Source: an uncultured Erysipelotrichaceae bacterium
GTDB taxonomy: Bacteria > Bacillota_I > Bacilli_A > Erysipelotrichales > Erysipelotrichaceae
NCBI GenBank assembly: GCA_944325685.1
Contig: CALVBC010000029.1
Location: 1-64,000, forward strand
DNA: 64,000 bases
Direction: 5' to 3'
This document shows positions 1 through 64,000 of this stretch, one piece after another. Position numbers and translations under genes: made by a program. Position 1 is the first letter of the stretch. Each line of letters begins with the position of its first letter. The notes beneath the pieces are model-generated. The model was given only the letters and a program-made list of their open reading frames with translations. It searched no databases and was not told the DNA's origin.

Positions 1-94
1 ATCATCAGCTAACGCTTGATCATCTTTTAAGAAATACTCATATCTTTTAATAGTGCACAAACGATCTAGGCATACACTAAGATCATTTTTATAA

Positions 95-137
95 CGTTAA
101 AATTGGGCTTAATCAATATTGATTAAGCCCAATTATT
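95..137 (-). terminator. Perfect 34-base palindrome, likely terminator
   Basis: The half-site AATTGGGCTTAATCAAT (101-117) is followed directly by its exact reverse complement (118-134). Read on the minus strand, GGGCTT...AAGCCC is followed by AATTTTAAC, as expected for a factor-independent terminator about 95 bases downstream of the minus-strand lipoprotein gene that ends at 230. The T-run is short, so an operator or other cruciform site is also possible. Confidence 0.5.
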
Positions 138-229
138 CATATATCCCTATCTAATATTCATTTAATTATTTCTACTGTCTACTTGACAGGGTATACATTA
201 AACTGCAAAACGATTGCTTAATAATCGGA

Positions 230-1297
230 TCATTCTAATATACTACTTGCCAGCTCATTATAAGCTTCCCTGACATAGGTGAAATCACTAATAGGACAGA
301 TATTTTCATCACCGGTAGTAAATTCTTCAAAAGTGTGATCATATGCACAGATCGGATTCATATCGGCATCATAGACACCTGTTTGATCATACTCCCAATC
401 GTAAATGATCGAAGCATCGTTGATGATGGTGAATTGTTTGTATTCAAGATCGATGGCATAAGTGCCGTTATAGTATACATCTTCGCCCATATCTTGATAG
501 CCCATTGCGATTAGGTCATCTGCATTTTCGATAGTTAGATCATATTCACCATAAACATAGCCACTTTCATAGGAGCCCGTTTCACCGAATTCACTGGGAT
601 CAAACTCTGGAACAGTTGCAGTACCGTAATCTGAATAGGTATACGTCGCTTTTAAAGACATATTGCCTAGACCTTCGATATCAATAGCACCTGTATCAAG
701 TTTCATTGATTCGATATAGTTATCGTTATTTATCGTGAGTTCAAATGAGGCATTATCCATCGTAAACTGATCGAGGATACTGGTATCACTCATTGATGAA
801 GCCATAAGTTCTTTGAATGTATCGAGTGGTAAACTAGCAGTGATATTGATCTTGTCATCGATCCGTTCTGCCTGCATATCTGTAAGACTTTCGCTCATAT
901 CGATACCTAATACCTCATCAGCATCACCAAATTCTACACCTTCACTTATCGACTTCATACCATCAGTATCGATATAGGTAATACCATCTTTGACCCATTG
1001 TTTACTATTAGATGTTGCTCCTAAGATATTTGTATTTGCTTCGGTGTATATAATAGGTGCATCCGTCTTCATATCTTCGACAACAAATGTTATATCCATT
1101 GGCATTGATAAAGATGAAGCTTCGTCGGTGCTATTGATCTCAATATCCATATCGATCGTCATCTTGATTGAATCTAGACCATTCATATTATCTAGAGCTG
1201 CCTTATAGATGGCTTTTGCATCCAGTGTCTCTTGACTGCAAGATGCAAGTAACAAAACTAGCATCAATGCAAATAATGATTGAATTGATTTTTTCAT
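230..1297 (-). CDS. Lipoprotein, LolA/LppX-like (DUF6612-type) fold suspected
   Basis: This is a 355-residue secreted lipoprotein. It has a K-K start, a hydrophobic stretch (about residues 7-18) and the lipobox LASC at about residue 20, so it should be anchored to the outer face of the membrane. The N-terminal half (about 30-240) reads as a beta-rich sheet protein with many Thr/Ser/Asp residues, the pattern of LolA/LppX-like lipoproteins that cover hydrophobic ligands. The C-terminal part (about 245-355) is a second Tyr/Asp-rich region. It starts 15 bases after the stop of the next upstream lipoprotein gene (1314-1781), so the two are probably one operon. The family name is from memory; the ligand is unknown. 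Confidence 0.75.
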   Translation of the reverse strand: MKKSIQSLFALMLVLLLASCSQETLDAKAIYKAALDNMNGLDSIKMTIDMDIEINSTDEASSLSMPMDITFVVEDMKTDAPIIYTEANTNILGATSNSKQWVKDGITYIDTDGMKSISEGVEFGDADEVLGIDMSESLTDMQAERIDDKINITASLPLDTFKELMASSMSDTSILDQFTMDNASFELTINNDNYIESMKLDTGAIDIEGLGNMSLKATYTYSDYGTATVPEFDPSEFGETGSYESGYVYGEYDLTIENADDLIAMGYQDMGEDVYYNGTYAIDLEYKQFTIINDASIIYDWEYDQTGVYDADMNPICAYDHTFEEFTTGDENICPISDFTYVREAYNELASSILE

Positions 1298-1313
1298 ATC
1301 CTAACGCTTTAAA

Positions 1314-1781
1314 CTAATTACAAGTCATTCCACTTGCTTCCATTGAAGAGACATAACTATCTAAGCTGATATCTTCACTTTCGATTAGACCTGCTTCTTT
1401 GATACTAGCGACATCCATTGAAAGTTCAAAGACCATGCCATCATCATTGAATTCACTTTTGATAATCTCAACATACTCTTCGTAATCTTCAAAACCAGCA
1501 CTAGCAATAAGCGAAGCTTCCATCTGCCCTCCAAGAGCATCTTTCATCTCATCGGTAAGATCGATGCCAGACATACCCATTGATTCATACGACGCTTCTA
1601 AGCTCATCGTGATCGTGTCGACATCCGCTTCTTCGCTTTGTGCTGTTGCTGTCATTGTCATTGACATGCCTTCTTCTGATAATGAACAAGCTTTTTGAAC
1701 AGTAGTTGGTTCAGTTGATGGTGCATTAGAACATCCAACAAGCACTAACAGTGTTAGTAATACGATAAATACCTTTTTCAT
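1314..1781 (-). CDS. Small lipoprotein
   Basis: 155 residues when started at the ATG at 1781. That start gives MKK, a hydrophobic core and the lipobox LVGC at about residue 17, and a GGGGAGG ribosome site sits 5-6 bases upstream. An in-frame ATG 17 codons earlier would place a charged segment before the signal peptide and is less likely. The mature part is rich in Met, Ser, Glu and Asp and contains Cys near the C-terminus. It is the first gene of a probable two-lipoprotein operon with the gene at 230-1297. No family was recognised. It could be an envelope-stress or ligand-binding lipoprotein, but nothing seen decides this. Confidence 0.7.
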   Translation of the reverse strand: MKKVFIVLLTLLVLVGCSNAPSTEPTTVQKACSLSEEGMSMTMTATAQSEEADVDTITMSLEASYESMGMSGIDLTDEMKDALGGQMEASLIASAGFEDYEEYVEIIKSEFNDDGMVFELSMDVASIKEAGLIESEDISLDSYVSSMEASGMTCN

Positions 1782-2085
1782 TTTGTACCTCCCCTTATTT
1801 AAAAGATATTCTTCGATCCTATCAAGGATCATATTTACTCAATCGACCATAATTACAGCTTGATTTTATCACTATTCTGCGATCCATTTCTATTGATCCA
1901 TGAGCATTTGTATAAAATGTAACAAAATTAATATCAAATTAAAAAAGATTTTACAGTAGTTTAAAGTGATGATTGACTTATCGATGTGTCTATCACTTTA
2001 TCCATACAGCCACATCGATGTACACCGAGAAACTTTGCTAAAAGGAACTATAAATAGTGGTAAGGATCTATACAAATATTTATGA

Positions 2086-2607
2086 CTATAACTTTTTAGC
2101 GATCTCATCAAGCCTTATAAGATCGATAAAATCAACATCTTTTTCATATGTTTCGATAAAGGCTTTATCTTCAGCAGTTAAAGTATTTTTATCTTTTTTG
2201 ATAGTCACTTTATATAGAAGCTTCATCATCGTCTTATGATGGAACTTAAGTTTAGAATAATTTAAAGCACCTCTTAAATGATAAAAGATAGCTTTAGTAT
2301 AGATGTCGTTTGGAAGTTGTCCCTTAAGTGACGATATTATATTATCCCTATTCTCTTTGATAAACGGATCAGCTATGCCAACAGTGATGATGATATACCT
2401 TTGATCATAAGTAGCTTTTCTTAAGGTCTTAGCTAATCCTAATACCCCGCCAGCATATAGTGAACCGATGTAGATGATAAGGTCATAACTTGTAATATCC
2501 TTGATATCTTGAAAGCAATATACAGGGATACCTGTTATTTCGCTTAATTTAAGGGCATAGGTTTTACTAGAACCATATATTGACCCATATATTATGACCT
2601 TATTCAT
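2086..2607 (-). CDS. Flavodoxin-domain protein (HemG-like)
   Basis: 173 residues from the ATG at 2607, which has GGGAGA 6 bases upstream; an ATG 30 bases earlier lacks this. The N-terminus VIIYGSIYGSSKTYA matches the phosphate-binding loop of flavodoxins (T/S-x-T/S-G-x-T type), followed by a second strand IIYIGSLYAGG that would contact the flavin. Such short flavodoxin-domain proteins (relatives of menaquinone-dependent protoporphyrinogen oxidase HemG) carry FMN and shuttle electrons in the cytosol. Its start overlaps the stop of the upstream membrane-protein gene by 8 bases, so the two are translationally coupled. The substrate is not visible. Confidence 0.65.
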   Translation of the reverse strand: MNKVIIYGSIYGSSKTYALKLSEITGIPVYCFQDIKDITSYDLIIYIGSLYAGGVLGLAKTLRKATYDQRYIIITVGIADPFIKENRDNIISSLKGQLPNDIYTKAIFYHLRGALNYSKLKFHHKTMMKLLYKVTIKKDKNTLTAEDKAFIETYEKDVDFIDLIRLDEIAKKL

Positions 2608-3070
2608 ATAGACGATCTCCCATATACTCATATTCACTCATCAAATAGATATCGATAGGATCATCATATGCATTCATTAGGACATATACTTCTTCGCCGA
2701 TATCGACATTTGCATATTCATCCTTTGATACAAACACATCATCATTTAATACAGTGACAAGATACGATGTCTTGGTTGAACCAGGGTCACCAACACTAGT
2801 AGTAGTGTATTTGTTTTCAATTTTATCTATCACTAAATACCAATCGCTATCTTTCCCTTTATCGAATAATATAGGCATCACGATAAACAATGATACCATC
2901 ACTACTATCGTGATGATGATCGCATAGATGTAAGGCTTTTTCTTAGTGGACATATACAGTCTTATGACGACAGCTAAAAAGATGATGGCTAATATCAAAG
3001 GAAATACTAATAAAGCCATATTAAAACTACCGACATCACTACTTATCATCGCATCAGTTAACTCTTGCAT
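2600..3070 (-). CDS. Membrane protein with extracytoplasmic beta domain
   Basis: 156 residues. Two hydrophobic segments (about 18-38 and 49-70) are separated by a short basic loop. A C-terminal domain of about 80 residues with alternating Val/Asp/Tyr follows and ends in a strand-like tail. The layout resembles small membrane-anchored proteins with an OB- or SH3-like outer domain. It is the first gene of a coupled pair with the flavodoxin-like gene, which suggests a redox or cofactor role, but no family was recognised. Confidence 0.6.
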   Translation of the reverse strand: MQELTDAMISSDVGSFNMALLVFPLILAIIFLAVVIRLYMSTKKKPYIYAIIITIVVMVSLFIVMPILFDKGKDSDWYLVIDKIENKYTTTSVGDPGSTKTSYLVTVLNDDVFVSKDEYANVDIGEEVYVLMNAYDDPIDIYLMSEYEYMGDRLYE

Positions 3071-3140
3071 ATCTTAATAATAAATGATGAATATTAGAAG
3101 CGGTTTAAGCATGGATGAAATATAAGTTAAATCGCATATT

Positions 3141-3170
3141 TAAAAAGGCGGAGTATTAAGAATACCGCCT
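3141..3170 (-). terminator. Terminator of degV-like gene
   Basis: AGGCGG (3146-3151) pairs with CCGCCT (3165-3170) through further A-T pairs. On the minus strand the hairpin is followed by CCTTTTTAAA. It lies just after the stop of the DegV gene. Confidence 0.75.
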
Positions 3171-3177
3171 CATTTGT

Positions 3178-4023
3178 TTAGTATACGATCTTTATGGCTT
3201 GCAATGCGCAACAACCAGGTCCACCTTGTGCTGTAAAGACCGGTGATAATATGTGCGTCTCAATAGAAGCATTTGGTAAAGTCGATACTATCATCGATCT
3301 GATCTTGTTTGCGAGGTCTTCATTCATCGCATGTGTTATATAAAATCGATATGTATGATCGACTCCTTTGGCGATAAGTTCCTTGATGATCGAATTTACT
3401 GCACCTTTTATAGTTCTATTTATTGAATGCTTTTCAAGACATTTTCCATCATCGCTCTTTTTTAGGCAGATCACTAGCTTAAAAAATGAGCCGATATTTC
3501 CAACCGTCTTCGATACTCTTCCACCTCTTTCGAGGAATTTAAAATCCATTGGTATCAAAAAAGATATATCAGTATGGCTAGAATGTTCCAACATCTTAAC
3601 AATATCTTCTTTGTTTCTTCCATCATTTGCCATTTTCAAGGCTTCTTCGACTAGAGCTCTCTGTGGACCACACAATGTTTTTGAATTGAACACTTCGACT
3701 CTATCAGGATATTCACAAGCTTCTTTTGCCATAAGTGCACTATCATAAGTGCCACTTAAACCTTGTGCTATCGTTATGTCGATGACATCATCGTCTTTGG
3801 CTAACAGATCGTAAGCCTCGATCTTTTCACCGATGCTTGGTTGTGATGATGTCGGGATCGCTCCTTTATCGATCTTTTCTAAAAGCGCTTTTGTATCAAT
3901 TTCTTGATATTCTTTATAATCCTTCCCATCAACGATCACATTGAGTGGAACTATCTCAAGACCGATCTTTGTTGCTTCTTCCTTTGAATATAGCGTACAA
4001 GTATCAGAAATTATCTTGACCAT
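3178..4023 (-). CDS. DegV family fatty-acid-binding protein
   Basis: 281 residues from the ATG at 4023 (AGGAGG 8 bases upstream); an earlier in-frame ATG is unsupported by a ribosome site. The N-terminus VKIISDTCTLYSKEEA and the motif PTSSQPSIGE at about residue 70 are DegV hallmarks; later GLSGTYDSA and GGRVSK complete the pattern. DegV proteins bind a fatty acyl chain and, in Bacillota, act with FakA as FakB-type subunits that present fatty acids for phosphorylation, feeding phospholipid synthesis. No fakA-like gene is visible here. It is transcribed divergently from the DUF1836 gene with a 94-base shared region. Confidence 0.88.
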   Translation of the reverse strand: MVKIISDTCTLYSKEEATKIGLEIVPLNVIVDGKDYKEYQEIDTKALLEKIDKGAIPTSSQPSIGEKIEAYDLLAKDDDVIDITIAQGLSGTYDSALMAKEACEYPDRVEVFNSKTLCGPQRALVEEALKMANDGRNKEDIVKMLEHSSHTDISFLIPMDFKFLERGGRVSKTVGNIGSFFKLVICLKKSDDGKCLEKHSINRTIKGAVNSIIKELIAKGVDHTYRFYITHAMNEDLANKIRSMIVSTLPNASIETHILSPVFTAQGGPGCCALQAIKIVY

Positions 4024-4053
4024 TTTTGATACCTCCTGTTTAAATAGTATGTT

Positions 4054-4096
4054 ATCTAGTTTCAAATGTCAAATAATCTAGTTCTAATAACTAGAT
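4054..4096. promoter_or_regulatory. Three ATCTAGTT half-sites between degV and DUF1836
   Basis: ATCTAGTT occurs at 4054-4061 and 4076-4083, and its exact reverse complement AACTAGAT at 4089-4096. The last two form an inverted repeat with a 5-base spacer. They fill the shared promoter region of two divergent genes, as expected for an operator of the DUF1836 regulator. The regulator assignment is inference. Confidence 0.5.
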
Positions 4097-4117
4097 AAGA
4101 TATGTTATATTAATGAT

Positions 4118-4639
4118 ATGCAAAAGCTAAATTATGATGATAAAGTTGAAAAATTAAAAGAAATCAAGCTTCCTAGGTGGCATGACCTACCTGATTTTGA
4201 TATCTATATGGATCAAGTGGTCAATTATATCAATCTACATCTTGATATTTTAAATTTTAGTGACGATGATCGATCGATCACACCAAGCATGGTCAATAAT
4301 TATGTCAAAAATAGCATCGTCAAAGCGCCGATCAAAAAGCATTATAAAAAGTATCATTTAGCTTATTTGATCGTCGTAATGATCTTGAAGAGAGTTTACT
4401 CACTCAGCGATATATCAAAAATGATCGAGATCCAGACTAAGATGGAAGAAAGTAATTTAGAATTAGCTTACGATACCTTTGGTCTTTATTTTGAAAAATG
4501 CTTACATTGTGTTATAACTAATGGCAATTTGGAAAGTCTTGATATCGATGTTCAGAATGAGTATCAATCATTATTGCTGAATGTCGTTGAATCGGTCGTT
4601 TTGAAAATCTACGCCGAAATAAAGTTATGTCAAAATTAA
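4118..4639 (+). CDS. DUF1836 domain regulator
   Basis: 173 residues. The first 120 residues match DUF1836, a family of predicted helix-turn-helix proteins related to the MerR DNA-binding fold that is often found next to degV in Bacillota: LPRWHDLPDFDIYMDQVV, then ITPSMVNNYVK (about 68-78) as the recognition-helix region, then KKYHLAYLIVVMILKRVYSL. The C-terminal third is helical and may dimerise. There is no Shine-Dalgarno site; a TATATT hexamer ends only 6 bases before the ATG, so the transcript may be leaderless. It probably controls itself and degV through the ATCTAGTT sites. Confidence 0.75.
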   Translation: MQKLNYDDKVEKLKEIKLPRWHDLPDFDIYMDQVVNYINLHLDILNFSDDDRSITPSMVNNYVKNSIVKAPIKKHYKKYHLAYLIVVMILKRVYSLSDISKMIEIQTKMEESNLELAYDTFGLYFEKCLHCVITNGNLESLDIDVQNEYQSLLLNVVESVVLKIYAEIKLCQN

Positions 4640-4672
4640 ATGATTATGTCACCTTTAGTTAACGATCGATGA

Positions 4673-4828
4673 TCATTCACGATCGTTATATAAGAGATCA
4701 TATAATAGGTAGTCTAGTTGTCTTTGATCATCTATTTCATATAGATCTTTCTTTTTATGTCTTTGACCGATCTTATGACATGTATAGTGTTTATTATATC
4801 TTTCGATATAGATCTCATCACTTATCAT
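4673..4828 (-). CDS. Possible small ORF or gene remnant
   Basis: An open frame of 51 residues (ATG start at 4828; a GTG at 4846 is also in frame) is rich in Tyr, Asp, Lys and Ile, unlike a random frame and like real proteins of this window. It contains YNKHYTCHKIGQRHKKKD. No ribosome site is seen and no family was recognised. The opposite-strand frame at the same place is His/Tyr-rich, as shadows usually are here. It may be the tail of a lost gene. Confidence 0.25.
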   Translation of the reverse strand: MISDEIYIERYNKHYTCHKIGQRHKKKDLYEIDDQRQLDYLLYDLLYNDRE

Positions 4829-4905
4829 ATCGATATAGACAGTCACTGATGCCTTTTTTGCTTGTTTGTCTGCTAAAATAAATATAACGAATAAGGAGAT
4901 CGATC

Positions 4906-5688
4906 ATGAAAGTATTGGTAACAGATCTTGATGGCACTTTATATCCAAAGAATGATATAGATGGCTTATTGATCACACAAAATATCAGATCATTAGATGA
5001 ATGGCACAGTAAAGGTAATAAGATCATAATCGCTACATCTAGAGGGATAGGTCATTTAAGTGAGCTTAAAAGAAAACTATCGATGCCATTTGCTTTTATT
5101 GGTGCAAATGGTGCAATAATCGTAAGTGAAAACGGTGATCTAACAGAGCGTAGTTATAGCGCATCTGTTTATAATGAGATATCAGAAGATGCACTAAATA
5201 GGAAACTAGATCTATCTGTATCGACGATCTATGATGGAAACTGGTATTGGAATACAAAAGAAGCATATCCGATAAAAAATGCAGTAAAAAAGCGTTCAGC
5301 ATGGCAATATATAATCGAAAAAAGAAAGCTCGATAGTGCGATCGAACTAACACAGATCAAGATCCTAATACCAGAAGATGATCTTGAAGGATATAAGACA
5401 TACTTAAGATCAAAATATCCAGATCTCAATATCGTTTCTAGTGATAAAGATGCCATCGATATCCAAGCTCATGATGCTTCAAAGGGGAAAGCAATAAGAG
5501 AAGTTATCGGAAGATTAAAAGTGTCATTTGATGATGTCTATGTCATTGGTGATTCAGAAAATGATATACCGATGTTTGAAGTAACTGAGCATAGTTATTG
5601 TATCGAAAATGGCGATGATATCGCTAAAAGTAGTGCGAATCATTTAGTTGGATCAGTACATGAACTTATCGATAGTCTATTAGCGTGA
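4906..5688 (+). CDS. HAD-family (Cof-type) phosphatase
   Basis: 260 residues. Motif I DLDGTLYP (about 7-14) holds the nucleophile Asp and the acid/base Asp. Motif II is IIATSRG, and the C-terminal motifs are a Lys at DASKGKAIRE and DSENDIPMF (GDSxND type). The inserted cap domain (about 85-185) is of the Cof/C2B type that hydrolyses sugar phosphates or flavin and pyridoxal phosphates in the cytosol. An AAGGAG site precedes the ATG. It appears to be a single-gene unit. The physiological substrate cannot be read from sequence. Confidence 0.85.
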   Translation: MKVLVTDLDGTLYPKNDIDGLLITQNIRSLDEWHSKGNKIIIATSRGIGHLSELKRKLSMPFAFIGANGAIIVSENGDLTERSYSASVYNEISEDALNRKLDLSVSTIYDGNWYWNTKEAYPIKNAVKKRSAWQYIIEKRKLDSAIELTQIKILIPEDDLEGYKTYLRSKYPDLNIVSSDKDAIDIQAHDASKGKAIREVIGRLKVSFDDVYVIGDSENDIPMFEVTEHSYCIENGDDIAKSSANHLVGSVHELIDSLLA

Positions 5689-5802
5689 TGATCGATCCTT
5701 GTAATAGGGTAAGATGTTGATCTGAGGCTCAATTTTTATCGTTAATGCATCTTTTGAAATTTAGCATAATTATGCTAAAATACATCTATGGAGGATGATA
5801 TT

Positions 5803-6081
5803 ATGAATATGATCAGACCTGTTTCGGATTTAAGGAATAATTTTGCGGATATATCAAAAACTGTACATGAAACCGATCAACCTGTTTTTCTGACGAAGAA
5901 TGGTTATGGTGATATGGTCGTTATGAGTATGGAAGCATTTGAAAAACTACAATTTGAAAGCGAAGTATATTTTAAGTTACAAGCAGCAGAAAGAGAAGCG
6001 GAGCTAACAGATCAGAGGTACTCTTCTAAAGAAGTATTAAAAGCACTTAAAGATACCATCGGAGGCAAACAAGTTGTATAA
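5803..6081 (+). CDS. Type II antitoxin, Phd/YefM family
   Basis: 92 residues from the ATG at 5803, which has GGAGG 9 bases upstream; an ATG at 5788 lacks a site. IRPVSDLRNNFADISK and PVFLTKNGYGDMVVMSMEAFEKL are the Phd/YefM DNA-binding fold. The C-terminus is the acidic, toxin-binding tail. It neutralises the RelE/ParE-type toxin encoded immediately downstream, with an 8-base overlap, and such antitoxins repress their own operon. A decayed relative of the same antitoxin lies 400 bases downstream. Confidence 0.9.
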   Translation: MNMIRPVSDLRNNFADISKTVHETDQPVFLTKNGYGDMVVMSMEAFEKLQFESEVYFKLQAAEREAELTDQRYSSKEVLKALKDTIGGKQVV

Positions 6082-6385
6082 ATTAGAGTATCTTCCTATC
6101 GCAAGGAAAGATATTATAGAAATCGTGCGGTATATAAGTATAGAATTGCAAAACCCTGATGTAGCAGATCGCTTAGCAGTTAAGCTTATAAATGCGGCGG
6201 AAAGTGTGCTTACATTTCCATACGCAACACAAGCTTATCGTCCGATGCGTCAATTGGAACACGAATACAGAAAGATATCTGTTCAGGACTATTCGATATT
6301 TTATTGGGTAGATGAAGAAAAAAAGAAAGTGGTAGTTGCTCGTGTGATATATGCAAAGCGAGATCTTGATCGATCACTAAAGTGA
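6074..6385 (+). CDS. Type II toxin, RelE/ParE family
   Basis: 103 residues starting at a TTG (6074) with GGAGG at 6061-6065, overlapping the antitoxin gene by 8 bases. Features of the RelE/ParE fold are YKLEYLPIARKDIIEIVRYI at the N-terminus, a central YRPMRQLEHEYRKISVQDYSI strand pair and a C-terminal VVARVIYAKRDLD strand with Arg and Tyr residues usual for these toxins. The length and the YRK/YAKRD pattern favour a ParE-like or RelE-like toxin; gyrase poisoning and mRNA cleavage cannot be told apart from sequence alone. Confidence 0.88.
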   Translation: MYKLEYLPIARKDIIEIVRYISIELQNPDVADRLAVKLINAAESVLTFPYATQAYRPMRQLEHEYRKISVQDYSIFYWVDEEKKKVVVARVIYAKRDLDRSLK

Positions 6386-6476
6386 TAGTAGTTTTAGATC
6401 TTAAGTCCTAAGATCATATCGAATTAGATCCTGATCTCATAAACTACACCGATGCATTAAAAGACTTTCTTTAGGT

Positions 6477-6661
6477 GAAACTGTTTTTCTGACTAGAATG
6501 GTCGAGGATGTTATGTTGCTATGGATATGGAAGAATATGAAAAAACTAGAGCCACTATAAAACTTATGAGCGAATTAGCAAGCGGCGAAAGATCTGGCGA
6601 AGAAGATGGCTGGGTAGATGTCAATACTGTAGAACGAATGTTAGAGATCAAAAATGGCTAA
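6477..6661 (+). pseudogene. Frameshifted Phd/YefM antitoxin relic
   Basis: From 6477 the frame reads ETVFLTR, then one base is missing next to 6497. In the shifted frame (6497-6661) it continues NGRGCYVAMDMEEYEKTRA with an acidic tail ending in EIKNG and a TAA. This is the C-terminal two thirds of a Phd/YefM antitoxin, similar in layout to the intact one at 5803. No start or ribosome site remains, and no recognisable toxin follows; 6662-6850 shows nothing else I can support. It marks an older toxin-antitoxin copy. Confidence 0.7.
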
Positions 6662-6871
6662 GATCATATTCAAAAAGCGATCAATGATCGTTATTATGTT
6701 GTCTGAATATACCAAAGTATTTTATCAAAGGGCTTTTGGATGACCTAAATGATCGCTGAAAGATCAGTGATATGATAACAGTCATAAGATAAGCACTTTA
6801 AGTGAATGAGAACTTTTATTTAGTGGTGTTAAAATGGCACTAATCAGGGAATGTTGAGAGGTCAAGACACT

Positions 6872-7045
6872 ATGATGACAATAAGCTTTAAAGTTATCAA
6901 GGATGCCCTCAGATGTGGGCGTGAGATCGAGTTTACTTATAAGGGGAAACAGTATTCGATAACTAATAGTCATGGCTATTGGCAATACTGTTGTGACACA
7001 GATGAAGAGGTGATCGATATCATTGGAGCTATTGATAATCGATAA
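6872..7045 (+). CDS. Small conserved-looking protein of unknown function
   Basis: 57 residues from ATG 6872 (a second ATG follows at once), with GAGAGG 9 bases upstream. The sequence FKVIKDALRCGREIEFTYKG, then SHGYWQYC and a DTDEEVIDII tail, has a balanced composition and looks like a small alpha/beta protein. I remember similar unnamed short proteins in Bacillota but know no function. The next gene starts 28 bases downstream. Confidence 0.5.
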   Translation: MMTISFKVIKDALRCGREIEFTYKGKQYSITNSHGYWQYCCDTDEEVIDIIGAIDNR

Positions 7046-7073
7046 AATCGAGCAAGAACGAAGGATGATCCAT

Positions 7074-7595
7074 ATGATCAAAACTAAACGTTTAATTATA
7101 AGAAAATGGACAATGGATGATCTTTATGATCTTCACGAGATACTTATTGACGATGATATCGCTAAAGGCTGTGGATATAAACCAAGTATAACGATCGATG
7201 AATCGAGAAGAGTTTTAGATCACCATATCAATGATGATGGGTATTTAGCGATTGAAAACGGTTCAAAAGTTATCGGTAATATATCGATGGGTGTCTTACA
7301 ATTTGAAATAAAGCCCGAAGATCAAGGCTTAAAGGCTATCGAAATCGGATATGAACTTAACAGATCATATTGGAATAATGGTTATATGACCGAAACAGTC
7401 AAAGCAGCGATCGACCAATTATTTAATAACGAACACTATGATCTTATTTTTGCAGGTCATTTTATCGATAATATAGCTTCAAAAAGAGTATTGGAGAAAT
7501 GTGACTTCAAAGATTATCTCGATCAAGAATATTTGACCACAAGAGGTACTATCGAAAAAGAAACGATCATGGTCATACGTAAAAGCGATCGATGA
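7074..7595 (+). CDS. GNAT-family N-acetyltransferase
   Basis: 173 residues from the ATG at 7074 (AAGGA 6-10 bases upstream). It begins IKTKRLIIRKWTMDDLYDL, typical of RimJ/RimL-like GNAT enzymes, and contains IEIGYELNRSYWNNGYMTE (the acetyl-CoA-binding strand and loop) and NIASKRVLEKCDFK near the end. Such proteins transfer an acetyl group from acetyl-CoA to an amine on a protein or small molecule. There is no operon partner, so the acceptor is unknown. Confidence 0.88.
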   Translation: MIKTKRLIIRKWTMDDLYDLHEILIDDDIAKGCGYKPSITIDESRRVLDHHINDDGYLAIENGSKVIGNISMGVLQFEIKPEDQGLKAIEIGYELNRSYWNNGYMTETVKAAIDQLFNNEHYDLIFAGHFIDNIASKRVLEKCDFKDYLDQEYLTTRGTIEKETIMVIRKSDR

Positions 7596-7674
7596 ATCAG
7601 ATATTCACCGCACTTAAAGTCGTTTTCCTTGGTGAGGTTTAATATAAAGATCTAACGATCAAAAAAGATGACCA

Positions 7675-7700
7675 CAAAGCCCCTATCCAGGGACTTTTAT
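7675..7700 (+). terminator. Weak terminator-like hairpin
   Basis: AAAG-CCCT (7676-7684) can pair with AGGG-CTTT (7689-7697) around a 4-base loop with one mismatch, followed by TTTTAT. It lies between the acetyltransferase and the next gene. Confidence 0.35.
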
Positions 7701-7733
7701 CATCTAAGGTCAAAGATATTACTTAATGTAGGT

Positions 7734-7752
7734 ATTAAACCACAGGTTTAAT
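7734..7752. repeat. Palindrome ATTAAACC-N3-GGTTTAAT, copy 1
   Basis: ATTAAACC (7734-7741), ACA, GGTTTAAT (7745-7752) is a perfect inverted repeat. It lies 62 bases before the next start codon. Near-identical palindromes occur at 16239 and 41999, also just upstream of an expressed unit. It is a candidate operator. Confidence 0.55.
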
Positions 7753-7814
7753 GAAAAGATATAGGAGCCATATTATCATTCAATAGAAGAGTTAAGCTTT
7801 GAAAGGAAGGTAAT

Positions 7815-9038
7815 ATGATAGCACCAGAGATCCGCCGATATATCGGTTTACTAGAAAACGACCATATCGCTTTTGATGAAGAAAGTATTAAACTTATCGA
7901 TAAGATATATCAAAAGCTCGATGTCATCGAAAGATATGACGATGATGAAACACGCATATTGTGGGTAAAAGTCGATCGCGGTTCGTTTGATGAATATCTA
8001 GAACTTTATGATAAGAAAGATGATGAAGATATCGATGATATCAAAAATCTATGGGAATGTTATTTCCCTACTGCGACCATTTGGTTAAAACTCATCACCA
8101 AGATCGTCTATGGTAAAGATAGATATATCTTTTTGGATGACAAAATGATCCTAAGACCCAAAGACGATAAAATGTATTACTATGACTATGATTGTCATGA
8201 ATTCTTTGCGTGGCTTTTAGATGCTGTAAATGAACAAGTCGAAAGCGTCAAAAACAACACTTACAATAGCGATGTAAAAGAGAATCTCCCTTACTATCTA
8301 AGAAGAGGTGTTATCAAACGCGCTGATCTATATAAAGCGCTGCCGAAGTATAAGGAAGGATTTCTTAGAGACTTGAGTGAAGATGACATAAGCACTTTCT
8401 TAAAGCTCATCGATGAACAAGCGGATAAACCGATCGGAAGATATGTCAAAGAGCTCAGTGCCAATACATATTATGACTACGCCATCAAAGCGATCGAAAG
8501 TTTTGATGATACGCGGATAAAAGGTGATGCAAAGCTTGAAAAACGCAAGGACTTTTATGATCACTTTTATAGAAGCACATTGCGCGATATCGACCAAGAT
8601 TCGCCAGAAGCCTTCGATAAATGGTATGAAGAAACTAAGCAATTTATCGATCATAATCTTGAGATCGTCTTGGGCAGCAGTAGGACCCGTATCGATCTAT
8701 ATGTTAATAAGGATGAAGAAGGATATTACTTTTACATCAGTCATCGTTCATGGGCGAATGCTAGCGATATATTGAAGATCTATAATGCCTTTAGAAAAGA
8801 GGATATCGCGATATATCTGTATGGTAAAGAGGTAATGGTCGATCGCCTATTAGAAAAAGATATGGTCGGTATTGCCCCAAAGGGCGTGTTCCCATTTTAT
8901 TGTTGGTACAAGTATGAAGATCGATATATCATGGATTATTTTAATTTGCCTGATGAGGATGATGAAGTAGATAAGTTGTTGCCGTATATATTTTGGTTAG
9001 ATGAAATACAATTGAAGTTACGTTCTGATGAAATGTAA
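7815..9038 (+). CDS. Large acidic protein of unknown function
   Basis: 407 residues with GGAAGG 7 bases before the ATG. It has no signal peptide or membrane segment and is very rich in Asp, Tyr, Lys and Ile. Two blocks recur in the HTH protein at 43078-43926: LPYYLRRGVIKRADLYKA (about 155-175) against LPYTRRYGVIKGEDLNKI, and a C-terminal block GIAPKGVFPFYCWYKYED...LPDEDDEVDKLLPYIFWLDEI against GIVPFDILPIYRTLLFKD...ADKIIPYIDWIDI. The two proteins therefore share a domain of unknown function. Expression may be controlled by the palindrome at 7734. Confidence 0.7.
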   Translation: MIAPEIRRYIGLLENDHIAFDEESIKLIDKIYQKLDVIERYDDDETRILWVKVDRGSFDEYLELYDKKDDEDIDDIKNLWECYFPTATIWLKLITKIVYGKDRYIFLDDKMILRPKDDKMYYYDYDCHEFFAWLLDAVNEQVESVKNNTYNSDVKENLPYYLRRGVIKRADLYKALPKYKEGFLRDLSEDDISTFLKLIDEQADKPIGRYVKELSANTYYDYAIKAIESFDDTRIKGDAKLEKRKDFYDHFYRSTLRDIDQDSPEAFDKWYEETKQFIDHNLEIVLGSSRTRIDLYVNKDEEGYYFYISHRSWANASDILKIYNAFRKEDIAIYLYGKEVMVDRLLEKDMVGIAPKGVFPFYCWYKYEDRYIMDYFNLPDEDDEVDKLLPYIFWLDEIQLKLRSDEM

Positions 9039-9156
9039 TGGTCATCAAGGTGATGATCTATCATCTATGACACTCACCATGTTCCCTTAGGGGAGCTTTT
9101 GTGTATTTAAAGACATATCATATATAACAAAAATGCTTTCAATTCAATGAAAATAT

Positions 9157-9185
9157 TTGACAAACATTGATTATTTTATTACATT
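9157..9185 (+). promoter_or_regulatory. Sigma-A type promoter of liv operon
   Basis: TTGACA (9157-9162) and TACATT (9180-9185) are separated by 17 bases and lie 29 bases before the livK-type start codon. The surrounding 60 bases are very A+T rich. Confidence 0.65.
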
Positions 9186-9213
9186 TTACTTATTAATATC
9201 GGGGGAATAGTAA

Positions 9214-10371
9214 ATGAAAATGTTAAAGCGTTTATTGACTGTAATAGTCGTAGTCGCTATGGCCTTTACCGTTATCGGCTGTAGTGCAGGTGGAAATGAT
9301 AGCACTTCCACTAATAGTGAATATGTGATCGGTTTTTCTGGTCCTTTGACTGGTGATGCAGCTGTTTATGGAACAGCGGTCAATAATTCAGCCCAGATGG
9401 CTGTCGATGAGATCAATGCAAATGGTGGTCTAAATGGCATCAGATTCAAACTCATCGCCACTGATGACGCCCATGATGCGACAAGGGTCGCGACTAACTA
9501 CGCTTCGATGATGGAAGACGGTATGCAGGTATCATTAGGCACCGTTACAACAGCACCGGGTTTAGAATTTTCCAATCTATCAAGAGAAGACAATGTCTTT
9601 TTCCTAACGCCATCAGCTTCAGCCGATGAGATCCCACAATATGAAAATGGTTTCCAAATGTGCTTTGCGGATGGTAACCAAGGCAAGGTAGCTGCTGAAT
9701 ACGTCAATACGACTGGCTATGATACGATCGGTATCTTCTATAAGTCTGATGACCCATATTCAGTCGGTATCTATGAACAATTCAAAGAAAACCTATCAAG
9801 TGATATCGAAACGGTTGAGGCATTGTTCAATGACACTAATAGCTCAGATTTTTCAACGCAGATCAGCACATTGCAGGATTGTTCCTTTATCTTTATGCCG
9901 ATCTACTATACGCCAGCTTCTGTCTTTATGATGCAAGCTAAGGATATCTTAGCGCCAGATACGATCTATTATGGCTGTGATGGCTTTGATGGTCTAGCTG
10001 GTCAGATGGATCTTACATCGATCCCTCAAGAAGTGACGATGTTATCACACTTTGACTCCAATGCGACAAGTGGTCCAGCCTATGAATATATCCAAAAGTA
10101 CACAGAGAAGTATGGCTCCGACACTTTGAACATGTTTGGCGCATCAGCATATGATTGTGTCTATGCGATCTATGGCGCCATGGAAAAAGCGATAAGTGAA
10201 GGTATCGAGATCCCTGTTGATATCTCAGCTAGTGACTTGTGTGAGATATTAAAAGATCAATTCTATGGTGATTATGTCTTTTCTGGTATCACTGGTGATA
10301 AGATCACTTGGGATGAAAACGGCTTTGTCAATAAAGCCGCTGTCAAGTACGTTTTAAAAGAAGCGGATTGA
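9214..10371 (+). CDS. livK: Branched-chain amino acid ABC transporter, substrate-binding lipoprotein
   Basis: 385 residues. The signal peptide ends in the lipobox VIGC (about residue 23), so the protein is tethered outside the cell. The mature part starts YVIGFSGPLTGDAAVYGTA, the classic first strand of Leu/Ile/Val-binding proteins (type I periplasmic fold), with NSAQMAVDEINANGG next and a two-lobe length. It hands an amino acid to the LivHM channel encoded downstream; the ligand could be branched-chain or another hydrophobic amino acid or a urea-like molecule. First gene of a five-gene operon; the next start is 2 bases after its stop. A GGGGG ribosome site lies 9 bases upstream. Confidence 0.92.
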   Translation: MKMLKRLLTVIVVVAMAFTVIGCSAGGNDSTSTNSEYVIGFSGPLTGDAAVYGTAVNNSAQMAVDEINANGGLNGIRFKLIATDDAHDATRVATNYASMMEDGMQVSLGTVTTAPGLEFSNLSREDNVFFLTPSASADEIPQYENGFQMCFADGNQGKVAAEYVNTTGYDTIGIFYKSDDPYSVGIYEQFKENLSSDIETVEALFNDTNSSDFSTQISTLQDCSFIFMPIYYTPASVFMMQAKDILAPDTIYYGCDGFDGLAGQMDLTSIPQEVTMLSHFDSNATSGPAYEYIQKYTEKYGSDTLNMFGASAYDCVYAIYGAMEKAISEGIEIPVDISASDLCEILKDQFYGDYVFSGITGDKITWDENGFVNKAAVKYVLKEAD

Positions 10372-10372
10372 T

Positions 10373-11242
10373 ATGTTTTTCGAGACGCTTATCAACGGAC
10401 TTAGTTCCGGTGGCACATATGCGATGATCGCTCTTGGCTATACGATGGTCTATGGTATAGCCAAGATGCTCAACTTCGCTCATGGTGATATCATCATGGT
10501 CAGTGCTTATGTGCTCTTTGTGATGATTTCCTTAACAGGACAGCCTTTGATCGCTTTGATAATATCGATCATCTTTTCGATGATCTTAGGGGTAGTGATC
10601 GAAAAGCTAGCGTACAAGCCGCTTAGAGGTTCATCGCCTTTAGCGGTTTTGATCAGTGCCATCGGTATGAGTTATCTTTTACAAAGTCTTGTCCAGATGA
10701 TCTTTGGTACAGCGCCTAAGATGGTCGTGATCGGTGATCTTGGTAGTATCACGATGTTCGGTGTAAGGATACCGGTATATATCCTTTTGACCTTGGTCTG
10801 TACTTTTCTCATCATGGTCTTACTAAGTATCTATATCAAATATTCCAAGGTCGGTAGAGCGATGATCGCTGTATCGGATAATCGCGATGCAGCGATGTTG
10901 ATGGGGATCGATGTCAATAAGATCATCGCTTTGACCTTTGCGATCGGTTCAGCCCTTGCGGCTGTGGCTGGCTTTTTCATGATGATCAAATCACCGAGTT
11001 TGACTAATACCTTAGGGGCAATGCCAGGCATCAAGGCTTTTACCGCAGCGGTCATCGGTGGTATAGGTTCGATACCAGGAGCGATGGTCGGTGGGATCTT
11101 GCTTGGGGTCATCGAAGCCTTCTCCTTTAGGATGCCGATGATCGCGCCATATACGGATGCGATCGAATTTCTGATCCTCATTATCATCCTACTAGTCAAA
11201 CCTAGTGGTTTATTAGGTAAAATGAAGAGGGAAAAAGTATGA
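10373..11242 (+). CDS. livH: ABC transporter permease LivH
   Basis: 289 residues, about eight membrane segments. It begins FFETLINGLSSGGTYAMIAL and includes the LivH signature GYTMVYGIAKMLNFAHGD (about 23-40). The cytoplasmic loop IKYSKVGRAMIAVSDNRDAA (about 160-180) is the coupling helix region that touches the ATPases, and GGIGSIPGAMVGG is near the end. It forms the inner-membrane channel with LivM. Its stop overlaps the livM start by 4 bases (ATGA). Confidence 0.93.
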   Translation: MFFETLINGLSSGGTYAMIALGYTMVYGIAKMLNFAHGDIIMVSAYVLFVMISLTGQPLIALIISIIFSMILGVVIEKLAYKPLRGSSPLAVLISAIGMSYLLQSLVQMIFGTAPKMVVIGDLGSITMFGVRIPVYILLTLVCTFLIMVLLSIYIKYSKVGRAMIAVSDNRDAAMLMGIDVNKIIALTFAIGSALAAVAGFFMMIKSPSLTNTLGAMPGIKAFTAAVIGGIGSIPGAMVGGILLGVIEAFSFRMPMIAPYTDAIEFLILIIILLVKPSGLLGKMKREKV

Positions 11243-12357
11243 TGAAGAATATCAAGTGGAAACATTATGTCAACTATATCATCGTTGGGATAGCGACTAT
11301 CATCTTCACCATCTTATCCTTGACCAGTAGTCTTAGCTCTTCATCTCTATATGCCCTAGAGAAGATCGCGATCGCGATCATCTTGACGGTATCACTATCT
11401 TTAGTCGTTGGCTTTTTAGGCGAATTATCTCTTGGCCATGCTGGATTTATGTGTATCGGGGCATATTTAGGTGGTAAAGCAGCGGTATTATTAGAACCTG
11501 TCTTTGGCAATACCATAATGACATTATTGATCGCCCTCATCATCGGGGCACTTATCGCTGCCTTGTTTGGTTTTGTTATTGGTCTACCAGCCTTGCGTTT
11601 AAAAGGTGACTACCTAGCGATCGTCACCCTAGCCTTTGGTGAGATCACCCGCTCTTTATTCATGAATTCTGATCCCGAATTATTCGGTGGGACACTAGGT
11701 CTTGAGACCCCACGCTTTGATCGCAACTATCTATTTATCATCGCTTTTATCATCTTATTCATATGTTTGATCATCATCCAAAATATCATCAGATCAAAAC
11801 ATGGCCGAGCGATAACTGCCATCAGAGACAATGAGATAGCAGCACGATCGATCGGTATCAATGTGACCAAATACAAATTGATGGTCTTTATCATCGCTGC
11901 TTTCTTCGCTGGCATGGCTGGTGTCTTGTACAGTTTTAGTAATTACACCATCCAAAGTTCGACTTTTGACTATAACTATTCGATCGAGATCTTGGTGATG
12001 GTCGTATTAGGTGGTATGGGAAATATCACCGGTTCGATCTTATCGGCTACCTTTTTGACGATCTTGGATATCAGGCTTCAAACCATCTTGACTGGTGATA
12101 TGGCAGTACTACAAGACGTCTTTAGATCGCTGATCCTCATCGTCTTCATCATCTACAATAACGCTGAACGTTTAAGACCGTTTAGAGAAAAATACAATCT
12201 AAAAAGCGTATGGCAAAGGATCACGATGAAAAAGAAGGATCCTAATAAAGACCAGGATGATGAACATAAGTGGGATCGTGTACCGACTAAGATCAAAATG
12301 GATGAGATCTTGACTTTAAATGTCAATAGTCAAGAAAAGGAGGATAAAGATGACTGA
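11239..12357 (+). CDS. livM: ABC transporter permease LivM
   Basis: 372 residues with about nine membrane segments. LSLGHAGFMCIGAYLG (about 75-90) and RLKGDYLAIVTLAFGEI (about 122-138) are LivM signatures, as is the coupling loop HGRAITAIRDNEIAARSIGI. After GGMGNITGS the membrane part ends near residue 320. A charged cytoplasmic tail of about 50 residues, rich in Lys, Asp and Glu, follows; it is longer than usual for LivM. The tail overlaps the livG start by 8 bases. Confidence 0.93.
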   Translation: MMKNIKWKHYVNYIIVGIATIIFTILSLTSSLSSSSLYALEKIAIAIILTVSLSLVVGFLGELSLGHAGFMCIGAYLGGKAAVLLEPVFGNTIMTLLIALIIGALIAALFGFVIGLPALRLKGDYLAIVTLAFGEITRSLFMNSDPELFGGTLGLETPRFDRNYLFIIAFIILFICLIIIQNIIRSKHGRAITAIRDNEIAARSIGINVTKYKLMVFIIAAFFAGMAGVLYSFSNYTIQSSTFDYNYSIEILVMVVLGGMGNITGSILSATFLTILDIRLQTILTGDMAVLQDVFRSLILIVFIIYNNAERLRPFREKYNLKSVWQRITMKKKDPNKDQDDEHKWDRVPTKIKMDEILTLNVNSQEKEDKDD

Positions 12358-13117
12358 TACAGTATTAGATATCAAAGATCTAAGCATATCCTTTGGTGGT
12401 CTAAAGGCGATCGAGCACTTTGACCTTGAGATCAAAAAAGGCCAATTATATGGTCTAGTAGGACCAAATGGTGCTGGTAAGACGACAGTCTTCAATATCA
12501 TCACCGGTGTCTATAAAGCGACTAGTGGTCATTTTTACTTGGATGGTGAAGACCTCACCAATAAAAGTCAAGAGTATATATGCCACAAAGGTATCGCTAG
12601 GACCTTCCAAAATATCCGTCTTTTCAACAATATGACCGTCATCAGGAATGTCTTAGTCGGCTTACACAGCCAAAAGGAATACGCTTATAGCCTTTTTGAC
12701 AGTATCTTAAGGCTTCCTCGTTTTAAAAGGGAAGAGAAAGAGATGCGTGATAAAGCTAAGGAGTTATTAGCAATGGTCGACTTATTAGATGTCAGAAATG
12801 ATATATCCTCTAATCTTCCATATGGCAAACAAAGAAAGCTTGAGATCGCTAGGGCTTTAGCGACTGAGCCTAAACTACTGTGCCTTGATGAGCCAGCAGC
12901 TGGGATGAATCCTCAAGAAACTAAGGAGCTCATGGATATCATCTTTAAGATCCGAGATCTTGGCATCACGATCTTACTGATCGAGCACGACATGAAATTC
13001 GTATCCGGCTTATGTGATGAAGTCACCGTACTAGACTTTGGTCATATCTTAGCTAGTGGTAAGACTAAAGAGGTATTAAATGATCCTGAAGTCGTCAGGG
13101 CTTATATCGGAGGTTAA
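12350..13117 (+). CDS. livG: ABC transporter ATP-binding protein LivG
   Basis: 255 residues from the ATG at 12350, preceded by AAGGAGG; an in-frame ATG 30 bases earlier lies inside livM and lacks a site. Walker A is GPNGAGKTT (about 38-46), Q-loop ARTFQNIRLFNNMTV, Walker B LLCLDEPAAGMNP and switch His in LLIEHDM. The signature (LSGGQ) position reads LPYGKQRKLEIARALA, the variant typical of LivG. It hydrolyses ATP with LivF to drive uptake. Its stop is followed by livF after one base. Confidence 0.94.
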   Translation: MTDTVLDIKDLSISFGGLKAIEHFDLEIKKGQLYGLVGPNGAGKTTVFNIITGVYKATSGHFYLDGEDLTNKSQEYICHKGIARTFQNIRLFNNMTVIRNVLVGLHSQKEYAYSLFDSILRLPRFKREEKEMRDKAKELLAMVDLLDVRNDISSNLPYGKQRKLEIARALATEPKLLCLDEPAAGMNPQETKELMDIIFKIRDLGITILLIEHDMKFVSGLCDEVTVLDFGHILASGKTKEVLNDPEVVRAYIGG

Positions 13118-13118
13118 G

Positions 13119-13826
13119 ATGGCATTACTAGAAGTTAATGATCTTAAAGTCGCATATGGTGTCATAAATGCCTTAAAGGGCATCAGTTTTAAAGTGGAAA
13201 AAGGGGAGATCGTGACCCTTATCGGTGCCAATGGTGCAGGTAAGACGACGACCATGCAAAGCATCATCGGCTTGATCAAAAAAAGCGGTAGTATCATCTT
13301 TGATGGTCAAGATATATCCAAGATGATGTGCCATGATATCGTCAATAAAGGGATGGTCTTAGTGCCAGAGGGAAGGAAGATCTTTTCAGAATTGACTGTC
13401 TATGAAAACCTCCTTATGGGCGCATATAAACAAAAGGATAAAAATATCTTCAAAGAAGATATCGAAAAGGTCTATAAACGCTTTCCGAGATTGAAAGAAA
13501 GACAAAAACAGGTCGCTGGCACCCTTTCCGGTGGTGAACAACAAATGCTAGCGATCGGAAGGGCGCTTATGAGCCATCCGACGCTGATGATGCTCGATGA
13601 GCCATCGATGGGATTATCACCAAAACTTGTATCCGAAGTATTTGATATCATCAAAGGGATCAATGATGATGGCGTGACGATCTTACTCGTTGAACAAAAT
13701 GCCACCAGGTCTTTGGCGATATCTGACCGCGCTTATGTCTTAGAACTTGGCAGTATCGTCCTTGAAGGAAGTGGCAAAGAACTACTAGAAAGCGATATGG
13801 TCAAAAAAGCATATCTTGGTTATTGA
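13119..13826 (+). CDS. livF: ABC transporter ATP-binding protein LivF
   Basis: 235 residues from the ATG at 13119 (GGAGG 4-8 bases before); an upstream in-frame ATG at 13080 falls within livG and is not supported. Walker A GANGAGKTTTMQSI, signature LSGGEQQMLAIGRAL, Walker B LMMLDEPSMGLSP, switch His replaced by Gln in LLVEQNA, all as in LivF. It is the last gene of the liv operon. The next gene converges only one base away, with no terminator hairpin visible between them, so read-through or antisense transcription is likely. Confidence 0.94.
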   Translation: MALLEVNDLKVAYGVINALKGISFKVEKGEIVTLIGANGAGKTTTMQSIIGLIKKSGSIIFDGQDISKMMCHDIVNKGMVLVPEGRKIFSELTVYENLLMGAYKQKDKNIFKEDIEKVYKRFPRLKERQKQVAGTLSGGEQQMLAIGRALMSHPTLMMLDEPSMGLSPKLVSEVFDIIKGINDDGVTILLVEQNATRSLAISDRAYVLELGSIVLEGSGKELLESDMVKKAYLGY

Positions 13827-13827
13827 T

Positions 13828-14226
13828 CTAGATCATGATAGTCAATATGATGCCAAATACGATGATCGATATAGCTAGAAAGATAACGATAGCTCTTGGA
13901 TATTCAGGCCTTCCAGCTTTCGGCTTATAGTATCTTTTCCATATTAGAACACGATCACTAAAGCGATCATTATCGAGGGATATCAATAGTAGTAATATCC
14001 CACCAGCGATACTGATACTAAAAGCCAGCATATGAAGACTTTCTAATATCACCGCGATAAAACCATATATGACAAAGAAAAGAGATATCAAGATGATCAG
14101 GATGACATTACGGTCATGATCGATCTTTTGTAACTGATATCTTTTTTCATGTTCATCAGAGCAGAAATCTTTAGTTTCATCCTTTAAAGGGATATTGCAG
14201 TACTTACATCTTTTCATAGTGATCAT
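13828..14226 (-). CDS. Membrane protein with N-terminal zinc ribbon
   Basis: 132 residues. The N-terminus CKYCNIPLKDETKDFCSDEH (about 6-25) has C-x2-C...C-x3-H spacing like a DUF2116-type zinc ribbon. Three hydrophobic segments follow (about 40-60, 66-84, 110-131). The start at 14226 overlaps the upstream stop as ATGA, implying translational coupling; a second ATG at 14217 is possible. The function is unknown. It ends 1 base from the convergent livF gene. Confidence 0.65.
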   Translation of the reverse strand: MITMKRCKYCNIPLKDETKDFCSDEHEKRYQLQKIDHDRNVILIILISLFFVIYGFIAVILESLHMLAFSISIAGGILLLLISLDNDRFSDRVLIWKRYYKPKAGRPEYPRAIVIFLAISIIVFGIILTIMI

Positions 14227-14492
14227 AAATACATCTGATCATTGATGATATGATCGATCATGATCTTATACATCTTTGGTGTCATGATAACTAAAGTGAC
14301 TAAGGATATGATAATGGTAAATATCGATAGCTTTTCATCAAATGCCGCTTTTAAGATCAAACTTGAGAATATACCGTTCAATAAGGTCACGGCGGCAAGT
14401 CGATACCTATTGCCTTTGATCGTTTCCTTTTTAAACAACTTTAGCCAACTATAGTAAAAGGTTACTATCAAGATCGATATGAATATCTGCAT
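14223..14492 (-). CDS. Small three-helix membrane protein
   Basis: 89 residues, mostly hydrophobic: segments about 2-17, 33-50 and 55-72 are separated by basic loops. A GGGGTGA ribosome site precedes the ATG. It is coupled by a 4-base overlap to the zinc-ribbon membrane gene downstream. The pair has no recognised function. Confidence 0.6.
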   Translation of the reverse strand: MQIFISILIVTFYYSWLKLFKKETIKGNRYRLAAVTLLNGIFSSLILKAAFDEKLSIFTIIISLVTLVIMTPKMYKIMIDHIINDQMYL

Positions 14493-14674
14493 AAGATCAC
14501 CCCTTATTTATACTCTTATAATATCAAATAATCTTCAGATCATAAATGATATAGATGATAAGATGGTTATATCGGTCAAGTCTTTCATGCTTTAATCTAT
14601 TAGATATAAAGCTCTAATGTCCGATGCGATGTGAGCTTGCAATAGATGACCTTACATAGTATCATTTCACAGTT

Positions 14675-15445
14675 ATGAGGTATTATGTCGTTTCTGATGT
14701 CCATGGTTTCTATGATGAACTTATGATGTCTTTAGAGGCTAAAGGATTTTTTGATGATGAGAAAGATCGTAAGTTGATAGTCTGTGGTGATCTATTTGAT
14801 CGCGGTGATAAAGCTAAGGAACTACAGTCTTTTATCACAGATCTTTTAGAAAAGGATGAAGTTATCCTGATCAAAGGGAATCATGAAGATCTGATGCTAG
14901 ATCTTATCAAAGGCTGGGATAACTATAGCTATACACGATCACACCATCATTCAAACGGTACTGTCGATACCATCTACCAGCTTACCGATACAAAAAGGTT
15001 TGATCTACTAGTTGATCCTGATCTTGTGAAAAGAATATTAGTCGATACACCATATATCAAGGATATCATCCCTAAGATGTTAGATTTCTATGAGACCGAG
15101 CACTATATCTTTGTGCATGGCTATATACCGACGATCTTAGAAAAGGAAAATGGATGTACTATCCATCATTACGATCCCGATTGGCGAAATGCTACTAAGA
15201 AAGAATGGGATGAAGCTAGATGGACAAATGGTATCAAAGCAGCTAATGATAAGGTGATCGAAAAGGGTAAGACCATCGTCTGTGGGCATTGGCATGCATC
15301 ATTTGGTCATGCCTTATATGAAGGTAAAGGTCAAGAATTTGGTGAAGATGCCGACTTTAGTCCTTACTATGGTGAAGGTATCATCGCGATCGATGCCTGT
15401 ACAGCCTACTCTAAGAAGGTCAATTGTCTAGTGATCGAAGAGTAG
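14675..15445 (+). CDS. Calcineurin-like metallophosphoesterase
   Basis: 256 residues. The metal-binding motifs of serine/threonine phosphatase-like metallophosphoesterases are all present: DVHG (about 8-11), GDLFDRG (about 38-44), GNHED (about 68-72), VHGYIP near 147 and GHWHA near 207. The order and size match the diadenosine-tetraphosphatase/PrpE-like or protein phosphatase group acting in the cytosol. There is no clear Shine-Dalgarno site; a TATCAT hexamer ends 9 bases before the ATG, so a leaderless message is possible. Whether the substrate is a nucleotide or a phosphoprotein cannot be decided. Confidence 0.88.
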   Translation: MRYYVVSDVHGFYDELMMSLEAKGFFDDEKDRKLIVCGDLFDRGDKAKELQSFITDLLEKDEVILIKGNHEDLMLDLIKGWDNYSYTRSHHHSNGTVDTIYQLTDTKRFDLLVDPDLVKRILVDTPYIKDIIPKMLDFYETEHYIFVHGYIPTILEKENGCTIHHYDPDWRNATKKEWDEARWTNGIKAANDKVIEKGKTIVCGHWHASFGHALYEGKGQEFGEDADFSPYYGEGIIAIDACTAYSKKVNCLVIEE

Positions 15446-15476
15446 TAGAAAACAATTCGATAAATATCGATCGAGC

Positions 15477-15722
15477 TTGGTTATTAGTGGATATCGAAAT
15501 GATGGTACGGAGATCTTAGATCTTGAGAGTCAAAATATTAATCTTGTAAAGGGATTATACTCAAAGATTTCTAGTATCATCGGTAAATCTAAGTTACCAT
15601 TACCGATCGATATCACCATTTTACCGTTTAATGGTATGGTCACTTATAGCGGTTATATCAAAGAGATCGGCATTGATTTTGGCAATAGTCTTGCCCAAAT
15701 GGTCCTAGACCAAAAAAGATAA
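15477..15722 (+). CDS. Unrecognised short ORF, possibly a C-terminal fragment
   Basis: An 81-residue frame begins at a TTG without a ribosome site; the frame is open a further 45 bases upstream without an ATG. It has a plausible protein composition (VKGLYSKISSIIGKSKLPLP, then a Gly/Tyr strand region). It lies 31 bases after the metallophosphatase and ends just before a terminator. It is either a gene with an unusual start or the tail of a lost one. Confidence 0.3.
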   Translation: MVISGYRNDGTEILDLESQNINLVKGLYSKISSIIGKSKLPLPIDITILPFNGMVTYSGYIKEIGIDFGNSLAQMVLDQKR

Positions 15723-15756
15723 TCAGGTCAACAAGCTATTTGATCATTATCAGCCC

Positions 15757-15785
15757 AAAGCTCACGATAGGTTTTGAGCTTTTTA
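15757..15785 (+). terminator. Terminator hairpin
   Basis: AAAGCTCA (15757-15764) pairs with TTGAGCTTT (15774 onward), followed by a T-run. It closes the metallophosphatase unit. Confidence 0.65.
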
Positions 15786-15838
15786 AATAGAGTGCTTTTA
15801 GAAATATCTTTACCTTTTAAAAGTCAATATAGGCAGAT

Positions 15839-15988
15839 ATTAAAAAGGGAAGAGGTGACATAGATGACGAAGTAGTCATTAGTCCCATCAGTCGATCTTT
15901 TAGGGTAATGTGATGCATAGTCGATCGACATTTCTGTATTGAAACGCGTGATGATATATCCTGGTTTCTTAGATCTAAGGCTTTATGA
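15839..15988 (+). pseudogene. Decayed coding fragment with internal TGA
   Basis: One frame reads KKGRGDIDDEVVISPISRSF and then RVM, hits TGA at 15911, and goes on as CIVDRHFCIETRDDISWFLR to a TGA at 15986. The residue pattern is protein-like on both sides of the first stop. Other genes here end in TGA, so recoding as Trp is unlikely. No start or ribosome site is seen, and the source family was not recognised. Confidence 0.4.
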
Positions 15989-16226
15989 TCTTTTATACGA
16001 TGGTGGTTATGAATTGCCATATGATCGTTATGATAAGAGAAAAGAGATCGTGATCGAAGAATTGAAAAAAGGTCCAAAAACCACAAAGGAACTATTAGAA
16101 TGTAGTGGATATAAAAGTAGGAGTACACTCATTTCAAAGATAATCGAGCCACTTATAGACGACGGTATTATCGAAAGGGTGGGAAACTCAAGATCTCCAA
16201 GCTCCTATTTTCAAATAAAAAGATGA
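15939..16226 (+). CDS. Winged-helix domain protein or fragment
   Basis: An open frame of 95 residues from a TTG without a ribosome site. The stretch RKEIVIEELKKGPKTTKELL...GYKSRSTLISKIIEPLIDDGIIERV and SPSSYFQIKR is a convincing winged helix of the kind found at the C-terminus of AAA/AlbA-type or Fic-type proteins. The first 25 residues overlap another decayed frame, so this is probably the surviving C-terminal piece of a larger gene. It lies just upstream of the structured RNA segment. Confidence 0.4.
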   Translation: MKRVMIYPGFLDLRLYDLLYDGGYELPYDRYDKRKEIVIEELKKGPKTTKELLECSGYKSRSTLISKIIEPLIDDGIIERVGNSRSPSSYFQIKR

Positions 16227-16238
16227 TCATAGTATATC

Positions 16239-16257
16239 ATTAAACCAATGGTTTAAT
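16239..16257. repeat. Palindrome ATTAAACC-N3-GGTTTAAT, copy 2
   Basis: ATTAAACC (16239-16246), AAT, GGTTTAAT (16250-16257) is a perfect inverted repeat, 34 bases before the first hairpin of the candidate structured RNA and 13 bases after the stop of the winged-helix fragment. Confidence 0.55.
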
Positions 16258-16290
16258 ACGTTAATAATATATCAGTGATAATATCTAGCC

Positions 16291-16880
16291 ATAAGGCACT
16301 GCCTTATACATAGAGATCGTCAACTCGTTGCAAACCGCTATGCTAAAGCAGGCGAGGTAGGTTGGATATTACACCATTGCTTATTGGGATACTAATAAGA
16401 GATGATGATCATATATAGTGATATATATGGTGCTGATGTAACTGATCAGTATATAAGACCTAGCGCTGATGACTTCGCTTATAAAGATAGCTTAAAGATC
16501 GCTGTCTAATAGATGGTAGCCAAAAGCTACATGAATCTAAGTTAGGTATATGCTTGGAAACATATGCAGACCTTAGAAATTCCAATAAGCCGTAATGTCG
16601 TTGAATATCGAAAGGTAGTATAAGATCTGAAAGCAGCGTTCAAGTAGCCCAAAGCGACAATTTCGTATTAAAGCTTTATGATACATAGGAGTAAGTCTGA
16701 AAAGCGGGTGAAAGTTGCGGGTAATCAATCCTGTCATGGCAATGTTGGCATCGGGAAGCTACAGGGTTCATGACCTTGGCTCAGACTCGATGTCCCATGT
16801 GATCGAATATATAAGAAGGAGTAAAGTTCAGTACGGTGAATAAAAGTCGGACGATCTCTAAGATCAAATATGTCGTTAGA
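16291..16880 (+). ncRNA. Candidate large structured RNA (group II intron-like or other large ncRNA)
   Basis: No reading frame of note occupies this 590-base segment, yet it is full of strong helices: ATAAGGC-ACT-GCCTTAT (16291-16307); GATCGTCA (16315) with TGATGATC (16403) closing an 80-base domain; TTATT/AATAA (16381-16398); GTAGC/GCTAC (16516-16530); a long stem 16537-16576; GTCATG (16733) with CATGAC (16769) nested inside GTCTGA (16695) with TCAGAC (16781). It ends just before a terminator. The piece GTTGCAAACCGCTATGC and the multi-domain layout recall domain I of bacterial group II introns, from memory. No domain V-like stem-loop and no reverse transcriptase were found. ROOL/GOLLD/OLE-type RNAs are alternatives. 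The strand is inferred from the terminator and helix context. Confidence 0.45.
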
Positions 16881-16893
16881 TCCATAGGAAAAA

Positions 16894-16925
16894 GAAAACT
16901 ACTAGTGATGATCTAGTAGTTTTTG
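16894..16925. terminator. Bidirectional terminator
   Basis: ACTACTAG (16898-16905), a 7-base loop and CTAGTAGT (16913-16920) form a perfect stem flanked by AAAA on the left and TTTTTG on the right. It lies between the candidate RNA and the converging regulator gene. Confidence 0.85.
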
Positions 16926-16929
16926 TATA

Positions 16930-17634
16930 TTAGTTTGATCTTTTAAATTTCCTTTTGATGATATCGATATTAACGATGATGATCGTGATGATACTGCCGA
17001 TAAGGTATATTGCCCAAAAGGAATAGAAGTAAGTTAGAGCCTGATCGTATTTTTCTAAACCTTCGGCATATAATCTTGAATAAGGGCTGATATTACCGAT
17101 ATAGCTATCGACATCAGGGTAATGGAGTGGTGCAAAGTCCCATATGCCTTGGAATAAGCCGATCTCCATAAAGACTGAGGTCAAGATGATAAATAAGATG
17201 ATCCATATATTGATCGACCAGAAGATGCGATGAGCTCTTCTTTTAGTGCTGTGATCACTGATCGCGATCCCTAAGATATAAAAACCAAAAGCGATGGTGA
17301 TCAGGATCAAAGGTATAGCTTTTAAGACAGGGATCGCTAAGAAGTAATTGAAAGATAAGATCAAAGCGATCACATCAAGGACCGTCGCAATGATCACAAA
17401 GACCATGGCATCGATCTTTTTCTTTTGGGTCTTTTCCTCATTGCCTTTGATCAGCTGATCGATCGATATATCAAATATGTCGCTTAGCACGATGATCTTA
17501 TCAAGATCAGGTAAAGCTTGACCACTTTCCCATTTCGATACCGCTTGTCTAGATACACCGATAAGGTCAGCTAATTCACTTTGGGATAAGCCTTTTTGTT
17601 TTCTCAAGGTCAAGATACGTTCACTAAGTTCCAT
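16930..17634 (-). CDS. XRE-type HTH regulator with membrane domain
   Basis: 234 residues from ATG 17634 (GGAGG 9 bases upstream); longer versions lack a site. Residues 5-60 are a Cro/CI helix-turn-helix: LRKQKGLSQSELADLIGVS and RQAVSKWESGQALPDLDKI. The rest holds four hydrophobic segments (about 76-98, 102-124, 140-162, 205-228), so the DNA-binding domain is tethered to the membrane. Such regulators often sense envelope state. It follows the sortase gene on the same strand with a 91-base gap that contains a GCAACC-TTT-GGTTGC hairpin (17706-17720), and may be co-transcribed with it. Confidence 0.8.
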   Translation of the reverse strand: MELSERILTLRKQKGLSQSELADLIGVSRQAVSKWESGQALPDLDKIIVLSDIFDISIDQLIKGNEEKTQKKKIDAMVFVIIATVLDVIALILSFNYFLAIPVLKAIPLILITIAFGFYILGIAISDHSTKRRAHRIFWSINIWIILFIILTSVFMEIGLFQGIWDFAPLHYPDVDSYIGNISPYSRLYAEGLEKYDQALTYFYSFWAIYLIGSIITIIIVNIDIIKRKFKRSN

Positions 17635-17725
17635 ATAACTTCCTCCGTAACATAATGATAGATCAAAGGCCGAAAATAGATAAACCACCTTTAGCTTGAA
17701 CATCCGCAACCTTTGGTTGCATCAG

Positions 17726-18481
17726 TCAATATTCGTATACAGCTATCTCTCTTGCGATCGTGGCTTGCTTTTTGAAGTCATCGTTTTCAACGCAACATAT
17801 AAGCGTCACAAACTTGTCATCCGGGCTAAGTGATATCCCAGTATCGTATTCTTCCTTTTCATTCAAGCCATCGATATAGTAAACCATCTCATCATAAGAC
17901 CAATCAGGTCGCATATAATACATACCTTCTTCAAGAGGGTTTATAGGGTCATTTGATTGTTGGGCGATATAGATATGAGCGATCTCATACTTTCTGATCT
18001 CATCTTCTAATAATAGGTAGAAGTACTTATTGTCCTCATAATTAGCTTCATCTTGTAGGGATGCTAGTGGGGTGAAGCGTTCTTTTCGTTGTGGATCGAC
18101 ATCGGGGTATAGAAAATGACCATAGATGACGATATTTTTACTATCTTCGATATCACAATAAGGATCGATAAAGATCGTTCCAAATGGATCTTCCTCCATC
18201 GTCTTCCAACCGGTATAGAGATAGCGATCATAGCCTTTGCTTTTATCATCAGTGTGTTGGCACATCGGCAGATCGATGATGCCACTTTCAAAGACGATAT
18301 CACCGACATATTCTTCATTGATGGCTTTGTTTTCCGCAAAGCGTTCTTTTAAAGCTTCGGTGTCTATCTCGTTTGCCGTTTCAGGTGTTTCTATTATCAT
18401 CTCATTATCTTTTGGTAAGGTCAGTAAAATGATGATACCGATCATGATAATAATGACGATCAAAGCGATCATTTTCTTCAT
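17726..18481 (-). CDS. srtB: Class B sortase
   Basis: 251 residues. One N-terminal membrane anchor (about 4-24) leads into a sortase domain. The catalytic His is in VIYGHFLY (about residue 122), the catalytic Cys in TLICCVEND (about 228) and the Arg in TIAREI (about 244), the order and spacing of sortases. The long helix-rich insert before the Cys (about 140-210) and the length of about 250 point to class B, which anchors proteins to the cell wall. No protein with a clear LPxTG or NPxTN tail is encoded in the window, so its substrate is elsewhere. The neighbour is a membrane-tethered HTH regulator. Confidence 0.85.
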   Translation of the reverse strand: MKKMIALIVIIIMIGIIILLTLPKDNEMIIETPETANEIDTEALKERFAENKAINEEYVGDIVFESGIIDLPMCQHTDDKSKGYDRYLYTGWKTMEEDPFGTIFIDPYCDIEDSKNIVIYGHFLYPDVDPQRKERFTPLASLQDEANYEDNKYFYLLLEDEIRKYEIAHIYIAQQSNDPINPLEEGMYYMRPDWSYDEMVYYIDGLNEKEEYDTGISLSPDDKFVTLICCVENDDFKKQATIAREIAVYEY

Positions 18482-18583
18482 ACTCCAATAGTAACATACA
18501 TCTTTTGGTAAAACTAATGCTATTTTATGCGCATGATCGTCTTATATCTGTTATATTAGAAGCATAAATAAAGGAGATATATT

Positions 18584-19285
18584 ATGGATTATCGTATGTT
18601 AGGTGACAGTGATTGTCCGCTTGTCGAGATAACGCTCAGACAAGATGAGACAGTCCGCGTCGAATCAGGGGCGATGGCCTATATGGCTGATGTCGAGATC
18701 GAAGGAAAGCTCAATTCTAAAAAATCCGGTCTTGGTGGACTATTTGGGGCGATCGGTAGATCTTTGACCAGTGGTGAAAGCATGTTTATCACTGAAGCTA
18801 GGGGCAAAGCTAATGGGGCGATCATCGGTATCGCACCAGCGATCCCAGGCAAGGTGATCGCATTAGCGATCGGTGGTGGTAAACAATATCGTCTCAATAC
18901 CGCGGCTTTCTTAGCTAGTGATGAAGGTGTTGACTACGTCATGAAAAAACAAGACCTCGGTAAAGCCATCTTCGGTGGTACAGGTGGCTTGTTCGTCATG
19001 GAGACTGAAGGTGAAGGTGAGGTCTTAGTATCGGCTTTTGGTGATCTATTAGAACTTGAAGTAAGTGATGATAGACCACTTATCATCGACAATGAACATG
19101 TCGTAGCTTGGGATAGAGATCTTGACTATCACTTAGAGATCGCATCAGGTACTTTTGGTATCACGACAGGTGAAGGGATCGTCAACCACTTCAGAGGTAA
19201 TGGTAAGGTCTATATCCAAACGCGCAATCTGCATTCATTAGCTGATGCGTTAAGGGTCTTCTTCCCAACACAATCAAGTAACTAG
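18584..19285 (+). CDS. AIM24 / TIGR00266 family protein
   Basis: 233 residues with an AAGGAG site. It has the beta-sandwich pattern of the AIM24 family: VEITLRQDETVRVESGAMAY at the start, GLFGAIGRSLTSGES in the glycine-rich middle, ITEARGKANGAIIGIAPAIP, and GEVLVSAFGDLLELEV. Members are found in many bacteria and in mitochondria; the bacterial role is not established. It is a single-gene unit that ends at a bidirectional terminator shared with adhE. Confidence 0.88.
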   Translation: MDYRMLGDSDCPLVEITLRQDETVRVESGAMAYMADVEIEGKLNSKKSGLGGLFGAIGRSLTSGESMFITEARGKANGAIIGIAPAIPGKVIALAIGGGKQYRLNTAAFLASDEGVDYVMKKQDLGKAIFGGTGGLFVMETEGEGEVLVSAFGDLLELEVSDDRPLIIDNEHVVAWDRDLDYHLEIASGTFGITTGEGIVNHFRGNGKVYIQTRNLHSLADALRVFFPTQSSN

Positions 19286-19286
19286 T

Positions 19287-19326
19287 TTAAAAATGGAGGA
19301 CGATGTCCTCCAAATTTTATTTTTCT
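19287..19326. terminator. Bidirectional terminator between AIM24 gene and adhE
   Basis: GGAGGAC (19295-19301), GAT, GTCCTCC (19305-19311) is a perfect stem with A-rich and T-rich flanks on both sides. It overlaps the last codons of adhE. Confidence 0.88.
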
Positions 19327-21923
19327 AGTTTGTATTCACCATAATAGCTATCGACTAAGATCTTTTTGATGTCATTTATCATCGGTGTCTTTGGATTAGC
19401 CGGTGCACATTGGTCTTCATAGGCAAGATAGGCGAGTTTTTCAACGTTTTCTAGCCACATCTTTTCATCACAACCATCTTGATCTTTAAAGGCCATCTTG
19501 ATCCCACATTCCTTAGCTAACTTGTAGCAGGCATCAGCGTAGGCTTTGACACCTTCTTCAACGGTATCAAACTTTAGTCCGATGGCTCTAGCTAACTTAG
19601 CGTATTTTTCATCAGCGCGATAGTAGTTATACTTTGGCCAGATACCGGATTTAGCAGGTTTTTTGCCGTTGTATCTGATGACCCAAGGCATCAAGATCGC
19701 ATTAGCTCTGCCATGTGGCACATGGAATTCACCACCGATCTTATGGGCGATCGCATGATTTAGTCCTAAGAAGGCATTGGCGAAAGCCATACCGGCTAAA
19801 GTAGAAGCATTATGCATCTTCTCCCTTGCTTCAGGGTCATTTTGACCATTGGTGACCGCTCTTGGTAAGTATTCAAAGACCATTTGTACGGCTTGTAAAG
19901 CGATGCCATCGGTGAAGTCACTCGCTAGGCATGATACATAGGCCTCGGTGGCATGTGTCAAGACATCCATTCCGGTATCAGCGGTGATGCTGGAAGGTAG
20001 GGTCATTGTCAGTGTTGGATCGACGATCGCTACAGTTGGTGTCAAAGAGTAGTCAGTTAGTGGATATTTCTTATTCTCTTCTTTATCGGTGATGACGGCA
20101 AATGGTGTCACTTCACTACCGGTACCAGAAGTGGTCGGGATGCAGACGAGCTTAGACTTTTTACCTAGTTCAGGATATCTAAAGGCCCTTTTACGGATAT
20201 CCATGAATTTCTGCTTGAGGTCATTGAAATTGACATCAGGCTGTTCATAGAATAACCACATACCCTTAGCGGCATCGATCGCACTACCGCCACCGATGGC
20301 GATGATCGTATCTGGTCTAAAGGCTTCCATGAGGCTTAGGCCGCGTTTGACCGTTTGGATCGATGGATCTGGTTCAACATCGCAAAACAGTTGTACCTTG
20401 ACCTTATTACGTCTTTTCTCTAGCTGATTAGTTACTCTATCGACATAACCTAAGTCGACCATCGAGCGATCAGTGACGATAAAGACCCTGTCCATCTCAC
20501 GCATCTGTTTTAGATATTCGATCGAATTTGGCTCGAAGTAGATCTTTGACGGTATCTTGAACCACTGCATATTGTTCCTCCTTGTAGCGATCTTTTTGAT
20601 ATTGAGAAGGTTGATCGCACTGACATTATCCGATACAGAATTGGATCCATATGAACCACAACCTAAGGTCAGTGATGGTATAAGGGAATTGTAGACATTA
20701 CCGATACCACCTAAAGTCGATGGTGAATTGACACAGATCCGGCAAGCCTTTAAGCGTAGACCGAATTTCTTGGCGAGGTCCTTATTAGAAGTGTGGATAC
20801 ATGCCGTATGACCAAGACCACCGAATTCGACCATCGCTTCCGCTTTATCAAAGCCATCTTCGATACTTGAGGCTTTTAGGCATGCAAGAACAGGGGATAG
20901 TTTTTCTCGTGTTAGTGGCTCTTTAGGACCGACACTGGCACATTCGACCATCAGGATACTGACATCATCAGCGATCTTAAAGCCAGCTTGTTCGGCTATC
21001 CACTGTGGGCTTTTACCAGCCACATCACCATTGAGTTTGCCCTCTTTAAACATGAATCCTTCTAATTTCTTCTTCTCGTCTTTTGTGCAATAGTGGACGT
21101 GATATTCTTCAAATAGAGCTCTGGCATCATCATAGATCTCTTTATCGATGATGACAGCTTGCTCACTGGCACAGATCATCCCATTATCGAAGGTCTTAGA
21201 CATCACGATATCATTGACGGCTTGTCTAAGATCAGCGGTAGTTTCGATATAAGCTGGCACATTACCCGCACCGACACCTAAGGCGGGTTTACCACAACTA
21301 TAAGCGGCTTTGACCATCGCATTACCACCAGTCGCTAAGATCGTGGCGACATCAGGGTGATGCATGAGGGCATTTGTCGCATCCATCGATGGGTGTTCGA
21401 TCCAACCGATACAGTTTTCGGGGGCCCCGGCTTTTAAGGCGGCTTCTAAGACGACTTGCGCAGCCATCTTTGATGAGTTTTGGGAATTAGGATGGAAAGC
21501 GAAGATGATCGGATTACGGGTCTTTAAGGCGATCAAAGACTTAAAGATGACGGTCGATGTCGGATTGGTTACTGGCGTGATCGCACAGATGATCCCAACA
21601 GGACTAGCTACATAGTCGATCCCTTCGACTTCATCTTCTTTTATGATCCCAACGGTCTTAAGGTGACGCATATGATTGACGACATGTTCGCAAGCGAAGA
21701 GGTTTTTGGTCGCTTTATCTTCAAAGACGCCGCGCTTGGTCTCTTCGATCGCCGCTTTAGCGAGGTTACCATGCTGATCTAAGGCCGCGACGGAACACTT
21801 AGCGACGATGTGATCGATCTTGTCTTGGGTATAGTCTTCATACTTATTCAAAGCGATCTTGGCTTTAGCGACTAAGTCGTTGACTTCTTTTTGATAGGCA
21901 AGTGTTTGTTGTTTGTCTGTCAT
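19317..21923 (-). CDS. adhE: Bifunctional acetaldehyde-CoA/alcohol dehydrogenase
   Basis: 868 residues, the normal AdhE length. The N-terminal aldehyde dehydrogenase domain (about 1-440) carries the catalytic Cys in NGMICASEQ (about residue 250) and TPVTNPTSTVIFK. The C-terminal iron-dependent alcohol dehydrogenase domain (from about 450) has GGGSAIDAAK for NADH and the iron ligands in MDVLTHATEAYVS and LNHAIAHKIGGEFHVPHGRA. It reduces acetyl-CoA to ethanol with two NADH, and in other species forms long spirosome filaments. It is a single-gene unit with a complex palindromic upstream region. A GGAGG site precedes the ATG. Confidence 0.97.
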   Translation of the reverse strand: MTDKQQTLAYQKEVNDLVAKAKIALNKYEDYTQDKIDHIVAKCSVAALDQHGNLAKAAIEETKRGVFEDKATKNLFACEHVVNHMRHLKTVGIIKEDEVEGIDYVASPVGIICAITPVTNPTSTVIFKSLIALKTRNPIIFAFHPNSQNSSKMAAQVVLEAALKAGAPENCIGWIEHPSMDATNALMHHPDVATILATGGNAMVKAAYSCGKPALGVGAGNVPAYIETTADLRQAVNDIVMSKTFDNGMICASEQAVIIDKEIYDDARALFEEYHVHYCTKDEKKKLEGFMFKEGKLNGDVAGKSPQWIAEQAGFKIADDVSILMVECASVGPKEPLTREKLSPVLACLKASSIEDGFDKAEAMVEFGGLGHTACIHTSNKDLAKKFGLRLKACRICVNSPSTLGGIGNVYNSLIPSLTLGCGSYGSNSVSDNVSAINLLNIKKIATRRNNMQWFKIPSKIYFEPNSIEYLKQMREMDRVFIVTDRSMVDLGYVDRVTNQLEKRRNKVKVQLFCDVEPDPSIQTVKRGLSLMEAFRPDTIIAIGGGSAIDAAKGMWLFYEQPDVNFNDLKQKFMDIRKRAFRYPELGKKSKLVCIPTTSGTGSEVTPFAVITDKEENKKYPLTDYSLTPTVAIVDPTLTMTLPSSITADTGMDVLTHATEAYVSCLASDFTDGIALQAVQMVFEYLPRAVTNGQNDPEAREKMHNASTLAGMAFANAFLGLNHAIAHKIGGEFHVPHGRANAILMPWVIRYNGKKPAKSGIWPKYNYYRADEKYAKLARAIGLKFDTVEEGVKAYADACYKLAKECGIKMAFKDQDGCDEKMWLENVEKLAYLAYEDQCAPANPKTPMINDIKKILVDSYYGEYKLEK

Positions 21924-21934
21924 TTTGTTTCCTC

Positions 21935-22062
21935 CATGTGAATGAGATATTATTCACATGACTTATTTTGCATATCGATATAGGTCATGTCAACAATTAA
22001 TGTGAAAAAAATAATAAGTAAACGATTACATTGAAAACATTTTTTCATGTAAGTGTTTACAT
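21935..22062 (-). promoter_or_regulatory. adhE upstream region with several palindromes
   Basis: CATGTGAAT (21935) and ATTCACATG (21952) form an inverted repeat with an 8-base spacer that overlaps the ribosome site. Further upstream are AGTAAACGATTACAT (22017-22031) and ATGTAAGTGTTTACAT (22047-22062, a perfect palindrome), both close to the CcpA cre pattern TGWAANCGNTNWCA, and TGAAAA-CATT-TTTTCA between them. Catabolite control of ethanol production is inferred. The first palindrome does not have Rex spacing. Confidence 0.45.
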
Positions 22063-22089
22063 AAATGATCAGTAAAAAAGCGACCTTTA

Positions 22090-22230
22090 ATGATCGCCTT
22101 TGACTTCAAGTTGAGTGATGAAGATACGGTTAAGATCAAGACCTTAGATCTAGGTCATAGTGAGATCGTCGATCATGATGATCCAAACTTTATAAGGATG
22201 CTACATTACTTCAAGATCCATGATCAATAG
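22090..22230 (+). pseudogene. Aldo/keto reductase C-terminal remnant
   Basis: The 46 residues from 22090 read FKLSDEDTVKIKTLDLGHSE and DDPNFIRMLHYFKIHD before a TAG, which is the last part of an aldo/keto reductase. The catalytic barrel is missing and no start or ribosome site is present. The gene was probably lost by deletion next to adhE. A second, unrelated aldo/keto reductase tail lies at 35062. Confidence 0.7.
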
Positions 22231-22269
22231 GCACGGCTAGTCCTTGCCTTTTTGTGTTATGATAGTCAC

Positions 22270-22668
22270 ATGGATGATAAGTTTGAAGCGCAAATAGAAA
22301 ATGAGCTAGCGATCGATCTTTTCTTTAATGGCAAAGAAAAGGCGCTAGCTTTATATAAGGCGATAGAAGGATACTTGCTATATCATTATCCTGATATCAC
22401 GATCAAAGTCCAAAGGACGCAGATATCTTTTTATAGTAAGTATCTTTTTGCCTGCGTATCTTTTCTAAGGGTCAAAGAGAAAGCTTACATGCCTGACCCT
22501 TATGTCATCTTGACCTTAGGTCTTCCTTATCCGGTGGATGAAAAAGACTGTGTATCGCTTGCTCCATATCCAGGTAGCTATACCTGTCACTTTATCATCG
22601 GTGATACCGATATCGATAGACTAGCTACCTATATCGATGAAGCCTATCGGTTTTCTAAGGATAAATGA
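22270..22668 (+). CDS. DUF5655-like protein
   Basis: 132 residues from ATG 22270. LFFNGKEKALALYKAIEGYL, then VQRTQISFYSKYLFACVSFL (about 47-67) and the Pro/Tyr-rich centre resemble DUF5655, small cytosolic proteins of unknown function, here from memory. There is no Shine-Dalgarno site; TATGAT ends exactly 6 bases before the ATG, so the mRNA may be leaderless. It ends next to the converging ArsR-type gene. Confidence 0.6.
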   Translation: MDDKFEAQIENELAIDLFFNGKEKALALYKAIEGYLLYHYPDITIKVQRTQISFYSKYLFACVSFLRVKEKAYMPDPYVILTLGLPYPVDEKDCVSLAPYPGSYTCHFIIGDTDIDRLATYIDEAYRFSKDK

Positions 22669-23688
22669 TCATTCAAATTTCTTACGCAAGTTATCGATGA
22701 TAAGAAGGCATTTTTCCTTGTTGAAACGGTAGTAAGTCCTGTCATTGACGCGTCTTGCACTGATGATCCCGGCATTTAACATCTGATCGATGTGATGTGA
22801 TATCGTTGGCGCTTTAAGATTTAAAGCCTCGGCTAGTTGAGCATTATAAGCTTCTTTTTCCTTTAAGATCTCGATGATCTTCATCTTTGAGCGATCGTTG
22901 ATCGCTTTGAGGAAGTATTCGATCCTCTGATCCATATCATCATAGAAGTCGAAGTTCTTGATCTCATCTAAGTTGATGGCGATACCAAGATAGAGAGTGA
23001 TATCACCGTCATCATCATCGATAGTGGTGATGATCGAATCGTATTTATAAAGAGAAGGGATGATATCTAAGATGCCATCATAGCGATAATTGACATTCCT
23101 GAAGATGAATTCAATGACATCTTGATCGATCTCTTTGGTCAATTCATCAGCGTATTTTTTCGTTAATATCTCAAATCGTGCACTTATCGGTGCTAATTCT
23201 TTGAATATCTTTTCTAAAGTCTCTTTTGGTTTATGCAAAGCACTGATCAGGGCTAATTTATCATGATCATCTAATTTGAGTTTCAATAGTTCATTTAAAG
23301 CATCACTGTCCTTTTGATCATAGGTCATCTCAAGATGGGTATCAAGGGCGATCGTGGATAGTGGCTTAGTGAAGAAGTCATCTATCGCTTTTAAGACCTG
23401 ATCGATAAAATCATCTTCATCGATGTGTTTGATCTTGATGAAGCTCTCTAAAAGACAAGAAGCGATCGAGGCTTTGGCATTTTTAAAATTGGTAAATAGG
23501 GATATCTCCTTTATATCGAGATCCTTTTTGATATCTTCAATGTCTTTTTTAATATCTTTGGCGACATCTTTGATAATACCACTATCACTATCGTTAACGA
23601 TCAAACGCCCTTCATTGACGATATCTTGGATGAGCATATATGCTTCAAGATTATATAGTGGTCTTGGATAATACTTAGCTTTGATCAC
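22669..23688 (-). CDS. ArsR-type regulator with long N-terminal domain
   Basis: 339 residues. The winged helix is C-terminal (about 265-338): MKIIEILKEKEAYNAQLAEA, then LKAPTISHHIDQML and ARRVNDRTYYRF, typical of ArsR proteins. The first 260 residues are a helical domain that may sense a ligand. Its start overlaps the stop of the upstream MFS gene by 14 bases, so pump and regulator form one operon. The TTAGATG palindromes before the pump gene are the likely operator. The inducer is unknown. Confidence 0.82.
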   Translation of the reverse strand: MIKAKYYPRPLYNLEAYMLIQDIVNEGRLIVNDSDSGIIKDVAKDIKKDIEDIKKDLDIKEISLFTNFKNAKASIASCLLESFIKIKHIDEDDFIDQVLKAIDDFFTKPLSTIALDTHLEMTYDQKDSDALNELLKLKLDDHDKLALISALHKPKETLEKIFKELAPISARFEILTKKYADELTKEIDQDVIEFIFRNVNYRYDGILDIIPSLYKYDSIITTIDDDDGDITLYLGIAINLDEIKNFDFYDDMDQRIEYFLKAINDRSKMKIIEILKEKEAYNAQLAEALNLKAPTISHHIDQMLNAGIISARRVNDRTYYRFNKEKCLLIIDNLRKKFE

Positions 23689-24907
23689 AGATGAGCTCCC
23701 TTCTTTTGTCCTTATAGGTAAAGATCCATACGATCACCATGATTATAACACTTAAGACGAATAACCATGAAACATCAAGGAAATTACTTACGATCGAGAT
23801 GATAAAAGACAAGATAGGTATGCCAGCTTGCGCTATGGAATTTTGGAGACTGCTGACGCGTGACAAGTATTCTTTATCGCATCTTACCATCATATATACC
23901 GATACGTAGCAATTCACCAACCCTAAGAAGATACCACTGATGAAGGTGACGATAGCACAAGCGATGGCTAATAAGAGATCATTATCGAAATAGCCACAAG
24001 CTAATAAGCCGACGTAGAAGATGATGCCAGTTGGAAAGATGAATAAGAGCCCGACCTTCGTCTTGATCTTTTCTGAGACCTTGGTATAAGCCATTGCACC
24101 AAGCAAAGCACCAAGGGAGATAAAGACACCGATGATGGATAGGATATCAGCACCAGCATGCAAGTAACTATCGACAAAGACCGATTGTAGAGCGTTAAAA
24201 GGCGTCAATAAGGCATTACTTATACAGGTTAATACCATGATATAGAGCATATCCTTTTGGATACTTACATATTTAAAGCCATCTTTGAGATCTTGGATGA
24301 TGGTATTTTCTTTGGTGTCACTGATCTTTTCATCGGTCTTCATCAAAGCTAGTAGTATGGCACTAGCTAAAAAAGAGAAGGCATCAATAAAGATGGCGCT
24401 ATACATACCGAAGATACCGATGATAAAGCCAGCGATACCAGTACCGATCAGTTCGGTGATCCTAGACAAAGAGGAATTGAAAGATACGGCATCCTTATAT
24501 TCGGTCTTATCGATGATCTCAGGGATGATGGCGGAACTAGCTGGTAAACGCAGCGTTTCAAAGAAAGACATGAGGAAGGTACAGATGATGATCATAAGGG
24601 CATTTACCGTATTAGTTATCACAGCGATAGCTAAAAGGGTGACGATCAAAGCTCTAGCCGCATCGGCAATGACCATCATGTGTTTTTTATCGTGTTTAGC
24701 GACAAAAGCACCCATGAAAGGCTGGATAAAGACAGTCGGGATATAATTGGTCGCAAAATTCAAAGCCGCGATACTAGCGCTATTTGTCACTTGATAGGTG
24801 AGCCAAGACAGGGCGATCGCATCGATACTATCGCCAAGGCGATTGATGAAGTTGGCACCAGATAATAGAGCGAAGTTCCTATTTTTTAATAGCTTGATGT
24901 TAGTCAT
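23675..24907 (-). CDS. MFS efflux transporter
   Basis: 410 residues with 12 predicted membrane helices, from ATG 24907 with GGAGG 10 bases upstream. It begins NIKLLKNRNFALLSGANFIN and has DSIDAIALSWLTYQ and the loop KHDKKHMMVIADAARALIV (motif A-like after helix 2), placing it with the MFS_3/enterobactin-exporter group of drug and siderophore exporters. It lies in an operon with its probable ArsR-type regulator. The substrate is unknown. Confidence 0.87.
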   Translation of the reverse strand: MTNIKLLKNRNFALLSGANFINRLGDSIDAIALSWLTYQVTNSASIAALNFATNYIPTVFIQPFMGAFVAKHDKKHMMVIADAARALIVTLLAIAVITNTVNALMIIICTFLMSFFETLRLPASSAIIPEIIDKTEYKDAVSFNSSLSRITELIGTGIAGFIIGIFGMYSAIFIDAFSFLASAILLALMKTDEKISDTKENTIIQDLKDGFKYVSIQKDMLYIMVLTCISNALLTPFNALQSVFVDSYLHAGADILSIIGVFISLGALLGAMAYTKVSEKIKTKVGLLFIFPTGIIFYVGLLACGYFDNDLLLAIACAIVTFISGIFLGLVNCYVSVYMMVRCDKEYLSRVSSLQNSIAQAGIPILSFIISIVSNFLDVSWLFVLSVIIMVIVWIFTYKDKRRELICDQS

Positions 24908-24922
24908 ATATCGTACCTCCAT

Positions 24923-24984
24923 GTTAGATGAGCATCTAACATCACCTATTATATAAGATGATCATCTAATGTCAATATTAGATG
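24923..24984 (-). promoter_or_regulatory. ArsR-type operator, TTAGATG palindromes
   Basis: GTTAGATGAGCATCTAAC (24923-24940) is a perfect palindrome, AGATGATCATCT (24956-24967) is a second one with the same core, and TTAGATG (24978-24984) is a third half-site. They lie 16-77 bases before the MFS start and probably cover its promoter. Confidence 0.7.
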
Positions 24985-24985
24985 A

Positions 24986-25016
24986 AAATAAAATAGCTAT
25001 CATTTGATAGCTATTG
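24986..25016 (-). terminator. Terminator of tetR-type gene
   Basis: ATAGCTATCA (24993-25002) and TGATAGCTAT (25005-25014) pair perfectly around 2 bases. On the minus strand the stem is followed by TTTTATTTTC. It overlaps the end of the TetR gene. Confidence 0.7.
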
Positions 25017-25622
25017 TTTGATGACACCAAATAAGATCAGATCCATGATATCGTTGGTATCCTTGAAAAGGGAAGTAAGATCAAGCTCTTCTTCACGGTA
25101 CCGCTCTAATATCGTCCTGAATAAGGTGGCGATCGTCTCTAAGTAGCGCATGATCTCATCGTGATCCTTGTTTTCTCTTAGTTGGATCTTTTTGATCAAG
25201 CTGCTGAAGAAATCGTGATTTAGCTCTTTTAAGGGCTGATGGGCTGACTGGATCTTATCTTTGATATTTTCAGGTGTATGCAACATCGCAACTTCAAAGA
25301 CCTTCTTTTCTAAAGGATGATCTTTAAAATACTCTTCTCTAAACATCAGATAATCACTGATCGCTTTTTTGATGTCGCTTTTATCAATGGTTACGATCTT
25401 TTCTTCGATCGCTTTTTTTATATCATCGAAGACCCTTTGGACACATACTAAGAATAGATCATCTTTATTGGCGTAGTAGTGATATATCATCCCTTTAGAG
25501 ATGCCGTGTTTATGACATATCATCTCGATCGATGTTGCCTCATAGCCATTAGCGCCAAATTCACTAAGGGCGGCTTGATAGATCAGTTCTTTACTGCGCG
25601 TGACACGTTCGGCTTGCTTCAT
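25011..25622 (-). CDS. TetR-family regulator
   Basis: 203 residues. The N-terminal helix-turn-helix is standard: SKELIYQAALSEFGANGYEA, then SIEMICHKHGISKGMIYHYY and NKDDLF. The C-terminal domain (about 65-203) is helical, rich in Lys and Glu, and would bind the inducer. GGAGGAG precedes the start, which lies inside the end of the antiporter gene (32-base overlap), so both are one operon. The TATAGAC...GTCTATA palindromes before the antiporter are its likely binding sites. Confidence 0.9.
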   Translation of the reverse strand: MKQAERVTRSKELIYQAALSEFGANGYEATSIEMICHKHGISKGMIYHYYANKDDLFLVCVQRVFDDIKKAIEEKIVTIDKSDIKKAISDYLMFREEYFKDHPLEKKVFEVAMLHTPENIKDKIQSAHQPLKELNHDFFSSLIKKIQLRENKDHDEIMRYLETIATLFRTILERYREEELDLTSLFKDTNDIMDLILFGVIKQ

Positions 25623-26853
25623 GCTCCTCCTCTGCTTTGTTTAATTCACCTGCCCAGGCAAAGCCTTGCCTTGCCAAGAAGACGGCGATGATCTCATTGA
25701 TGACCGCTGCAGCAGCGATCGTTCCTTGGATTATTTTAGCACATTCTGGCGCTGGTCCTTCTAATATCGATACCGCGATACCGGTGAAGACTAAGGAGAC
25801 ACCAGAGTGAGGTAATAGGGTGAAGCCAAGATACTTCTTGACGGTATCTGGGGCATGGGTGATGGAAGCACCAAAGTAAGAACCGAGATATTTACCGATC
25901 GCCCGAGCGACGATATAGATGACAGTGTATAAGCCAGCACCGAAGATGAGATGATAGTCAAGTGGTGCAGCTAAGTTTAAGATGACGACCATCATCGCGA
26001 CACCGACTAGTGGTTGACTGAAGTTTGTGATATAGTCGAGCTTCTCTTTTTCGATCATATTAACGATCGCTGTCGTATAAGACATACCGATAAGCATGAA
26101 GTTGAGGATATGGGTACCCAATTGTCCATTGACGACAAAACCAATCGAAGCTGATACGAGTAAGCCAATGAAGAAAGTAATTAGGCTTGTATTATTTGAA
26201 TTTATCTTTTTGATGATAAGCGCAAAGATCAGACCGATGATGACACCGATGATGACCGGTGTAAACACAAGCAAGATGATCAAGAAGACCGGGATATCAG
26301 CTGTTGAGATATGAGGTGAGACAAAGGCGATGACGATAAAGAAGACTAAAGCACCAGCTAGATCATCTAAGGCAGCCATTGGGATCAAGGTCCTAGTCAC
26401 TGGACCATCGGTCTTTAAACTGGTGACCACTGATAAAGATGGGGCGGGTGCTGTCGCAAGGGCGATACCACCAAAGATAAAGGCAAGATATACAGGGATA
26501 TCAGTCAAATAGAAGATGACGCCAAAGACAAGACTGACGACGATAAAGGTCCCGACGGATTCAGTGATCGTCGTGATGAGGATCGAAGATCCTGACTTCT
26601 TCATTTGGCTGAAGATCATCTCACTACCGATCATAAGACCAAATAGACATTCACACAGGCTTTCAACAGTCGTAAACCAAGTGGCATCTAATATATCACT
26701 ACTTAATAGGTCTAAGGCATGTGGGCCGATGATGATACCGGTGATGAGCCAACCTAAGATCGCTGGTAGTTTTAATTTGCTGATGAGCTTACCAGCAAAG
26801 TAAGCGATGATGATCGCTATTAGTAAACGCAAGATATCGATCAATAATTCCAT
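25591..26853 (-). CDS. CPA2-family cation/proton antiporter
   Basis: 420 residues, about 12 membrane helices. LPAILGWLITGIIIGPHAL (about 30-48) and GGIALATAPAPSL (about 128-140) are typical of the monovalent cation:proton antiporter-2 family (NapA/KefB/GerN relatives), with the conserved Asp pair region at AALDDLAGALVFF (about 160-172). It exchanges Na+ or K+ for protons across the cell membrane. No C-terminal TrkA-N domain is attached. It is the first gene of an operon with a TetR regulator. Confidence 0.88.
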   Translation of the reverse strand: MELLIDILRLLIAIIIAYFAGKLISKLKLPAILGWLITGIIIGPHALDLLSSDILDATWFTTVESLCECLFGLMIGSEMIFSQMKKSGSSILITTITESVGTFIVVSLVFGVIFYLTDIPVYLAFIFGGIALATAPAPSLSVVTSLKTDGPVTRTLIPMAALDDLAGALVFFIVIAFVSPHISTADIPVFLIILLVFTPVIIGVIIGLIFALIIKKINSNNTSLITFFIGLLVSASIGFVVNGQLGTHILNFMLIGMSYTTAIVNMIEKEKLDYITNFSQPLVGVAMMVVILNLAAPLDYHLIFGAGLYTVIYIVARAIGKYLGSYFGASITHAPDTVKKYLGFTLLPHSGVSLVFTGIAVSILEGPAPECAKIIQGTIAAAAVINEIIAVFLARQGFAWAGELNKAEEEHEASRTCHAQ

Positions 26854-26868
26854 ACTATTTACTCCAAA

Positions 26869-26923
26869 TATAGACGATATCGTCTATAACTGTATTGTAA
26901 TACTAATAGACTGATTCGTCTAT
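26869..26923 (-). promoter_or_regulatory. TetR-type operator, TAGAC/GTCTA palindromes
   Basis: TATAGACGATATCGTCTATA (26869-26888) is a perfect 20-base palindrome, and ATAGAC-N6-GTCTAT (26906-26923) repeats the same half-sites with different centre bases. The two sites lie 16 and 53 bases before the antiporter start and should bind the co-transcribed TetR protein. Confidence 0.72.
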
Positions 26924-26986
26924 ATTTAATTTAAAGTTTGTGATAACTTTTTAAAGTTTTATAATAGATGTATATAAGGGGGATAT

Positions 26987-27301
26987 ATGCAAAAGGCGAT
27001 CAAAAAGATCATAGCGTTTAATGAGGAGCGCGATTGGGATCAATTCCATTCACCATCTAATCTTGCCAAGTCGATCGCGATCGAGGCAGGTGAATTATTA
27101 GAGTGCTTTCAATGGGATGACGACTACGATAAAGACAAGGTACTAGATGAATTAGCGGATGTCATGAATTACTGTATCCAATTAGCGCTAAAACTCGATG
27201 TCGATATCGAAGAGGTCATCTTAAATAAGATCGAAAAGAACGAACTTAAATACCCAGTTGATAAAGCGAAGGGTACAAGTAAGAAATATACTGAATTATG
27301 A
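26987..27301 (+). CDS. MazG-like nucleotide pyrophosphohydrolase
   Basis: 104 residues with GGGGG 8 bases before the ATG. The all-alpha NTP pyrophosphatase metal ligands are visible: SIAIEAGELLECFQW (ExxE, about 30-44) and LDELADVMNYC (ExxD, about 60-70). This group hydrolyses (d)NTPs to the monophosphate and pyrophosphate. The stop overlaps the start of the DUF2075 gene as ATGA, so both products are made together. Confidence 0.9.
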   Translation: MQKAIKKIIAFNEERDWDQFHSPSNLAKSIAIEAGELLECFQWDDDYDKDKVLDELADVMNYCIQLALKLDVDIEEVILNKIEKNELKYPVDKAKGTSKKYTEL

Positions 27302-29175
27302 TCGTATATCAAAAGACCAAAGATGAATTCATAAATGATGTCCGTAATAATATCATCGAATTTGAAGTCGATGAAAAGGTAAGGACGATCCTGCATAAAA
27401 AGACCCCGCAGAGCGAGTTTTCAGCGTGGCGTAATTCAATGCTTTATATGCGCAATGTCCTAGATGATGAAAGGATACCAAGTGATGTCAAAGTAGCGAT
27501 CGAATATCGCTTGCCGATGTCAAACAAACGCGTCGACATCATCATCTCAGGCAAAGATGAAGATGAGAAGGATAATGCCGTCATCATCGAACTAAAACAA
27601 TGGCAAAAAGTCGAAAAGGTCGATACGAAAGATGCGATCGTCAAGACGGTCTTAGGGCATGGCTATCACGAGACCACCCATCCATCCTATCAAGCATGGT
27701 CATATGCTAGGCTTTTATATGACTACAACGAAGATATAAGAAGACATGATATCAAGCTTGAGCCATGCGCTTATCTACATAACTACATCTTAGATGATGA
27801 CGACGATCTTTTAGCACCGTGTTATCGATATTATGTCGATAGAGCACCGGTCTTTACGCGCTTTGATACCCAAAAATTAGCTGACTTTATCGCCAAATAC
27901 ATCAAAAAGGGCAATGCGGATGTCTTATATCATATCGAAAACGGTAAGATCTTACCTAGTAAGTCCTTACAAGACAGTATGGCATCACTACTAAAGGGCA
28001 ATAAGGAATTCACGCTCATCGATGATCAAAAGGTCATCTATGAAAAGGCGATAGTGATCGCAACAGATGTAAGTGAAGACAAAAAGGTCTATATCATCCA
28101 CGGTGGTCCTGGAACAGGCAAAAGCGTCTTAGCGATCAATCTTTTAGTAGCGATCTTAAATAAAGGTCTAAATACCATCTATGTAACTAAAAACCAAGCG
28201 CCTAGAGAGGTCTATCGTAAAAAACTGACTAATGGCAAATATCGTAAAGCCTATGTCGATAATCTCTTTAAGGGATCAGGTTCATTTTATGATGCGGATG
28301 ATGATACCTTTGATTGTATCATCACCGATGAAGCACATCGATTAAATGAAAAGTCAGGCTTATTTAAAAACCTCGGTGAAAACCAAGTCAAAGAGATCAT
28401 CAAGGCCGCTAAGACCAGTATCTTCTTTATCGATGACCATCAACAGGTAACGACCGGCGATATCGGTAGTACCGATGAGATAAAAAGGTGGGCTAGATAT
28501 CATCATGCCAAGGTATATGAAGATACTTTATCATCACAATTTAGATGCAGTGGTAGTGATTCATATCTATCATGGCTCGATAATGTCTTAGAGATAAATG
28601 ATCAAGGGATAGCTGATTTTGATCATGACTATGATATCCGGATCTTTGATACACCGGAAGAAGTACGTGATATCATCTATCAAAAGAACACCATCAACAA
28701 TAAGTCCCGAATGGTGGCAGGATACTGTTGGGAGTGGATAAGCGAGGGTAAAAACGATCCTAGTGTCTATGATATCGTCATCGACGACTTTAAGGCATCT
28801 TGGAACTTAGGATCGACCAATACCTGGGCGATCGATGATGATTCCATCAAGGAGATCGGTTGTATCCATACTGCCCAAGGTCTTGAATTTGACTATGTTG
28901 GGGTCATCATTGGCGAAGACATGCGCTATGAAGATGGTCATATCGTGACTGACTTCTTTAAAAGAGCTAGGACCGATCAATCGATCAAGGGCTTAAGAGG
29001 TATGTATAGAGAAGATAAAGAAAAAGCTTTGGCACTAGCTGATAAGATCATCAAGAATACCTATCGCACCTTACTTACAAGAGGTATCAAAGGATGTTAT
29101 GTATATTGTGTCGATAAGGGCCTAAGCGACTATCTAAAGGCATGTTTAAAGGATCATTATGATGATATAATCTAG
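27298..29175 (+). CDS. DUF2075 helicase-like protein with nuclease-like N-terminus
   Basis: 625 residues. Residues about 60-105 look like a PD-(D/E)XK nuclease core: KVAIEYRLP...RVDIIISG...VIIELKQW. After it comes a DUF2075 P-loop domain: Walker A GGPGTGKSVLAI (about 268), Walker B CIITDEAHRL (about 340), motif III FFIDDHQQV, and a C-terminal superfamily-1 motif TAQGLEFDYVGVII (about 525) and RGIKGCYVYC. Such proteins are helicase/nuclease-like and often appear in defence or repair contexts. It is translationally coupled to the MazG-like gene; the pair could be a defence module, which is inference. Confidence 0.85.
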   Translation: MIVYQKTKDEFINDVRNNIIEFEVDEKVRTILHKKTPQSEFSAWRNSMLYMRNVLDDERIPSDVKVAIEYRLPMSNKRVDIIISGKDEDEKDNAVIIELKQWQKVEKVDTKDAIVKTVLGHGYHETTHPSYQAWSYARLLYDYNEDIRRHDIKLEPCAYLHNYILDDDDDLLAPCYRYYVDRAPVFTRFDTQKLADFIAKYIKKGNADVLYHIENGKILPSKSLQDSMASLLKGNKEFTLIDDQKVIYEKAIVIATDVSEDKKVYIIHGGPGTGKSVLAINLLVAILNKGLNTIYVTKNQAPREVYRKKLTNGKYRKAYVDNLFKGSGSFYDADDDTFDCIITDEAHRLNEKSGLFKNLGENQVKEIIKAAKTSIFFIDDHQQVTTGDIGSTDEIKRWARYHHAKVYEDTLSSQFRCSGSDSYLSWLDNVLEINDQGIADFDHDYDIRIFDTPEEVRDIIYQKNTINNKSRMVAGYCWEWISEGKNDPSVYDIVIDDFKASWNLGSTNTWAIDDDSIKEIGCIHTAQGLEFDYVGVIIGEDMRYEDGHIVTDFFKRARTDQSIKGLRGMYREDKEKALALADKIIKNTYRTLLTRGIKGCYVYCVDKGLSDYLKACLKDHYDDII

Positions 29176-29239
29176 AATATATCTATTCTTAACATATATT
29201 TAATATTGGATTGCTAATATAGAAAGGGAGGGTATCCAA

Positions 29240-30142
29240 ATGATCGTAGGTGTCATTGATCTTGGCAGTAATACGATAAGATTATCGATCTACAGTTATG
29301 ATGAAAACAGCTTCAAGCTTCTCACCAACAAGAAGACGATGGCTGGCATCATCTCGTATATCGAAAATGGTCGTCTGAATAAGGAAGGCGAAGATAAGAT
29401 CTGTAAGGTCTTGAATTCATATCGTGAGTTATTAGAGAACTTCGATGTGCATGATGTCAGATGCTTTTCGACCGCATCGCTTCGTAATATCACCAATCGC
29501 GATGAGGTCTTAGAGAAGGTATTTAAACGCACTGGTATCAAAGTCGATGTGCTAAGTGGTCAAGAAGAGGCTGATCTTGACTTTATCGGGACAAAGCTCT
29601 TTATCGATATCGGCGATGGGATCGTCATCGATATCGGTGGTGGTAGTACTGAGCTTGTCACCTTTGAAGATGATAAGGTCATCGCTGCTGAATCGATCAA
29701 TATCGGCTCGCTTTCGATGTTCAACAAGCACACGCAAGGTCTGATCCCAACTAAGAAGGAAAGATCAGAGATCCAAGATGATGTCATTGAACATCTCGAC
29801 AAGATCAAAGATCGCTCGATCGTCGATGATAAGCACAAAGTAGCGATCGGAGTCGGTGGTACGATCAGAGCGACCTTGCGCTTGGTCAACGCTTATAAAG
29901 GCCTTGAATTCAAGGAATTCAGCACCGGTGATGTCAGGGAATTATTAGATCAGATCAAAGCCAGCGACAAAGCATCTTTGTCACGGATCTTGAAGATCTG
30001 TCCTGATCGTATCCATACCATCATACCGGGTATGACAGTCCTATATACGATCTTGCGCAAGCTCGATATCAAGATGGTCATCGTTTCGAAATACGGCGTC
30101 AGGGAGGGATACTTATACCACAATATCATCAAAGGAGAATGA
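29240..30142 (+). CDS. ppx: Exopolyphosphatase, Ppx/GppA family
   Basis: 300 residues, the short two-domain form. ASKHA-type motifs are IDLGSNTIRLSIY (phosphate 1), FSTASLRNI, IDIGGGSTELV (phosphate 2) and GVGGTIRATLRL. It removes terminal phosphates from polyphosphate or from pppGpp in the cytosol. It is followed after 3 bases by ppk, giving an operon for making and degrading polyphosphate. An AAGGGAGGG site precedes the ATG. Confidence 0.92.
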   Translation: MIVGVIDLGSNTIRLSIYSYDENSFKLLTNKKTMAGIISYIENGRLNKEGEDKICKVLNSYRELLENFDVHDVRCFSTASLRNITNRDEVLEKVFKRTGIKVDVLSGQEEADLDFIGTKLFIDIGDGIVIDIGGGSTELVTFEDDKVIAAESINIGSLSMFNKHTQGLIPTKKERSEIQDDVIEHLDKIKDRSIVDDKHKVAIGVGGTIRATLRLVNAYKGLEFKEFSTGDVRELLDQIKASDKASLSRILKICPDRIHTIIPGMTVLYTILRKLDIKMVIVSKYGVREGYLYHNIIKGE

Positions 30143-30145
30143 TTT

Positions 30146-32290
30146 ATGGCAGCATATATTTATGACACATCTTATACCCAAAACCGTGAATTATCATGGC
30201 TCAAGTTCAATGGACGTGTCTTAGAAGAAGCACAAGATGATACTAATCCGATCCTAGAGCGTTTTAAGTTCTTAGCGATCGTCACCAGCAATCTCGATGA
30301 GTTCTTTATGATCAGGGTCGGTAGTTTGACTGACCTATCTTTACTAAATCCTAAAAAGCGTGAGAACAAGCAACTTCTAACCGCCAAGGAACAACTAGAT
30401 CTCATCTATGACCGATGCAAAGACCTCGTCTTAAAAAGGGATGCTTGTTTTAAAGAGGTCGAAGAAAAGCTCAAAGAACTTGGGATAAAGCGTCTTTCAT
30501 TTAAAAAGCTCGATAAAGAACAGAAGAAGTTCATCGAAAGTTACTATGCCAATTTCGTTGAACCGATCATCAGTCCACAGATCATCGATCCCCATCATCC
30601 ATTCCCTCATTTAGAGAATAAAGCTCTATATGCGACTTGTATCTTAAAACACAAAAAGACCAAAGCCATGACTTATGGCATCGTCCAAATACCAGCTAAG
30701 CTCAAGCGGATCGTTAAGGTCATCGATGAAACGAGTGCCTATGTCTTAGCCGAAGACCTCATCTTGCATGAACTATCCAAGATCTTCAAACAATATACCA
30801 TCGTCGATAAAGCGCTGATATCCGTCACTAGGAATGCCGATATCGCTTTTGATCATATCGAAGTAGCTGATGAAGACTTCTCTGATTCGATGAAGAAGCT
30901 ATTAAAAAAGCGCAAAAGACTGATGCCTGTCCGTTTAGAAGTAGAAGGCAATACTTCTGATAAACTAGTCGATTATCTTTTAGAACATCTAGATCTCACT
31001 AAAGAGAAGGTCTTCTATAGTGACATGCCTTTAGACTTATCCTATGTCTATTCGATCAAGGATGTATTTAAAGATGTGATCAAAGATAGTTATTACTATA
31101 AGCCTTTTACACCACAGATATCTAAGATGGTCGATCCTGATCGTTCGATGATCGAACAGGTCCTAAAGAAGGATATCTTATTATTCTATCCCTATGAAGC
31201 GATGGATCCATATCTAAAACTGATCAAAGAGGTGGCTTATGACCCGCATGTTTTATCGATCAAGATCACGATATATCGACTAGCTAAAAAAGCTAAGCTC
31301 ATCAAATATTTGTGTGAAGCCGCGGAAAACGGTAAAGAAGTCACGGTCTTGATGGAATTAAGAGCGCGTTTTGATGAAGAAAACAATATCAACTGGGCGG
31401 ATACTTTAGAGGAATCAGGCGTTAGAGTCATGTATGGTTTTGAAAACTACAAGGTCCACTCTAAAGTAACTTCGATCACCAGGCTATATGAAGGCAATCT
31501 TCAGGTCATATCACAGATCGGTACTGGTAACTACAATGAGAATACCGCCAAGATGTATACCGATATATCGCTTATCACCGCTGATGAAAACATCGGTCGT
31601 GATACCATCAAGTTCTTCAACAATATGGCTGTTGGTGAATTAAATGGCACCTATGATGAGCTATGGAATTCACCATTCACCTTAAAGAAGAAGGTCCTAG
31701 AAGCCATTGATCTTGAGATCATGCGCAAGCAGATGGGGGAAAAAGCAGCGATCACGATGAAGCTCAATTCGATCACCGATCGCGAAGTCATCGATCGTCT
31801 AGCTGTTGCCTCAACAGCTGGAGTAAAGGTGCGTCTCATCGTCAGAGGGATCACCTGTATCTTGCCAGGAATTGAAGGAAAGACCGAGAATATCGAGATC
31901 AGTTCGATCGTCGGTCGTTTCTTAGAGCATGCCCGCATCTATATGTTTGGTGAAGGAGATGAAGCCAAGATCTATATCAGCAGTGCTGATATGATGACCA
32001 GGAATACGGAAAAACGCGTTGAGATCGCAGTACTGATCAAAAAGGACTACCTTAAAAAAGCGATCTTAGAATATTTAGATCTACAATTTAGAGATAATGT
32101 CAAAGCGCGTTTAGTCGATAAAAATGGTGATCTATATAAAAAGGATATCAAAGAAGGGGAAGAGCTTATCGATTCACAAGCTTTGATGATGCAAGAAGCG
32201 ATAGCTAATGCCCCAAAGAAAAAGGAAGTCAAAAAGAATGAAAATCCTGGTTTACTAAAGGCGATCAAGGATTTCTTTAGTCGAAAATGA
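30146..32290 (+). CDS. ppk: Polyphosphate kinase 1
   Basis: 714 residues, standard for PPK1. N-terminal YTQNRELSWLKFNGRVLEEA; the phospho-acceptor His is in YKVHSKVTS (about 437) and the second conserved His in FLEHARIYMFGEG (about 593), close to the E. coli positions. RLAKKAKLI and GTGNYNENTA are further motifs. The enzyme reversibly transfers the gamma phosphate of ATP onto a polyphosphate chain. The C-terminal 40 residues are a Lys-rich extension. It is an operon with ppx. A VTC-domain protein, a second possible polyphosphate polymerase, is encoded at 51453. Confidence 0.96.
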   Translation: MAAYIYDTSYTQNRELSWLKFNGRVLEEAQDDTNPILERFKFLAIVTSNLDEFFMIRVGSLTDLSLLNPKKRENKQLLTAKEQLDLIYDRCKDLVLKRDACFKEVEEKLKELGIKRLSFKKLDKEQKKFIESYYANFVEPIISPQIIDPHHPFPHLENKALYATCILKHKKTKAMTYGIVQIPAKLKRIVKVIDETSAYVLAEDLILHELSKIFKQYTIVDKALISVTRNADIAFDHIEVADEDFSDSMKKLLKKRKRLMPVRLEVEGNTSDKLVDYLLEHLDLTKEKVFYSDMPLDLSYVYSIKDVFKDVIKDSYYYKPFTPQISKMVDPDRSMIEQVLKKDILLFYPYEAMDPYLKLIKEVAYDPHVLSIKITIYRLAKKAKLIKYLCEAAENGKEVTVLMELRARFDEENNINWADTLEESGVRVMYGFENYKVHSKVTSITRLYEGNLQVISQIGTGNYNENTAKMYTDISLITADENIGRDTIKFFNNMAVGELNGTYDELWNSPFTLKKKVLEAIDLEIMRKQMGEKAAITMKLNSITDREVIDRLAVASTAGVKVRLIVRGITCILPGIEGKTENIEISSIVGRFLEHARIYMFGEGDEAKIYISSADMMTRNTEKRVEIAVLIKKDYLKKAILEYLDLQFRDNVKARLVDKNGDLYKKDIKEGEELIDSQALMMQEAIANAPKKKEVKKNENPGLLKAIKDFFSRK

Positions 32291-32376
32291 TCGAAAATCA
32301 GTCGATCGAGCGCTTTTTATAATAATAATAATAATGTTAGAATAAAGGCAAGTTGATCACAAATGGAGGAAATTAT

Positions 32377-32541
32377 ATGGGATAATTAGGAGACCTATTT
32401 TCATTTAGTGCCTTTTTCGCTGCAGCAGCCATGCCGGTCATTTCCGTCGGTTTAGCTGTGCTCATAATCGTTGTGATCATCGTGCTTTTGAATTTAAACC
32501 GCATCTTATAGAAAAAGATCGATAATAAAGATACGGAATAG
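32377..32541 (+). pseudogene. Small membrane protein gene with two in-frame stops
   Basis: GGAGGA sits 6 bases before an ATG at 32377. The frame reads M-G, then TAA (codon 3), LGDLFSFSAFFAAAAMPVIS, a hydrophobic run ending NLNRIL, then TAG, KKIDNKDTE and TAG at 32539. The intact ribosome site and the coherent N-segment, membrane helix and charged tail imply that a real gene was here. Two recent stops, read-through, or reinitiation downstream could explain it. The rest of 32291-32631 holds a short TAA repeat (32321-32336) and nothing else I can support. Confidence 0.45.
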
Positions 32542-32631
32542 ATAGTACTACTAGATCACTTCGCTTTACAAAAGACGATCATTCTTTTATCATATAGTCA
32601 TGTTAGTAAAGACTAACAAAGGAGGAAATAT

Positions 32632-32976
32632 ATGATCGTTTATGCTTCAAGGACAGGCAATGTCCAAAGTTTAGTAGATAGCCTTGGTTTAGAGGCTAAA
32701 AATATCAGTGAAGCCGATGGTATCGGTGAGGATTACATCTTGTTCACCTATACCGATGGTGCAGGTGATATCCCATATGAAGTCGATGACTTCTTAGCTA
32801 AAAATAGCAGTCATCTCAAGGGTGTCGTCGCCTCTGGCGACTACGCTTATGGCGATGATAACTTCTGTGCATCCGGTGATAAGATCGCTGAGATGTATGG
32901 TGTACCTTGCCTTTACAAGGTCGAAAATAGCGGTACTGATGAAGACATCGCTAAGCTATTAGACATCCTTAAATAA
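32632..32976 (+). CDS. nrdI: NrdI-like flavodoxin
   Basis: 114 residues with GGAGG before the ATG. VYASRTGNVQSLVDSL is the FMN phosphate loop of NrdI, TYTDGAGDIPYEVDDFL the second loop, and VVASGDYAYGDDNFC the third. NrdI reduces oxygen species to activate the dimanganese NrdF radical centre of class Ib ribonucleotide reductase. Here no nrdE, nrdF or nrdH is adjacent, so it works with genes elsewhere. Confidence 0.88.
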   Translation: MIVYASRTGNVQSLVDSLGLEAKNISEADGIGEDYILFTYTDGAGDIPYEVDDFLAKNSSHLKGVVASGDYAYGDDNFCASGDKIAEMYGVPCLYKVENSGTDEDIAKLLDILK

Positions 32977-32985
32977 CATACCCCT

Positions 32986-33036
32986 AAAAGATCACTCGCA
33001 TACCTTCTTGAACACTTTGATGAGTGATCTTTTTTA
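32986..33036. terminator. Bidirectional terminator between nrdI and lrp
   Basis: AAAAGATCACTC (32986) pairs with GAGTGATCTTTT (33022-33033) around a long loop; T-runs lie at both ends. It overlaps the last bases of the Lrp gene. Confidence 0.75.
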
Positions 33037-33492
33037 TAGTCTGATCCCTTTGATATCCTTGATCCTTGATAGGATGATATCGGTATCGACATTAATAAGG
33101 CCAGGTAGTTTATCGATCGTCATATTGATGAAGTTTTCCATCTCATTATTGTCGCTAGCCACCACATGGACATGGAGCTTAGAGCGACCAGTGACGCGAT
33201 AGATCTGGGTGACGGTATCATTATGGTCTAAGATCTTGATGACTTCTTCAAGCATATCTGGCTTTACTTCGATCGAAAAAAAGCATGAGATCGCCCCACT
33301 TATCATCTGGGGATCGATGATCGTCGTATATCCTTCGATGATGCCTTTTTTCTCTAAAGCTTCGATGCGATTTTTGACAGCGACTCTTGAAATAGCCACC
33401 TCTTTAGCGATATCGGAATAGGACATCCTGGCATTCTTTATCAATAAACTAACGATCTTTTGATCGATCTTATCTAAACCCTCTAAAAACAT
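33034..33492 (-). CDS. Lrp/AsnC-family regulator
   Basis: 152 residues. N-terminal winged helix LDKIDQKIVSLLIKNARMSY then SDIAKEVAISRVAVKNRIEA, and a C-terminal RAM domain (about 70-150) with YRVTGRSKLHVHVVASDN as the ligand-binding loop. Lrp proteins bind amino acids and assemble as octamers. It is divergent from the MATE gene with a 74-base gap that holds TATAAT (33534-33539) and repeated ATTACAAA-like motifs, so it may control that pump and itself. Confidence 0.9.
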   Translation of the reverse strand: MFLEGLDKIDQKIVSLLIKNARMSYSDIAKEVAISRVAVKNRIEALEKKGIIEGYTTIIDPQMISGAISCFFSIEVKPDMLEEVIKILDHNDTVTQIYRVTGRSKLHVHVVASDNNEMENFINMTIDKLPGLINVDTDIILSRIKDIKGIRL

Positions 33493-33566
33493 ATTCCTAT
33501 TATAACCTTATTGATTCACCATTACAAAGGGCTTATAATTACAAAAGGTAATATAAATATTACGAA

Positions 33567-34898
33567 ATGAAAGTTATGGGCAGAGATCTAACACAAGGAC
33601 CAGTCATCAAAACTTTGATCGCTTTTGCGATCCCGATGATCTTAGGTGACTTATTACAACAGTGCTACAACATCGCCGACACGCTGATCGTCGGTCAGTT
33701 TTTAGGAACGACAGCCCTAGGGGCAGTTGGTTCAGCCTTTTCCCTTATGACCTTTATCACTTCGATCATCTTAGGGCTAGCTATGGGAAGCGGGACCATC
33801 TTTTCGATGCGCTTTGGGCAAAAAGATGAAAAAAGCTTAAAAGAGTCGATCTTAGCTTCTTTTATCCTCATCCTTATCGTGACGGTGATATTAGATATCC
33901 TAGTTTATGTCTTTATCGATCAGATCATTGAATTGCTGAATACACCAAGTGAGATGATCGTTATGATGCATGACTACCTCTTTTATGTCTTCATGGGCTT
34001 ATTAGCCATCTTCTTATATAATTTCTTTGCTTCTTTATTAAGATCGCTAGGTGATTCGATCATGCCACTTGTCTTTTTAGCGATCTCAGCGATCTTGAAT
34101 ATCATCTTAGATCTTTACTTTGTGGCGGTATTAAATATCGGCGTACAAGGAGCGGCGATCGCGACTGTGATCGCCCAATACATATCAGGCTTTGGGATCA
34201 TGATCTATACATGCAAGAAATATCCTGATCTATTAAGATATCAAGGTGTGAAACTCAAAGCTCATCGCTTAAAGGAGATCGCTAATTTCTCCTTTCTCAC
34301 CTGCTTACAACAATCAATCATGAACTTAGGGATCCTCATGGTCCAGGGTCTAGTGAATAGCTTTGGGACCGTCGTCATGGCTAGCTTTGCCGCTAGCGTC
34401 AAGATCGACGCCTTTGCCTATTTGCCAGTCCAAGATCTCGGCAATGCCTTTTCGATCTTCATCTCACAAAACTTCGGTGCTGATAAAAAAGATCGGATCA
34501 AAAAAGGTATCAAAGCCGCTTTTATGATCACGGTGACATTTGGGATCATCACATCATTATTTGTGAATATCTTTGCCTATGAGTTATTAGGTCTATTCTC
34601 CGATGTTCCTGAAGTGATCGCTGTAGGTAGAGAGTATCTTTTGATCGAAGGTAGCTTTTATGCCTTGATCGGGATCTTATTTTTATTATATGGCTTATAT
34701 CGAGCGATCTGTATGCCGATGATGTCAGTAATACTGACTATACTATCTTTAGGTACAAGAGTTGTCTTGGCTTATATCTTAGCCGATATGATCGGGGTCA
34801 TCGGCATCTGGTGGTCAGTCCCGATCGGTTGGATCTTAGCTGATCTCTTCGGTATCATCTATTATTTTATATATGCTAAAAAGAAGATCTTAGTCTAG
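33567..34898 (+). CDS. MATE-family efflux transporter
   Basis: 443 residues with 12 membrane helices. DLTQGPVIKTLIAFAIPMIL and the next LLQQCYNIADTLIVGQFLG are the MATE N-terminal signature; ALGAVGSAFSL follows. MATE proteins expel drugs or metabolites using Na+ or H+. An alternative ATG is 9 bases downstream. No strong ribosome site is seen. The stop codon overlaps the stop of a merR remnant on the other strand. Confidence 0.9.
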   Translation: MKVMGRDLTQGPVIKTLIAFAIPMILGDLLQQCYNIADTLIVGQFLGTTALGAVGSAFSLMTFITSIILGLAMGSGTIFSMRFGQKDEKSLKESILASFILILIVTVILDILVYVFIDQIIELLNTPSEMIVMMHDYLFYVFMGLLAIFLYNFFASLLRSLGDSIMPLVFLAISAILNIILDLYFVAVLNIGVQGAAIATVIAQYISGFGIMIYTCKKYPDLLRYQGVKLKAHRLKEIANFSFLTCLQQSIMNLGILMVQGLVNSFGTVVMASFAASVKIDAFAYLPVQDLGNAFSIFISQNFGADKKDRIKKGIKAAFMITVTFGIITSLFVNIFAYELLGLFSDVPEVIAVGREYLLIEGSFYALIGILFLLYGLYRAICMPMMSVILTILSLGTRVVLAYILADMIGVIGIWWSVPIGWILADLFGIIYYFIYAKKKILV

Positions 34899-35062
34899 TC
34901 AGCTTTGCGGATATGCTTGACGATATCACGATACTCTAACGGGGTATCTTCAAGCTTGATATCTCTAAGACCTTCTTCACTATTTTCTTTGACAGCTGTC
35001 TTATAATACCAACACTTATATTCAACGAGCTTTAAAGATCTTTTTAGATCTTCGATCTTTCT
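34895..35062 (-). pseudogene. MerR-family regulator, C-terminal remnant
   Basis: The minus frame reads KIEDLKRSLKLVEYKCWYYK, then TAVKENSEEGLRDIKLEDTP and ends RDIVKHIRKAD. The coiled-coil helix with EYKxWYY is typical of the C-terminus of MerR regulators. The DNA-binding domain is missing; the frame runs into a stop at about 35063. The break is shared with an aldo/keto reductase tail on the other strand, pointing to one deletion through a divergent pair. Confidence 0.65.
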
Positions 35063-35199
35063 TTAAAGAGCGTATGATCGATAATGCCGATGTCAACTTT
35101 AAGATCAGTGAGGAAGATATGGAAGTATTAAAACACGTTGAGAAGATCAAAGACTATGGTGAAAGTAGTTTCTTCCCGGTATTTGGTGGCAAGATGTAA
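35062..35199 (+). pseudogene. Aldo/keto reductase, C-terminal remnant
   Basis: The frame reads ERMIDNADVNFKISEEDMEV, then LKHVEKIKDYGESSFFPVFG and GKM before a TAA. This is the last 40-45 residues of an aldo/keto reductase, with no barrel and no start. It abuts the merR remnant head to head. Confidence 0.68.
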
Positions 35200-35200
35200 G

Positions 35201-35223
35201 AGAGGTGCAAACCTCTTTTTCTT
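35201..35223 (+). terminator. Terminator after aldo/keto reductase remnant
   Basis: AGAGGT (35201-35206), GCAA, ACCTCT (35211-35216) and a T-rich tail. It remains although its gene is lost. Confidence 0.8.
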
Positions 35224-35292
35224 TGGTCATTGGTATTTTTAAATAGAGGCAAATCGATTATAATAGCTACGTTTTTGGATAAGGAGATAGAA

Positions 35293-36516
35293 ATGCGGAC
35301 TTTTTTTGATAAACATAAAGAGCCGAATAGGGTGGTAAGGACGATCGAGCTTGTCGCGATCATCGTCTTGCTGATCGCATTGGTCTCAGCTTTTGGTTTT
35401 GGCCTATTTAGGACTAATGCCAGTGTCGGTAGTGTTATCGATACAACGACTGTTGAATTAGATCGAGACCTAGAAAATGAAGAATGTGACTTTGAAGAGA
35501 TGAGTGTCTGTACCGTCACTTATACCGATGGTGATGCGTCACTTTCCCTTGATCTTAGTGAAGAAGAGTATAACGATGCAAAAGATCAGATCACGGCTTA
35601 TGGCCTTACTCTAGAAGATGGCTCAACTTATTATTTTGATCATGAAGATGTATCAAATACAGAGCTCCAACAAGCATATGGTGAAGTGATGGCTGATGAG
35701 ATGATGCCGGTGTATAACTTTGCCAATGCATCATTTGTCCTATTATTATCGGTATTAGTGATGTGGGGCTTCGGTAAGGAATTTACGACTTATGAGAAGT
35801 CATGGTTTGTATCGATCATGGTCTTAGCGACGATCTTCTCGGTCTTATTCCCTGAAGAGAGCGCTAATGGGGTCAATGGTGTCATCATCATGTGGCTATA
35901 TCTATTAGATACCTTCCTCAATATCTTGTGTGAACTATTGATATCTAAACAATCACGTTACAATTTCTTAGTATCGGTATTTGTCGAGATCGTCGAGATC
36001 GCTATTGCGATCGTCCTCATGTATCGCTTTGCGACTTTGGCAACAACTTTACTATTCTGGTTACCGATCGATATCATCAGCTTTATCAACTGGTCAAAAC
36101 ATAAGGATGATGAAGAAGATGAGTTAACGATCGTAAGAAGATTAAAGGGATGGCAAGAGGTGCTAGTCATCTTAGGTATCATCGTTTGGACTTTCGGTGT
36201 TGGCTATCTTATCAGTGGCCTTGATATCGCGACCGATTTCTACAACAACGATACACTTGAGACAGCTATCATCTACATCGATGCTTGCGCATCGGCGGTC
36301 GGTATCGCTAATGGTCTATTCATCTTTTTCCGCTTCCGCGAGCAATGGATCGCTTGGTATATCTGTGCCGCTCTAGAAGCGATCATCAATATCCTTTCAG
36401 GTCAATATGTCCTATTGATCTTGAAGTTAGGTTACTTCACGAATACGACTTATGGCTATATCAAGTGGACCAAATATATCAAAAGCCACAGTGAAAAAGA
36501 AGCGACGATCTTTTGA
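35293..36516 (+). CDS. pnuC: PnuC-family nicotinamide riboside transporter with extra outer domain
   Basis: 407 residues from ATG 35293 (AAGGAG 6-11 bases upstream); an earlier frame start has no site. The C-terminal part (about 180-405) is PnuC: seven or so membrane helices with FRFREQWIAWYICAALEAII and ILKLGYFTNTTYGYIKW. The N-terminus adds one membrane helix (about 17-38) and an acidic segment of about 95 residues with a Cys pair (ECDFEEMSVC) and LDLSEEEYNDAKDQ before the second helix. PnuC usually has about 200-250 residues, so this domain is unusual. The transporter brings in vitamin B3 ribosides. Confidence 0.82.
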   Translation: MRTFFDKHKEPNRVVRTIELVAIIVLLIALVSAFGFGLFRTNASVGSVIDTTTVELDRDLENEECDFEEMSVCTVTYTDGDASLSLDLSEEEYNDAKDQITAYGLTLEDGSTYYFDHEDVSNTELQQAYGEVMADEMMPVYNFANASFVLLLSVLVMWGFGKEFTTYEKSWFVSIMVLATIFSVLFPEESANGVNGVIIMWLYLLDTFLNILCELLISKQSRYNFLVSVFVEIVEIAIAIVLMYRFATLATTLLFWLPIDIISFINWSKHKDDEEDELTIVRRLKGWQEVLVILGIIVWTFGVGYLISGLDIATDFYNNDTLETAIIYIDACASAVGIANGLFIFFRFREQWIAWYICAALEAIINILSGQYVLLILKLGYFTNTTYGYIKWTKYIKSHSEKEATIF

Positions 36517-36577
36517 TCTACTTGAGATAAAGACGACAGTTTTGTACAATTATAGTGATAGATAAAGGAGTATAAAA

Positions 36578-37135
36578 ATGGCAATTGCAGCAGGTGATTT
36601 TAAAACAGGTTTAACACTTATCGTCGATGGTGACCCTTGGCAGGTCCTCGATTTCCAACACGTCAAACCAGGTAAGGGTGCAGCGATCTTAAAGACGAAG
36701 ATGAAGAATCTCAAAAACGGCAACGTCCAAGAGCGTAACTTCAATGCGTCTACCAAGTTTGAACAAGCCAACATCGCAAAGAAAGCCGCACAGTATTCTT
36801 ATAATGCGGACAATACTTATTACTTCATGGATCTAGAGACTTATGACACCTATGAACTATCAGAAGATCATCTAGGTATCAATAAGTACTTCATCATCGA
36901 AGGTTCAGAAGTCAGTTTGATGTTCTTTGATGGGGAATTACTATCAGTATCCGTACCAGAAAAGGTCGAACTTACCGTCGCCGAGACTGATCCAGCGATC
37001 AAAGGTGCACCATCTAACCAAACTAAAGATGCAACTTTAGAGACTGGTCTTAAGATCAGGGTCCCACAGTTCATCGAACAGGGTGAAAAGATCATCGTCT
37101 ATACGGCTGATGGATCATATTCAGGAAGAGCTTGA
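36578..37135 (+). CDS. efp: Translation elongation factor P
   Basis: 185 residues, three beta-barrel domains. The modification loop is VKPGKGAAILKTKMKNL, with Lys33 as the residue that in other bacteria carries beta-lysine or 5-aminopentanol. The end SGRA is normal. EF-P relieves ribosome stalling at proline runs. AAGGAG precedes the ATG. Its stop codon lies in the loop of its own terminator. Confidence 0.97.
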   Translation: MAIAAGDFKTGLTLIVDGDPWQVLDFQHVKPGKGAAILKTKMKNLKNGNVQERNFNASTKFEQANIAKKAAQYSYNADNTYYFMDLETYDTYELSEDHLGINKYFIIEGSEVSLMFFDGELLSVSVPEKVELTVAETDPAIKGAPSNQTKDATLETGLKIRVPQFIEQGEKIIVYTADGSYSGRA

Positions 37136-37149
37136 TAGCTCTTTTTTAA
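37123..37149 (+). terminator. Terminator overlapping efp stop codon
   Basis: AGAGCT (37127-37132), TGAT, AGCTCT (37137-37142) and TTTTTT (37142-37147). The TGA stop of efp is in the loop. The next gene may start only 5 bases after the T-run. Confidence 0.75.
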
Positions 37150-37151
37150 AC

Positions 37152-37901
37152 ATGACAAGAGTCGCTTTGATAACCGGTGGCGCTAAAGGTATCGGTGCTG
37201 CCATCGCTTATGAATTAGCTAAAGAAGGTCATGATATCATCGTCAACTATCTGACCTCAGAGATAAAAGCTAAAGAGCTACAAGAAAAGATCGTCAAAGA
37301 CTTCGGTGTTAGATGCATGACTTATCGATGTGATGTATCTAAAGAAGATGAGGTCGAAAAGATGATTGCTGATATCGAAAAGGAAATGGGTGGCGTTGAT
37401 ATCCTCATCAATAATGCCGCGATCGATCTTTCCAACCTCTTTCATCTAAAGACCGCTGATGATTTTAGAAGGACCTTTGATGTGAATGTCATCGGTGCTT
37501 ATAACTGTGCAAAAAGCGTCTATCGGCATATGTTAGAGAAGGAATATGGTCGGATCATCAATATATCATCGACCAATGGGGTAAATACCTACTATCCGAT
37601 GTGCATCGACTATGACGCCTCTAAGGCTGCCCTTAATTCACTTACTCATGACTTAGCCTTTGAGATGGGACCATATGTGCATGTGAATGCGATCATCCCA
37701 GGTTTCATCGGTACAGAGAGTGAATTAGATGGCTATGATGAAGAGTTCTTAAAAGAAGAGACGGATAAGATCATGATCAAAAGATATGGTGATCCCAAAG
37801 AAGTAGCCTATCTTGTCGCCTTTTTAGTCAGTGATAAAGCTGACTTTATCAATAATGCCATAATCAGGATCGATGGTGGACAAATGGGCAGTGTTTATTA
37901 G
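37152..37901 (+). CDS. Short-chain dehydrogenase/reductase (FabG-like)
   Basis: 249 residues from ATG 37152. NAD(P)-binding TGGAKGIGAAIA, NNAA at about 90, catalytic Ser in NISSTNG, Tyr and Lys in YDASKAAL, and a C-terminal IRIDGGQMG. It is of the 3-oxoacyl-ACP reductase type. No ribosome site is placed normally; AGGA (37123-37126) is just before the efp terminator hairpin and would be close to the ATG only if the hairpin forms. A GTG at 37083, in frame inside efp, is an alternative start. The substrate is unknown. Confidence 0.87.
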   Translation: MTRVALITGGAKGIGAAIAYELAKEGHDIIVNYLTSEIKAKELQEKIVKDFGVRCMTYRCDVSKEDEVEKMIADIEKEMGGVDILINNAAIDLSNLFHLKTADDFRRTFDVNVIGAYNCAKSVYRHMLEKEYGRIINISSTNGVNTYYPMCIDYDASKAALNSLTHDLAFEMGPYVHVNAIIPGFIGTESELDGYDEEFLKEETDKIMIKRYGDPKEVAYLVAFLVSDKADFINNAIIRIDGGQMGSVY

Positions 37902-37973
37902 TGCAGTTTAGATCGATCTGTGCTAATATGTAGGTATGCAATATCTCCTTTCTTGATCATTCGTATCGCATCT

Positions 37974-37997
37974 AAAAAAGCTCCAAAGAGCTTTTTT
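37974..37997. terminator. Bidirectional terminator
   Basis: AAAAAAGCTC (37974-37983), CAAA, GAGCTTTTTT (37988-37997) is a perfect stem between two converging units. Confidence 0.88.
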
Positions 37998-38056
37998 GGT
38001 TTTAAAAGATGATCACGAATAATAAAAGAAGAGCTTATAACTCTCCTAGTCTACTC

Positions 38057-38449
38057 TTACAATGCTAGATCTTTTAAAAAGTCGGTAACTGATGTGACCA
38101 ATGGATCTTTTGGAAAATACTTTATATTGTCAGTAATTAGTTTGGCATGACAAAATTTAGCTACTTCATAGAATTTTTGATCTGATCTATCGATAAATTC
38201 TCCTTCGATCGGATCGGTAATGACCGATCTGCCGTTTGTTTCAAACCAATCTAGTAAAGAATTTATCTCGCCATCAGAGAAACAAAATTTAGGTCGTCTC
38301 AGTATTTCTCTATATTCATTTAATATCCTATGATCAAAACACGGGATAAGCGATCCGGTGATGACCATACTAATGATCTTTGCCGGCGCCCCATTTTTTG
38401 ACCAAAGGGCTGATACTAATACATTGGTATCGATCACCACTAGCATCAT
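38057..38449 (-). CDS. PIN-domain toxin
   Basis: 130 residues. VVIDTNVLVSALWSKNGAPA gives the first catalytic Asp, LNEYREILRRPKF the Glu, and SDQKFYEVAKFCHAKLITDN the later acidic residues; this is the COG1569-like family of putative PIN toxins that cut RNA with Mg2+. It begins directly after the stop of the antitoxin gene, so the two are one operon. Confidence 0.87.
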   Translation of the reverse strand: MMLVVIDTNVLVSALWSKNGAPAKIISMVITGSLIPCFDHRILNEYREILRRPKFCFSDGEINSLLDWFETNGRSVITDPIEGEFIDRSDQKFYEVAKFCHAKLITDNIKYFPKDPLVTSVTDFLKDLAL

Positions 38450-38725
38450 CTACTCTCCATTACGCAAGGCTACGATCTCTTTTTCAATGTCTTCATCGCT
38501 CATATAACCTTTTTCAGCAGCTTTTGTTCGCATTGAATTAAAAGCTATCATTGCCTTTGCTTGCTTGATAGCTTTTATGGTCTCTTCAAAACTACCGTCG
38601 GATATATCGACTAAGATCGCTTTCGGTCTACCGTTGTTTGTGATGACTACTTCACCATCTGAAGCAAGATCTTCCCAAATGCTTTTAGGTGTTGTTCTTA
38701 GATCTCTTGTGGTATAAAAATTCAT
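38450..38725 (-). CDS. Phd/YefM-type antitoxin
   Basis: 91 residues from ATG 38725 with GGAGG 10 bases upstream; an in-frame ATG at 38770 has none. FYTTRDLRTTPKSIWEDLAS, VVITNNGRPKAILVDIS are the Phd/YefM fold; the tail ISDEDIEKEIVALRNGE-type acidic helix wraps the toxin. It pairs with the PIN toxin and should repress the operon via the palindrome at 38756. Confidence 0.87.
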   Translation of the reverse strand: MNFYTTRDLRTTPKSIWEDLASDGEVVITNNGRPKAILVDISDGSFEETIKAIKQAKAMIAFNSMRTKAAEKGYMSDEDIEKEIVALRNGE

Positions 38726-38755
38726 ATCGGTACCTCCAATTTTATTATATTTTAT

Positions 38756-38773
38756 ATTGTGATGTGACACAAT
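38756..38773 (-). promoter_or_regulatory. Palindrome before PIN/Phd operon
   Basis: ATTGTG (38756-38761), ATGTGA, CACAAT (38768-38773) is a perfect inverted repeat 31 bases before the antitoxin start; probable autoregulatory operator. Confidence 0.55.
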
Positions 38774-38817
38774 TGTCTACAAATAGAGATACAATATCTA
38801 TGAATTTCCTATAAGAC

Positions 38818-38856
38818 AAAAATAAAAGCTCTCACTTTGATAATGGAGTAAGAGCT
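38818..38856 (-). terminator. Terminator of methionine-gamma-lyase-like gene
   Basis: On the minus strand AGCTCT-TACTC pairs with GTGAG-AGCT and is followed by TTTATTTTTGTC. Confidence 0.65.
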
Positions 38857-38877
38857 ATGTAAGTGATCTAAACAAAT

Positions 38878-40125
38878 CTATTTCAAATTAGAAAGAGCTA
38901 ATAAGATCGATAATTTACCATACTCATAGGTAAGGCCACCTTGTAGATATAGGCGATATGGCTCGATGACTGGCGCATCAGCACTTAGTTCGATCGTACT
39001 ACCTTGAGTGAAACTACCAGCAGCCATGACTTCATTGAAAGGATATCCAGGCATCGGTGCACTCATCACCTTGACAAAGGAATCGATCGGACTTGATGAT
39101 TGGATACCTTGAGTGAACTGAGTTAGCTTTTCTTCATTTCCAAGCTCAACGGTCTGGATGATGTCAGTGCGCTCTTCATCAAAGCGTGGGGATACGTTCT
39201 TATAGCCGAGCTTCTCTAACATATAAGCGCTAAAGATAGCTGTTTTTAAGGCATTCCTTACAGCGCTTGGTGCCATGAATAGACCTTTGAAGAAGTTGAT
39301 ATTTTGGTTGAAATTGGCGCCTAGATCTTTAGCGATGCCTGGAGCAGTCAGTCTTTCCGCGACCATATGGATCAGTTCTTTGTTGCCGGCGACATAACCA
39401 CCAGTCGAAGCGATGCCACCACCGAGGTTTTTCATCAAAGAGCCGACGACTATATCAGCCCCAACATGACCTGGCTCTTTTTTCTCAACGAGTTCTCCAT
39501 AGCAATTGTCGACAAAGATGATCACCTTATCATCGACCGCCTTGATCTTTTTGACGATCCTTTCGATCTTATCCATCATCAAAGACTTTCTTGAGGCATA
39601 GCCTCTTGATCTTTGGATCTCGACGAGTTTGATACCGCCTTTTTTGATCCTAGCGATGATCTTATCATCATCAAAATCATCATCCACAAGGTCGATCTCT
39701 TCGTATTTGACCCCGTTGGCTTTTAATGATTGCGATGAATCACCATAGATACCGATGAGCTCTTGAAGGGAGTCATATGGTGTCCCGGTGATCGATAATA
39801 AAGTGTCACCGTATTTTAGCAAAGCCGATAAAGCAAGATAGATAGCACTAGTACCACTTGAGATCTGTGCTCTGACTAAAGCATCTTCAGTTCCTAAGAC
39901 CTTGGCAAATATCGCCTCTAGTTTATCCCTTCCTTCATCGTAGTTACCATAACCATTGATATCGGCAAAATCACTATATGAGACACGGTTTTCGATAAAA
40001 GCATCTAAGATACGATCAGAATTATAAATGCATATATCATCGACTTTAGCGAAGACCTCTTTTAATTCTATTTCAGCCTCATCAGCGAGTTTTAATAAGT
40101 CAGTATTTATCTTATCTAAGATCAT
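38878..40125 (-). CDS. Methionine gamma-lyase family (aluminium resistance) protein, PLP enzyme
   Basis: 415 residues. This fold-type I PLP protein family (PF06838, YnbB-like) is recognised by AQISSGTSAIYLALSALLKYG, NCYGELVEKKEPGHVGADI, the PLP lysine in GSLMKNLGGGIASTGGYVAG (about residue 235) and MPGYPFNEVMAAGSFTQGS near the end. Despite the name aluminium resistance protein, a C-S lyase activity on sulfur amino acids is assumed for the family. It is a single gene with GGAGG before the ATG. Confidence 0.92.
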   Translation of the reverse strand: MILDKINTDLLKLADEAEIELKEVFAKVDDICIYNSDRILDAFIENRVSYSDFADINGYGNYDEGRDKLEAIFAKVLGTEDALVRAQISSGTSAIYLALSALLKYGDTLLSITGTPYDSLQELIGIYGDSSQSLKANGVKYEEIDLVDDDFDDDKIIARIKKGGIKLVEIQRSRGYASRKSLMMDKIERIVKKIKAVDDKVIIFVDNCYGELVEKKEPGHVGADIVVGSLMKNLGGGIASTGGYVAGNKELIHMVAERLTAPGIAKDLGANFNQNINFFKGLFMAPSAVRNALKTAIFSAYMLEKLGYKNVSPRFDEERTDIIQTVELGNEEKLTQFTQGIQSSSPIDSFVKVMSAPMPGYPFNEVMAAGSFTQGSTIELSADAPVIEPYRLYLQGGLTYEYGKLSILLALSNLK

Positions 40126-40213
40126 ATAAAAAACCTCCGCGCACCATTATAGCAAATCCTAACACGATATCTATTCCTTAAAGTGTATAATATGTGTGTT
40201 AAAGGGGATAGAT

Positions 40214-41995
40214 ATGATCGAACGTAAAGAATTGAAAAGAAGTGCTAAACAAGTCGTCAAAAAACACTATGTCTTTTTGATCGTCGCTTGTCTTATCGCT
40301 GCACTATTATCATCGGATTTCACATACTCCTTTGATCAGCTCAGCGCGTTAAATGAAGAAACAGCACAAACACAACACAATCTTCCATCAAGTAGTCTTG
40401 ATGCGAGTGATGTCATCGCAGAGTTTTTAGTCGATGGTAGCCAAGCATCAGAGGAATTAGCCCAAGAGATAACCGATGAGCGGATCGAAAATAGCACTGA
40501 TCCGATCTTTGGTCTAACTAATGGTGTATTTGCCAGAATCGTCAATGCCCTGACTTCTGGCTCGATCTATATCCAGATCATCCAAGCTATCGCATCGATC
40601 GTCGGCTCTGATAGCTTAGCGATCGTCATCTTGATCGGTCTTGGCTTATTATTCATCTTTATGATCTGGTTTTTTATCCAGAATGTCTTCACCGTCATCT
40701 TAAGGCGGATCTTTTTAGAAGCCAGGACTTATGAGAAGGTACCTTTTTCTAGGTATATGTTTTTAAGCCATGTCAAAAAGTGGATCCATGCGAGTTTCAC
40801 CTTATTTTTGACCTATATATACCAAACGCTGTGGTCACTTACGATCATTGGTGGTATCATCAAACATTACTCCTATTTCTTAGTCCCTTATATCGTGGCA
40901 GAAGATCCTTCGATCGGAGCTAATAAAGCCATCACTTTATCGCGTAAGATGATGAAAGGACATAAGTGGGAGTGCTTTAAGATCGATCTTTCTTTTATCG
41001 GTTGGATCATGCTTTCGGGGATCACCTTAGGTCTATCATCACTGTTTTATAGCAATGCCTATCAGGTAGCTACTTTCAGTGAATATTATGTGACACTAAG
41101 GAAAGAAGCCAAAGAGAAAGGCATTGAAGGAAGTGAACTATTAAATGATCATTATCTATATGAAAAAGCTTCAGTCAGTGAATTAGAAAAGGCTTATCCT
41201 GAAGCTAAGGACAAGGTCGAAAGACCGCGTCTTAAAGGGGTAAAGGGCTTCTTTGCGGAATTCTTTGGTCTCTTATTTAAAGAAGGCAAAGAAGAGAAGG
41301 CTTATGAAGAAGAACTTAAATATTATGAGCGCTATCGTGAAGTTGCCGATGTCTATGAGGGCAAGAGTTATCCAACACGCTTATTCACGATCAAGGAAAG
41401 CGATAAAAGGGTGATCTTCGATAACCTTGAGCCGATGCGTGTCTATACGATCTGGTCGGTCATCCTTATGTTTTTTATCTTCTCGATGATCGGCTGGCTT
41501 TGGGAAGTATCCTTACATCTGATCACCGACGGTACCTTCGTCAATCGGGGTGCGATGTTTGGACCGTGGCTTCCGATCTATGGATCAGGTGGGATCTTGA
41601 TCTTATTACTGCTCAAGAAGTTCCGTGATAAGCCATGGCTAAACTTCATCCTCATCATCATCGTTTGTGGCATACTAGAATATACGACATCATATGTGAT
41701 GGAGATGAATAATGGCTTAAAGTGGTGGGATTATACCGGTTACTTCCTCAATCTCAATGGACGGATCTGTGCCGAAGGACTGATGGTCTTTGGCATCGGT
41801 GGTATGGCATTTGCCTATGTATTAGCACCGGTATTTGATGGTCTTATCAAAAAGATCAAACCATCTCTAACGAGGACCTTATGTATCATCTTGGTCATCG
41901 CCTTTATATCCGATATGATCTATTCGCATTTCTATCCTAATACCGGTGAAGGAATCACCGACTATGCCTATATCAATAGGGTAGAAACACTATAA
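40214..41995 (+). CDS. DUF975 plus ABC-transporter type IV (PF06541) membrane protein
   Basis: 593 residues from ATG 40214 (AAAGGGG upstream). The first 300 residues are DUF975: IERKELKRSAKQVVKKHYVF, six or so membrane helices, and ITLSRKMMKGHKWECFKIDL. A charged linker follows (about 300-400). The C-terminal 190 residues are a PF06541 domain: GWLWEVSLH, RGAMFGPWLPIYGSGG, LEYTTSYVMEMNNGLKWWDY and LNLNGRICAEG. Function is unknown; the fold is predicted as transporter-like. A second PF06541 protein lies at 60841. Confidence 0.85.
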   Translation: MIERKELKRSAKQVVKKHYVFLIVACLIAALLSSDFTYSFDQLSALNEETAQTQHNLPSSSLDASDVIAEFLVDGSQASEELAQEITDERIENSTDPIFGLTNGVFARIVNALTSGSIYIQIIQAIASIVGSDSLAIVILIGLGLLFIFMIWFFIQNVFTVILRRIFLEARTYEKVPFSRYMFLSHVKKWIHASFTLFLTYIYQTLWSLTIIGGIIKHYSYFLVPYIVAEDPSIGANKAITLSRKMMKGHKWECFKIDLSFIGWIMLSGITLGLSSLFYSNAYQVATFSEYYVTLRKEAKEKGIEGSELLNDHYLYEKASVSELEKAYPEAKDKVERPRLKGVKGFFAEFFGLLFKEGKEEKAYEEELKYYERYREVADVYEGKSYPTRLFTIKESDKRVIFDNLEPMRVYTIWSVILMFFIFSMIGWLWEVSLHLITDGTFVNRGAMFGPWLPIYGSGGILILLLLKKFRDKPWLNFILIIIVCGILEYTTSYVMEMNNGLKWWDYTGYFLNLNGRICAEGLMVFGIGGMAFAYVLAPVFDGLIKKIKPSLTRTLCIILVIAFISDMIYSHFYPNTGEGITDYAYINRVETL

Positions 41996-41998
41996 GAC

Positions 41999-42017
41999 AA
42001 TAAACCAACGGTTTAAT
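41999..42017. repeat. Palindrome TAAACC-N3-GGTTTA, copy 3
   Basis: TAAACC (42001-42006), AAC, GGTTTA (42010-42015), 51 bases before the RNA-ligase start and directly after the DUF975 gene. The outer bases are less perfect than in copies 1 and 2. Confidence 0.5.
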
Positions 42018-42067
42018 GACGTGTCGGTACTATCAGGTTAAACTCCTTACATATAAAGGAGGTAATT

Positions 42068-42982
42068 ATGGAGTATCGATCATATATGCACATCGAAAGG
42101 ATCCAAAGAGAAGAAGTTGAGGGGATCTTACAGGGGTCTTGTTACATATTTCCGAAGATCGACGGGACCAACGGCGTCGTCTATCTCGGTGATGATGGCA
42201 AGGTCCATGCCGGCAGTCGTAAAAGAGAGCTTGATGTCGAACGTGGCTTAGATAATCAGGGCTTTATGGCTCATGTCTTAGAAGATGATAAGATCAAAGC
42301 CTATCTAGAAGATCATAATGATCACTATATCTACGGTGAGTGGTTAGTCAAACACTCTTTGAAGTACTATCGCGATGATGCTTGGCGTCATTTCTACATC
42401 TTCGATGTCTATGACGCGACTGATCATCGCTATCTGACCTATGAAGAGTATACCAAAGCCCTTAATGACTACGATATCAAGGATGTCATCCCTTTGATGG
42501 CTAAACTAGAGTCACCGACCCAAGAAGAATTAGAAAAACTCATCTTCGATAATCACTATCTGATCGATGAAGAAGATAAGATAGGAGAGGGCGTCGTGAT
42601 CAAAAACTACGGCTTTAGGAATGCCTATGGCCGTGAGGTCTTCGCAAAGATCGTTGCGGGTGAATTCTTAAAGACCAATAAGGAACTAAAACAGAAAAAC
42701 CACGAAACGAAAAACAGTGAGGACCTAAGTGAAAGGATCGTCTATGATCTATTGACGGAAGAGATGATCGAAAAGGAATACCAAAAGCTTCTTGAAGAGA
42801 TGAAGCCGGAAGAAGATCGAAGTAAGTTCATCGGCATCTTCCTATATCGTATCTGGCACACTTTCCTAATCGAAGAGATCGCACATATCGATAAGAAGTA
42901 TAACCATCCTAAACTCGATCTTAGGACCTTGCGTTTTGAAGTCAACGAAAAGATCAAAGAGGTCAAAAATAAGCTCTTTTAA
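42068..42982 (+). CDS. RNA ligase family protein
   Basis: 304 residues with AAAGGAGG 6 bases before the ATG. Nucleotidyltransferase motifs of the RNA ligase/mRNA-capping superfamily: motif I FPKIDGTNGVVY (Lys31 as the adenylated residue), HAGSRKREL (Ia), IYGEWLVKH (III), GEGVVIKNY (IV) and EVFAKIVA (V). About 100 C-terminal residues are helical and charged, as in Rnl2- or Rnl-like repair ligases. It probably seals RNA nicks with ATP. It is a stand-alone gene beside a shared palindrome. The end-healing partner was not seen. Confidence 0.85.
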   Translation: MEYRSYMHIERIQREEVEGILQGSCYIFPKIDGTNGVVYLGDDGKVHAGSRKRELDVERGLDNQGFMAHVLEDDKIKAYLEDHNDHYIYGEWLVKHSLKYYRDDAWRHFYIFDVYDATDHRYLTYEEYTKALNDYDIKDVIPLMAKLESPTQEELEKLIFDNHYLIDEEDKIGEGVVIKNYGFRNAYGREVFAKIVAGEFLKTNKELKQKNHETKNSEDLSERIVYDLLTEEMIEKEYQKLLEEMKPEEDRSKFIGIFLYRIWHTFLIEEIAHIDKKYNHPKLDLRTLRFEVNEKIKEVKNKLF

Positions 42983-43077
42983 AGTTACTTAAACAAAATT
43001 TAACGGTATAAAAGTTGCATAATATATTTATATATGCAACTTTATTCGCTATAATGACCTCATAAGAGGTAAATATA

Positions 43078-43926
43078 GTGATCGAGAACACCCTTCCAAA
43101 TATCGACATGGCTAAGACCGGCGCGATGATCAAAAGATTGCGGGAAGAAAGAGGTATCAGCGTAAAAGAACTACAAGGATATCTCGGTTTTACTTCGCCA
43201 CAAGCGATCTATAAATGGCAATGGGGCAAGACCTTACCAGATATCGCCAATCTTTTGGCTCTATCTGATCTTTTTAAAGTCAAGATGGAAGATCTATTGG
43301 TCTATGATCAAAGAGAAGACATGAGCGAAAGGGATTTTTATCATTATCGTCATCGCTTAAAAGGCGGTGATCATCTATTCGATAAAAAGACGATGGAAAT
43401 GATAAATGAGATCTTCAGCGCATTAAAAATATTAGGTGATAAACCGATATATCGTCTATGGTTAAGATTTGACTTTGATCAAAAGGAGTGGATCGAACTC
43501 AGTGTCAGTGATCAAACATCAGATACTGAAAGGATGATCTATCTTGATGATACCTTGATCTATAAAGATAAGATGTTCGACGATGGCAATGCGATCGATG
43601 CCTATCGTTTCTTTAAGATGATCAAAGAAGCCGTTTTAAAAACAATTACCATCATCCAAAATGGTGGCTATGCATCATTCTTAAAAGATCTACCATATAC
43701 TAGAAGATATGGGGTGATCAAAGGTGAAGACCTAAATAAGATCTATCGCGCTAAGTCCTATCGTGGGCTCTATGGTATCGTCCCTTTTGATATCTTACCG
43801 ATCTATCGAACTCTGTTATTTAAAGACATAAAGGTCGATCATTTTATCAGTTTACCATTTGCGAGCGATCAAGCCGATAAGATCATCCCTTATATCGATT
43901 GGATCGATATCTTTAAAAACCTGTAG
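43078..43926 (+). CDS. HTH (XRE) protein with unknown C-terminal domain
   Basis: 282 residues from a GTG (AAGAGG upstream). The helix-turn-helix covers about 11-72: MIKRLREERGISVKELQGYL, TSPQAIYKWQWGKTLPDIAN. From about 90 there is a domain that occurs also in the 407-residue protein at 7815: LPYTRRYGVIKGEDLNKI and GIVPFDILPIYRTLLFKD, then ADKIIPYIDWIDI. So a DNA-binding version and a stand-alone version exist in this genome. The upstream gap has repeated TATATATGCAAC-like sequence. The function is unknown. Confidence 0.75.
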   Translation: MIENTLPNIDMAKTGAMIKRLREERGISVKELQGYLGFTSPQAIYKWQWGKTLPDIANLLALSDLFKVKMEDLLVYDQREDMSERDFYHYRHRLKGGDHLFDKKTMEMINEIFSALKILGDKPIYRLWLRFDFDQKEWIELSVSDQTSDTERMIYLDDTLIYKDKMFDDGNAIDAYRFFKMIKEAVLKTITIIQNGGYASFLKDLPYTRRYGVIKGEDLNKIYRAKSYRGLYGIVPFDILPIYRTLLFKDIKVDHFISLPFASDQADKIIPYIDWIDIFKNL

Positions 43927-43968
43927 AAATCATCTCGATTTAAAGGTAAAATACACTAGTTTGAAGAA

Positions 43969-45225
43969 ATGATGTATTGGACTATTTTAGAAAAGGATGA
44001 ATACCAAGCTTTTGTGAGCGCACATGACCAAGCTGATTTTTTGAATTCGACCTTAGCTGGTGATAAATTCAAGCTCGATGGATGTAATGTCCACTATGTC
44101 GGGATCAAAGATGATGATAGGATCATCGCTGCCGCAATGATCGCTGGTTATAAGGTCAAATACTTTGGCTATTATTACTATGCGCCACGCGGTTTTGTGA
44201 TGGACTACAAGGATCAAGAAGTGGTCAAGATGATGACAGAAAAGACCAAGGCTTATCTCAAAAAACATCATGGTCTATACCTTAAGATCAATCCTAATGT
44301 TGAATATCAAGATCATGATAAAGATGGTAATGTGATCGGCAGTTTCAAAAACGATGATATCTTAAAGATATTAAAAGACTATGGTTATATCCATAAAGGC
44401 CTTACTAAAGGTTATGACCTCCAAGAACAGTGTCGTTGGGTATCGATCATCGATCTAAAGGAAAAGACAGAAGATGAAGTATTTAAAAACTTCGCCAGTC
44501 AAACGCGCAATGACATCAAGACGGCTGATAAATACGTGGTCAAAGTAAGGGAACTCAAGAAGGATGAATTAAGTATCCTCTATGATATGGAAGAGCGTGC
44601 TAGTGAGTATCATCACTTCAAAGCGCGTAGTTTGGCTTATTTTGAAGAGGTGTTCGATGCGTATGGTGATCACATCAAAGCCTTATATGCTTATCTTGAT
44701 ATCGAAGAGTATCATAAGCGCTTATTAGAAGAAAAAGCGAAAGAAGAAGCTAAGATGCTATCTTTACAAGATGACCTCATCAAGACACCAAACTCAGCCA
44801 AGAAACAACGCCTTTTAAAGGCGACTAAGGAATACTATGACGCCTTAGTCAAAAAGATCGCTAACTTCGATGACCTAAAGAAGGAATTTGGCAAAGAGTT
44901 ACCTTTAGCCAGTGCGATGTTTATGAAGTATGGTAAAGAGGTGACATACTTATTCAGTGGTTCAGAACATAAATATCGGGTATATCGTGGTTCATATGCG
45001 ATCCAATGGCATATGATCAAAGAGGCGATAGCGGAAGGCTATGAGCGCTACAATATGTATGGTATCAGTGGTAATTTCAATAAGGATAAAGATGGCTATG
45101 GTGTCTTTGACTTCAAGCGTGGTTTTGATGCCAAGGTGGTTGAGTTAATTGGCGATTTTATCCTAGCGATCGATCCAGTTAGATTTTATATCTATCAAAA
45201 GATCAAAGCGATCAAAGATCGTTAA
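43969..45225 (+). CDS. FemX/MurM-type peptidoglycan aminoacyltransferase
   Basis: 418 residues. Two GNAT-like lobes with a Lys/Glu-rich coiled coil between (about 235-305), as in FemA/FemX/MurM. Motifs are YYYYAPRGFVMDY, LYLKINPNVEYQDHD, SQTRNDIKTADKY, EERASEYHHFKARS and MYGISGNFNKDKDGYGVFDFKRGF. It transfers an amino acid from aminoacyl-tRNA to lipid II to build the interpeptide bridge on the inner membrane face. The type of amino acid is not readable. Start ATG 43969; a second ATG follows at once. Confidence 0.92.
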   Translation: MMYWTILEKDEYQAFVSAHDQADFLNSTLAGDKFKLDGCNVHYVGIKDDDRIIAAAMIAGYKVKYFGYYYYAPRGFVMDYKDQEVVKMMTEKTKAYLKKHHGLYLKINPNVEYQDHDKDGNVIGSFKNDDILKILKDYGYIHKGLTKGYDLQEQCRWVSIIDLKEKTEDEVFKNFASQTRNDIKTADKYVVKVRELKKDELSILYDMEERASEYHHFKARSLAYFEEVFDAYGDHIKALYAYLDIEEYHKRLLEEKAKEEAKMLSLQDDLIKTPNSAKKQRLLKATKEYYDALVKKIANFDDLKKEFGKELPLASAMFMKYGKEVTYLFSGSEHKYRVYRGSYAIQWHMIKEAIAEGYERYNMYGISGNFNKDKDGYGVFDFKRGFDAKVVELIGDFILAIDPVRFYIYQKIKAIKDR

Positions 45226-45230
45226 GAAAT

Positions 45231-45258
45231 TAAAAAAGCGTGATCTAATGATCACGCT
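45231..45258. terminator. Terminator between femX and lctD
   Basis: AGCGTGATC (45237-45245), TAAT, GATCACGCT (45250-45258) is a perfect stem with AAAAAA on the left, so it works best on the minus strand for the lct operon; it may also stop femX transcripts. Confidence 0.82.
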
Positions 45259-45276
45259 CTAATGTATATCAGCTTA

Positions 45277-46677
45277 TCATTCGATGTCGATGACTTTAGC
45301 TGGATTTAAGATATTATGAGGATCAAAGGCGACTTTGATCTTTTTCATCAGTTCGATCACAGCTGGGTCAAGTGAATCCTTCAAGTAGGCTTTTTTGGCA
45401 TGACCGATGCCGTGTTCGCCAGAGACCTGACCTTTTAAGATCGCTGCTTCTTCATATAGTTCATCCATGAAGGCTTTGGCTTTCCTTTGCCATATGTCAT
45501 CAGGCATATCATCTTTGAGGATATAGATGTGCAAGTTGCCATCACCCGCATGGCCAAATGAGCGGATCCTGATGTTTTCACGACCAGCGACGTTCTTGGC
45601 GAAGTCATTGAAATCAGCTACTTTGTCGATGTCGACGACGACATCGCACTCATCCATCTCCGTGGTTGAGTTCTTGATCGCTTCTAAGAAGGCCCCTCTA
45701 GCATCCCAGATGCTGGCTTGCCTTTCTTCGGTGTCGCTAATAAAGACATCGATCGCTCCTTTTTCTAAAGCTAGTTCAGCACAGAGGTTGATCATCCGCT
45801 CTAGTTCGTTTTTATTGTTGCCACTGTAGGAGACGATGAGATAGGCGTTGTAGTCTTTGTTGGGGAAGTCTTTGCCAAGGTATAACCTAGCATCTTCGAT
45901 GACTTCCTTTTCCATGAATTCGATCGTCGTAGCGACATCTTCAAGGTTGGTGATATATGGCACAGCGTCTAAAGCATCTTTCAAGGTGCTGAAAGGGATC
46001 AAAAGTGATGTCATGAGTTTTGGCTTTGGGATGATCTTAGCGATGATCTTGGTGACGATCGCTAGGGTGCCTTCTGAGCCGATGATGAGATCTTTTAGGT
46101 CATAACCACTGCTGTTTTTAGAGGTCTTACCACCTAAAGTGATGACACTACCATCAGCCAAGACCACTTCAAGACCTTTGATGTGGTCACGGGTGACGCC
46201 GTATTTGATCGCTCGCATCCCACCGGCATTAGTCATGACATTGCCACCGATCGTGGCGCTCTTCTCACCGGGATCTGGAGCATATAAGAATCCTTCTTCA
46301 CTGACCTTTTCGATCGCATTCATGAGGATGACCCCAGGCTCAAAGGTCGCTGTCATCGTCTTTTTGTCGATCTCTAAGATCTTATCCATATGGCTCATAT
46401 CGACTAAGATCCCACCTTCAATAGCGACACAACCCCCACATAGTCCAGTACCAGCACCGCGCGCGATGACTGGTAATAAATGATCATTAGCGTACTTTAA
46501 TAGCTTTGATACATCTTCTGTGCACTTTGGCGTGATGACAAGATCTGGCGCTCTTGTGCCATAGATCGTCATCTCATCATGGCTATAATCTTCACTTATA
46601 TCACTATCGATGACGATATCATGACCTAATAGGTCCTTGATATCTTGGATATTTTGACGGGTTACTTTATTATGCAT
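45277..46677 (-). CDS. lctD: FAD-linked lactate dehydrogenase of LDH-Etf complex
   Basis: 466 residues of the GlcD/DLD family. FAD-binding VIARGAGTGLCGGCVAIEGG (about 73-92), GVILMNAIEKVSEEG, and GEHGIGHAKKAYL near the end. With the two EtfAB genes upstream it matches the LctBCD complex of acetogens, where D-lactate oxidation with NAD+ is driven by electron confurcation from reduced ferredoxin. Glycolate is another possible substrate. Its start overlaps the EtfA stop by 8 bases. Confidence 0.9.
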   Translation of the reverse strand: MHNKVTRQNIQDIKDLLGHDIVIDSDISEDYSHDEMTIYGTRAPDLVITPKCTEDVSKLLKYANDHLLPVIARGAGTGLCGGCVAIEGGILVDMSHMDKILEIDKKTMTATFEPGVILMNAIEKVSEEGFLYAPDPGEKSATIGGNVMTNAGGMRAIKYGVTRDHIKGLEVVLADGSVITLGGKTSKNSSGYDLKDLIIGSEGTLAIVTKIIAKIIPKPKLMTSLLIPFSTLKDALDAVPYITNLEDVATTIEFMEKEVIEDARLYLGKDFPNKDYNAYLIVSYSGNNKNELERMINLCAELALEKGAIDVFISDTEERQASIWDARGAFLEAIKNSTTEMDECDVVVDIDKVADFNDFAKNVAGRENIRIRSFGHAGDGNLHIYILKDDMPDDIWQRKAKAFMDELYEEAAILKGQVSGEHGIGHAKKAYLKDSLDPAVIELMKKIKVAFDPHNILNPAKVIDIE

Positions 46678-47854
46678 CTTGTCCTCCTAACTTCTTTAGT
46701 AAGCGATCTATCACTTCACCTGCGTCTGCCACGATGGCGACATTGGCGATATCGAAGATCGGCGCATCTTTATCGGTATTGATCGCGATGATCATCTCGC
46801 TGTTTTTCATACCGGCGGTATATTGGATCGCACCACTGACACCAAAGGTGATGATGAGCTTTGGTTTGACCGATCTTCCAGATAGACCGATCTGCTTATA
46901 GACACTGTAACGTCCACTTTCGACAAGCGGTCTTGTGCATGAGATCTCAGCTCCGATCAATTCGGCAAACTTCTCGATCTTTAAGATCGTCTTTTCATCC
47001 TTGACGCCACGACCTATCGTCACTAATACTTCGGCATCTTCGATCCCTTCGATCTGTGGCTTATCGATGACCTTTAAGATCTCGATCTTCGATGACAAGT
47101 CTAGATCTTTGGTATCGATCATATTGATCTTACCATGAGGTACTTCTTTTTTGGCTTTGTCCATGACTTTATAGCGGACGGTCGCAAATTGTGGTCGATG
47201 GTCCGTATTTAAGATCTGAGCCATGATATTACCACCAAAAGCTGGTCTGATCTGGACAAGATCGGTATTCTCACGCATTTCTAAGATCGTGCAATCAGCT
47301 GTTAGCCCTGTCTTATAATAAGCAGCCACTCTTGGCGCTAAGGATCTGCCACTTACGGTGGCACCGACTAAGACAGTATTAGGCCTTCTTCTATCGATAC
47401 AATCGACAAAGACCTTCTTATAGACATCACTTCTAAAGTAAGCTAGTCTTTCATCATCATAGACATCGACTTCATCGACACCATAGTTCAATAATTCTTC
47501 AGCCAGTTCTTTTATATCATGGCCGATCATAAGGCAATGGACCTTTTGATCGATGACACTAGCTAACTCTTTGGCCTTGCCGATCAGTTCATAGGTGACA
47601 GGGTGGATGGTGTTATTGTCATGTTCGAGATAGACGAGGATATCACGCCAACTGTCCTTATCGATGCTTGGCTTATTGATAATCACTTCTTCACTTATCG
47701 CCTTAAAAGGGCAGGTCTTGATACAGATCCGACACATCTTACACCCGGCATTGACCTCAACTTTGTCGTCTTTTATCTCCAAGGCATTAAAAGGACACTT
47801 ATTGATACAGGCTTTACATAAAACACATTTACTATGATCGATAATGATCCCCAT
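46670..47854 (-). CDS. lctC: Electron transfer flavoprotein alpha subunit with ferredoxin domain
   Basis: 394 residues. The N-terminus has two 4Fe-4S motifs, CVLCKACINKCPFNAL (about 11-26) and CKMCRICIKTCPFKAI (about 38-53), not found in ordinary EtfA. EtfA proper follows, with GLSGRSVKPKLIITFGVSGA and QYTAGM as FAD-binding site near the end and SGRYSVYKQIG. The ferredoxin domain lets reduced ferredoxin feed the bifurcating flavin. It lies directly after the EtfB gene. Confidence 0.93.
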   Translation of the reverse strand: MGIIIDHSKCVLCKACINKCPFNALEIKDDKVEVNAGCKMCRICIKTCPFKAISEEVIINKPSIDKDSWRDILVYLEHDNNTIHPVTYELIGKAKELASVIDQKVHCLMIGHDIKELAEELLNYGVDEVDVYDDERLAYFRSDVYKKVFVDCIDRRRPNTVLVGATVSGRSLAPRVAAYYKTGLTADCTILEMRENTDLVQIRPAFGGNIMAQILNTDHRPQFATVRYKVMDKAKKEVPHGKINMIDTKDLDLSSKIEILKVIDKPQIEGIEDAEVLVTIGRGVKDEKTILKIEKFAELIGAEISCTRPLVESGRYSVYKQIGLSGRSVKPKLIITFGVSGAIQYTAGMKNSEMIIAINTDKDAPIFDIANVAIVADAGEVIDRLLKKLGGQDA

Positions 47855-48655
47855 TTAAGCTTCCTCCTTGATCAGTTTGGTCTTTTTCAAGATCGCATAT
47901 AATTCATCGCTCACTGTATCGATATCACCTTCAAGGACTTGCGTCTCGGTGTTAGAGCTTGGCGCAAAGATCTTTTCGACCTGCGTTGGTGAACCGTCTA
48001 GACCGATCCTAGTGTGATCTAGACCATCGATATCACTAGCGGTCAATGTATGGATCTTCTTATCTTTACTGGCTTTTAATAATCGATAGGAAGGAAGGTC
48101 AGGCTGATACATCGTTTTTTCAACGGTGATAAGACAAGGATAGTCGATCCTGACGATCGCATCCTTGGTCGTTAGATCTTGTCTTAAGATAAGACCTTTA
48201 TCATCGATCTCTTCTAATTCTAAAGCCCATGATATATGAGGGATACCTAGTACTTCCGCCATCTCAGGGCCGACTTGAGCGGTATCACCATCAGTTGTCT
48301 GTTTACCACAGATGATAAGGTCGACATCACCGATGGCTTTTATCGCACTGGCTAAGCTATAGGCAGTAGCTAAGACATCAGCGCCAGCGAATTTCCGATC
48401 GCTCAATAACCAACCTTCATCAGCACCAAGCGCAAAGCTCTCTTTTAAGACCTCGATGGCACTATTTGGTCCCATCGTTAAAGCGTGGATCTTAGCACCG
48501 GTCTTATCGGCGATCCGCTTAGCCGCTTCCATCGCGACAAGATCGAAGGGATTCATCTTGGTATCGATCCCATTTCTAAGCAAGACACCAGTCACTGGAT
48601 CAACATCGACTTTTTGGGTAGCTGGTACTTGTTTGACACATACAACGATATTCAT
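47855..48655 (-). CDS. lctB: Electron transfer flavoprotein beta subunit
   Basis: 266 residues. MNIVVCVKQVPATQKVDVDP start, GVLLRNGIDTKMNPFDLVAME, LGADEGWLLSD and the signature CGKQTTDGDTAQVGPEMAEVLGIP. It holds the second FAD (AMP in ordinary Etf) and pairs with LctC. First gene of the operon; AAGGAG precedes the ATG. No lactate permease or racemase is adjacent. Confidence 0.94.
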   Translation of the reverse strand: MNIVVCVKQVPATQKVDVDPVTGVLLRNGIDTKMNPFDLVAMEAAKRIADKTGAKIHALTMGPNSAIEVLKESFALGADEGWLLSDRKFAGADVLATAYSLASAIKAIGDVDLIICGKQTTDGDTAQVGPEMAEVLGIPHISWALELEEIDDKGLILRQDLTTKDAIVRIDYPCLITVEKTMYQPDLPSYRLLKASKDKKIHTLTASDIDGLDHTRIGLDGSPTQVEKIFAPSSNTETQVLEGDIDTVSDELYAILKKTKLIKEEA

Positions 48656-48701
48656 TTTTTTAAACTCCTTACATCTTAATTATATATGAAAGGGCTTTCG
48701 T

Positions 48702-48719
48702 ATTATACAAAAAATGTAT
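48702..48719 (-). promoter_or_regulatory. Likely lct promoter -10 and overlapping palindrome
   Basis: On the minus strand TATAAT (48702-48707) overlaps the inverted repeat ATACA-AAAAA-TGTAT (48705-48719), about 50 bases before the lctB start. A repressor there would block the -10 box. The -35 box is poor. Confidence 0.45.
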
Positions 48720-48862
48720 TTTGTGATAGTGAAAAATAAAATATCTGGGTAGTAAGCATCTTTATAGACCGATCTATAGGTGATATTGTTTGATTTAACA
48801 TAAATTTAACTTGTCTCTATATAAGCCTTAAGCTAATCTATAGGTAAATTTCAGTAAGGAAT

Positions 48863-48891
48863 GACCCTACTTTCTAGATAAGCCTTGCGTA
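48863..48891 (+). promoter_or_regulatory. Probable SigI-type promoter of sigI
   Basis: GACCCT (48863-48868), 19 bases, CGTA (48888-48891), 23 bases before the sigI start. The same elements with the same spacing lie before the lipoprotein gene (50511-50539). Known SigI promoters have an ACCCC-like -35 and a CGAA-like -10, so these fit the type. Confidence 0.62.
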
Positions 48892-48914
48892 TCCTATATT
48901 TGGAGGAATAAGAC

Positions 48915-49625
48915 TTGGAAGAGCGCCAATTTACCAAAGACCTTAAAAAGGCTAAAACGGATATCGATGTCGCGGATGAGCTTATACGTAAGTATATGCC
49001 TTTTATCAAGGCGGAAACAGCTAAATACCTTGGTCATTATGCAAGTGAAAGCGATGATGAAGTCAGTATCGCGATGATCGCTTTCCATGAAGCGATATTG
49101 AATTATGACAGTGATAAAGGTAATTTCATGCATTATGCTTCAATGCTTATAAGAAGTAGGCTCATCGATCATGACCGTAAAGAAGTCAGGCATAAAGCTA
49201 ATATCTCCTTAGATGAAGATGGTGATGATAATGATCCTTTGATCAATACCATCGCTGATCCTAGTGATAAGGTGGATACTAATATGCGCCTTGAAGCGAC
49301 TAAAGAAGAGATCGCTGAATTAGCTAAGGTCTTAAATGATTTTGGTGTATCTTTTAAAGATCTAAGTGACCATTCTCCCAAACAAGAAAGGACGATGGAT
49401 ATGATCAAGAAGGTGATACAAAGGGCAAAAGCGGATACGACGATCCTAGATGAGCTTCTAGAGACAAAGAAACTACCACTTAAAAGACTGGTTAATGATG
49501 GTGGTGAGCGTAAGACCATCGAAAGACATCGCAAGTATGTGTTAGGGATGTTGGTGATACTGACCAATGGCTATGAGATCATCAGAGGTCACTTGTGGCA
49601 TGTCTTAAAGGGGGAAGCTGTATGA
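48915..49625 (+). CDS. sigI: RNA polymerase sigma factor SigI
   Basis: 236 residues from a TTG with GGAGG 8 bases upstream. The sigma-70 region 2 is at about 20-90 (YMPFIKAETAKYLGHYASES, DDEVSIAMIAFHEAI, GNFMHYASMLIRSRLIDHDR), and the SigI-specific C-terminal domain at about 125-236 (LAKVLNDFGVSFKDLSDHSP, KRLVNDGGERKTIERHRKYV, LGMLVILTNGYEIIRGHL). SigI responds to heat or to extracellular polysaccharide in other species, being held by RsgI. Its stop overlaps the rsgI start as ATGA. Confidence 0.93.
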   Translation: MEERQFTKDLKKAKTDIDVADELIRKYMPFIKAETAKYLGHYASESDDEVSIAMIAFHEAILNYDSDKGNFMHYASMLIRSRLIDHDRKEVRHKANISLDEDGDDNDPLINTIADPSDKVDTNMRLEATKEEIAELAKVLNDFGVSFKDLSDHSPKQERTMDMIKKVIQRAKADTTILDELLETKKLPLKRLVNDGGERKTIERHRKYVLGMLVILTNGYEIIRGHLWHVLKGEAV

Positions 49626-50512
49626 AATATCTCGTATTAGAAGTCCATACCCTTTACTGCATCGTTCTAGCTGAAGATGGCTCATATCTTAAGGTCTACA
49701 ATAAGGGCTATGAAGTCGGAAGCTTTATAAGCGATATCGAGATCGTAAAAGAAGCTAGTGAAAAACCAAGATCTTTCAAAAGAGCTATCTATCCGATATT
49801 AGCCCTAGCCAGTGTCTTTATCATCACCTTTGGTATCTATATGTTTGATGCGAGTAGGATATATGGATCGATCTATCTTGATATCAATCCAAGCGTAAGG
49901 ATCGATGCCAGTCGCAATGATACCGTCATAAATATCGATGCCCTAAACGATGATGCGGATGATCTATTAGAAGGTTATGTATATAAAGGCAAAGATATCG
50001 ATAGTGTCGTCGATGAACTTGTCGATATCGCGATCGCTAAAGGTTATCTATATGCCGGATCAGATATCACTTTCACCTTTGATAGTGATGATGACACCTG
50101 GAAGATGACTCATCGTACTAATCTCGATGATAAGATCAACTACCTCAAGGAAGAGTTACAGGTCACGATCATCATCGATGATCAAGAAGATGTCGAATAT
50201 ATCATCCCAGAAGTCGATATCAAGCCAAGCGAAGAAAGTGAGACGACACCGGATGATACATATGTCGATACCGACTATGGTGTCGATGATGATGTGACTG
50301 ATCATGGTAAAGATGATACTGACTATGGTCCTAATAACGATGGTGTTACCGATTATGATGACACCGACTACGGCCCGAATAACGATGGCGTCACTGACTA
50401 CAGCAGTGATATAGATGATGGATATAGTAGTAGCTCTAACTATGAGCCGGTAGATAGTCAAAGCAATTATCAAAACAGTAATTACGAAAATTCATCAAAT
50501 TATGATGGTTGA
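49622..50512 (+). CDS. rsgI: RsgI-type membrane anti-sigma factor with Asp/Asn repeats
   Basis: 296 residues from ATG 49622; earlier frame starts lie inside sigI. An N-terminal cytosolic domain (about 1-50) of the RsgI_N type (LVLEVHTLYCIVLAEDGSYL) would bind SigI. One membrane helix is at about 60-80 (AIYPILALASVFIITFGIYM). Outside is a beta-domain (about 84-185) with YLDINPSVRIDASRNDTVIN, as in other RsgI proteins. The tail (about 205-296) has three 15-residue units of the type DTDYGPNNDGVTDY and ends in Ser/Asn/Tyr repeats. A carbohydrate-binding module, usual in cellulolytic species, is absent. Confidence 0.88.
   Translation: MKYLVLEVHTLYCIVLAEDGSYLKVYNKGYEVGSFISDIEIVKEASEKPRSFKRAIYPILALASVFIITFGIYMFDASRIYGSIYLDINPSVRIDASRNDTVINIDALNDDADDLLEGYVYKGKDIDSVVDELVDIAIAKGYLYAGSDITFTFDSDDDTWKMTHRTNLDDKINYLKEELQVTIIIDDQEDVEYIIPEVDIKPSEESETTPDDTYVDTDYGVDDDVTDHGKDDTDYGPNNDGVTDYDDTDYGPNNDGVTDYSSDIDDGYSSSSNYEPVDSQSNYQNSNYENSSNYDG
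50310..50382 (+). repeat. 73-base exact direct repeat, copy in rsgI
   Basis: These 73 bases are identical to 51210-51282 in the next gene, including synonymous positions. They code for part of two DTDYGPNNDGVTDY units. Confidence 0.9.
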
Positions 50513-50539
50513 CCCCGATATTGAAAAAGGCGGTCCGTA
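50511..50539 (+). promoter_or_regulatory. Probable SigI-type promoter of lipoprotein operon
   Basis: GACCCC (50511-50516), 19 bases, CGTA (50536-50539). The GACCCC overlaps the rsgI stop codon; the lipoprotein start is 39 bases downstream of CGTA. Spacing is identical to the sigI promoter. Confidence 0.62.
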
Positions 50540-50578
50540 ATCTATAAGCGTAAAGGCAAAAAGCCACAGGAGGAATTT

Positions 50579-51475
50579 ATGAAAAAACGTACGAAATTAT
50601 TCGCAAGTGTCGTGACTTTAGTCTTAGCACTTACCGTATTAGTCGGGTGCACGACAAATGAAGTCGCACACCTACCAAGCACAGCGCCACTCAACGATGG
50701 TGGTACCCTTACACTAAGCGTCAACCCAGAGATCGCGATCGACTATGATGAAAGTGGTCTAGTTGAAGATGTTAGAGGTTTGAATAGTGATGGTGTGAAC
50801 TTGATCACTGATAAAACACCATTCATCGGTAAAGAGACAAGAGTTGTCGTCAAGGATATCTTAGGTCTTATCGGTGAAGCTGGTTACTTCGTTGAAGAGG
50901 TGGAAGGTGAAAGAAAGACCGTCACGATCGAGATCGAAAAGGGCTCATCGATCCCTTATGACAGCTTCATCGACGATGTCGTAAGTGATGTCAAGATGAC
51001 AGTTGAAGATAATCATTGGTACAATCCGATCGCCGTTAATGGGACGACTGATTATGGCATCACCGATTATGTCGACACCGACTATGGACCAGGAAGCGAT
51101 GGGATCACTGACTATGTCGATACCGATTACGGACCAAATAATGACGGTGTAACTGATTACTATGATACCGACTATGGTGTCGGCAATGATGGCATCACCG
51201 ATTATGGCCAAGATGATACTGACTATGGTCCTAATAACGATGGTGTTACCGATTATGATGACACCGACTACGGCCCGAATAATGATGGTATAACGGATTA
51301 TAACGATACTGACTACGGTCCTAATAATGACGGTGTAACTGATTATAACGATACTGACTACGGACCAAACAACGATGGTGTTACCGACTATAGCGGCAAT
51401 TCAAATTACGGTAACAGTAATTACGGTTCTTCAAATTACAGTTCCAGCAATTATGGAAGCAGTGACTACGATTAA
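50579..51475 (+). CDS. Lipoprotein with RsgI-like outer domain and seven 15-residue repeats
   Basis: 298 residues, AGGAGG before the ATG. Signal peptide with lipobox LVGC (about residue 24). The domain at about 43-155 (GTLTLSVNPEIAIDYDESGL and a following VRGLNSDGVNL, IGEAGYFVEEV) matches the outer beta-domain of RsgI. Residues about 165-271 are seven units of DTDYGPNNDGVTDY type, and the end is Asn/Tyr/Ser-rich. The acidic D-x-D-x-G-x-N-N-D-G-x-x-D spacing resembles calcium-binding thrombospondin type-3 repeats. It could compete with or report to RsgI. Function is inferred only. Confidence 0.8.
   Translation: MKKRTKLFASVVTLVLALTVLVGCTTNEVAHLPSTAPLNDGGTLTLSVNPEIAIDYDESGLVEDVRGLNSDGVNLITDKTPFIGKETRVVVKDILGLIGEAGYFVEEVEGERKTVTIEIEKGSSIPYDSFIDDVVSDVKMTVEDNHWYNPIAVNGTTDYGITDYVDTDYGPGSDGITDYVDTDYGPNNDGVTDYYDTDYGVGNDGITDYGQDDTDYGPNNDGVTDYDDTDYGPNNDGITDYNDTDYGPNNDGVTDYNDTDYGPNNDGVTDYSGNSNYGNSNYGSSNYSSSNYGSSDYD
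51071..51391 (+). repeat. Seven tandem 45-base coding repeats
   Basis: The 45-base unit encodes x-DTDYGPNNDGVTDY; one unit is preceded by two extra residues (GQ). Units differ mostly at third codon positions and at Val/Ile. Three further units lie in rsgI at about 50265-50400. Confidence 0.9.
51210..51282 (+). repeat. 73-base exact direct repeat, copy in lipoprotein gene
   Basis: Identical to 50310-50382 in rsgI; the sequences diverge right at both ends. A recent gene conversion or duplication is the simplest reading. Confidence 0.9.
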
Positions 51476-52133
51476 GATACCTAAAAGACATGAAATAAAG
51501 CACCAGATCAGCTCTCTTGATGACCTGGTGCTTCAAAGGCGTATCAGTAAGGCCTTAAAACACGATGATCATAATGATGGCATCTACGATGTGACCAGTC
51601 TCTACTTTGATTCACTAGATGATGATGCCTTAAAAGAGAAGATCGATGGCCATAAGAAAAGAGCGAAGTATCGGCTTCGCTATTATGAGGATGATACAAG
51701 CTATATCAAGTTAGAGAAGAAATACAAGGATAAAGACCTATCAGGGAAAGTATCGACGCTTATCACTTATGAAGAAGTCAAGATGATCTTGGCTGGGGAA
51801 TATGCCTTTTTATTAGATGGTGACCCTTTAAAGATCGAATTATATACTAAGCTCAAAGCCGGTTTTAGGCCTAAAAGCTTAGTCCGCTATCAAAGAGAAG
51901 CCTTTATCTACCCTTATGGCAATATCCGGATCACCTTTGACCGCAATATCAAGATATCAAATGCTTATACGTCTTTTTTAGATCCTGATCATCATTATAT
52001 GCAGCTGATGTCAGATACGATCTTAGAGGTCAAATACGATAATTATCTACCAGATATCGTCAGGATGCTGGTGAATATGGATACAAGGCATAATGCTTAT
52101 TCCAAATATGCGCAAAGCAGAAGGTTTTATTAG
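51453..52133 (+). CDS. VTC-domain protein (polyphosphate polymerase-like)
   Basis: 226 residues from ATG 51453, inside the end of the lipoprotein gene (23-base overlap); a GTG at 51462 is another start. The tunnel-fold VTC domain is evident: KRHEIKHQISSLDDLVLQRR, VTSLYFDSLDDDALKEKIDG, RAKYRLRYYEDDTSYIKLEK (the basic Arg/Lys cluster for polyphosphate and nucleotide), VRYQREAFIY, and TILEVKYDNYLPDIV with the metal Glu. Bacterial VTC proteins are often next to DUF4956 and CotH. Whether it makes polyphosphate or hydrolyses triphosphates is unknown. Confidence 0.88.
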   Translation: MEAVTTIKIPKRHEIKHQISSLDDLVLQRRISKALKHDDHNDGIYDVTSLYFDSLDDDALKEKIDGHKKRAKYRLRYYEDDTSYIKLEKKYKDKDLSGKVSTLITYEEVKMILAGEYAFLLDGDPLKIELYTKLKAGFRPKSLVRYQREAFIYPYGNIRITFDRNIKISNAYTSFLDPDHHYMQLMSDTILEVKYDNYLPDIVRMLVNMDTRHNAYSKYAQSRRFY

Positions 52134-52141
52134 GAGGAAAG

Positions 52142-52813
52142 ATGACATTTCAAGATATCTTTAGATCATCATTTATCGAAAATCTCACTAGTATCTCAAT
52201 ACTTGATATGGTGATCGCCATGTCTTTAGCTTTCTTATTAGGTCTATTTATCTTTTTTATCTATAAGAAGACCTGTATGAGTGTGATGTATTCAGCGAGC
52301 TTTGGCTTATCCTTGATCGGTTTAGCCCTGATCACGACGATGTTGATAATGACGGTCGTCTCTAATGTCGTCCTCTCTTTAGGTATGGTCGGTGCTTTAT
52401 CCATCGTCCGCTTTCGTACCGCGATCAAAGAGCCATTAGATATCGTCTTTCTCTTTTGGGCGATCGCGATCGGGATCGTCTTAGCCGCTGGTCTTATCCC
52501 TTTGGCTGTCTTTGGCAGTTTATTCATCGGTCTTGTGCTCATCATCTTAAAAGACCAAAAGCACATCGATCGTCCTTTTATCTTGGTCTTACATCTAAGT
52601 GACTTGGATAAGGAAAAAGAGGTATTAGACTATATCAAAGCTAGTACTAAAAGATCACTACTTAAGACAAAGTCCATCGACAAAGGCATCGTCGAATTAG
52701 ATCTTGAAGTGCGTTTAGATAAAGAGGATACGTCATTTATCGATACTTTAGAGAGCTTTGAGTATGTGACACATGTCGCTTTAGTCGCTTATAATGGCGA
52801 TTATCTAGGCTAG
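52142..52813 (+). CDS. DUF4956 membrane protein
   Basis: 223 residues with AGGAGG before the ATG, 8 bases after the VTC gene. Four membrane helices (about 20-42, 50-78, 82-92, 102-140) hold MVGALSIVRFRTAIKEPLDI, the DUF4956 signature. The cytosolic tail (about 145-223) has a ferredoxin-like/ACT-like pattern. The family occurs with VTC-domain proteins and may form a membrane complex with them. Confidence 0.9.
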   Translation: MTFQDIFRSSFIENLTSISILDMVIAMSLAFLLGLFIFFIYKKTCMSVMYSASFGLSLIGLALITTMLIMTVVSNVVLSLGMVGALSIVRFRTAIKEPLDIVFLFWAIAIGIVLAAGLIPLAVFGSLFIGLVLIILKDQKHIDRPFILVLHLSDLDKEKEVLDYIKASTKRSLLKTKSIDKGIVELDLEVRLDKEDTSFIDTLESFEYVTHVALVAYNGDYLG

Positions 52814-52814
52814 T

Positions 52815-54239
52815 ATGCTCAAAAAGAAGTGGATCGATAAAGCCTGTATCATCGCTATCATCATCGCGATCTTAGTCACTTCCCTCTTGTTTAGACATGA
52901 TAAGATCGGTATCAAAAGCGCTATAAGAGAGCCTTTATATGCTTCTAAGCTTTTTGATGATAGCTATGTCCATCATATCGATATCGAAGTCGATGATATC
53001 GGTATTATCCTTAAAAATGGTGAAGAGACGTATACTAAGGCTTCAGTCACGATCGATGATGAAAGGACAAACAACGTCGGTTTTCGGATCAAAGGCAATA
53101 ATTCCCGTCGTTTGACCAAGGAATATGATCTCATCCGTTATAGCTTCAAGATCGAATTTGATCACTATGAAAATAACAGTTACTATGGTTTAGATAAGTT
53201 ATCCCTTGATGCATCATTTCAAGATAATACCTATCTCAAGACCTATATGACCTATCATATGTTTGATCATCTTGGTGTACCAACACCCCTAGTAAGCTAT
53301 GTCTGGCTTACGATAAATGGAGAAGAGTTTGGCTTATATCTTGCGATCGAAGAGATGGAAGAGGCTTTTTTAAGGCGTCATTTTGGTAATGACTATGGTG
53401 CTTTGTATAAGCCAGACTATAAGTCATTAAATGATGATAATACCGATGTCCATCTAGGCTATATCGATGATGATATCTCTAGTTATCCTAATATCTTTGA
53501 AAATGCGAAGGTCAAGGTGACTAAAAGCGATAAAAAACGCTTGATCGCTTCTTTAAAAAGCCTAAATGAAGGCGACCTTACTAAGGTCGATATCGATGAA
53601 GTATTGGCTTATTTTGTCGTCTCGGTCTTCGTGATGAATTGGGATAGTTATATCGGTTATACTGGTCATAACTATTACCTATATGAAAAAGATGGCATCT
53701 TGTCGATGCTTCCATGGGACTATAATCTCGCTTATGGCACTTATGCCTTAGGGATGAGTGATCCGATAAAAGATCCTAATATCATCATCAACTATCCGAT
53801 CGATACCCCATGTATTGGGGAAGTGATGTTAGAAAGGCCGATGTATCATGAAGTGATGAAGGAATATATAAATGAATACCATGAACAGTTTGACACCTTT
53901 ATCAAAGGTTACTTTGATAGTGGCTTATTTGATGTCACTTATACAAAGGTCACAAATATGATCAAAGAATATGTCGAAAAAGATCCTAGTGCTTTTTGTA
54001 GCTACAAGGATCATGAGATAGCGCTTGAGACCTTTAAGGACATGATCGATCTTAGAGTCGAAAGTATCAAAGGGCAATTAGATGGCAATTATCCTAGCAA
54101 GCTAATCGACTTTGACTACTTTGGTATCGATGCATCACATATCGATATCGCTACTTTAGGTGATTTTGATGATCTTGAAAAAGCTAAAGAGCGTCAGGAT
54201 ATCTTATTGAAAAACTCATTGCCTTTTAAGATCGAATAG
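52815..54239 (+). CDS. CotH-family kinase-like protein, membrane-anchored
   Basis: 474 residues. One N-terminal membrane helix (about 9-27), then an outer CotH domain: FRIKGNNSRRL (about 94), YYGLDKLSLDASFQDNTYLK, LYLAIEEMEEAFLRRHFG, MNWDSYIGYTGHNYYLYEKD and MLPWDYNLAYG. CotH proteins are atypical kinases that phosphorylate spore-coat or surface proteins. The neighbouring repeat lipoprotein is a possible substrate (many Ser/Thr/Tyr/Asp), which is inference. It starts 1 base after the DUF4956 stop. Its last 46 bases overlap the converging kinase gene. Confidence 0.9.
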   Translation: MLKKKWIDKACIIAIIIAILVTSLLFRHDKIGIKSAIREPLYASKLFDDSYVHHIDIEVDDIGIILKNGEETYTKASVTIDDERTNNVGFRIKGNNSRRLTKEYDLIRYSFKIEFDHYENNSYYGLDKLSLDASFQDNTYLKTYMTYHMFDHLGVPTPLVSYVWLTINGEEFGLYLAIEEMEEAFLRRHFGNDYGALYKPDYKSLNDDNTDVHLGYIDDDISSYPNIFENAKVKVTKSDKKRLIASLKSLNEGDLTKVDIDEVLAYFVVSVFVMNWDSYIGYTGHNYYLYEKDGILSMLPWDYNLAYGTYALGMSDPIKDPNIIINYPIDTPCIGEVMLERPMYHEVMKEYINEYHEQFDTFIKGYFDSGLFDVTYTKVTNMIKEYVEKDPSAFCSYKDHEIALETFKDMIDLRVESIKGQLDGNYPSKLIDFDYFGIDASHIDIATLGDFDDLEKAKERQDILLKNSLPFKIE

Positions 54240-54934
54240 TGTTTTGATCTATCTACCTTTAAGATGATATCCGCTTCTAACAAGTGGTCATTTACGATAT
54301 CGAAGTTTTTACCATCGACATTTTGATAGTGTAATAAGGTCATCTCTTTTGACATCCCACTGTTCATCTTCCTATTGATGAGGTCATCTTTTAGATCATC
54401 TTTATCAGCTTTGATGAAGATATTTAGGTCGCTATATACTTTAAGATCACGCCATTTATCAAGATCACAAAGAAGGTAATTACCTTCAACTAAGACGATA
54501 TCCTTCGTGATCTTGATCATATCTTCGATCGGATCATGGAGCTTGCGGCTGTATATCGGCCAAGTTATATCCTCATTCTTTATACGCATGAGCTTATCTT
54601 TTAAGCGGTCGACATCAAAGGTGATCGGTGATCCTTTGATCGCTTTAAGGGGCTTACCATCAAAGTAGTGTGCTTTTAAATAGTCATCATAGTGGTGAAA
54701 ACCATCGATCCCGATCGCTTGTACTTTGCCATACGATAGTTTCTCTAAAAAGGCGACAAGGGTACTTTTACCAGTACCTGGTGGAGCGCCGATAAAGACG
54801 ATGATCCTTTCACCTTTTTCTTTCTGCATCATCTCTAATTTAGCTAATAAAGGCTTAAATATCATATCGATATCTTCCTTATAGAAGGTAGCTTCTACTT
54901 TGAGGTCATTGATGACTAGAGGTATCTTATCCAT
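54194..54934 (-). CDS. P-loop nucleoside/sugar kinase family protein
   Basis: 246 residues from ATG 54934. Walker A GAPPGTGKSTLVAFL (about 45), IDGFHHYDDYLKAH (about 77), FDVDRLKDKL, WPIYSRKLHDPI and LVEGNYLLCD identify the uridine-kinase/pantothenate-kinase-like group of the frcK/YggC type. It phosphorylates a small hydroxyl substrate with ATP. There is no ribosome site; TACTAT ends 6 bases before the ATG, so the mRNA may be leaderless. It is divergent from the M32 peptidase gene (45 bases between starts). Confidence 0.8.
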   Translation of the reverse strand: MDKIPLVINDLKVEATFYKEDIDMIFKPLLAKLEMMQKEKGERIIVFIGAPPGTGKSTLVAFLEKLSYGKVQAIGIDGFHHYDDYLKAHYFDGKPLKAIKGSPITFDVDRLKDKLMRIKNEDITWPIYSRKLHDPIEDMIKITKDIVLVEGNYLLCDLDKWRDLKVYSDLNIFIKADKDDLKDDLINRKMNSGMSKEMTLLHYQNVDGKNFDIVNDHLLEADIILKVDRSKHYSILKGNEFFNKIS

Positions 54935-54979
54935 GGCTATATAGTAGCTTTGTAATATATAATAGTAAAGAGGTGTTAT

Positions 54980-56470
54980 ATGCAAAAAGAAGAAATGCTC
55001 AAATGTTTAGATGAATGGGAATTTAAGATCAGCGCTTATGATCTTTTATTAAGTACGGCTTATTTTGACGATGAGACGATCGCCCCAAGCGATGGCAAAG
55101 ACTATCGCTACGATCGTTTTGCCTATATAGCTTCGGAAAATCATAAATTAAGGACTGATCAAAAGATGAAGGAGATCTTAGACGCTTTAAGTAAAGAAGA
55201 TCTTGATAGCAAAGACAAAAGACGCGTTGAACTATTATCAAAGGATTTCAAAGAGATGGAGAAGATCCCCTTTGATGTATATGAAAACTATACTAAATTG
55301 ACTTTAGAGTCGGCTAGTAAGTGGCATGAAGCCAAAAATAATGATGACTATAAGATCTTTGAACCATATCTTAAAAAGGTCATCACTGCAAAAAGGGAAT
55401 TGGCTTTATATCGCTATCCTGATCAAGATGTCTATGATACCTTATTAGGTGATTTTGAGATGGGGATGACCAAAGCGAAATACGATCCTTTCTTCGATCT
55501 GATCAAAAAGGAATTATTGCCTTTGATCGAAAAGGTCAAGGAGGCAAAAGCGATCGATGACAGCTTTATCTTTAAATTCTACGACAAAGAAAGACAGGTG
55601 CCTTTGATGGCTAAGCTCAATGATCTTTTGGGCTTTGATAAATCATGGGGTTATATGGGTGTATCGATGCATCCGTTCACCAGTGGCTTATCATCAAATG
55701 ATGTCAGGGTCACGACTTTCTATGATGAATACAATATCGCTTCAGCGATCTATTCGATCGTACATGAAGATGGTCATGCCTTCTATGAACATCAAATGGA
55801 TCGAAACTTCGATGGCACGATCTTAAAAGCGGTCTCTAGTGGGATGCATGAATCACAAAGCCGTTTATTAGAAAACTGCATCGGACGAAGGAAGTCCTTT
55901 ATCAAAAATTACTATCCTTACTTGCGATCTTTATATCCAGAGATATTAAAGGATGTGAGCTTAGAAGATTTCTATAAGGCGGTCAATGCCTCTAAGCCAT
56001 CATTTATCAGGACCGATGCGGATGAGCTGACCTATCCGATCCATATCCTCATCCGTTATGAACTAGAAAAGGGCTTATATGATGGCACTATCACTAGTGA
56101 TGACCTCGATAAGAAATGGGCGGATATGTATGAGAAGTACCTTGGGATCAGACCACAGAGTGCTAAGCTTGGGATCTTACAGGATATCCACTGGTCAGAT
56201 GGCTCGTTTGGCTATTTCCCAACTTATGCCTTAGGTAGCGCTGTTTCTGCTCAGATCATGCATCATCTAGCGAAGGATATGGATATCGACACCGTCTTAG
56301 AAAATGGCGATATCCAAAAGATCACCGATTGGCTAAGGGATAACTTCCAAAAGTATGGTTATCTATATGACCTTGATGATCTATTAAAGGTCACCTTTGA
56401 TGAAGGTTTTGATCCACATTACTATATCGATTATCTCAAAGACAAATACACTAAGCTCTACAACTTGTAG
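54980..56470 (+). CDS. M32-family metallocarboxypeptidase
   Basis: 496 residues, usual for Taq/Bsu carboxypeptidases. Zinc motif IVHEDGHAFYEHQ (HExxH, about 258), downstream Glu in MHESQSRLLENCIGR, plus ADELTYPIHILIRYELEKGL and IRPQSAKLGILQDIHWSDGS near the end. It removes C-terminal residues from peptides in the cytosol. AAGAGG precedes the ATG. Confidence 0.94.
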   Translation: MQKEEMLKCLDEWEFKISAYDLLLSTAYFDDETIAPSDGKDYRYDRFAYIASENHKLRTDQKMKEILDALSKEDLDSKDKRRVELLSKDFKEMEKIPFDVYENYTKLTLESASKWHEAKNNDDYKIFEPYLKKVITAKRELALYRYPDQDVYDTLLGDFEMGMTKAKYDPFFDLIKKELLPLIEKVKEAKAIDDSFIFKFYDKERQVPLMAKLNDLLGFDKSWGYMGVSMHPFTSGLSSNDVRVTTFYDEYNIASAIYSIVHEDGHAFYEHQMDRNFDGTILKAVSSGMHESQSRLLENCIGRRKSFIKNYYPYLRSLYPEILKDVSLEDFYKAVNASKPSFIRTDADELTYPIHILIRYELEKGLYDGTITSDDLDKKWADMYEKYLGIRPQSAKLGILQDIHWSDGSFGYFPTYALGSAVSAQIMHHLAKDMDIDTVLENGDIQKITDWLRDNFQKYGYLYDLDDLLKVTFDEGFDPHYYIDYLKDKYTKLYNL

Positions 56471-56510
56471 GACATTGATTTTTAGTGTATCATTTTAAAG
56501 CTTTATAGCC

Positions 56511-56590
56511 GACAGTTCGTTTGTACCATCCTGTCGTTAAACAAAACCAGGACTGCTTTAGTGGCTTACTGGTTAAGCTGCTTTTTTATT
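56511..56590 (+). promoter_or_regulatory. Candidate preQ1 class I riboswitch
   Basis: Stem GACAG (56511) with CTGTC (56531-56535) encloses TTCGTTTGTACCATC; an A-rich tail GTTAAACAAAACCAGG follows. This matches the plan of preQ1-I aptamers (stem, UUC loop, A-rich pseudoknot strand). Downstream, ACCAG/CTGGT (antiterminator) competes with GCTTA (56564) / TAAGC (56574) followed by TTTTTT (terminator). The gene it leads is a queuosine-precursor transporter, which fits. The detailed pairing was not computed. Confidence 0.6.
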
Positions 56591-56596
56591 TTGTGT

Positions 56597-57343
56597 ATGA
56601 AGAAGATATTGAAAGAATACAAATTGATCTTACGAAATGTCCCATCGCTTGTTGTGACCTTATTTTGTGTCAGCGTCATCTTGATGAACCTATTAGCGAA
56701 TAAGACGATCATCCAAAACGACTTCATCGCCTTAGATGGTGGGATCCTCATATCCTGGCTATCCTTTATGTGCATGGATATCATCACCACTTACTTTGGT
56801 CCTAAGGCATCGACTAAGATAGCGGTCTTAGCGATCCTTGTCAACGCTTTAGCTTCACTTGTCTTTTATATCGCCAGTATCATCCCGACAAGTGCTGGGG
56901 ACTTTTCAAGCTTTGATGCGATCTTTAAAGGGACGTGGTTCATCTTACTTGGTAGTACCATCGCTTTTATCTTAGCCAGTGTCATCAATAATACTCTAAA
57001 TCATTCTGTAGGGAAGATACTAAGAGAGAAGGAATTATCACGTAAGGCATATTATCTGAGGAGTTATATATCGACATTTGTCGCTCAGTTTATCGATAAC
57101 CTCGCTTTTGCGATCATCGTCTTTATGATCTTTGCCCCGATCTATTGGGATGGCTTTAGTTGGACGCTTATCCAATGCTTGACATGCGCTTTGACTGGTG
57201 CGATGATCGAACTTATAAGCGAGATGATCTTTTCGCCTTTTGGCTATAAGATCGTCAAAAGTTGGCAAAAGGATGGTATCGGTAAAGATTATCTTGATCA
57301 TGTAGGAGAAGAAGATGAAAGTATTAGTTACAGGCACAAGTAG
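56597..57343 (+). CDS. Queuosine precursor transporter (YhhQ/VUT family)
   Basis: 248 residues from ATG 56597; six membrane helices. VILMNLLANKTIIQNDFIAL, GGILISWLSFMCMDIITTYF and FIDNLAFAIIVFMIFAP are VUT/DUF165 hallmarks. It imports preQ0, preQ1 or queuine for tRNA modification. No Shine-Dalgarno site is seen and the start lies 11 bases after a T-run of the leader hairpin. Its last 29 bases overlap the SDR start. Confidence 0.85.
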   Translation: MKKILKEYKLILRNVPSLVVTLFCVSVILMNLLANKTIIQNDFIALDGGILISWLSFMCMDIITTYFGPKASTKIAVLAILVNALASLVFYIASIIPTSAGDFSSFDAIFKGTWFILLGSTIAFILASVINNTLNHSVGKILREKELSRKAYYLRSYISTFVAQFIDNLAFAIIVFMIFAPIYWDGFSWTLIQCLTCALTGAMIELISEMIFSPFGYKIVKSWQKDGIGKDYLDHVGEEDESISYRHK

Positions 57344-57965
57344 AGGGATCGGTCAAGCGATCGCCCTCAAGTTTTTAAAAGAAGGTCATGAAGTTATCGG
57401 TATCGATCGTGATCAAAGCACGATCGATGATGATCGTTACAAGCACTATCAAATCGATATCTTAGATCAAAAACACCTACCAGATATCGATGATATCGAG
57501 ATCCTCATCAATAATGCTGGAGTCCAAAATGAAAATGATATCGATGTCAATCTCAAAGGACTTATCTATATGAGCGAAAGATATGGCATCAATGCGCATA
57601 TCAAAGCCATCCTCAATATCGGCTCAGCAAGTGGCCATACGGGAGCGGAATTTCCAGAATACTGCGCTAGTAAAGGTGGTATCATCGCCTATACGAAAAA
57701 CCTGGCTTTAAGGGTCGCTGAGTGTGGTGCTACCTGTAACAGTATCGATCCAGGTGGTGTCCTTACGCCTTTAAATGAGCCCGTCATAAATGATCCAGAG
57801 TCATGGGCTTTGATCATGGATGAGACGCCGCTTAAAAGATGGGCTGAACCTAGTGAGATCGCTGATTGGGCTTATTTTATGACTGTCATCAATAAGTTTT
57901 GTACTGGTCAAAGTATCATCATCGATGGTGGTGAAGCGATCAAATCTAATTTCATATGGAAATAA
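57315..57965 (+). CDS. Short-chain dehydrogenase/reductase
   Basis: 216 residues, short for an SDR. VTGTSRGIGQAIALKFLKEG binds the dinucleotide, INNAGVQ follows, catalytic Ser in NIGSASG and Tyr/Lys in EYCASKGGI, and IIIDGGEAI near the C-terminus. The central region is shorter than usual. It begins inside the transporter gene (GGAG 8 bases upstream), so both form an operon; a link to queuosine is not established. Confidence 0.85.
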   Translation: MKVLVTGTSRGIGQAIALKFLKEGHEVIGIDRDQSTIDDDRYKHYQIDILDQKHLPDIDDIEILINNAGVQNENDIDVNLKGLIYMSERYGINAHIKAILNIGSASGHTGAEFPEYCASKGGIIAYTKNLALRVAECGATCNSIDPGGVLTPLNEPVINDPESWALIMDETPLKRWAEPSEIADWAYFMTVINKFCTGQSIIIDGGEAIKSNFIWK

Positions 57966-57999
57966 AAAGGGTGTAGAGTTTGTTTCTACACCTCTTTTA
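57964..57999. terminator. Bidirectional terminator
   Basis: GGTGTAGA (57970-57977), 7 bases, TCTACACC (57985-57992), with AAAAA on the left and TCTTTT on the right, between two converging genes. Confidence 0.88.
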
Positions 58000-59604
58000 C
58001 TAAAGAACCGATGTATAGCCACCGGTGATATTGGCGACTTTAAAGTCATGAGCTCTTAAGATCTGACATGCGATATGGGCCCTGATGCCGACAGCGCATA
58101 AGACAGCGAGCTTTCGGTCTTTATATTTAGCTAATTCATCGATCCTATCCCTAAGATCATCCACAGGGATATGGATACTGCCTTCGATATGGCCATGATC
58201 ATACTCATAGTCGGTCCTGACATCAAGGATGATATCACCTTCTTTTAAGGCATCAGCGAATAAGATGAGCTCCTCTAAGCCATCATCGATATTCTCGGCG
58301 ATAAAGCCAAGGTAATTAGCTGGCGACTTAGCGCTTAAGAAAGGTGGGGCATAGGCTGATTCAAGTTTGATCAGATCAGTGGCCTTAGCCTTTAATTTGA
58401 TGGCGGTGGCGATCGTATCGATGAATTTATCAACGCCATCAGAGCCAACAGCTTGCGCCCCTAAGATCGCCTTGGTCTTTTTGTCATAGAAGAATTTGAC
58501 GTGGATCTGCTTAGCATTAGGATAATAGGTCGCATGACTATTAGGATGCGATATGATCGTCTGATAGTCATAGCCATCACGGTCAAGTCTTAGGGTATTA
58601 AAGCCTGTTGAAGCGGCGACTTTATCAAAGACCTTGATGATACTAGTGCCGATACTGCCATCATAGGTCTTATTTAAACCGTAGATATTGTCGGCGATGA
58701 TGCGTCCTTGTTTATTGGCAGGGCCAGCTAAAGCGACGTTTTCTAGTTTGTGTGATATGAAATGCGGATTGACGATCGCATCGCCAGCGGCATAGACGCC
58801 AGCGATATTGGTCATCATATGCTCATCGGTGATGATAAAGCCTCTTTCATCAAGCTTGATTTTAGAATCCTTTAAAAAGTCGGTATTAGCTCTAACGCCA
58901 GCTGCGATGACGACATCATCAAATTCATCACTTGTCCCATCTTCAAGTGTGATCGTATAAGGATGGCCTTTTTTGATCTCTTTGATCCGGGCATTAGTGA
59001 TGACTTTGATACCATGAGCTTCTAATTCAGCCATCATGATATCAGCCATATCCTTATCGAGATTAGCTAAGATCTGTGGGGCGTATTCATAGATGACCAC
59101 TTCTCTATCGATACGACCTAGGTTTTCGGCCAGTTCAACGCCGATAAAGCCACCACCGATGATGGCGATCTTCTTTTCATCCTCGATGACCGCTTTTAAG
59201 GCTTTTACGTCTTCGACGGTCTTCAAGTGCTTTAATTCATCTTCATTAGGATAGAGCTTACGATAGGTCGATCCTGGGGTCAAGACAAGATAGTCATAAC
59301 TTTCTTCATAGACCTTGTCGTTATTTTTGATCGATACCTTCTTATTGTCAGTATCGACTTTGATGACTTCACTGTCGGTCCTGACATCAAGACGGAAACG
59401 TTCAAATAGCGACCTTGGTGTTTGGACTGATAAATCATCTTCATCTTTGATCACATCACCGATATAATAGGGCAAGCCACAATTGGCATATGATACATAA
59501 CGGCTCTTTTCGATGATGATGATCTCCATCTTTTCATCAAGTCTTCTAAGTCTAGCTGCGCATGATGCGCCACCAGCTACACCACCTACGATAAGTGTTT
59601 TCAT
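58000..59604 (-). CDS. cdr: CoA-disulfide reductase with rhodanese domain
   Basis: 534 residues. FAD-binding VGGVAGGASCAARLRRL, the redox Cys in SYANCGLPYYIGD (about residue 43), NADH-binding IIGGGFIGVELAENL and FAD motif GVYAAGDAI. The C-terminal rhodanese domain (about 440-534) starts ILDVRTDYEYDHGHIEGSIH and has the active Cys in AVLCAVGIRAHIA. The fused form reduces CoA disulfide or polysulfide using NAD(P)H and handles sulfane sulfur. It is divergent from the DUF2974 gene. Confidence 0.93.
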   Translation of the reverse strand: MKTLIVGGVAGGASCAARLRRLDEKMEIIIIEKSRYVSYANCGLPYYIGDVIKDEDDLSVQTPRSLFERFRLDVRTDSEVIKVDTDNKKVSIKNNDKVYEESYDYLVLTPGSTYRKLYPNEDELKHLKTVEDVKALKAVIEDEKKIAIIGGGFIGVELAENLGRIDREVVIYEYAPQILANLDKDMADIMMAELEAHGIKVITNARIKEIKKGHPYTITLEDGTSDEFDDVVIAAGVRANTDFLKDSKIKLDERGFIITDEHMMTNIAGVYAAGDAIVNPHFISHKLENVALAGPANKQGRIIADNIYGLNKTYDGSIGTSIIKVFDKVAASTGFNTLRLDRDGYDYQTIISHPNSHATYYPNAKQIHVKFFYDKKTKAILGAQAVGSDGVDKFIDTIATAIKLKAKATDLIKLESAYAPPFLSAKSPANYLGFIAENIDDGLEELILFADALKEGDIILDVRTDYEYDHGHIEGSIHIPVDDLRDRIDELAKYKDRKLAVLCAVGIRAHIACQILRAHDFKVANITGGYTSVL

Positions 59605-59701
59605 AAATCCGTACCTCTCTTAGCCATATTTTAAATGATGAGCACTGATTATGTTTTGATGATGCCCAAAAAGTTATAAAATGATAGTGAAGGAGGCTAC
59701 T

Positions 59702-60844
59702 ATGGCTAAAAAAGACATCACCAATATCATCGACTACATCATCTGGCGTGGCGATATAAGCTTCAATGTCGATCACTTCAATGAGATCGACGCTTTGATC
59801 TTCGCCCGTTTCTCTTATATGGACCTTAAAAATGTCATCGCCAACGATGGTCAAAGCATCAAGATCAAAGATGCATATGCCATGTATCATGAAAATGAAG
59901 AACTACGACCTAGATTTGCCCCACAAGATCCGGAATTATTCAAACTGATGGCTTTATCTGAGCGTTATCGCGATCTTGATATCATCTATCATGAATTCCT
60001 ATATGATGAAGAGGATATCGAGCAGTTCTCATCTTTAGCGATCAAAATACCAGGGCTTGGATATTATTTGTCTTTTAGAGGGACCGATAATACGATCAAC
60101 GGTTGGAAAGAGGACCTTTTGATGACCTTTGATGAAAATGTCCCTTCACAGATCGATGCCCTCAAGTATCTAGAAGATGTGGCTTCAAAAACAGAAGGTG
60201 ACCTATTTTTAGGTGGTCATTCAAAGGGTGGTAACCTAGCGATCTATGCCGCCATGTTTTGTAAGGATGAGGTGGCTAAAAGGATCAAGGGTGTCTTTTC
60301 CTTTGATGGCCCTGGTCTTCATACAAGCGTCTTGGACCATATCGATGATAAGATCGCTCTGCCTTATGTCGCTACTTATATGCCCCAGTCTTCGATCTTT
60401 GGCAAGATGTTGTCGCACCGCGAATTACAAGTCATTGTCAATTCGGATGCCAGTGGGGTCATGCAACATGATATCTACACTTGGGAAGTCGTGCGCAAGG
60501 ACTTTGTCTTGGCCAGTGAAGATACGATGTCATCAAGGGTCTTTGATCAAGCCTTCCATGATTATCTGGCAAAACTATCAAAAGACGACCGCAAACAAGT
60601 CGTCGATATCATCTTCGATGCGATCGCCGAATGCGATGTCGTGACGATGGAAGATCTGACCAAGAATTTAGCTGGCAATATGATCAAGGTCATCAAACAT
60701 ATGAACACCCTTGATGAAGAAGATGGCAAGATCATCAAAGAAGCTATCGGTATCTTATCTGATTCGATCAAAGATGGGGTGATAAATGAGATCACCAGTC
60801 ATATCCCATTTTTAAAACATGAAGAAAAAGAAAAGGTGAACTAA
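59702..60844 (+). CDS. DUF2974 (Mbeg1-like) alpha/beta hydrolase
   Basis: 380 residues from ATG 59702 (AAGGAGG 6-12 bases upstream). NIIDYIIWRGDISFNVDHFN at the N-terminus, FRGTDNTINGWKEDL and the lipase elbow LGGHSKGGNLAIYAA with the nucleophile Ser (about 180). Family members are soluble hydrolases of unknown substrate, possibly lipid. Its end overlaps the converging membrane gene by 4 bases. Confidence 0.9.
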   Translation: MAKKDITNIIDYIIWRGDISFNVDHFNEIDALIFARFSYMDLKNVIANDGQSIKIKDAYAMYHENEELRPRFAPQDPELFKLMALSERYRDLDIIYHEFLYDEEDIEQFSSLAIKIPGLGYYLSFRGTDNTINGWKEDLLMTFDENVPSQIDALKYLEDVASKTEGDLFLGGHSKGGNLAIYAAMFCKDEVAKRIKGVFSFDGPGLHTSVLDHIDDKIALPYVATYMPQSSIFGKMLSHRELQVIVNSDASGVMQHDIYTWEVVRKDFVLASEDTMSSRVFDQAFHDYLAKLSKDDRKQVVDIIFDAIAECDVVTMEDLTKNLAGNMIKVIKHMNTLDEEDGKIIKEAIGILSDSIKDGVINEITSHIPFLKHEEKEKVN

Positions 60845-61518
60845 TCAGGTCGTTCACCTATTTGATCATGATGGAGATTGGCATATATCTTGCCTAAGAA
60901 TTCATCAGTGTAGTACTTATCATATAATTCACCTAAGATGGTCATCGGTGGTTTGCCTTCAAGCCTTTGGGCTTGCCTGAATAAGGCGGTATAAGAGACA
61001 AACATATTAAGACCCATAAAGACCACTAAGATCGGTAGTAAGATCTTACCGACCTTATACGGGATCATCTCGATGAGTTTCGATAGTAATGGATAGACAA
61101 GCTTCATAAAAGCTAAACCACCAAGTCCCCAAAAGAGCATGAATGGTATCGTCGTTCGACCGCCGATATTAAGGGGCATATTAGAGTAGTCCCAAGCATT
61201 GGCGTGGAATAATACTTCACCGATATAGCTAAGGCTATATTCAGCGATACCACCGATGAGGCATGAATAGAGATAGGTCTTCCACCAAGGTCTGGTCTCA
61301 TAGTTTTTACCAAGTAATAAAGCAAAGCCCGCAAAGCCAAAACCGTAGATCGGATTGAAAGGACCATAGATGATGCCTTGTCTTGATTCCCATACACCGG
61401 TCCTTACAAAATTGAGGATCTCTTCATAATAGGTACCGATGATACAACCGATAAAAAACATGAAGAAGATCTTGGCAAAACACCAGCCTTTCGCAAATAT
61501 CTGTTTTTCTTGTGTCAT
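60841..61518 (-). CDS. ABC-transporter type IV (PF06541) membrane protein
   Basis: 225 residues from ATG 61518; earlier in-frame ATGs lack a site. About six membrane helices; GTYYEEILNFVRTGVWESRQ, GIIYGPFNPIYGFGFAG, IAEYSLSYIGEVLFHANAWD, and the LNIGGRTTIPFMLFWGLGG pattern match the C-terminal half of the DUF975 protein at 40214. The function is unknown. Confidence 0.8.
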   Translation of the reverse strand: MTQEKQIFAKGWCFAKIFFMFFIGCIIGTYYEEILNFVRTGVWESRQGIIYGPFNPIYGFGFAGFALLLGKNYETRPWWKTYLYSCLIGGIAEYSLSYIGEVLFHANAWDYSNMPLNIGGRTTIPFMLFWGLGGLAFMKLVYPLLSKLIEMIPYKVGKILLPILVVFMGLNMFVSYTALFRQAQRLEGKPPMTILGELYDKYYTDEFLGKIYANLHHDQIGERPD

Positions 61519-61673
61519 TACATTTTCCATACGGAAAGATTCTATCAAATATCACTAACTTATGCTATACATTATTTTTTGACTAGGTTAGATAAAAGTT
61601 AGTAATGGTCACTATCTATTGAGTAAGGAAGGGGAAGTCTGTTATATTTTTAAACGCTCAAAGGAGGAAAAAG

Positions 61674-62147
61674 ATGAAAAAGTTAGTTTTGACTGTGATA
61701 ACTGCCTTATTACTAGTCTTAGGTGGTTGTTCAAATACGCAAGAAGATACCGTTAGTGCGATGTCATTAAATGACATCATGACCGCCTTATATGAAGGTT
61801 TTGGTGAAGATGAACTACCGATGATGGGTGAAGCGACAGAAGTCACGCAAGACAATGTCACTTGGTATTTAGGTCTTGACACCGTCGATTTTAAAGAAGC
61901 CCTCGCAAGAGAAGCGATGATCTCATCAGTCGCTCATTCGGTCGTTCTAGTACGCGCTAATGAAGGACAGGATATCGAAGCCTTAAAGGAAGAGATCACT
62001 TCAAACATCGATCTTAGAAAGTGGATCTGTGTCGGTATCGAAGAGAGCCAATTAGTCGTTGAAGATCGTGGTGATACGATCTTAGTTGTCGTCGTCGAAG
62101 ATCAAGCGACAAGAGACAAGATCGTGGAGAATTTTAATAACCTCTAA
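61674..62147 (+). CDS. DUF4358 lipoprotein
   Basis: 157 residues. Signal peptide with lipobox LGGC (about residue 18), then the DUF4358 region with VSAMSLNDIMTALYEGFGED, VTWYLGLDTVDFKEALAREA, and a C-terminal VVVVEDQATRDKIVENF. DUF4358 genes are usual partners of MBOAT and DHHW genes in Bacillota. AAAGGAGG precedes the start and the stop overlaps the next ATG. Confidence 0.87.
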   Translation: MKKLVLTVITALLLVLGGCSNTQEDTVSAMSLNDIMTALYEGFGEDELPMMGEATEVTQDNVTWYLGLDTVDFKEALAREAMISSVAHSVVLVRANEGQDIEALKEEITSNIDLRKWICVGIEESQLVVEDRGDTILVVVVEDQATRDKIVENFNNL

Positions 62148-63484
62148 TGGTCTTCTCTAGTATCAATTTTATCTTCTATTTTTTAGTGATCGTCATTGCC
62201 TTATATGCCCTTGTCAAAGGGGCATATAAGAATGGCGTTTTATTATTGTCTTCACTATTTTTCTATTTCTATGGTGAGGGTACTTTAGTCATCATCCTAG
62301 TCGGCACCTTATTATTCAGCTATTACTATGCGCGCTTTATCGAGAAACATCGAAAGCCGATCTATCTTTTCATCGGGATGGTGATATCCTTTTTACCACT
62401 GATCTATTTTAAATATACTTCATTTATCTTGAGCAATTTTGGCATCATCTATCACATAACCCTGCCTTTAGGGATATCCTTTTTCAGCTTCCAGGCAGCA
62501 AGTTATATCATCGATGTCTATCGCGAGGATGTCAAAGCCAGTCACTCTTTAGTGAACTATGGTACCTATCTCACCTTCTTTGGTCAATTAGTGGCTGGAC
62601 CGATCGTCCGTTATGAGACGATCGCTAAAGAAGTTGAAAAGGTAAGGCCATATAATGAAAATGAGACCTATATCGGGATCAGGCGTTTTATGGTCGGTCT
62701 ATTCAAAAAGTGCGTCCTAGCCAATATGCTCGGTCTTATCGTAAGTGAGATGAGCGCCTATGATAGTGGTCTTATCTTATGGATGATCGCGATCAGTGAA
62801 GTGCTTCAGCTGTACTTTGACTTTAGCGCCTATAGTGATATGGCGATCGGTTTAGGATTATTCTTTGGGTTTCACTTTTTAGAGAACTTTGACTATCCTC
62901 TGATGGCGACATCAGTGCGCACCTTCTGGCAAAGGTGGCATATATCTTTAGGGACTTGGTTTAAGGACTATGTCTACTTCCCACTTGGTGGCTCACGTGT
63001 TAAACCACTACGCCATATCTTCAATCTCTTGGTCGTTTGGTTGCTTACTGGACTCTGGCATGGGGCGGCTTGGAACTTTGTCTTATGGGGACTATACTTT
63101 GGTGTCCTTATCATCTTAGAGCGCTATACGCCACTTAGAAATCTCACCAAGATCAAATATGTCGACCATATCTATACGCTATTTGTCGTCATCATCGGCT
63201 TCGTCTTTTTTAACCATCCGGATACTTTGGGATATCTTGCCAAGATGTTTGATATCAGTAGCTTTATCGATCCTGTATCTATCTATTATCTATCAAGCTA
63301 TGGCTTATTTATCCTCATCGCCTTTATCGGGGCAACACCATTAATAAAGAGGATCTATCGAAAAGTCATTTGCTTTAAGTATTTCAAGTATATCGAAGTC
63401 ATCGGTATCTTTGCCTTATTCTTTATGAGCCTAGCATATCTAGTAGGACTGGGCTTTAATCCTTTTTTGTATTTTAGGTTTTGA
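62147..63484 (+). CDS. MBOAT-family O-acyltransferase (AlgI/DltB-like)
   Basis: 445 residues with about 11 membrane helices. LPLGISFFSFQAASYIIDVY (about 107), YFDFSAYSDMAIGLGLFFGF, TFWQRWHISLGTWFKDYVYF, and the catalytic His in LLTGLWHGAAWNFVLWG (about 304). It passes acyl groups across the membrane to modify an extracellular polymer. With the lipoprotein before and the DHHW protein after it forms an acylation module; the polymer is unknown. Confidence 0.94.
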   Translation: MVFSSINFIFYFLVIVIALYALVKGAYKNGVLLLSSLFFYFYGEGTLVIILVGTLLFSYYYARFIEKHRKPIYLFIGMVISFLPLIYFKYTSFILSNFGIIYHITLPLGISFFSFQAASYIIDVYREDVKASHSLVNYGTYLTFFGQLVAGPIVRYETIAKEVEKVRPYNENETYIGIRRFMVGLFKKCVLANMLGLIVSEMSAYDSGLILWMIAISEVLQLYFDFSAYSDMAIGLGLFFGFHFLENFDYPLMATSVRTFWQRWHISLGTWFKDYVYFPLGGSRVKPLRHIFNLLVVWLLTGLWHGAAWNFVLWGLYFGVLIILERYTPLRNLTKIKYVDHIYTLFVVIIGFVFFNHPDTLGYLAKMFDISSFIDPVSIYYLSSYGLFILIAFIGATPLIKRIYRKVICFKYFKYIEVIGIFALFFMSLAYLVGLGFNPFLYFRF

Positions 63485-63485
63485 T

Positions 63486-64000
63486 ATGTATAAGAAATTT
63501 ACGATTATCGTTTTAGCAGTCATCGTTTTATTTATCAGTATCACGACGATCTTAAATAAAAACACGGTGTCATATCTAGAGAGAAGACACCTAGCAAGCT
63601 TTCCTAAAGTCGATCTATTAGATCCGGATTTTTATAGTGATCTTGATACATATATGAGTGATCATCTATTATGGCGTGATAGCTTTATCAAATACAGCAG
63701 CCTAGCTAATCGTTATCTCTTTGGCTTTAAGGATAATCACGGTGTTTATTCTAGTGATGGTTATCTGTTTGAGACGGCGATCGAAGATGATGATTCGATA
63801 AATGACCTCATCGCTAAGACCAATGGCCTTAAAGATACCTATTTCAAAGATCAAGAGGTCTACTTTATCGCGATACCGCGCAAGAATGACTACACGGAGC
63901 GCTATTTCCCCTTAGATCTAAGATATGATGATATCAAGGATAGCTTAAAAGATAACTTAGATATGGACTATATCGATATCAGTGATCTATTAAGCCTTGA
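63486..64000 (+). CDS. DHHW-family protein, partial (runs off the window)
   Basis: At least 171 residues; the 3' end lies beyond the window. A signal anchor (about 5-22), then TVSYLERRHLASFPK, YMSDHLLWRDSFIKYSSLAN (the DHxxWR motif) and YFIAIPRKNDYTERYF. DHHW proteins are relatives of AlgX/AlgJ SGNH-type acetyltransferases that work with MBOAT partners outside the membrane. It starts 1 base after the MBOAT stop. Confidence 0.88.
   Translation, partial: MYKKFTIIVLAVIVLFISITTILNKNTVSYLERRHLASFPKVDLLDPDFYSDLDTYMSDHLLWRDSFIKYSSLANRYLFGFKDNHGVYSSDGYLFETAIEDDDSINDLIAKTNGLKDTYFKDQEVYFIAIPRKNDYTERYFPLDLRYDDIKDSLKDNLDMDYIDISDLLSL

Follow-up and report, generated by a model that had tools for sequence, protein, structure and literature searches.

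The six genes at positions 48915-54239 of the window (the whole 64-kb stretch of DNA analysed, from an uncultured Erysipelotrichaceae bacterium) form a tightly ordered plus-strand cassette of sigI, rsgI, a lipoprotein gene, VTC, DUF4956 and cotH (Table 1); we read it as a SigI-controlled envelope module in which an extracytoplasmic CotH kinase would act on repeat tails, including that of RsgI as a source of feedback, and we give this reading about an even chance of being correct. The initial annotation had described six tightly spaced genes, all of which were recovered as open reading frames on the plus strand; its term "fused" is inaccurate, as the genes are adjacent, partly overlapping, and separate. 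Three features take the description further than this annotation: two SigI-type promoters, a second copy of the RsgI SEAL domain, with invariant Asn-Pro, in the lipoprotein, and [Ser/Thr]-x-Tyr tails shared by RsgI and the lipoprotein.

Table 1. Genes, repeat region and candidate promoters of the cassette, in window positions.
Feature	Position	Strand	Basis and remarks
sigI, RNA polymerase sigma-I factor	48915..49625	+	TTG start after GGAGG; TIGR02895 1.5e-50, Sigma70_r2 9.2e-9
rsgI, membrane anti-sigma-I factor	49622..50512	+	RsgI_N, one TM helix, SEAL/RsgI_M with DINPS, acidic [ST]xY tail
SEAL-domain lipoprotein, acidic [ST]xY repeat tail	50579..51475	+	lipobox LVGC; RsgI_M 3.5e-10; profile and Foldseek
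Lipoprotein tail, repeat-coding part	51045..51472	+	repeat search of DNA
VTC-domain protein, polyphosphate-polymerase-like	51462..52133	+	GTG start, overlaps lipoprotein end; PF09359 8e-30
DUF4956 membrane protein	52142..52813	+	PF16316 4e-11; predicted membrane helices and C-terminal ferredoxin-like domain
CotH-family kinase, N-terminal membrane anchor	52815..54239	+	PF08757 2.3e-51; catalytic Asp candidates D277, D302
SigI-type promoter P1, 5' of sigI	48864..48898	+	exact motif ACCC-N20-CGTA-nn-CTATA
SigI-type promoter P2, 5' of lipoprotein-VTC-DUF4956-CotH unit	50512..50546	+	exact motif; overlaps rsgI stop codon

The cassette is common to dozens of gut Firmicutes, among them the culturable commensals Traorella massiliensis and Blautia sp. 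An81; at least 588 relatives were counted. The comparison of sigI neighborhoods proposed in the initial annotation showed this arrangement of genes in several genera from within the family and order, and all six genes in 44 of the 46 named genomes with sufficient upstream sequence (Clostridia and Bacilli); the linkage is clearly not a peculiarity of this strain, and the gene set therefore represents more than chance. The divergences of the cassette genes are correlated (Mantel tests, uncorrected for phylogeny). In another family, the module has an independent pairing, its partners there being an ECF sigma factor plus an anti-sigma factor with RsgI_M.

The SigI candidate, the only close SigI match in the source genome, aligned with TIGR02895 over residues 15-225 with a score of 172 bits, just below the 185-bit equivalog cut-off; Sigma70_r2 was the sole Pfam domain found, and sigma region 4 was absent. 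RsgI matched RsgI_M (1.6e-21) and, slightly under the gathering cut-off of 25, RsgI_N (1e-4, 22.5 bits); its outer SEAL/RsgI_M domain carries the Asn-Pro pair within DINPS, and the genome encodes a homolog of the peptidase RseP. The SigI-RsgI system of Bacillus subtilis and the SigI/RsgI set of Clostridium thermocellum share these characteristics, with SigI proteins lacking sigma region 4, RsgI proteins combining RsgI_N, a transmembrane helix and a SEAL domain with Asn-Pro, and an autoregulated promoter of the type ACCCC/CGWA (PMC4711584, PMC10575876, PMC12203970); RsgI autoproteolysis was described by Brogan et al. and Chen et al. (as cited in PMC12203970). In contrast to these systems, which serve heat or wall stress or cellulosome genes and whose RsgI proteins end in CBM or GH domains, the cassette appears dedicated to CotH, VTC and DUF4956, its RsgI ends in [ST]xY repeats, and a second SEAL protein, the lipoprotein, is added. 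The C. thermocellum SigI6 target cseP does have a CotH domain, but as a cellulosome component (PMC4711584).

The SigI-type promoter motif (ACCCC-N~20-CGTA-nn-CTATA) occurs twice at the locus, before sigI, where P1 lies 17 nt upstream of the start codon, and before the lipoprotein gene. Counted with a tight pattern (a loose pattern gave a 21% control rate), P1 is kept before sigI in 41 of 54 named loci and P2 in 47 of 53, and both recur across genera; in two lineages (G017 and L234), sigI-rsgI is split off divergently, and both units keep the motif. The SigI control of VTC-DUF4956-CotH that had been proposed initially thus gains backing, at the level of sequence, from the conserved second promoter and from these divergent layouts. 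Since every exact promoter match in 37 genomes falls at this locus, SigI probably serves little beyond it. A wide SigI regulon found no support: P1 and P2 are the only exact matches in the source genome, which may also contain degenerate sites, and its one-mismatch matches were at control level or tRNA-like.

The lipoprotein contains a second copy of the predicted self-cleaving SEAL domain of RsgI; its best Foldseek matches were 8t9n and 8hdj, the profile match to 8t9n reached 6e-9, and the Asn-Pro at the predicted cleavage site is invariant among 53 sequences. A weak SEAL-profile match in another window gene (43969-45225), which reads as a FemAB-type protein, was judged a chance match to LKINPNVE. 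Both RsgI and the lipoprotein terminate in strongly acidic [Ser/Thr]-x-Tyr repeats: nine of the 11 tyrosines in the RsgI tail belong to such a motif, and 21 of the 22 in the lipoprotein tail have Ser or Thr at position -2. Across relatives, the two tail types show this spacing at 84.5% and 77% of tyrosines, vs. 19% and 15% in shuffled sequences, and have median net charges of -35 and -48. The two tails covary within the same genome (a test without phylogenetic correction), and positions 51186-51300 of the lipoprotein gene and 50286-50400 of rsgI are 88% identical DNA; the likeness of the two proteins in one genome probably stems in part from recent sequence exchange. A literature search found no printed description of this repeat.

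The tails are tied to CotH. Lipoprotein tails occur at every one of the 20 loci in this CotH subfamily, whichever sigma factor is present, and SEAL or tail proteins in none of 12 divergent CotH loci. An apparent cassette without lipoprotein (L186) proved to be a lipoprotein/VTC read-through resulting from a frame slip in the tail. The co-occurrence of tails and CotH could reflect shared operon history. Two tail queries of the tested genomes matched this cassette only, within the limited reach of low-complexity searches (the second query missed the tails of G038 and G043), and other secreted proteins as further tail-bearing substrates were set aside on this basis. The initial annotation had interpreted the lipoprotein as a second SigI sensor, which it probably is not, since it lacks a cytoplasmic anti-sigma domain; its tail, resembling a kinase substrate, and its place among the likely SigI targets make it look like an output.

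CotH aligns with the CotH structure 5jd9 at NxD (here NFD) and PWD, and both catalytic Asp candidates are invariant in the subfamily. A spore-coat function was rejected for this organism because Spo0A is absent from the source genome. The surface phosphorylation that had been suggested initially gains support, by analogy, from the [ST]xY tails and from B. subtilis, where CotH phosphorylates the Ser-rich repeat tails of the neighbor-encoded CotB and CotG (PMC7821199). In both cases a CotH kinase gene adjoins genes for repeat-tailed proteins, the repeats in B. subtilis being disordered and Ser-rich; yet the B. subtilis repeats are also Lys/Arg-rich, and cotB/cotH/cotG belong to the spore coat, are under sporulation control, and are not accompanied by VTC, DUF4956 or SigI. 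The acidity of the cassette tails, compared to the Ser/Lys/Arg-rich known CotH substrates, speaks against the kinase model.

The VTC protein matches the yeast Vtc4 structure 3g3q by profile (3e-17), and its tunnel residues are intact and invariant (R9, E11, K13, K69, R71, R73, E85, K87, K89, K96, R145, R156, E189, K191, K215). For DUF4956 (AlphaFold2 model, pLDDT 76), the fold search returned only generic ferredoxin-like matches to the soluble part. PPK1 and PPX are encoded in the same window, which rules out VTC as the sole polyphosphate synthase. The presence of PPK1 counts against the proposed model, as do two loci (L201 and L233) where VTC/DUF4956 are not beside CotH, though both genomes encode VTC at another place. 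A literature search found no mechanistic link between CotH kinases and polyphosphate, and a role of VTC/DUF4956 in supplying polyphosphate as an outside phosphate donor is speculative.

In the proposed mechanism, SigI would be held at the membrane by RsgI, whose outer SEAL domain would self-cleave at Asn-Pro; a signal would trigger RseP-type proteolysis, and the freed SigI would fire its own promoter P1 and, through P2, the lipoprotein-VTC-DUF4956-CotH unit. CotH, as a predicted outward-facing atypical Ser/Thr kinase, would modify the acidic tails of the lipoprotein, its main output, and of RsgI; the anti-sigma factor would therefore carry a readout of the kinase under its control. Such feedback is not universal, as the anti-sigma factor in the ECF version of the cassette has no tail. 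VTC, partnered in the membrane by DUF4956, might synthesize a phosphoanhydride polymer on the inner face of the membrane; speculatively, this polymer may be of use to CotH on the outside, where little ATP is available. A fully closed loop, in which VTC-DUF4956 exports the polyphosphate donor, CotH phosphorylates both tails, and SigI activity is set by the phosphorylated tail of RsgI, appears unlikely; if true, an anti-sigma factor would directly monitor, outside the cell, what its own regulon produces.

The Asp-rich repeats could instead bind Ca2+ or the wall, in the manner of RTX or thrombospondin type 3 repeats; RsgI and the lipoprotein would then both sense wall state or divalent ions, and CotH would act on another target, for example an exopolysaccharide system. 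The high acidity of the tails, the resemblance of DxDYGPNNDGxTDY to Asp/Asn/Gly-rich Ca2+-binding repeats, and the proximity of VTC-DUF4956-CotH to Pel genes elsewhere in the Firmicutes (PMC7112168) would fit this explanation; however, Pfam returned no Ca2+-binding repeat for the cassette proteins, RsgI_M proteins unlinked to CotH lack the tails, and many lineages have lost the spacer GPNNDG (SNYD, SDYD, SGYD and SPYD tails) but kept Ser/Thr-x-Tyr, which Ca2+ binding does not need. We consider it rather improbable, if the least so of the alternatives.

The lipoprotein might also act as a decoy or feedback regulator: duplicating the SEAL domain and tail of RsgI on the soluble side, it would compete for the same ligand and damp SigI, outside any kinase reaction. 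Its shared domain and tail type, due in part to putative recent exchange, and its position behind P2 as a likely SigI target are compatible with this role, which nevertheless seems doubtful: CotH keeps its tailed lipoprotein where an ECF sigma factor with a tail-less anti-sigma factor replaces SigI, and where no sigma gene adjoins (L301 and L302). That VTC-DUF4956-CotH is a mobile accessory set which came to lie behind sigI-rsgI and is expressed independently is very improbable; many VTC-DUF4956 pairs in relatives do lack a nearby sigma gene, but the second SigI-type promoter is conserved and retained in divergent layouts, the module's lipoprotein has its tail type in common with the anti-sigma factor, and the pairing with a sigma/anti-sigma couple arose independently in another family.

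The placement under SigI, with a second sensor-domain lipoprotein, had initially been considered undescribed; parts of the linkage are already visible in published gene lists of the Clostridium perfringens locus NELoc-2 (CP4_0458-0465), where SigI, a cell-wall hypothetical protein (later named an anti-sigma-domain protein), VTC, a DUF4956-like protein ("tubulin") and CotH occur in one run (PMC2879425, PMC11677781). As far as these lists show, NELoc-2 differs from the cassette in that a resolvase lies between two VTC/DUF4956 pairs, a lipoprotein of its own is not listed, and a glycosyltransferase comes next; it was never analysed there as a regulated unit. The same trio of CotH, a polyphosphate-polymerase-like protein and DUF4956 is found among the Pel accessory genes CotH-PPP-DUF4956-DUF4832 of streptococci and clostridia, tied to Pel polysaccharide synthesis, whereas the cassette trio is tied to SigI/RsgI and the tailed lipoprotein (PMC7112168).

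Bacterial VTC-DUF4956-CotH sets are widespread and their function is unexplained; the cassette offers a regulator for them, predicts a minimal regulon, and points to a concrete substrate candidate in the tails with their fixed Ser/Thr-x-Tyr motif, so that the role of CotH and VTC outside spores is reducible to a simple kinase assay. A membrane sensor that would govern both a predicted outer-surface kinase and an enzyme of the polyphosphate type, and that has its tail repeats in common with the lipoprotein under its control, suggests a self-monitoring surface-phosphorylation circuit. If the proposed mechanism is correct, a SigI/RsgI pathway would be dedicated to an extracytoplasmic kinase, with an anti-sigma factor bearing a substrate-type tail, and the question would arise of how an extracytoplasmic kinase obtains its phosphate.

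The six tightly spaced genes of the initial annotation are present in the window as successive ORFs, separated by short gaps or overlapping, with the order and domain matches that had been claimed (SigI, RsgI, an RsgI_M-domain lipoprotein, VTC, DUF4956 and CotH in Pfam and NCBIfam). SigI (172 bits) lies slightly below its equivalog cut-off and RsgI_N slightly below its gathering score; all other assignments clear their thresholds. The genome that carries this cassette comprises 1.36 Mb. SigI/RsgI, autocleavage of the SEAL (RsgI_M) domain, CotH kinases and VTC-DUF4956-CotH sets are already known; gene lists for the Clostridium perfringens locus NELoc-2 resemble the cassette in linking SigI, a probable anti-sigma protein, VTC, a DUF4956-like protein and CotH (PMC2879425, PMC11677781), and the same enzyme trio occurs in Pel loci (PMC7112168). 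The linkage to SigI can thus already be read from published gene lists. In a literature search with few subscription papers, we found no description of the cassette as a regulated unit, of a second SEAL lipoprotein, of a second SigI promoter, or of the Ser/Thr-x-Tyr ([ST]xY) tails described below.

Features of the window
Feature	Position	Strand
PPX-like gene	29240-30142	+
PPK1, directly after PPX-like gene	30146-32290	+
FemAB-type-reading protein	43969-45225	+
SigI-type motif before sigI	48864-48898	
Six-gene cassette	48915-54239	+
115-nt stretch in tail-coding end of rsgI	50286-50400	
SigI-type motif before lipoprotein gene	50512-50546	
115-nt stretch in tail-coding end of lipoprotein gene	51186-51300	

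The neighborhood comparison proposed in the initial annotation extends the linkage beyond one strain. Among 60 relatives, SigI homologs of about 50% identity or above were found in two further genera and in six of the eight genomes from the same genus, always together with as much of the cassette as the contig covers. A scan of named genomes with the CotH alignment yielded at least 588 relatives; VTC accompanied 72 and DUF4956 76 of the best 80, which were retained, and the absences are mostly contig ends. Where at least 5.5 kb lay upstream of CotH in this named set, the full cassette was present in 44 of 46 loci, which come from Clostridia and Bacilli; in one exception a frame slip merges lipoprotein and VTC, and the other has no VTC or DUF4956 on site, with VTC genes elsewhere in the genome. 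Pairwise divergences of the six proteins correlate (Mantel r 0.53–0.87; permuted maximum 0.22).

The SigI-type motif ACCCC-N~20-CGTA-nn-CTATA fits the published consensus (ACCCCC--AA-15N-CGAA in Bacillales, CGWA in C. thermocellum; PMC4711584, PMC10575876). The tight pattern preceded 41 of 54 sigI genes (5/5400 first-order Markov resamples) and 47 of 53 lipoprotein genes (10/5300). All eight exact matches in 37 genomes fell at the cassette locus; one-mismatch matches were tRNA-like or no commoner than a control pattern. In two lineages (genome G017 and locus L234) sigI-rsgI is oriented away from the module, and the motif precedes both units.

The folded part of the lipoprotein is a SEAL domain by profile (B. 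subtilis RsgI, 8t9n, 6e-9) and by predicted structure (pLDDT 84; best fold matches RsgI SEAL domains 8t9n and 8hdj), and its Asn-Pro is invariant in 53 homologs. Since it has no cytoplasmic part, it would be unable to hold SigI itself. The motif LKINPNVE in the FemAB-type-reading protein is similar to a SEAL cleavage site, which was taken as chance.

RsgI and the lipoprotein both end in long, acidic, low-complexity and probably disordered tails. In the named set, Ser/Thr stands at position -2 of 338/400 RsgI tail tyrosines (19% in shuffled tails) and 924/1197 lipoprotein tail tyrosines (15%); at X of the pattern [DGQN][ST][DNGA]X[DGEN], Tyr occurs 639 times and Phe or His 3 times. Every lipoprotein has at least six [ST]xY motifs (median 16) and 51 of 54 RsgI proteins at least two; RsgI_M proteins of relatives unlinked to CotH have 0–3. 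Ser/Thr preference correlates between both tails of a genome (rho 0.79, n = 45, kinship ignored), and in the window 115-nt stretches from the two tail-coding ends are 88% identical, which points to a recent gene conversion or duplication between them. Tail queries found no further tail-bearing proteins.

In an order-wide survey, VTC, DUF4956 and the tailed lipoprotein accompany the CotH subfamily (E below 1e-170) in all 20 loci fetched; at one of these, where the contig ends, just a fragment of the tail remains. At 12 CotH loci that diverge further, neither SEAL nor tail proteins occur. The sigma gene is SigI at 14, ECF at three (with a tail-less RsgI_M anti-sigma factor), not adjacent at two and lost to a contig cut at one; G038 and G043, genomes of relatives, add two further ECF cases. 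In another family of the order (loci L101, L110, L283, L289, L292), the module stands with an ECF sigma factor of 171–173 aa and with an RsgI_M anti-sigma factor that has no tail; here the sigma class is exchanged under a conserved module. A different SigI arrangement in genome G022 (locus L029, 10212-15037, reverse strand) comprises VTC, DUF4956, a lipoprotein with a metallo-beta-lactamase fold, another DUF4956, SigI and an RsgI without Asn-Pro. The G017 genome has a second, partial copy of the module with lipoprotein tail end, VTC, DUF4956 and CotH (contig C4, locus L105, 1-3019).

CotH of B. subtilis, a distant relative of Fam20C secretory kinases, phosphorylates disordered Ser-rich repeats of the neighbor-encoded CotB and CotG (PMC7821199). 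The cassette CotH keeps both catalytic Asp residues, and its N-terminal membrane anchor should place the kinase domain outside the cell; on these grounds and by the CotB/CotG precedent, the [ST]xY tails are the best substrate candidates. Their phosphorylation by CotH may in turn control SigI. The VTC protein keeps Vtc4-type tunnel residues, and the PPX-like/PPK1 pair, just 17 kb away from the cassette, constitutes another system for polyphosphate. A strict need for VTC-DUF4956 as phosphate supplier is not favored, since two loci lack VTC on site and PPK1 is present. We speculate that VTC-DUF4956 provides phosphate for the extracytoplasmic kinase; such a supply, if true, would account for the VTC-DUF4956-CotH trio.
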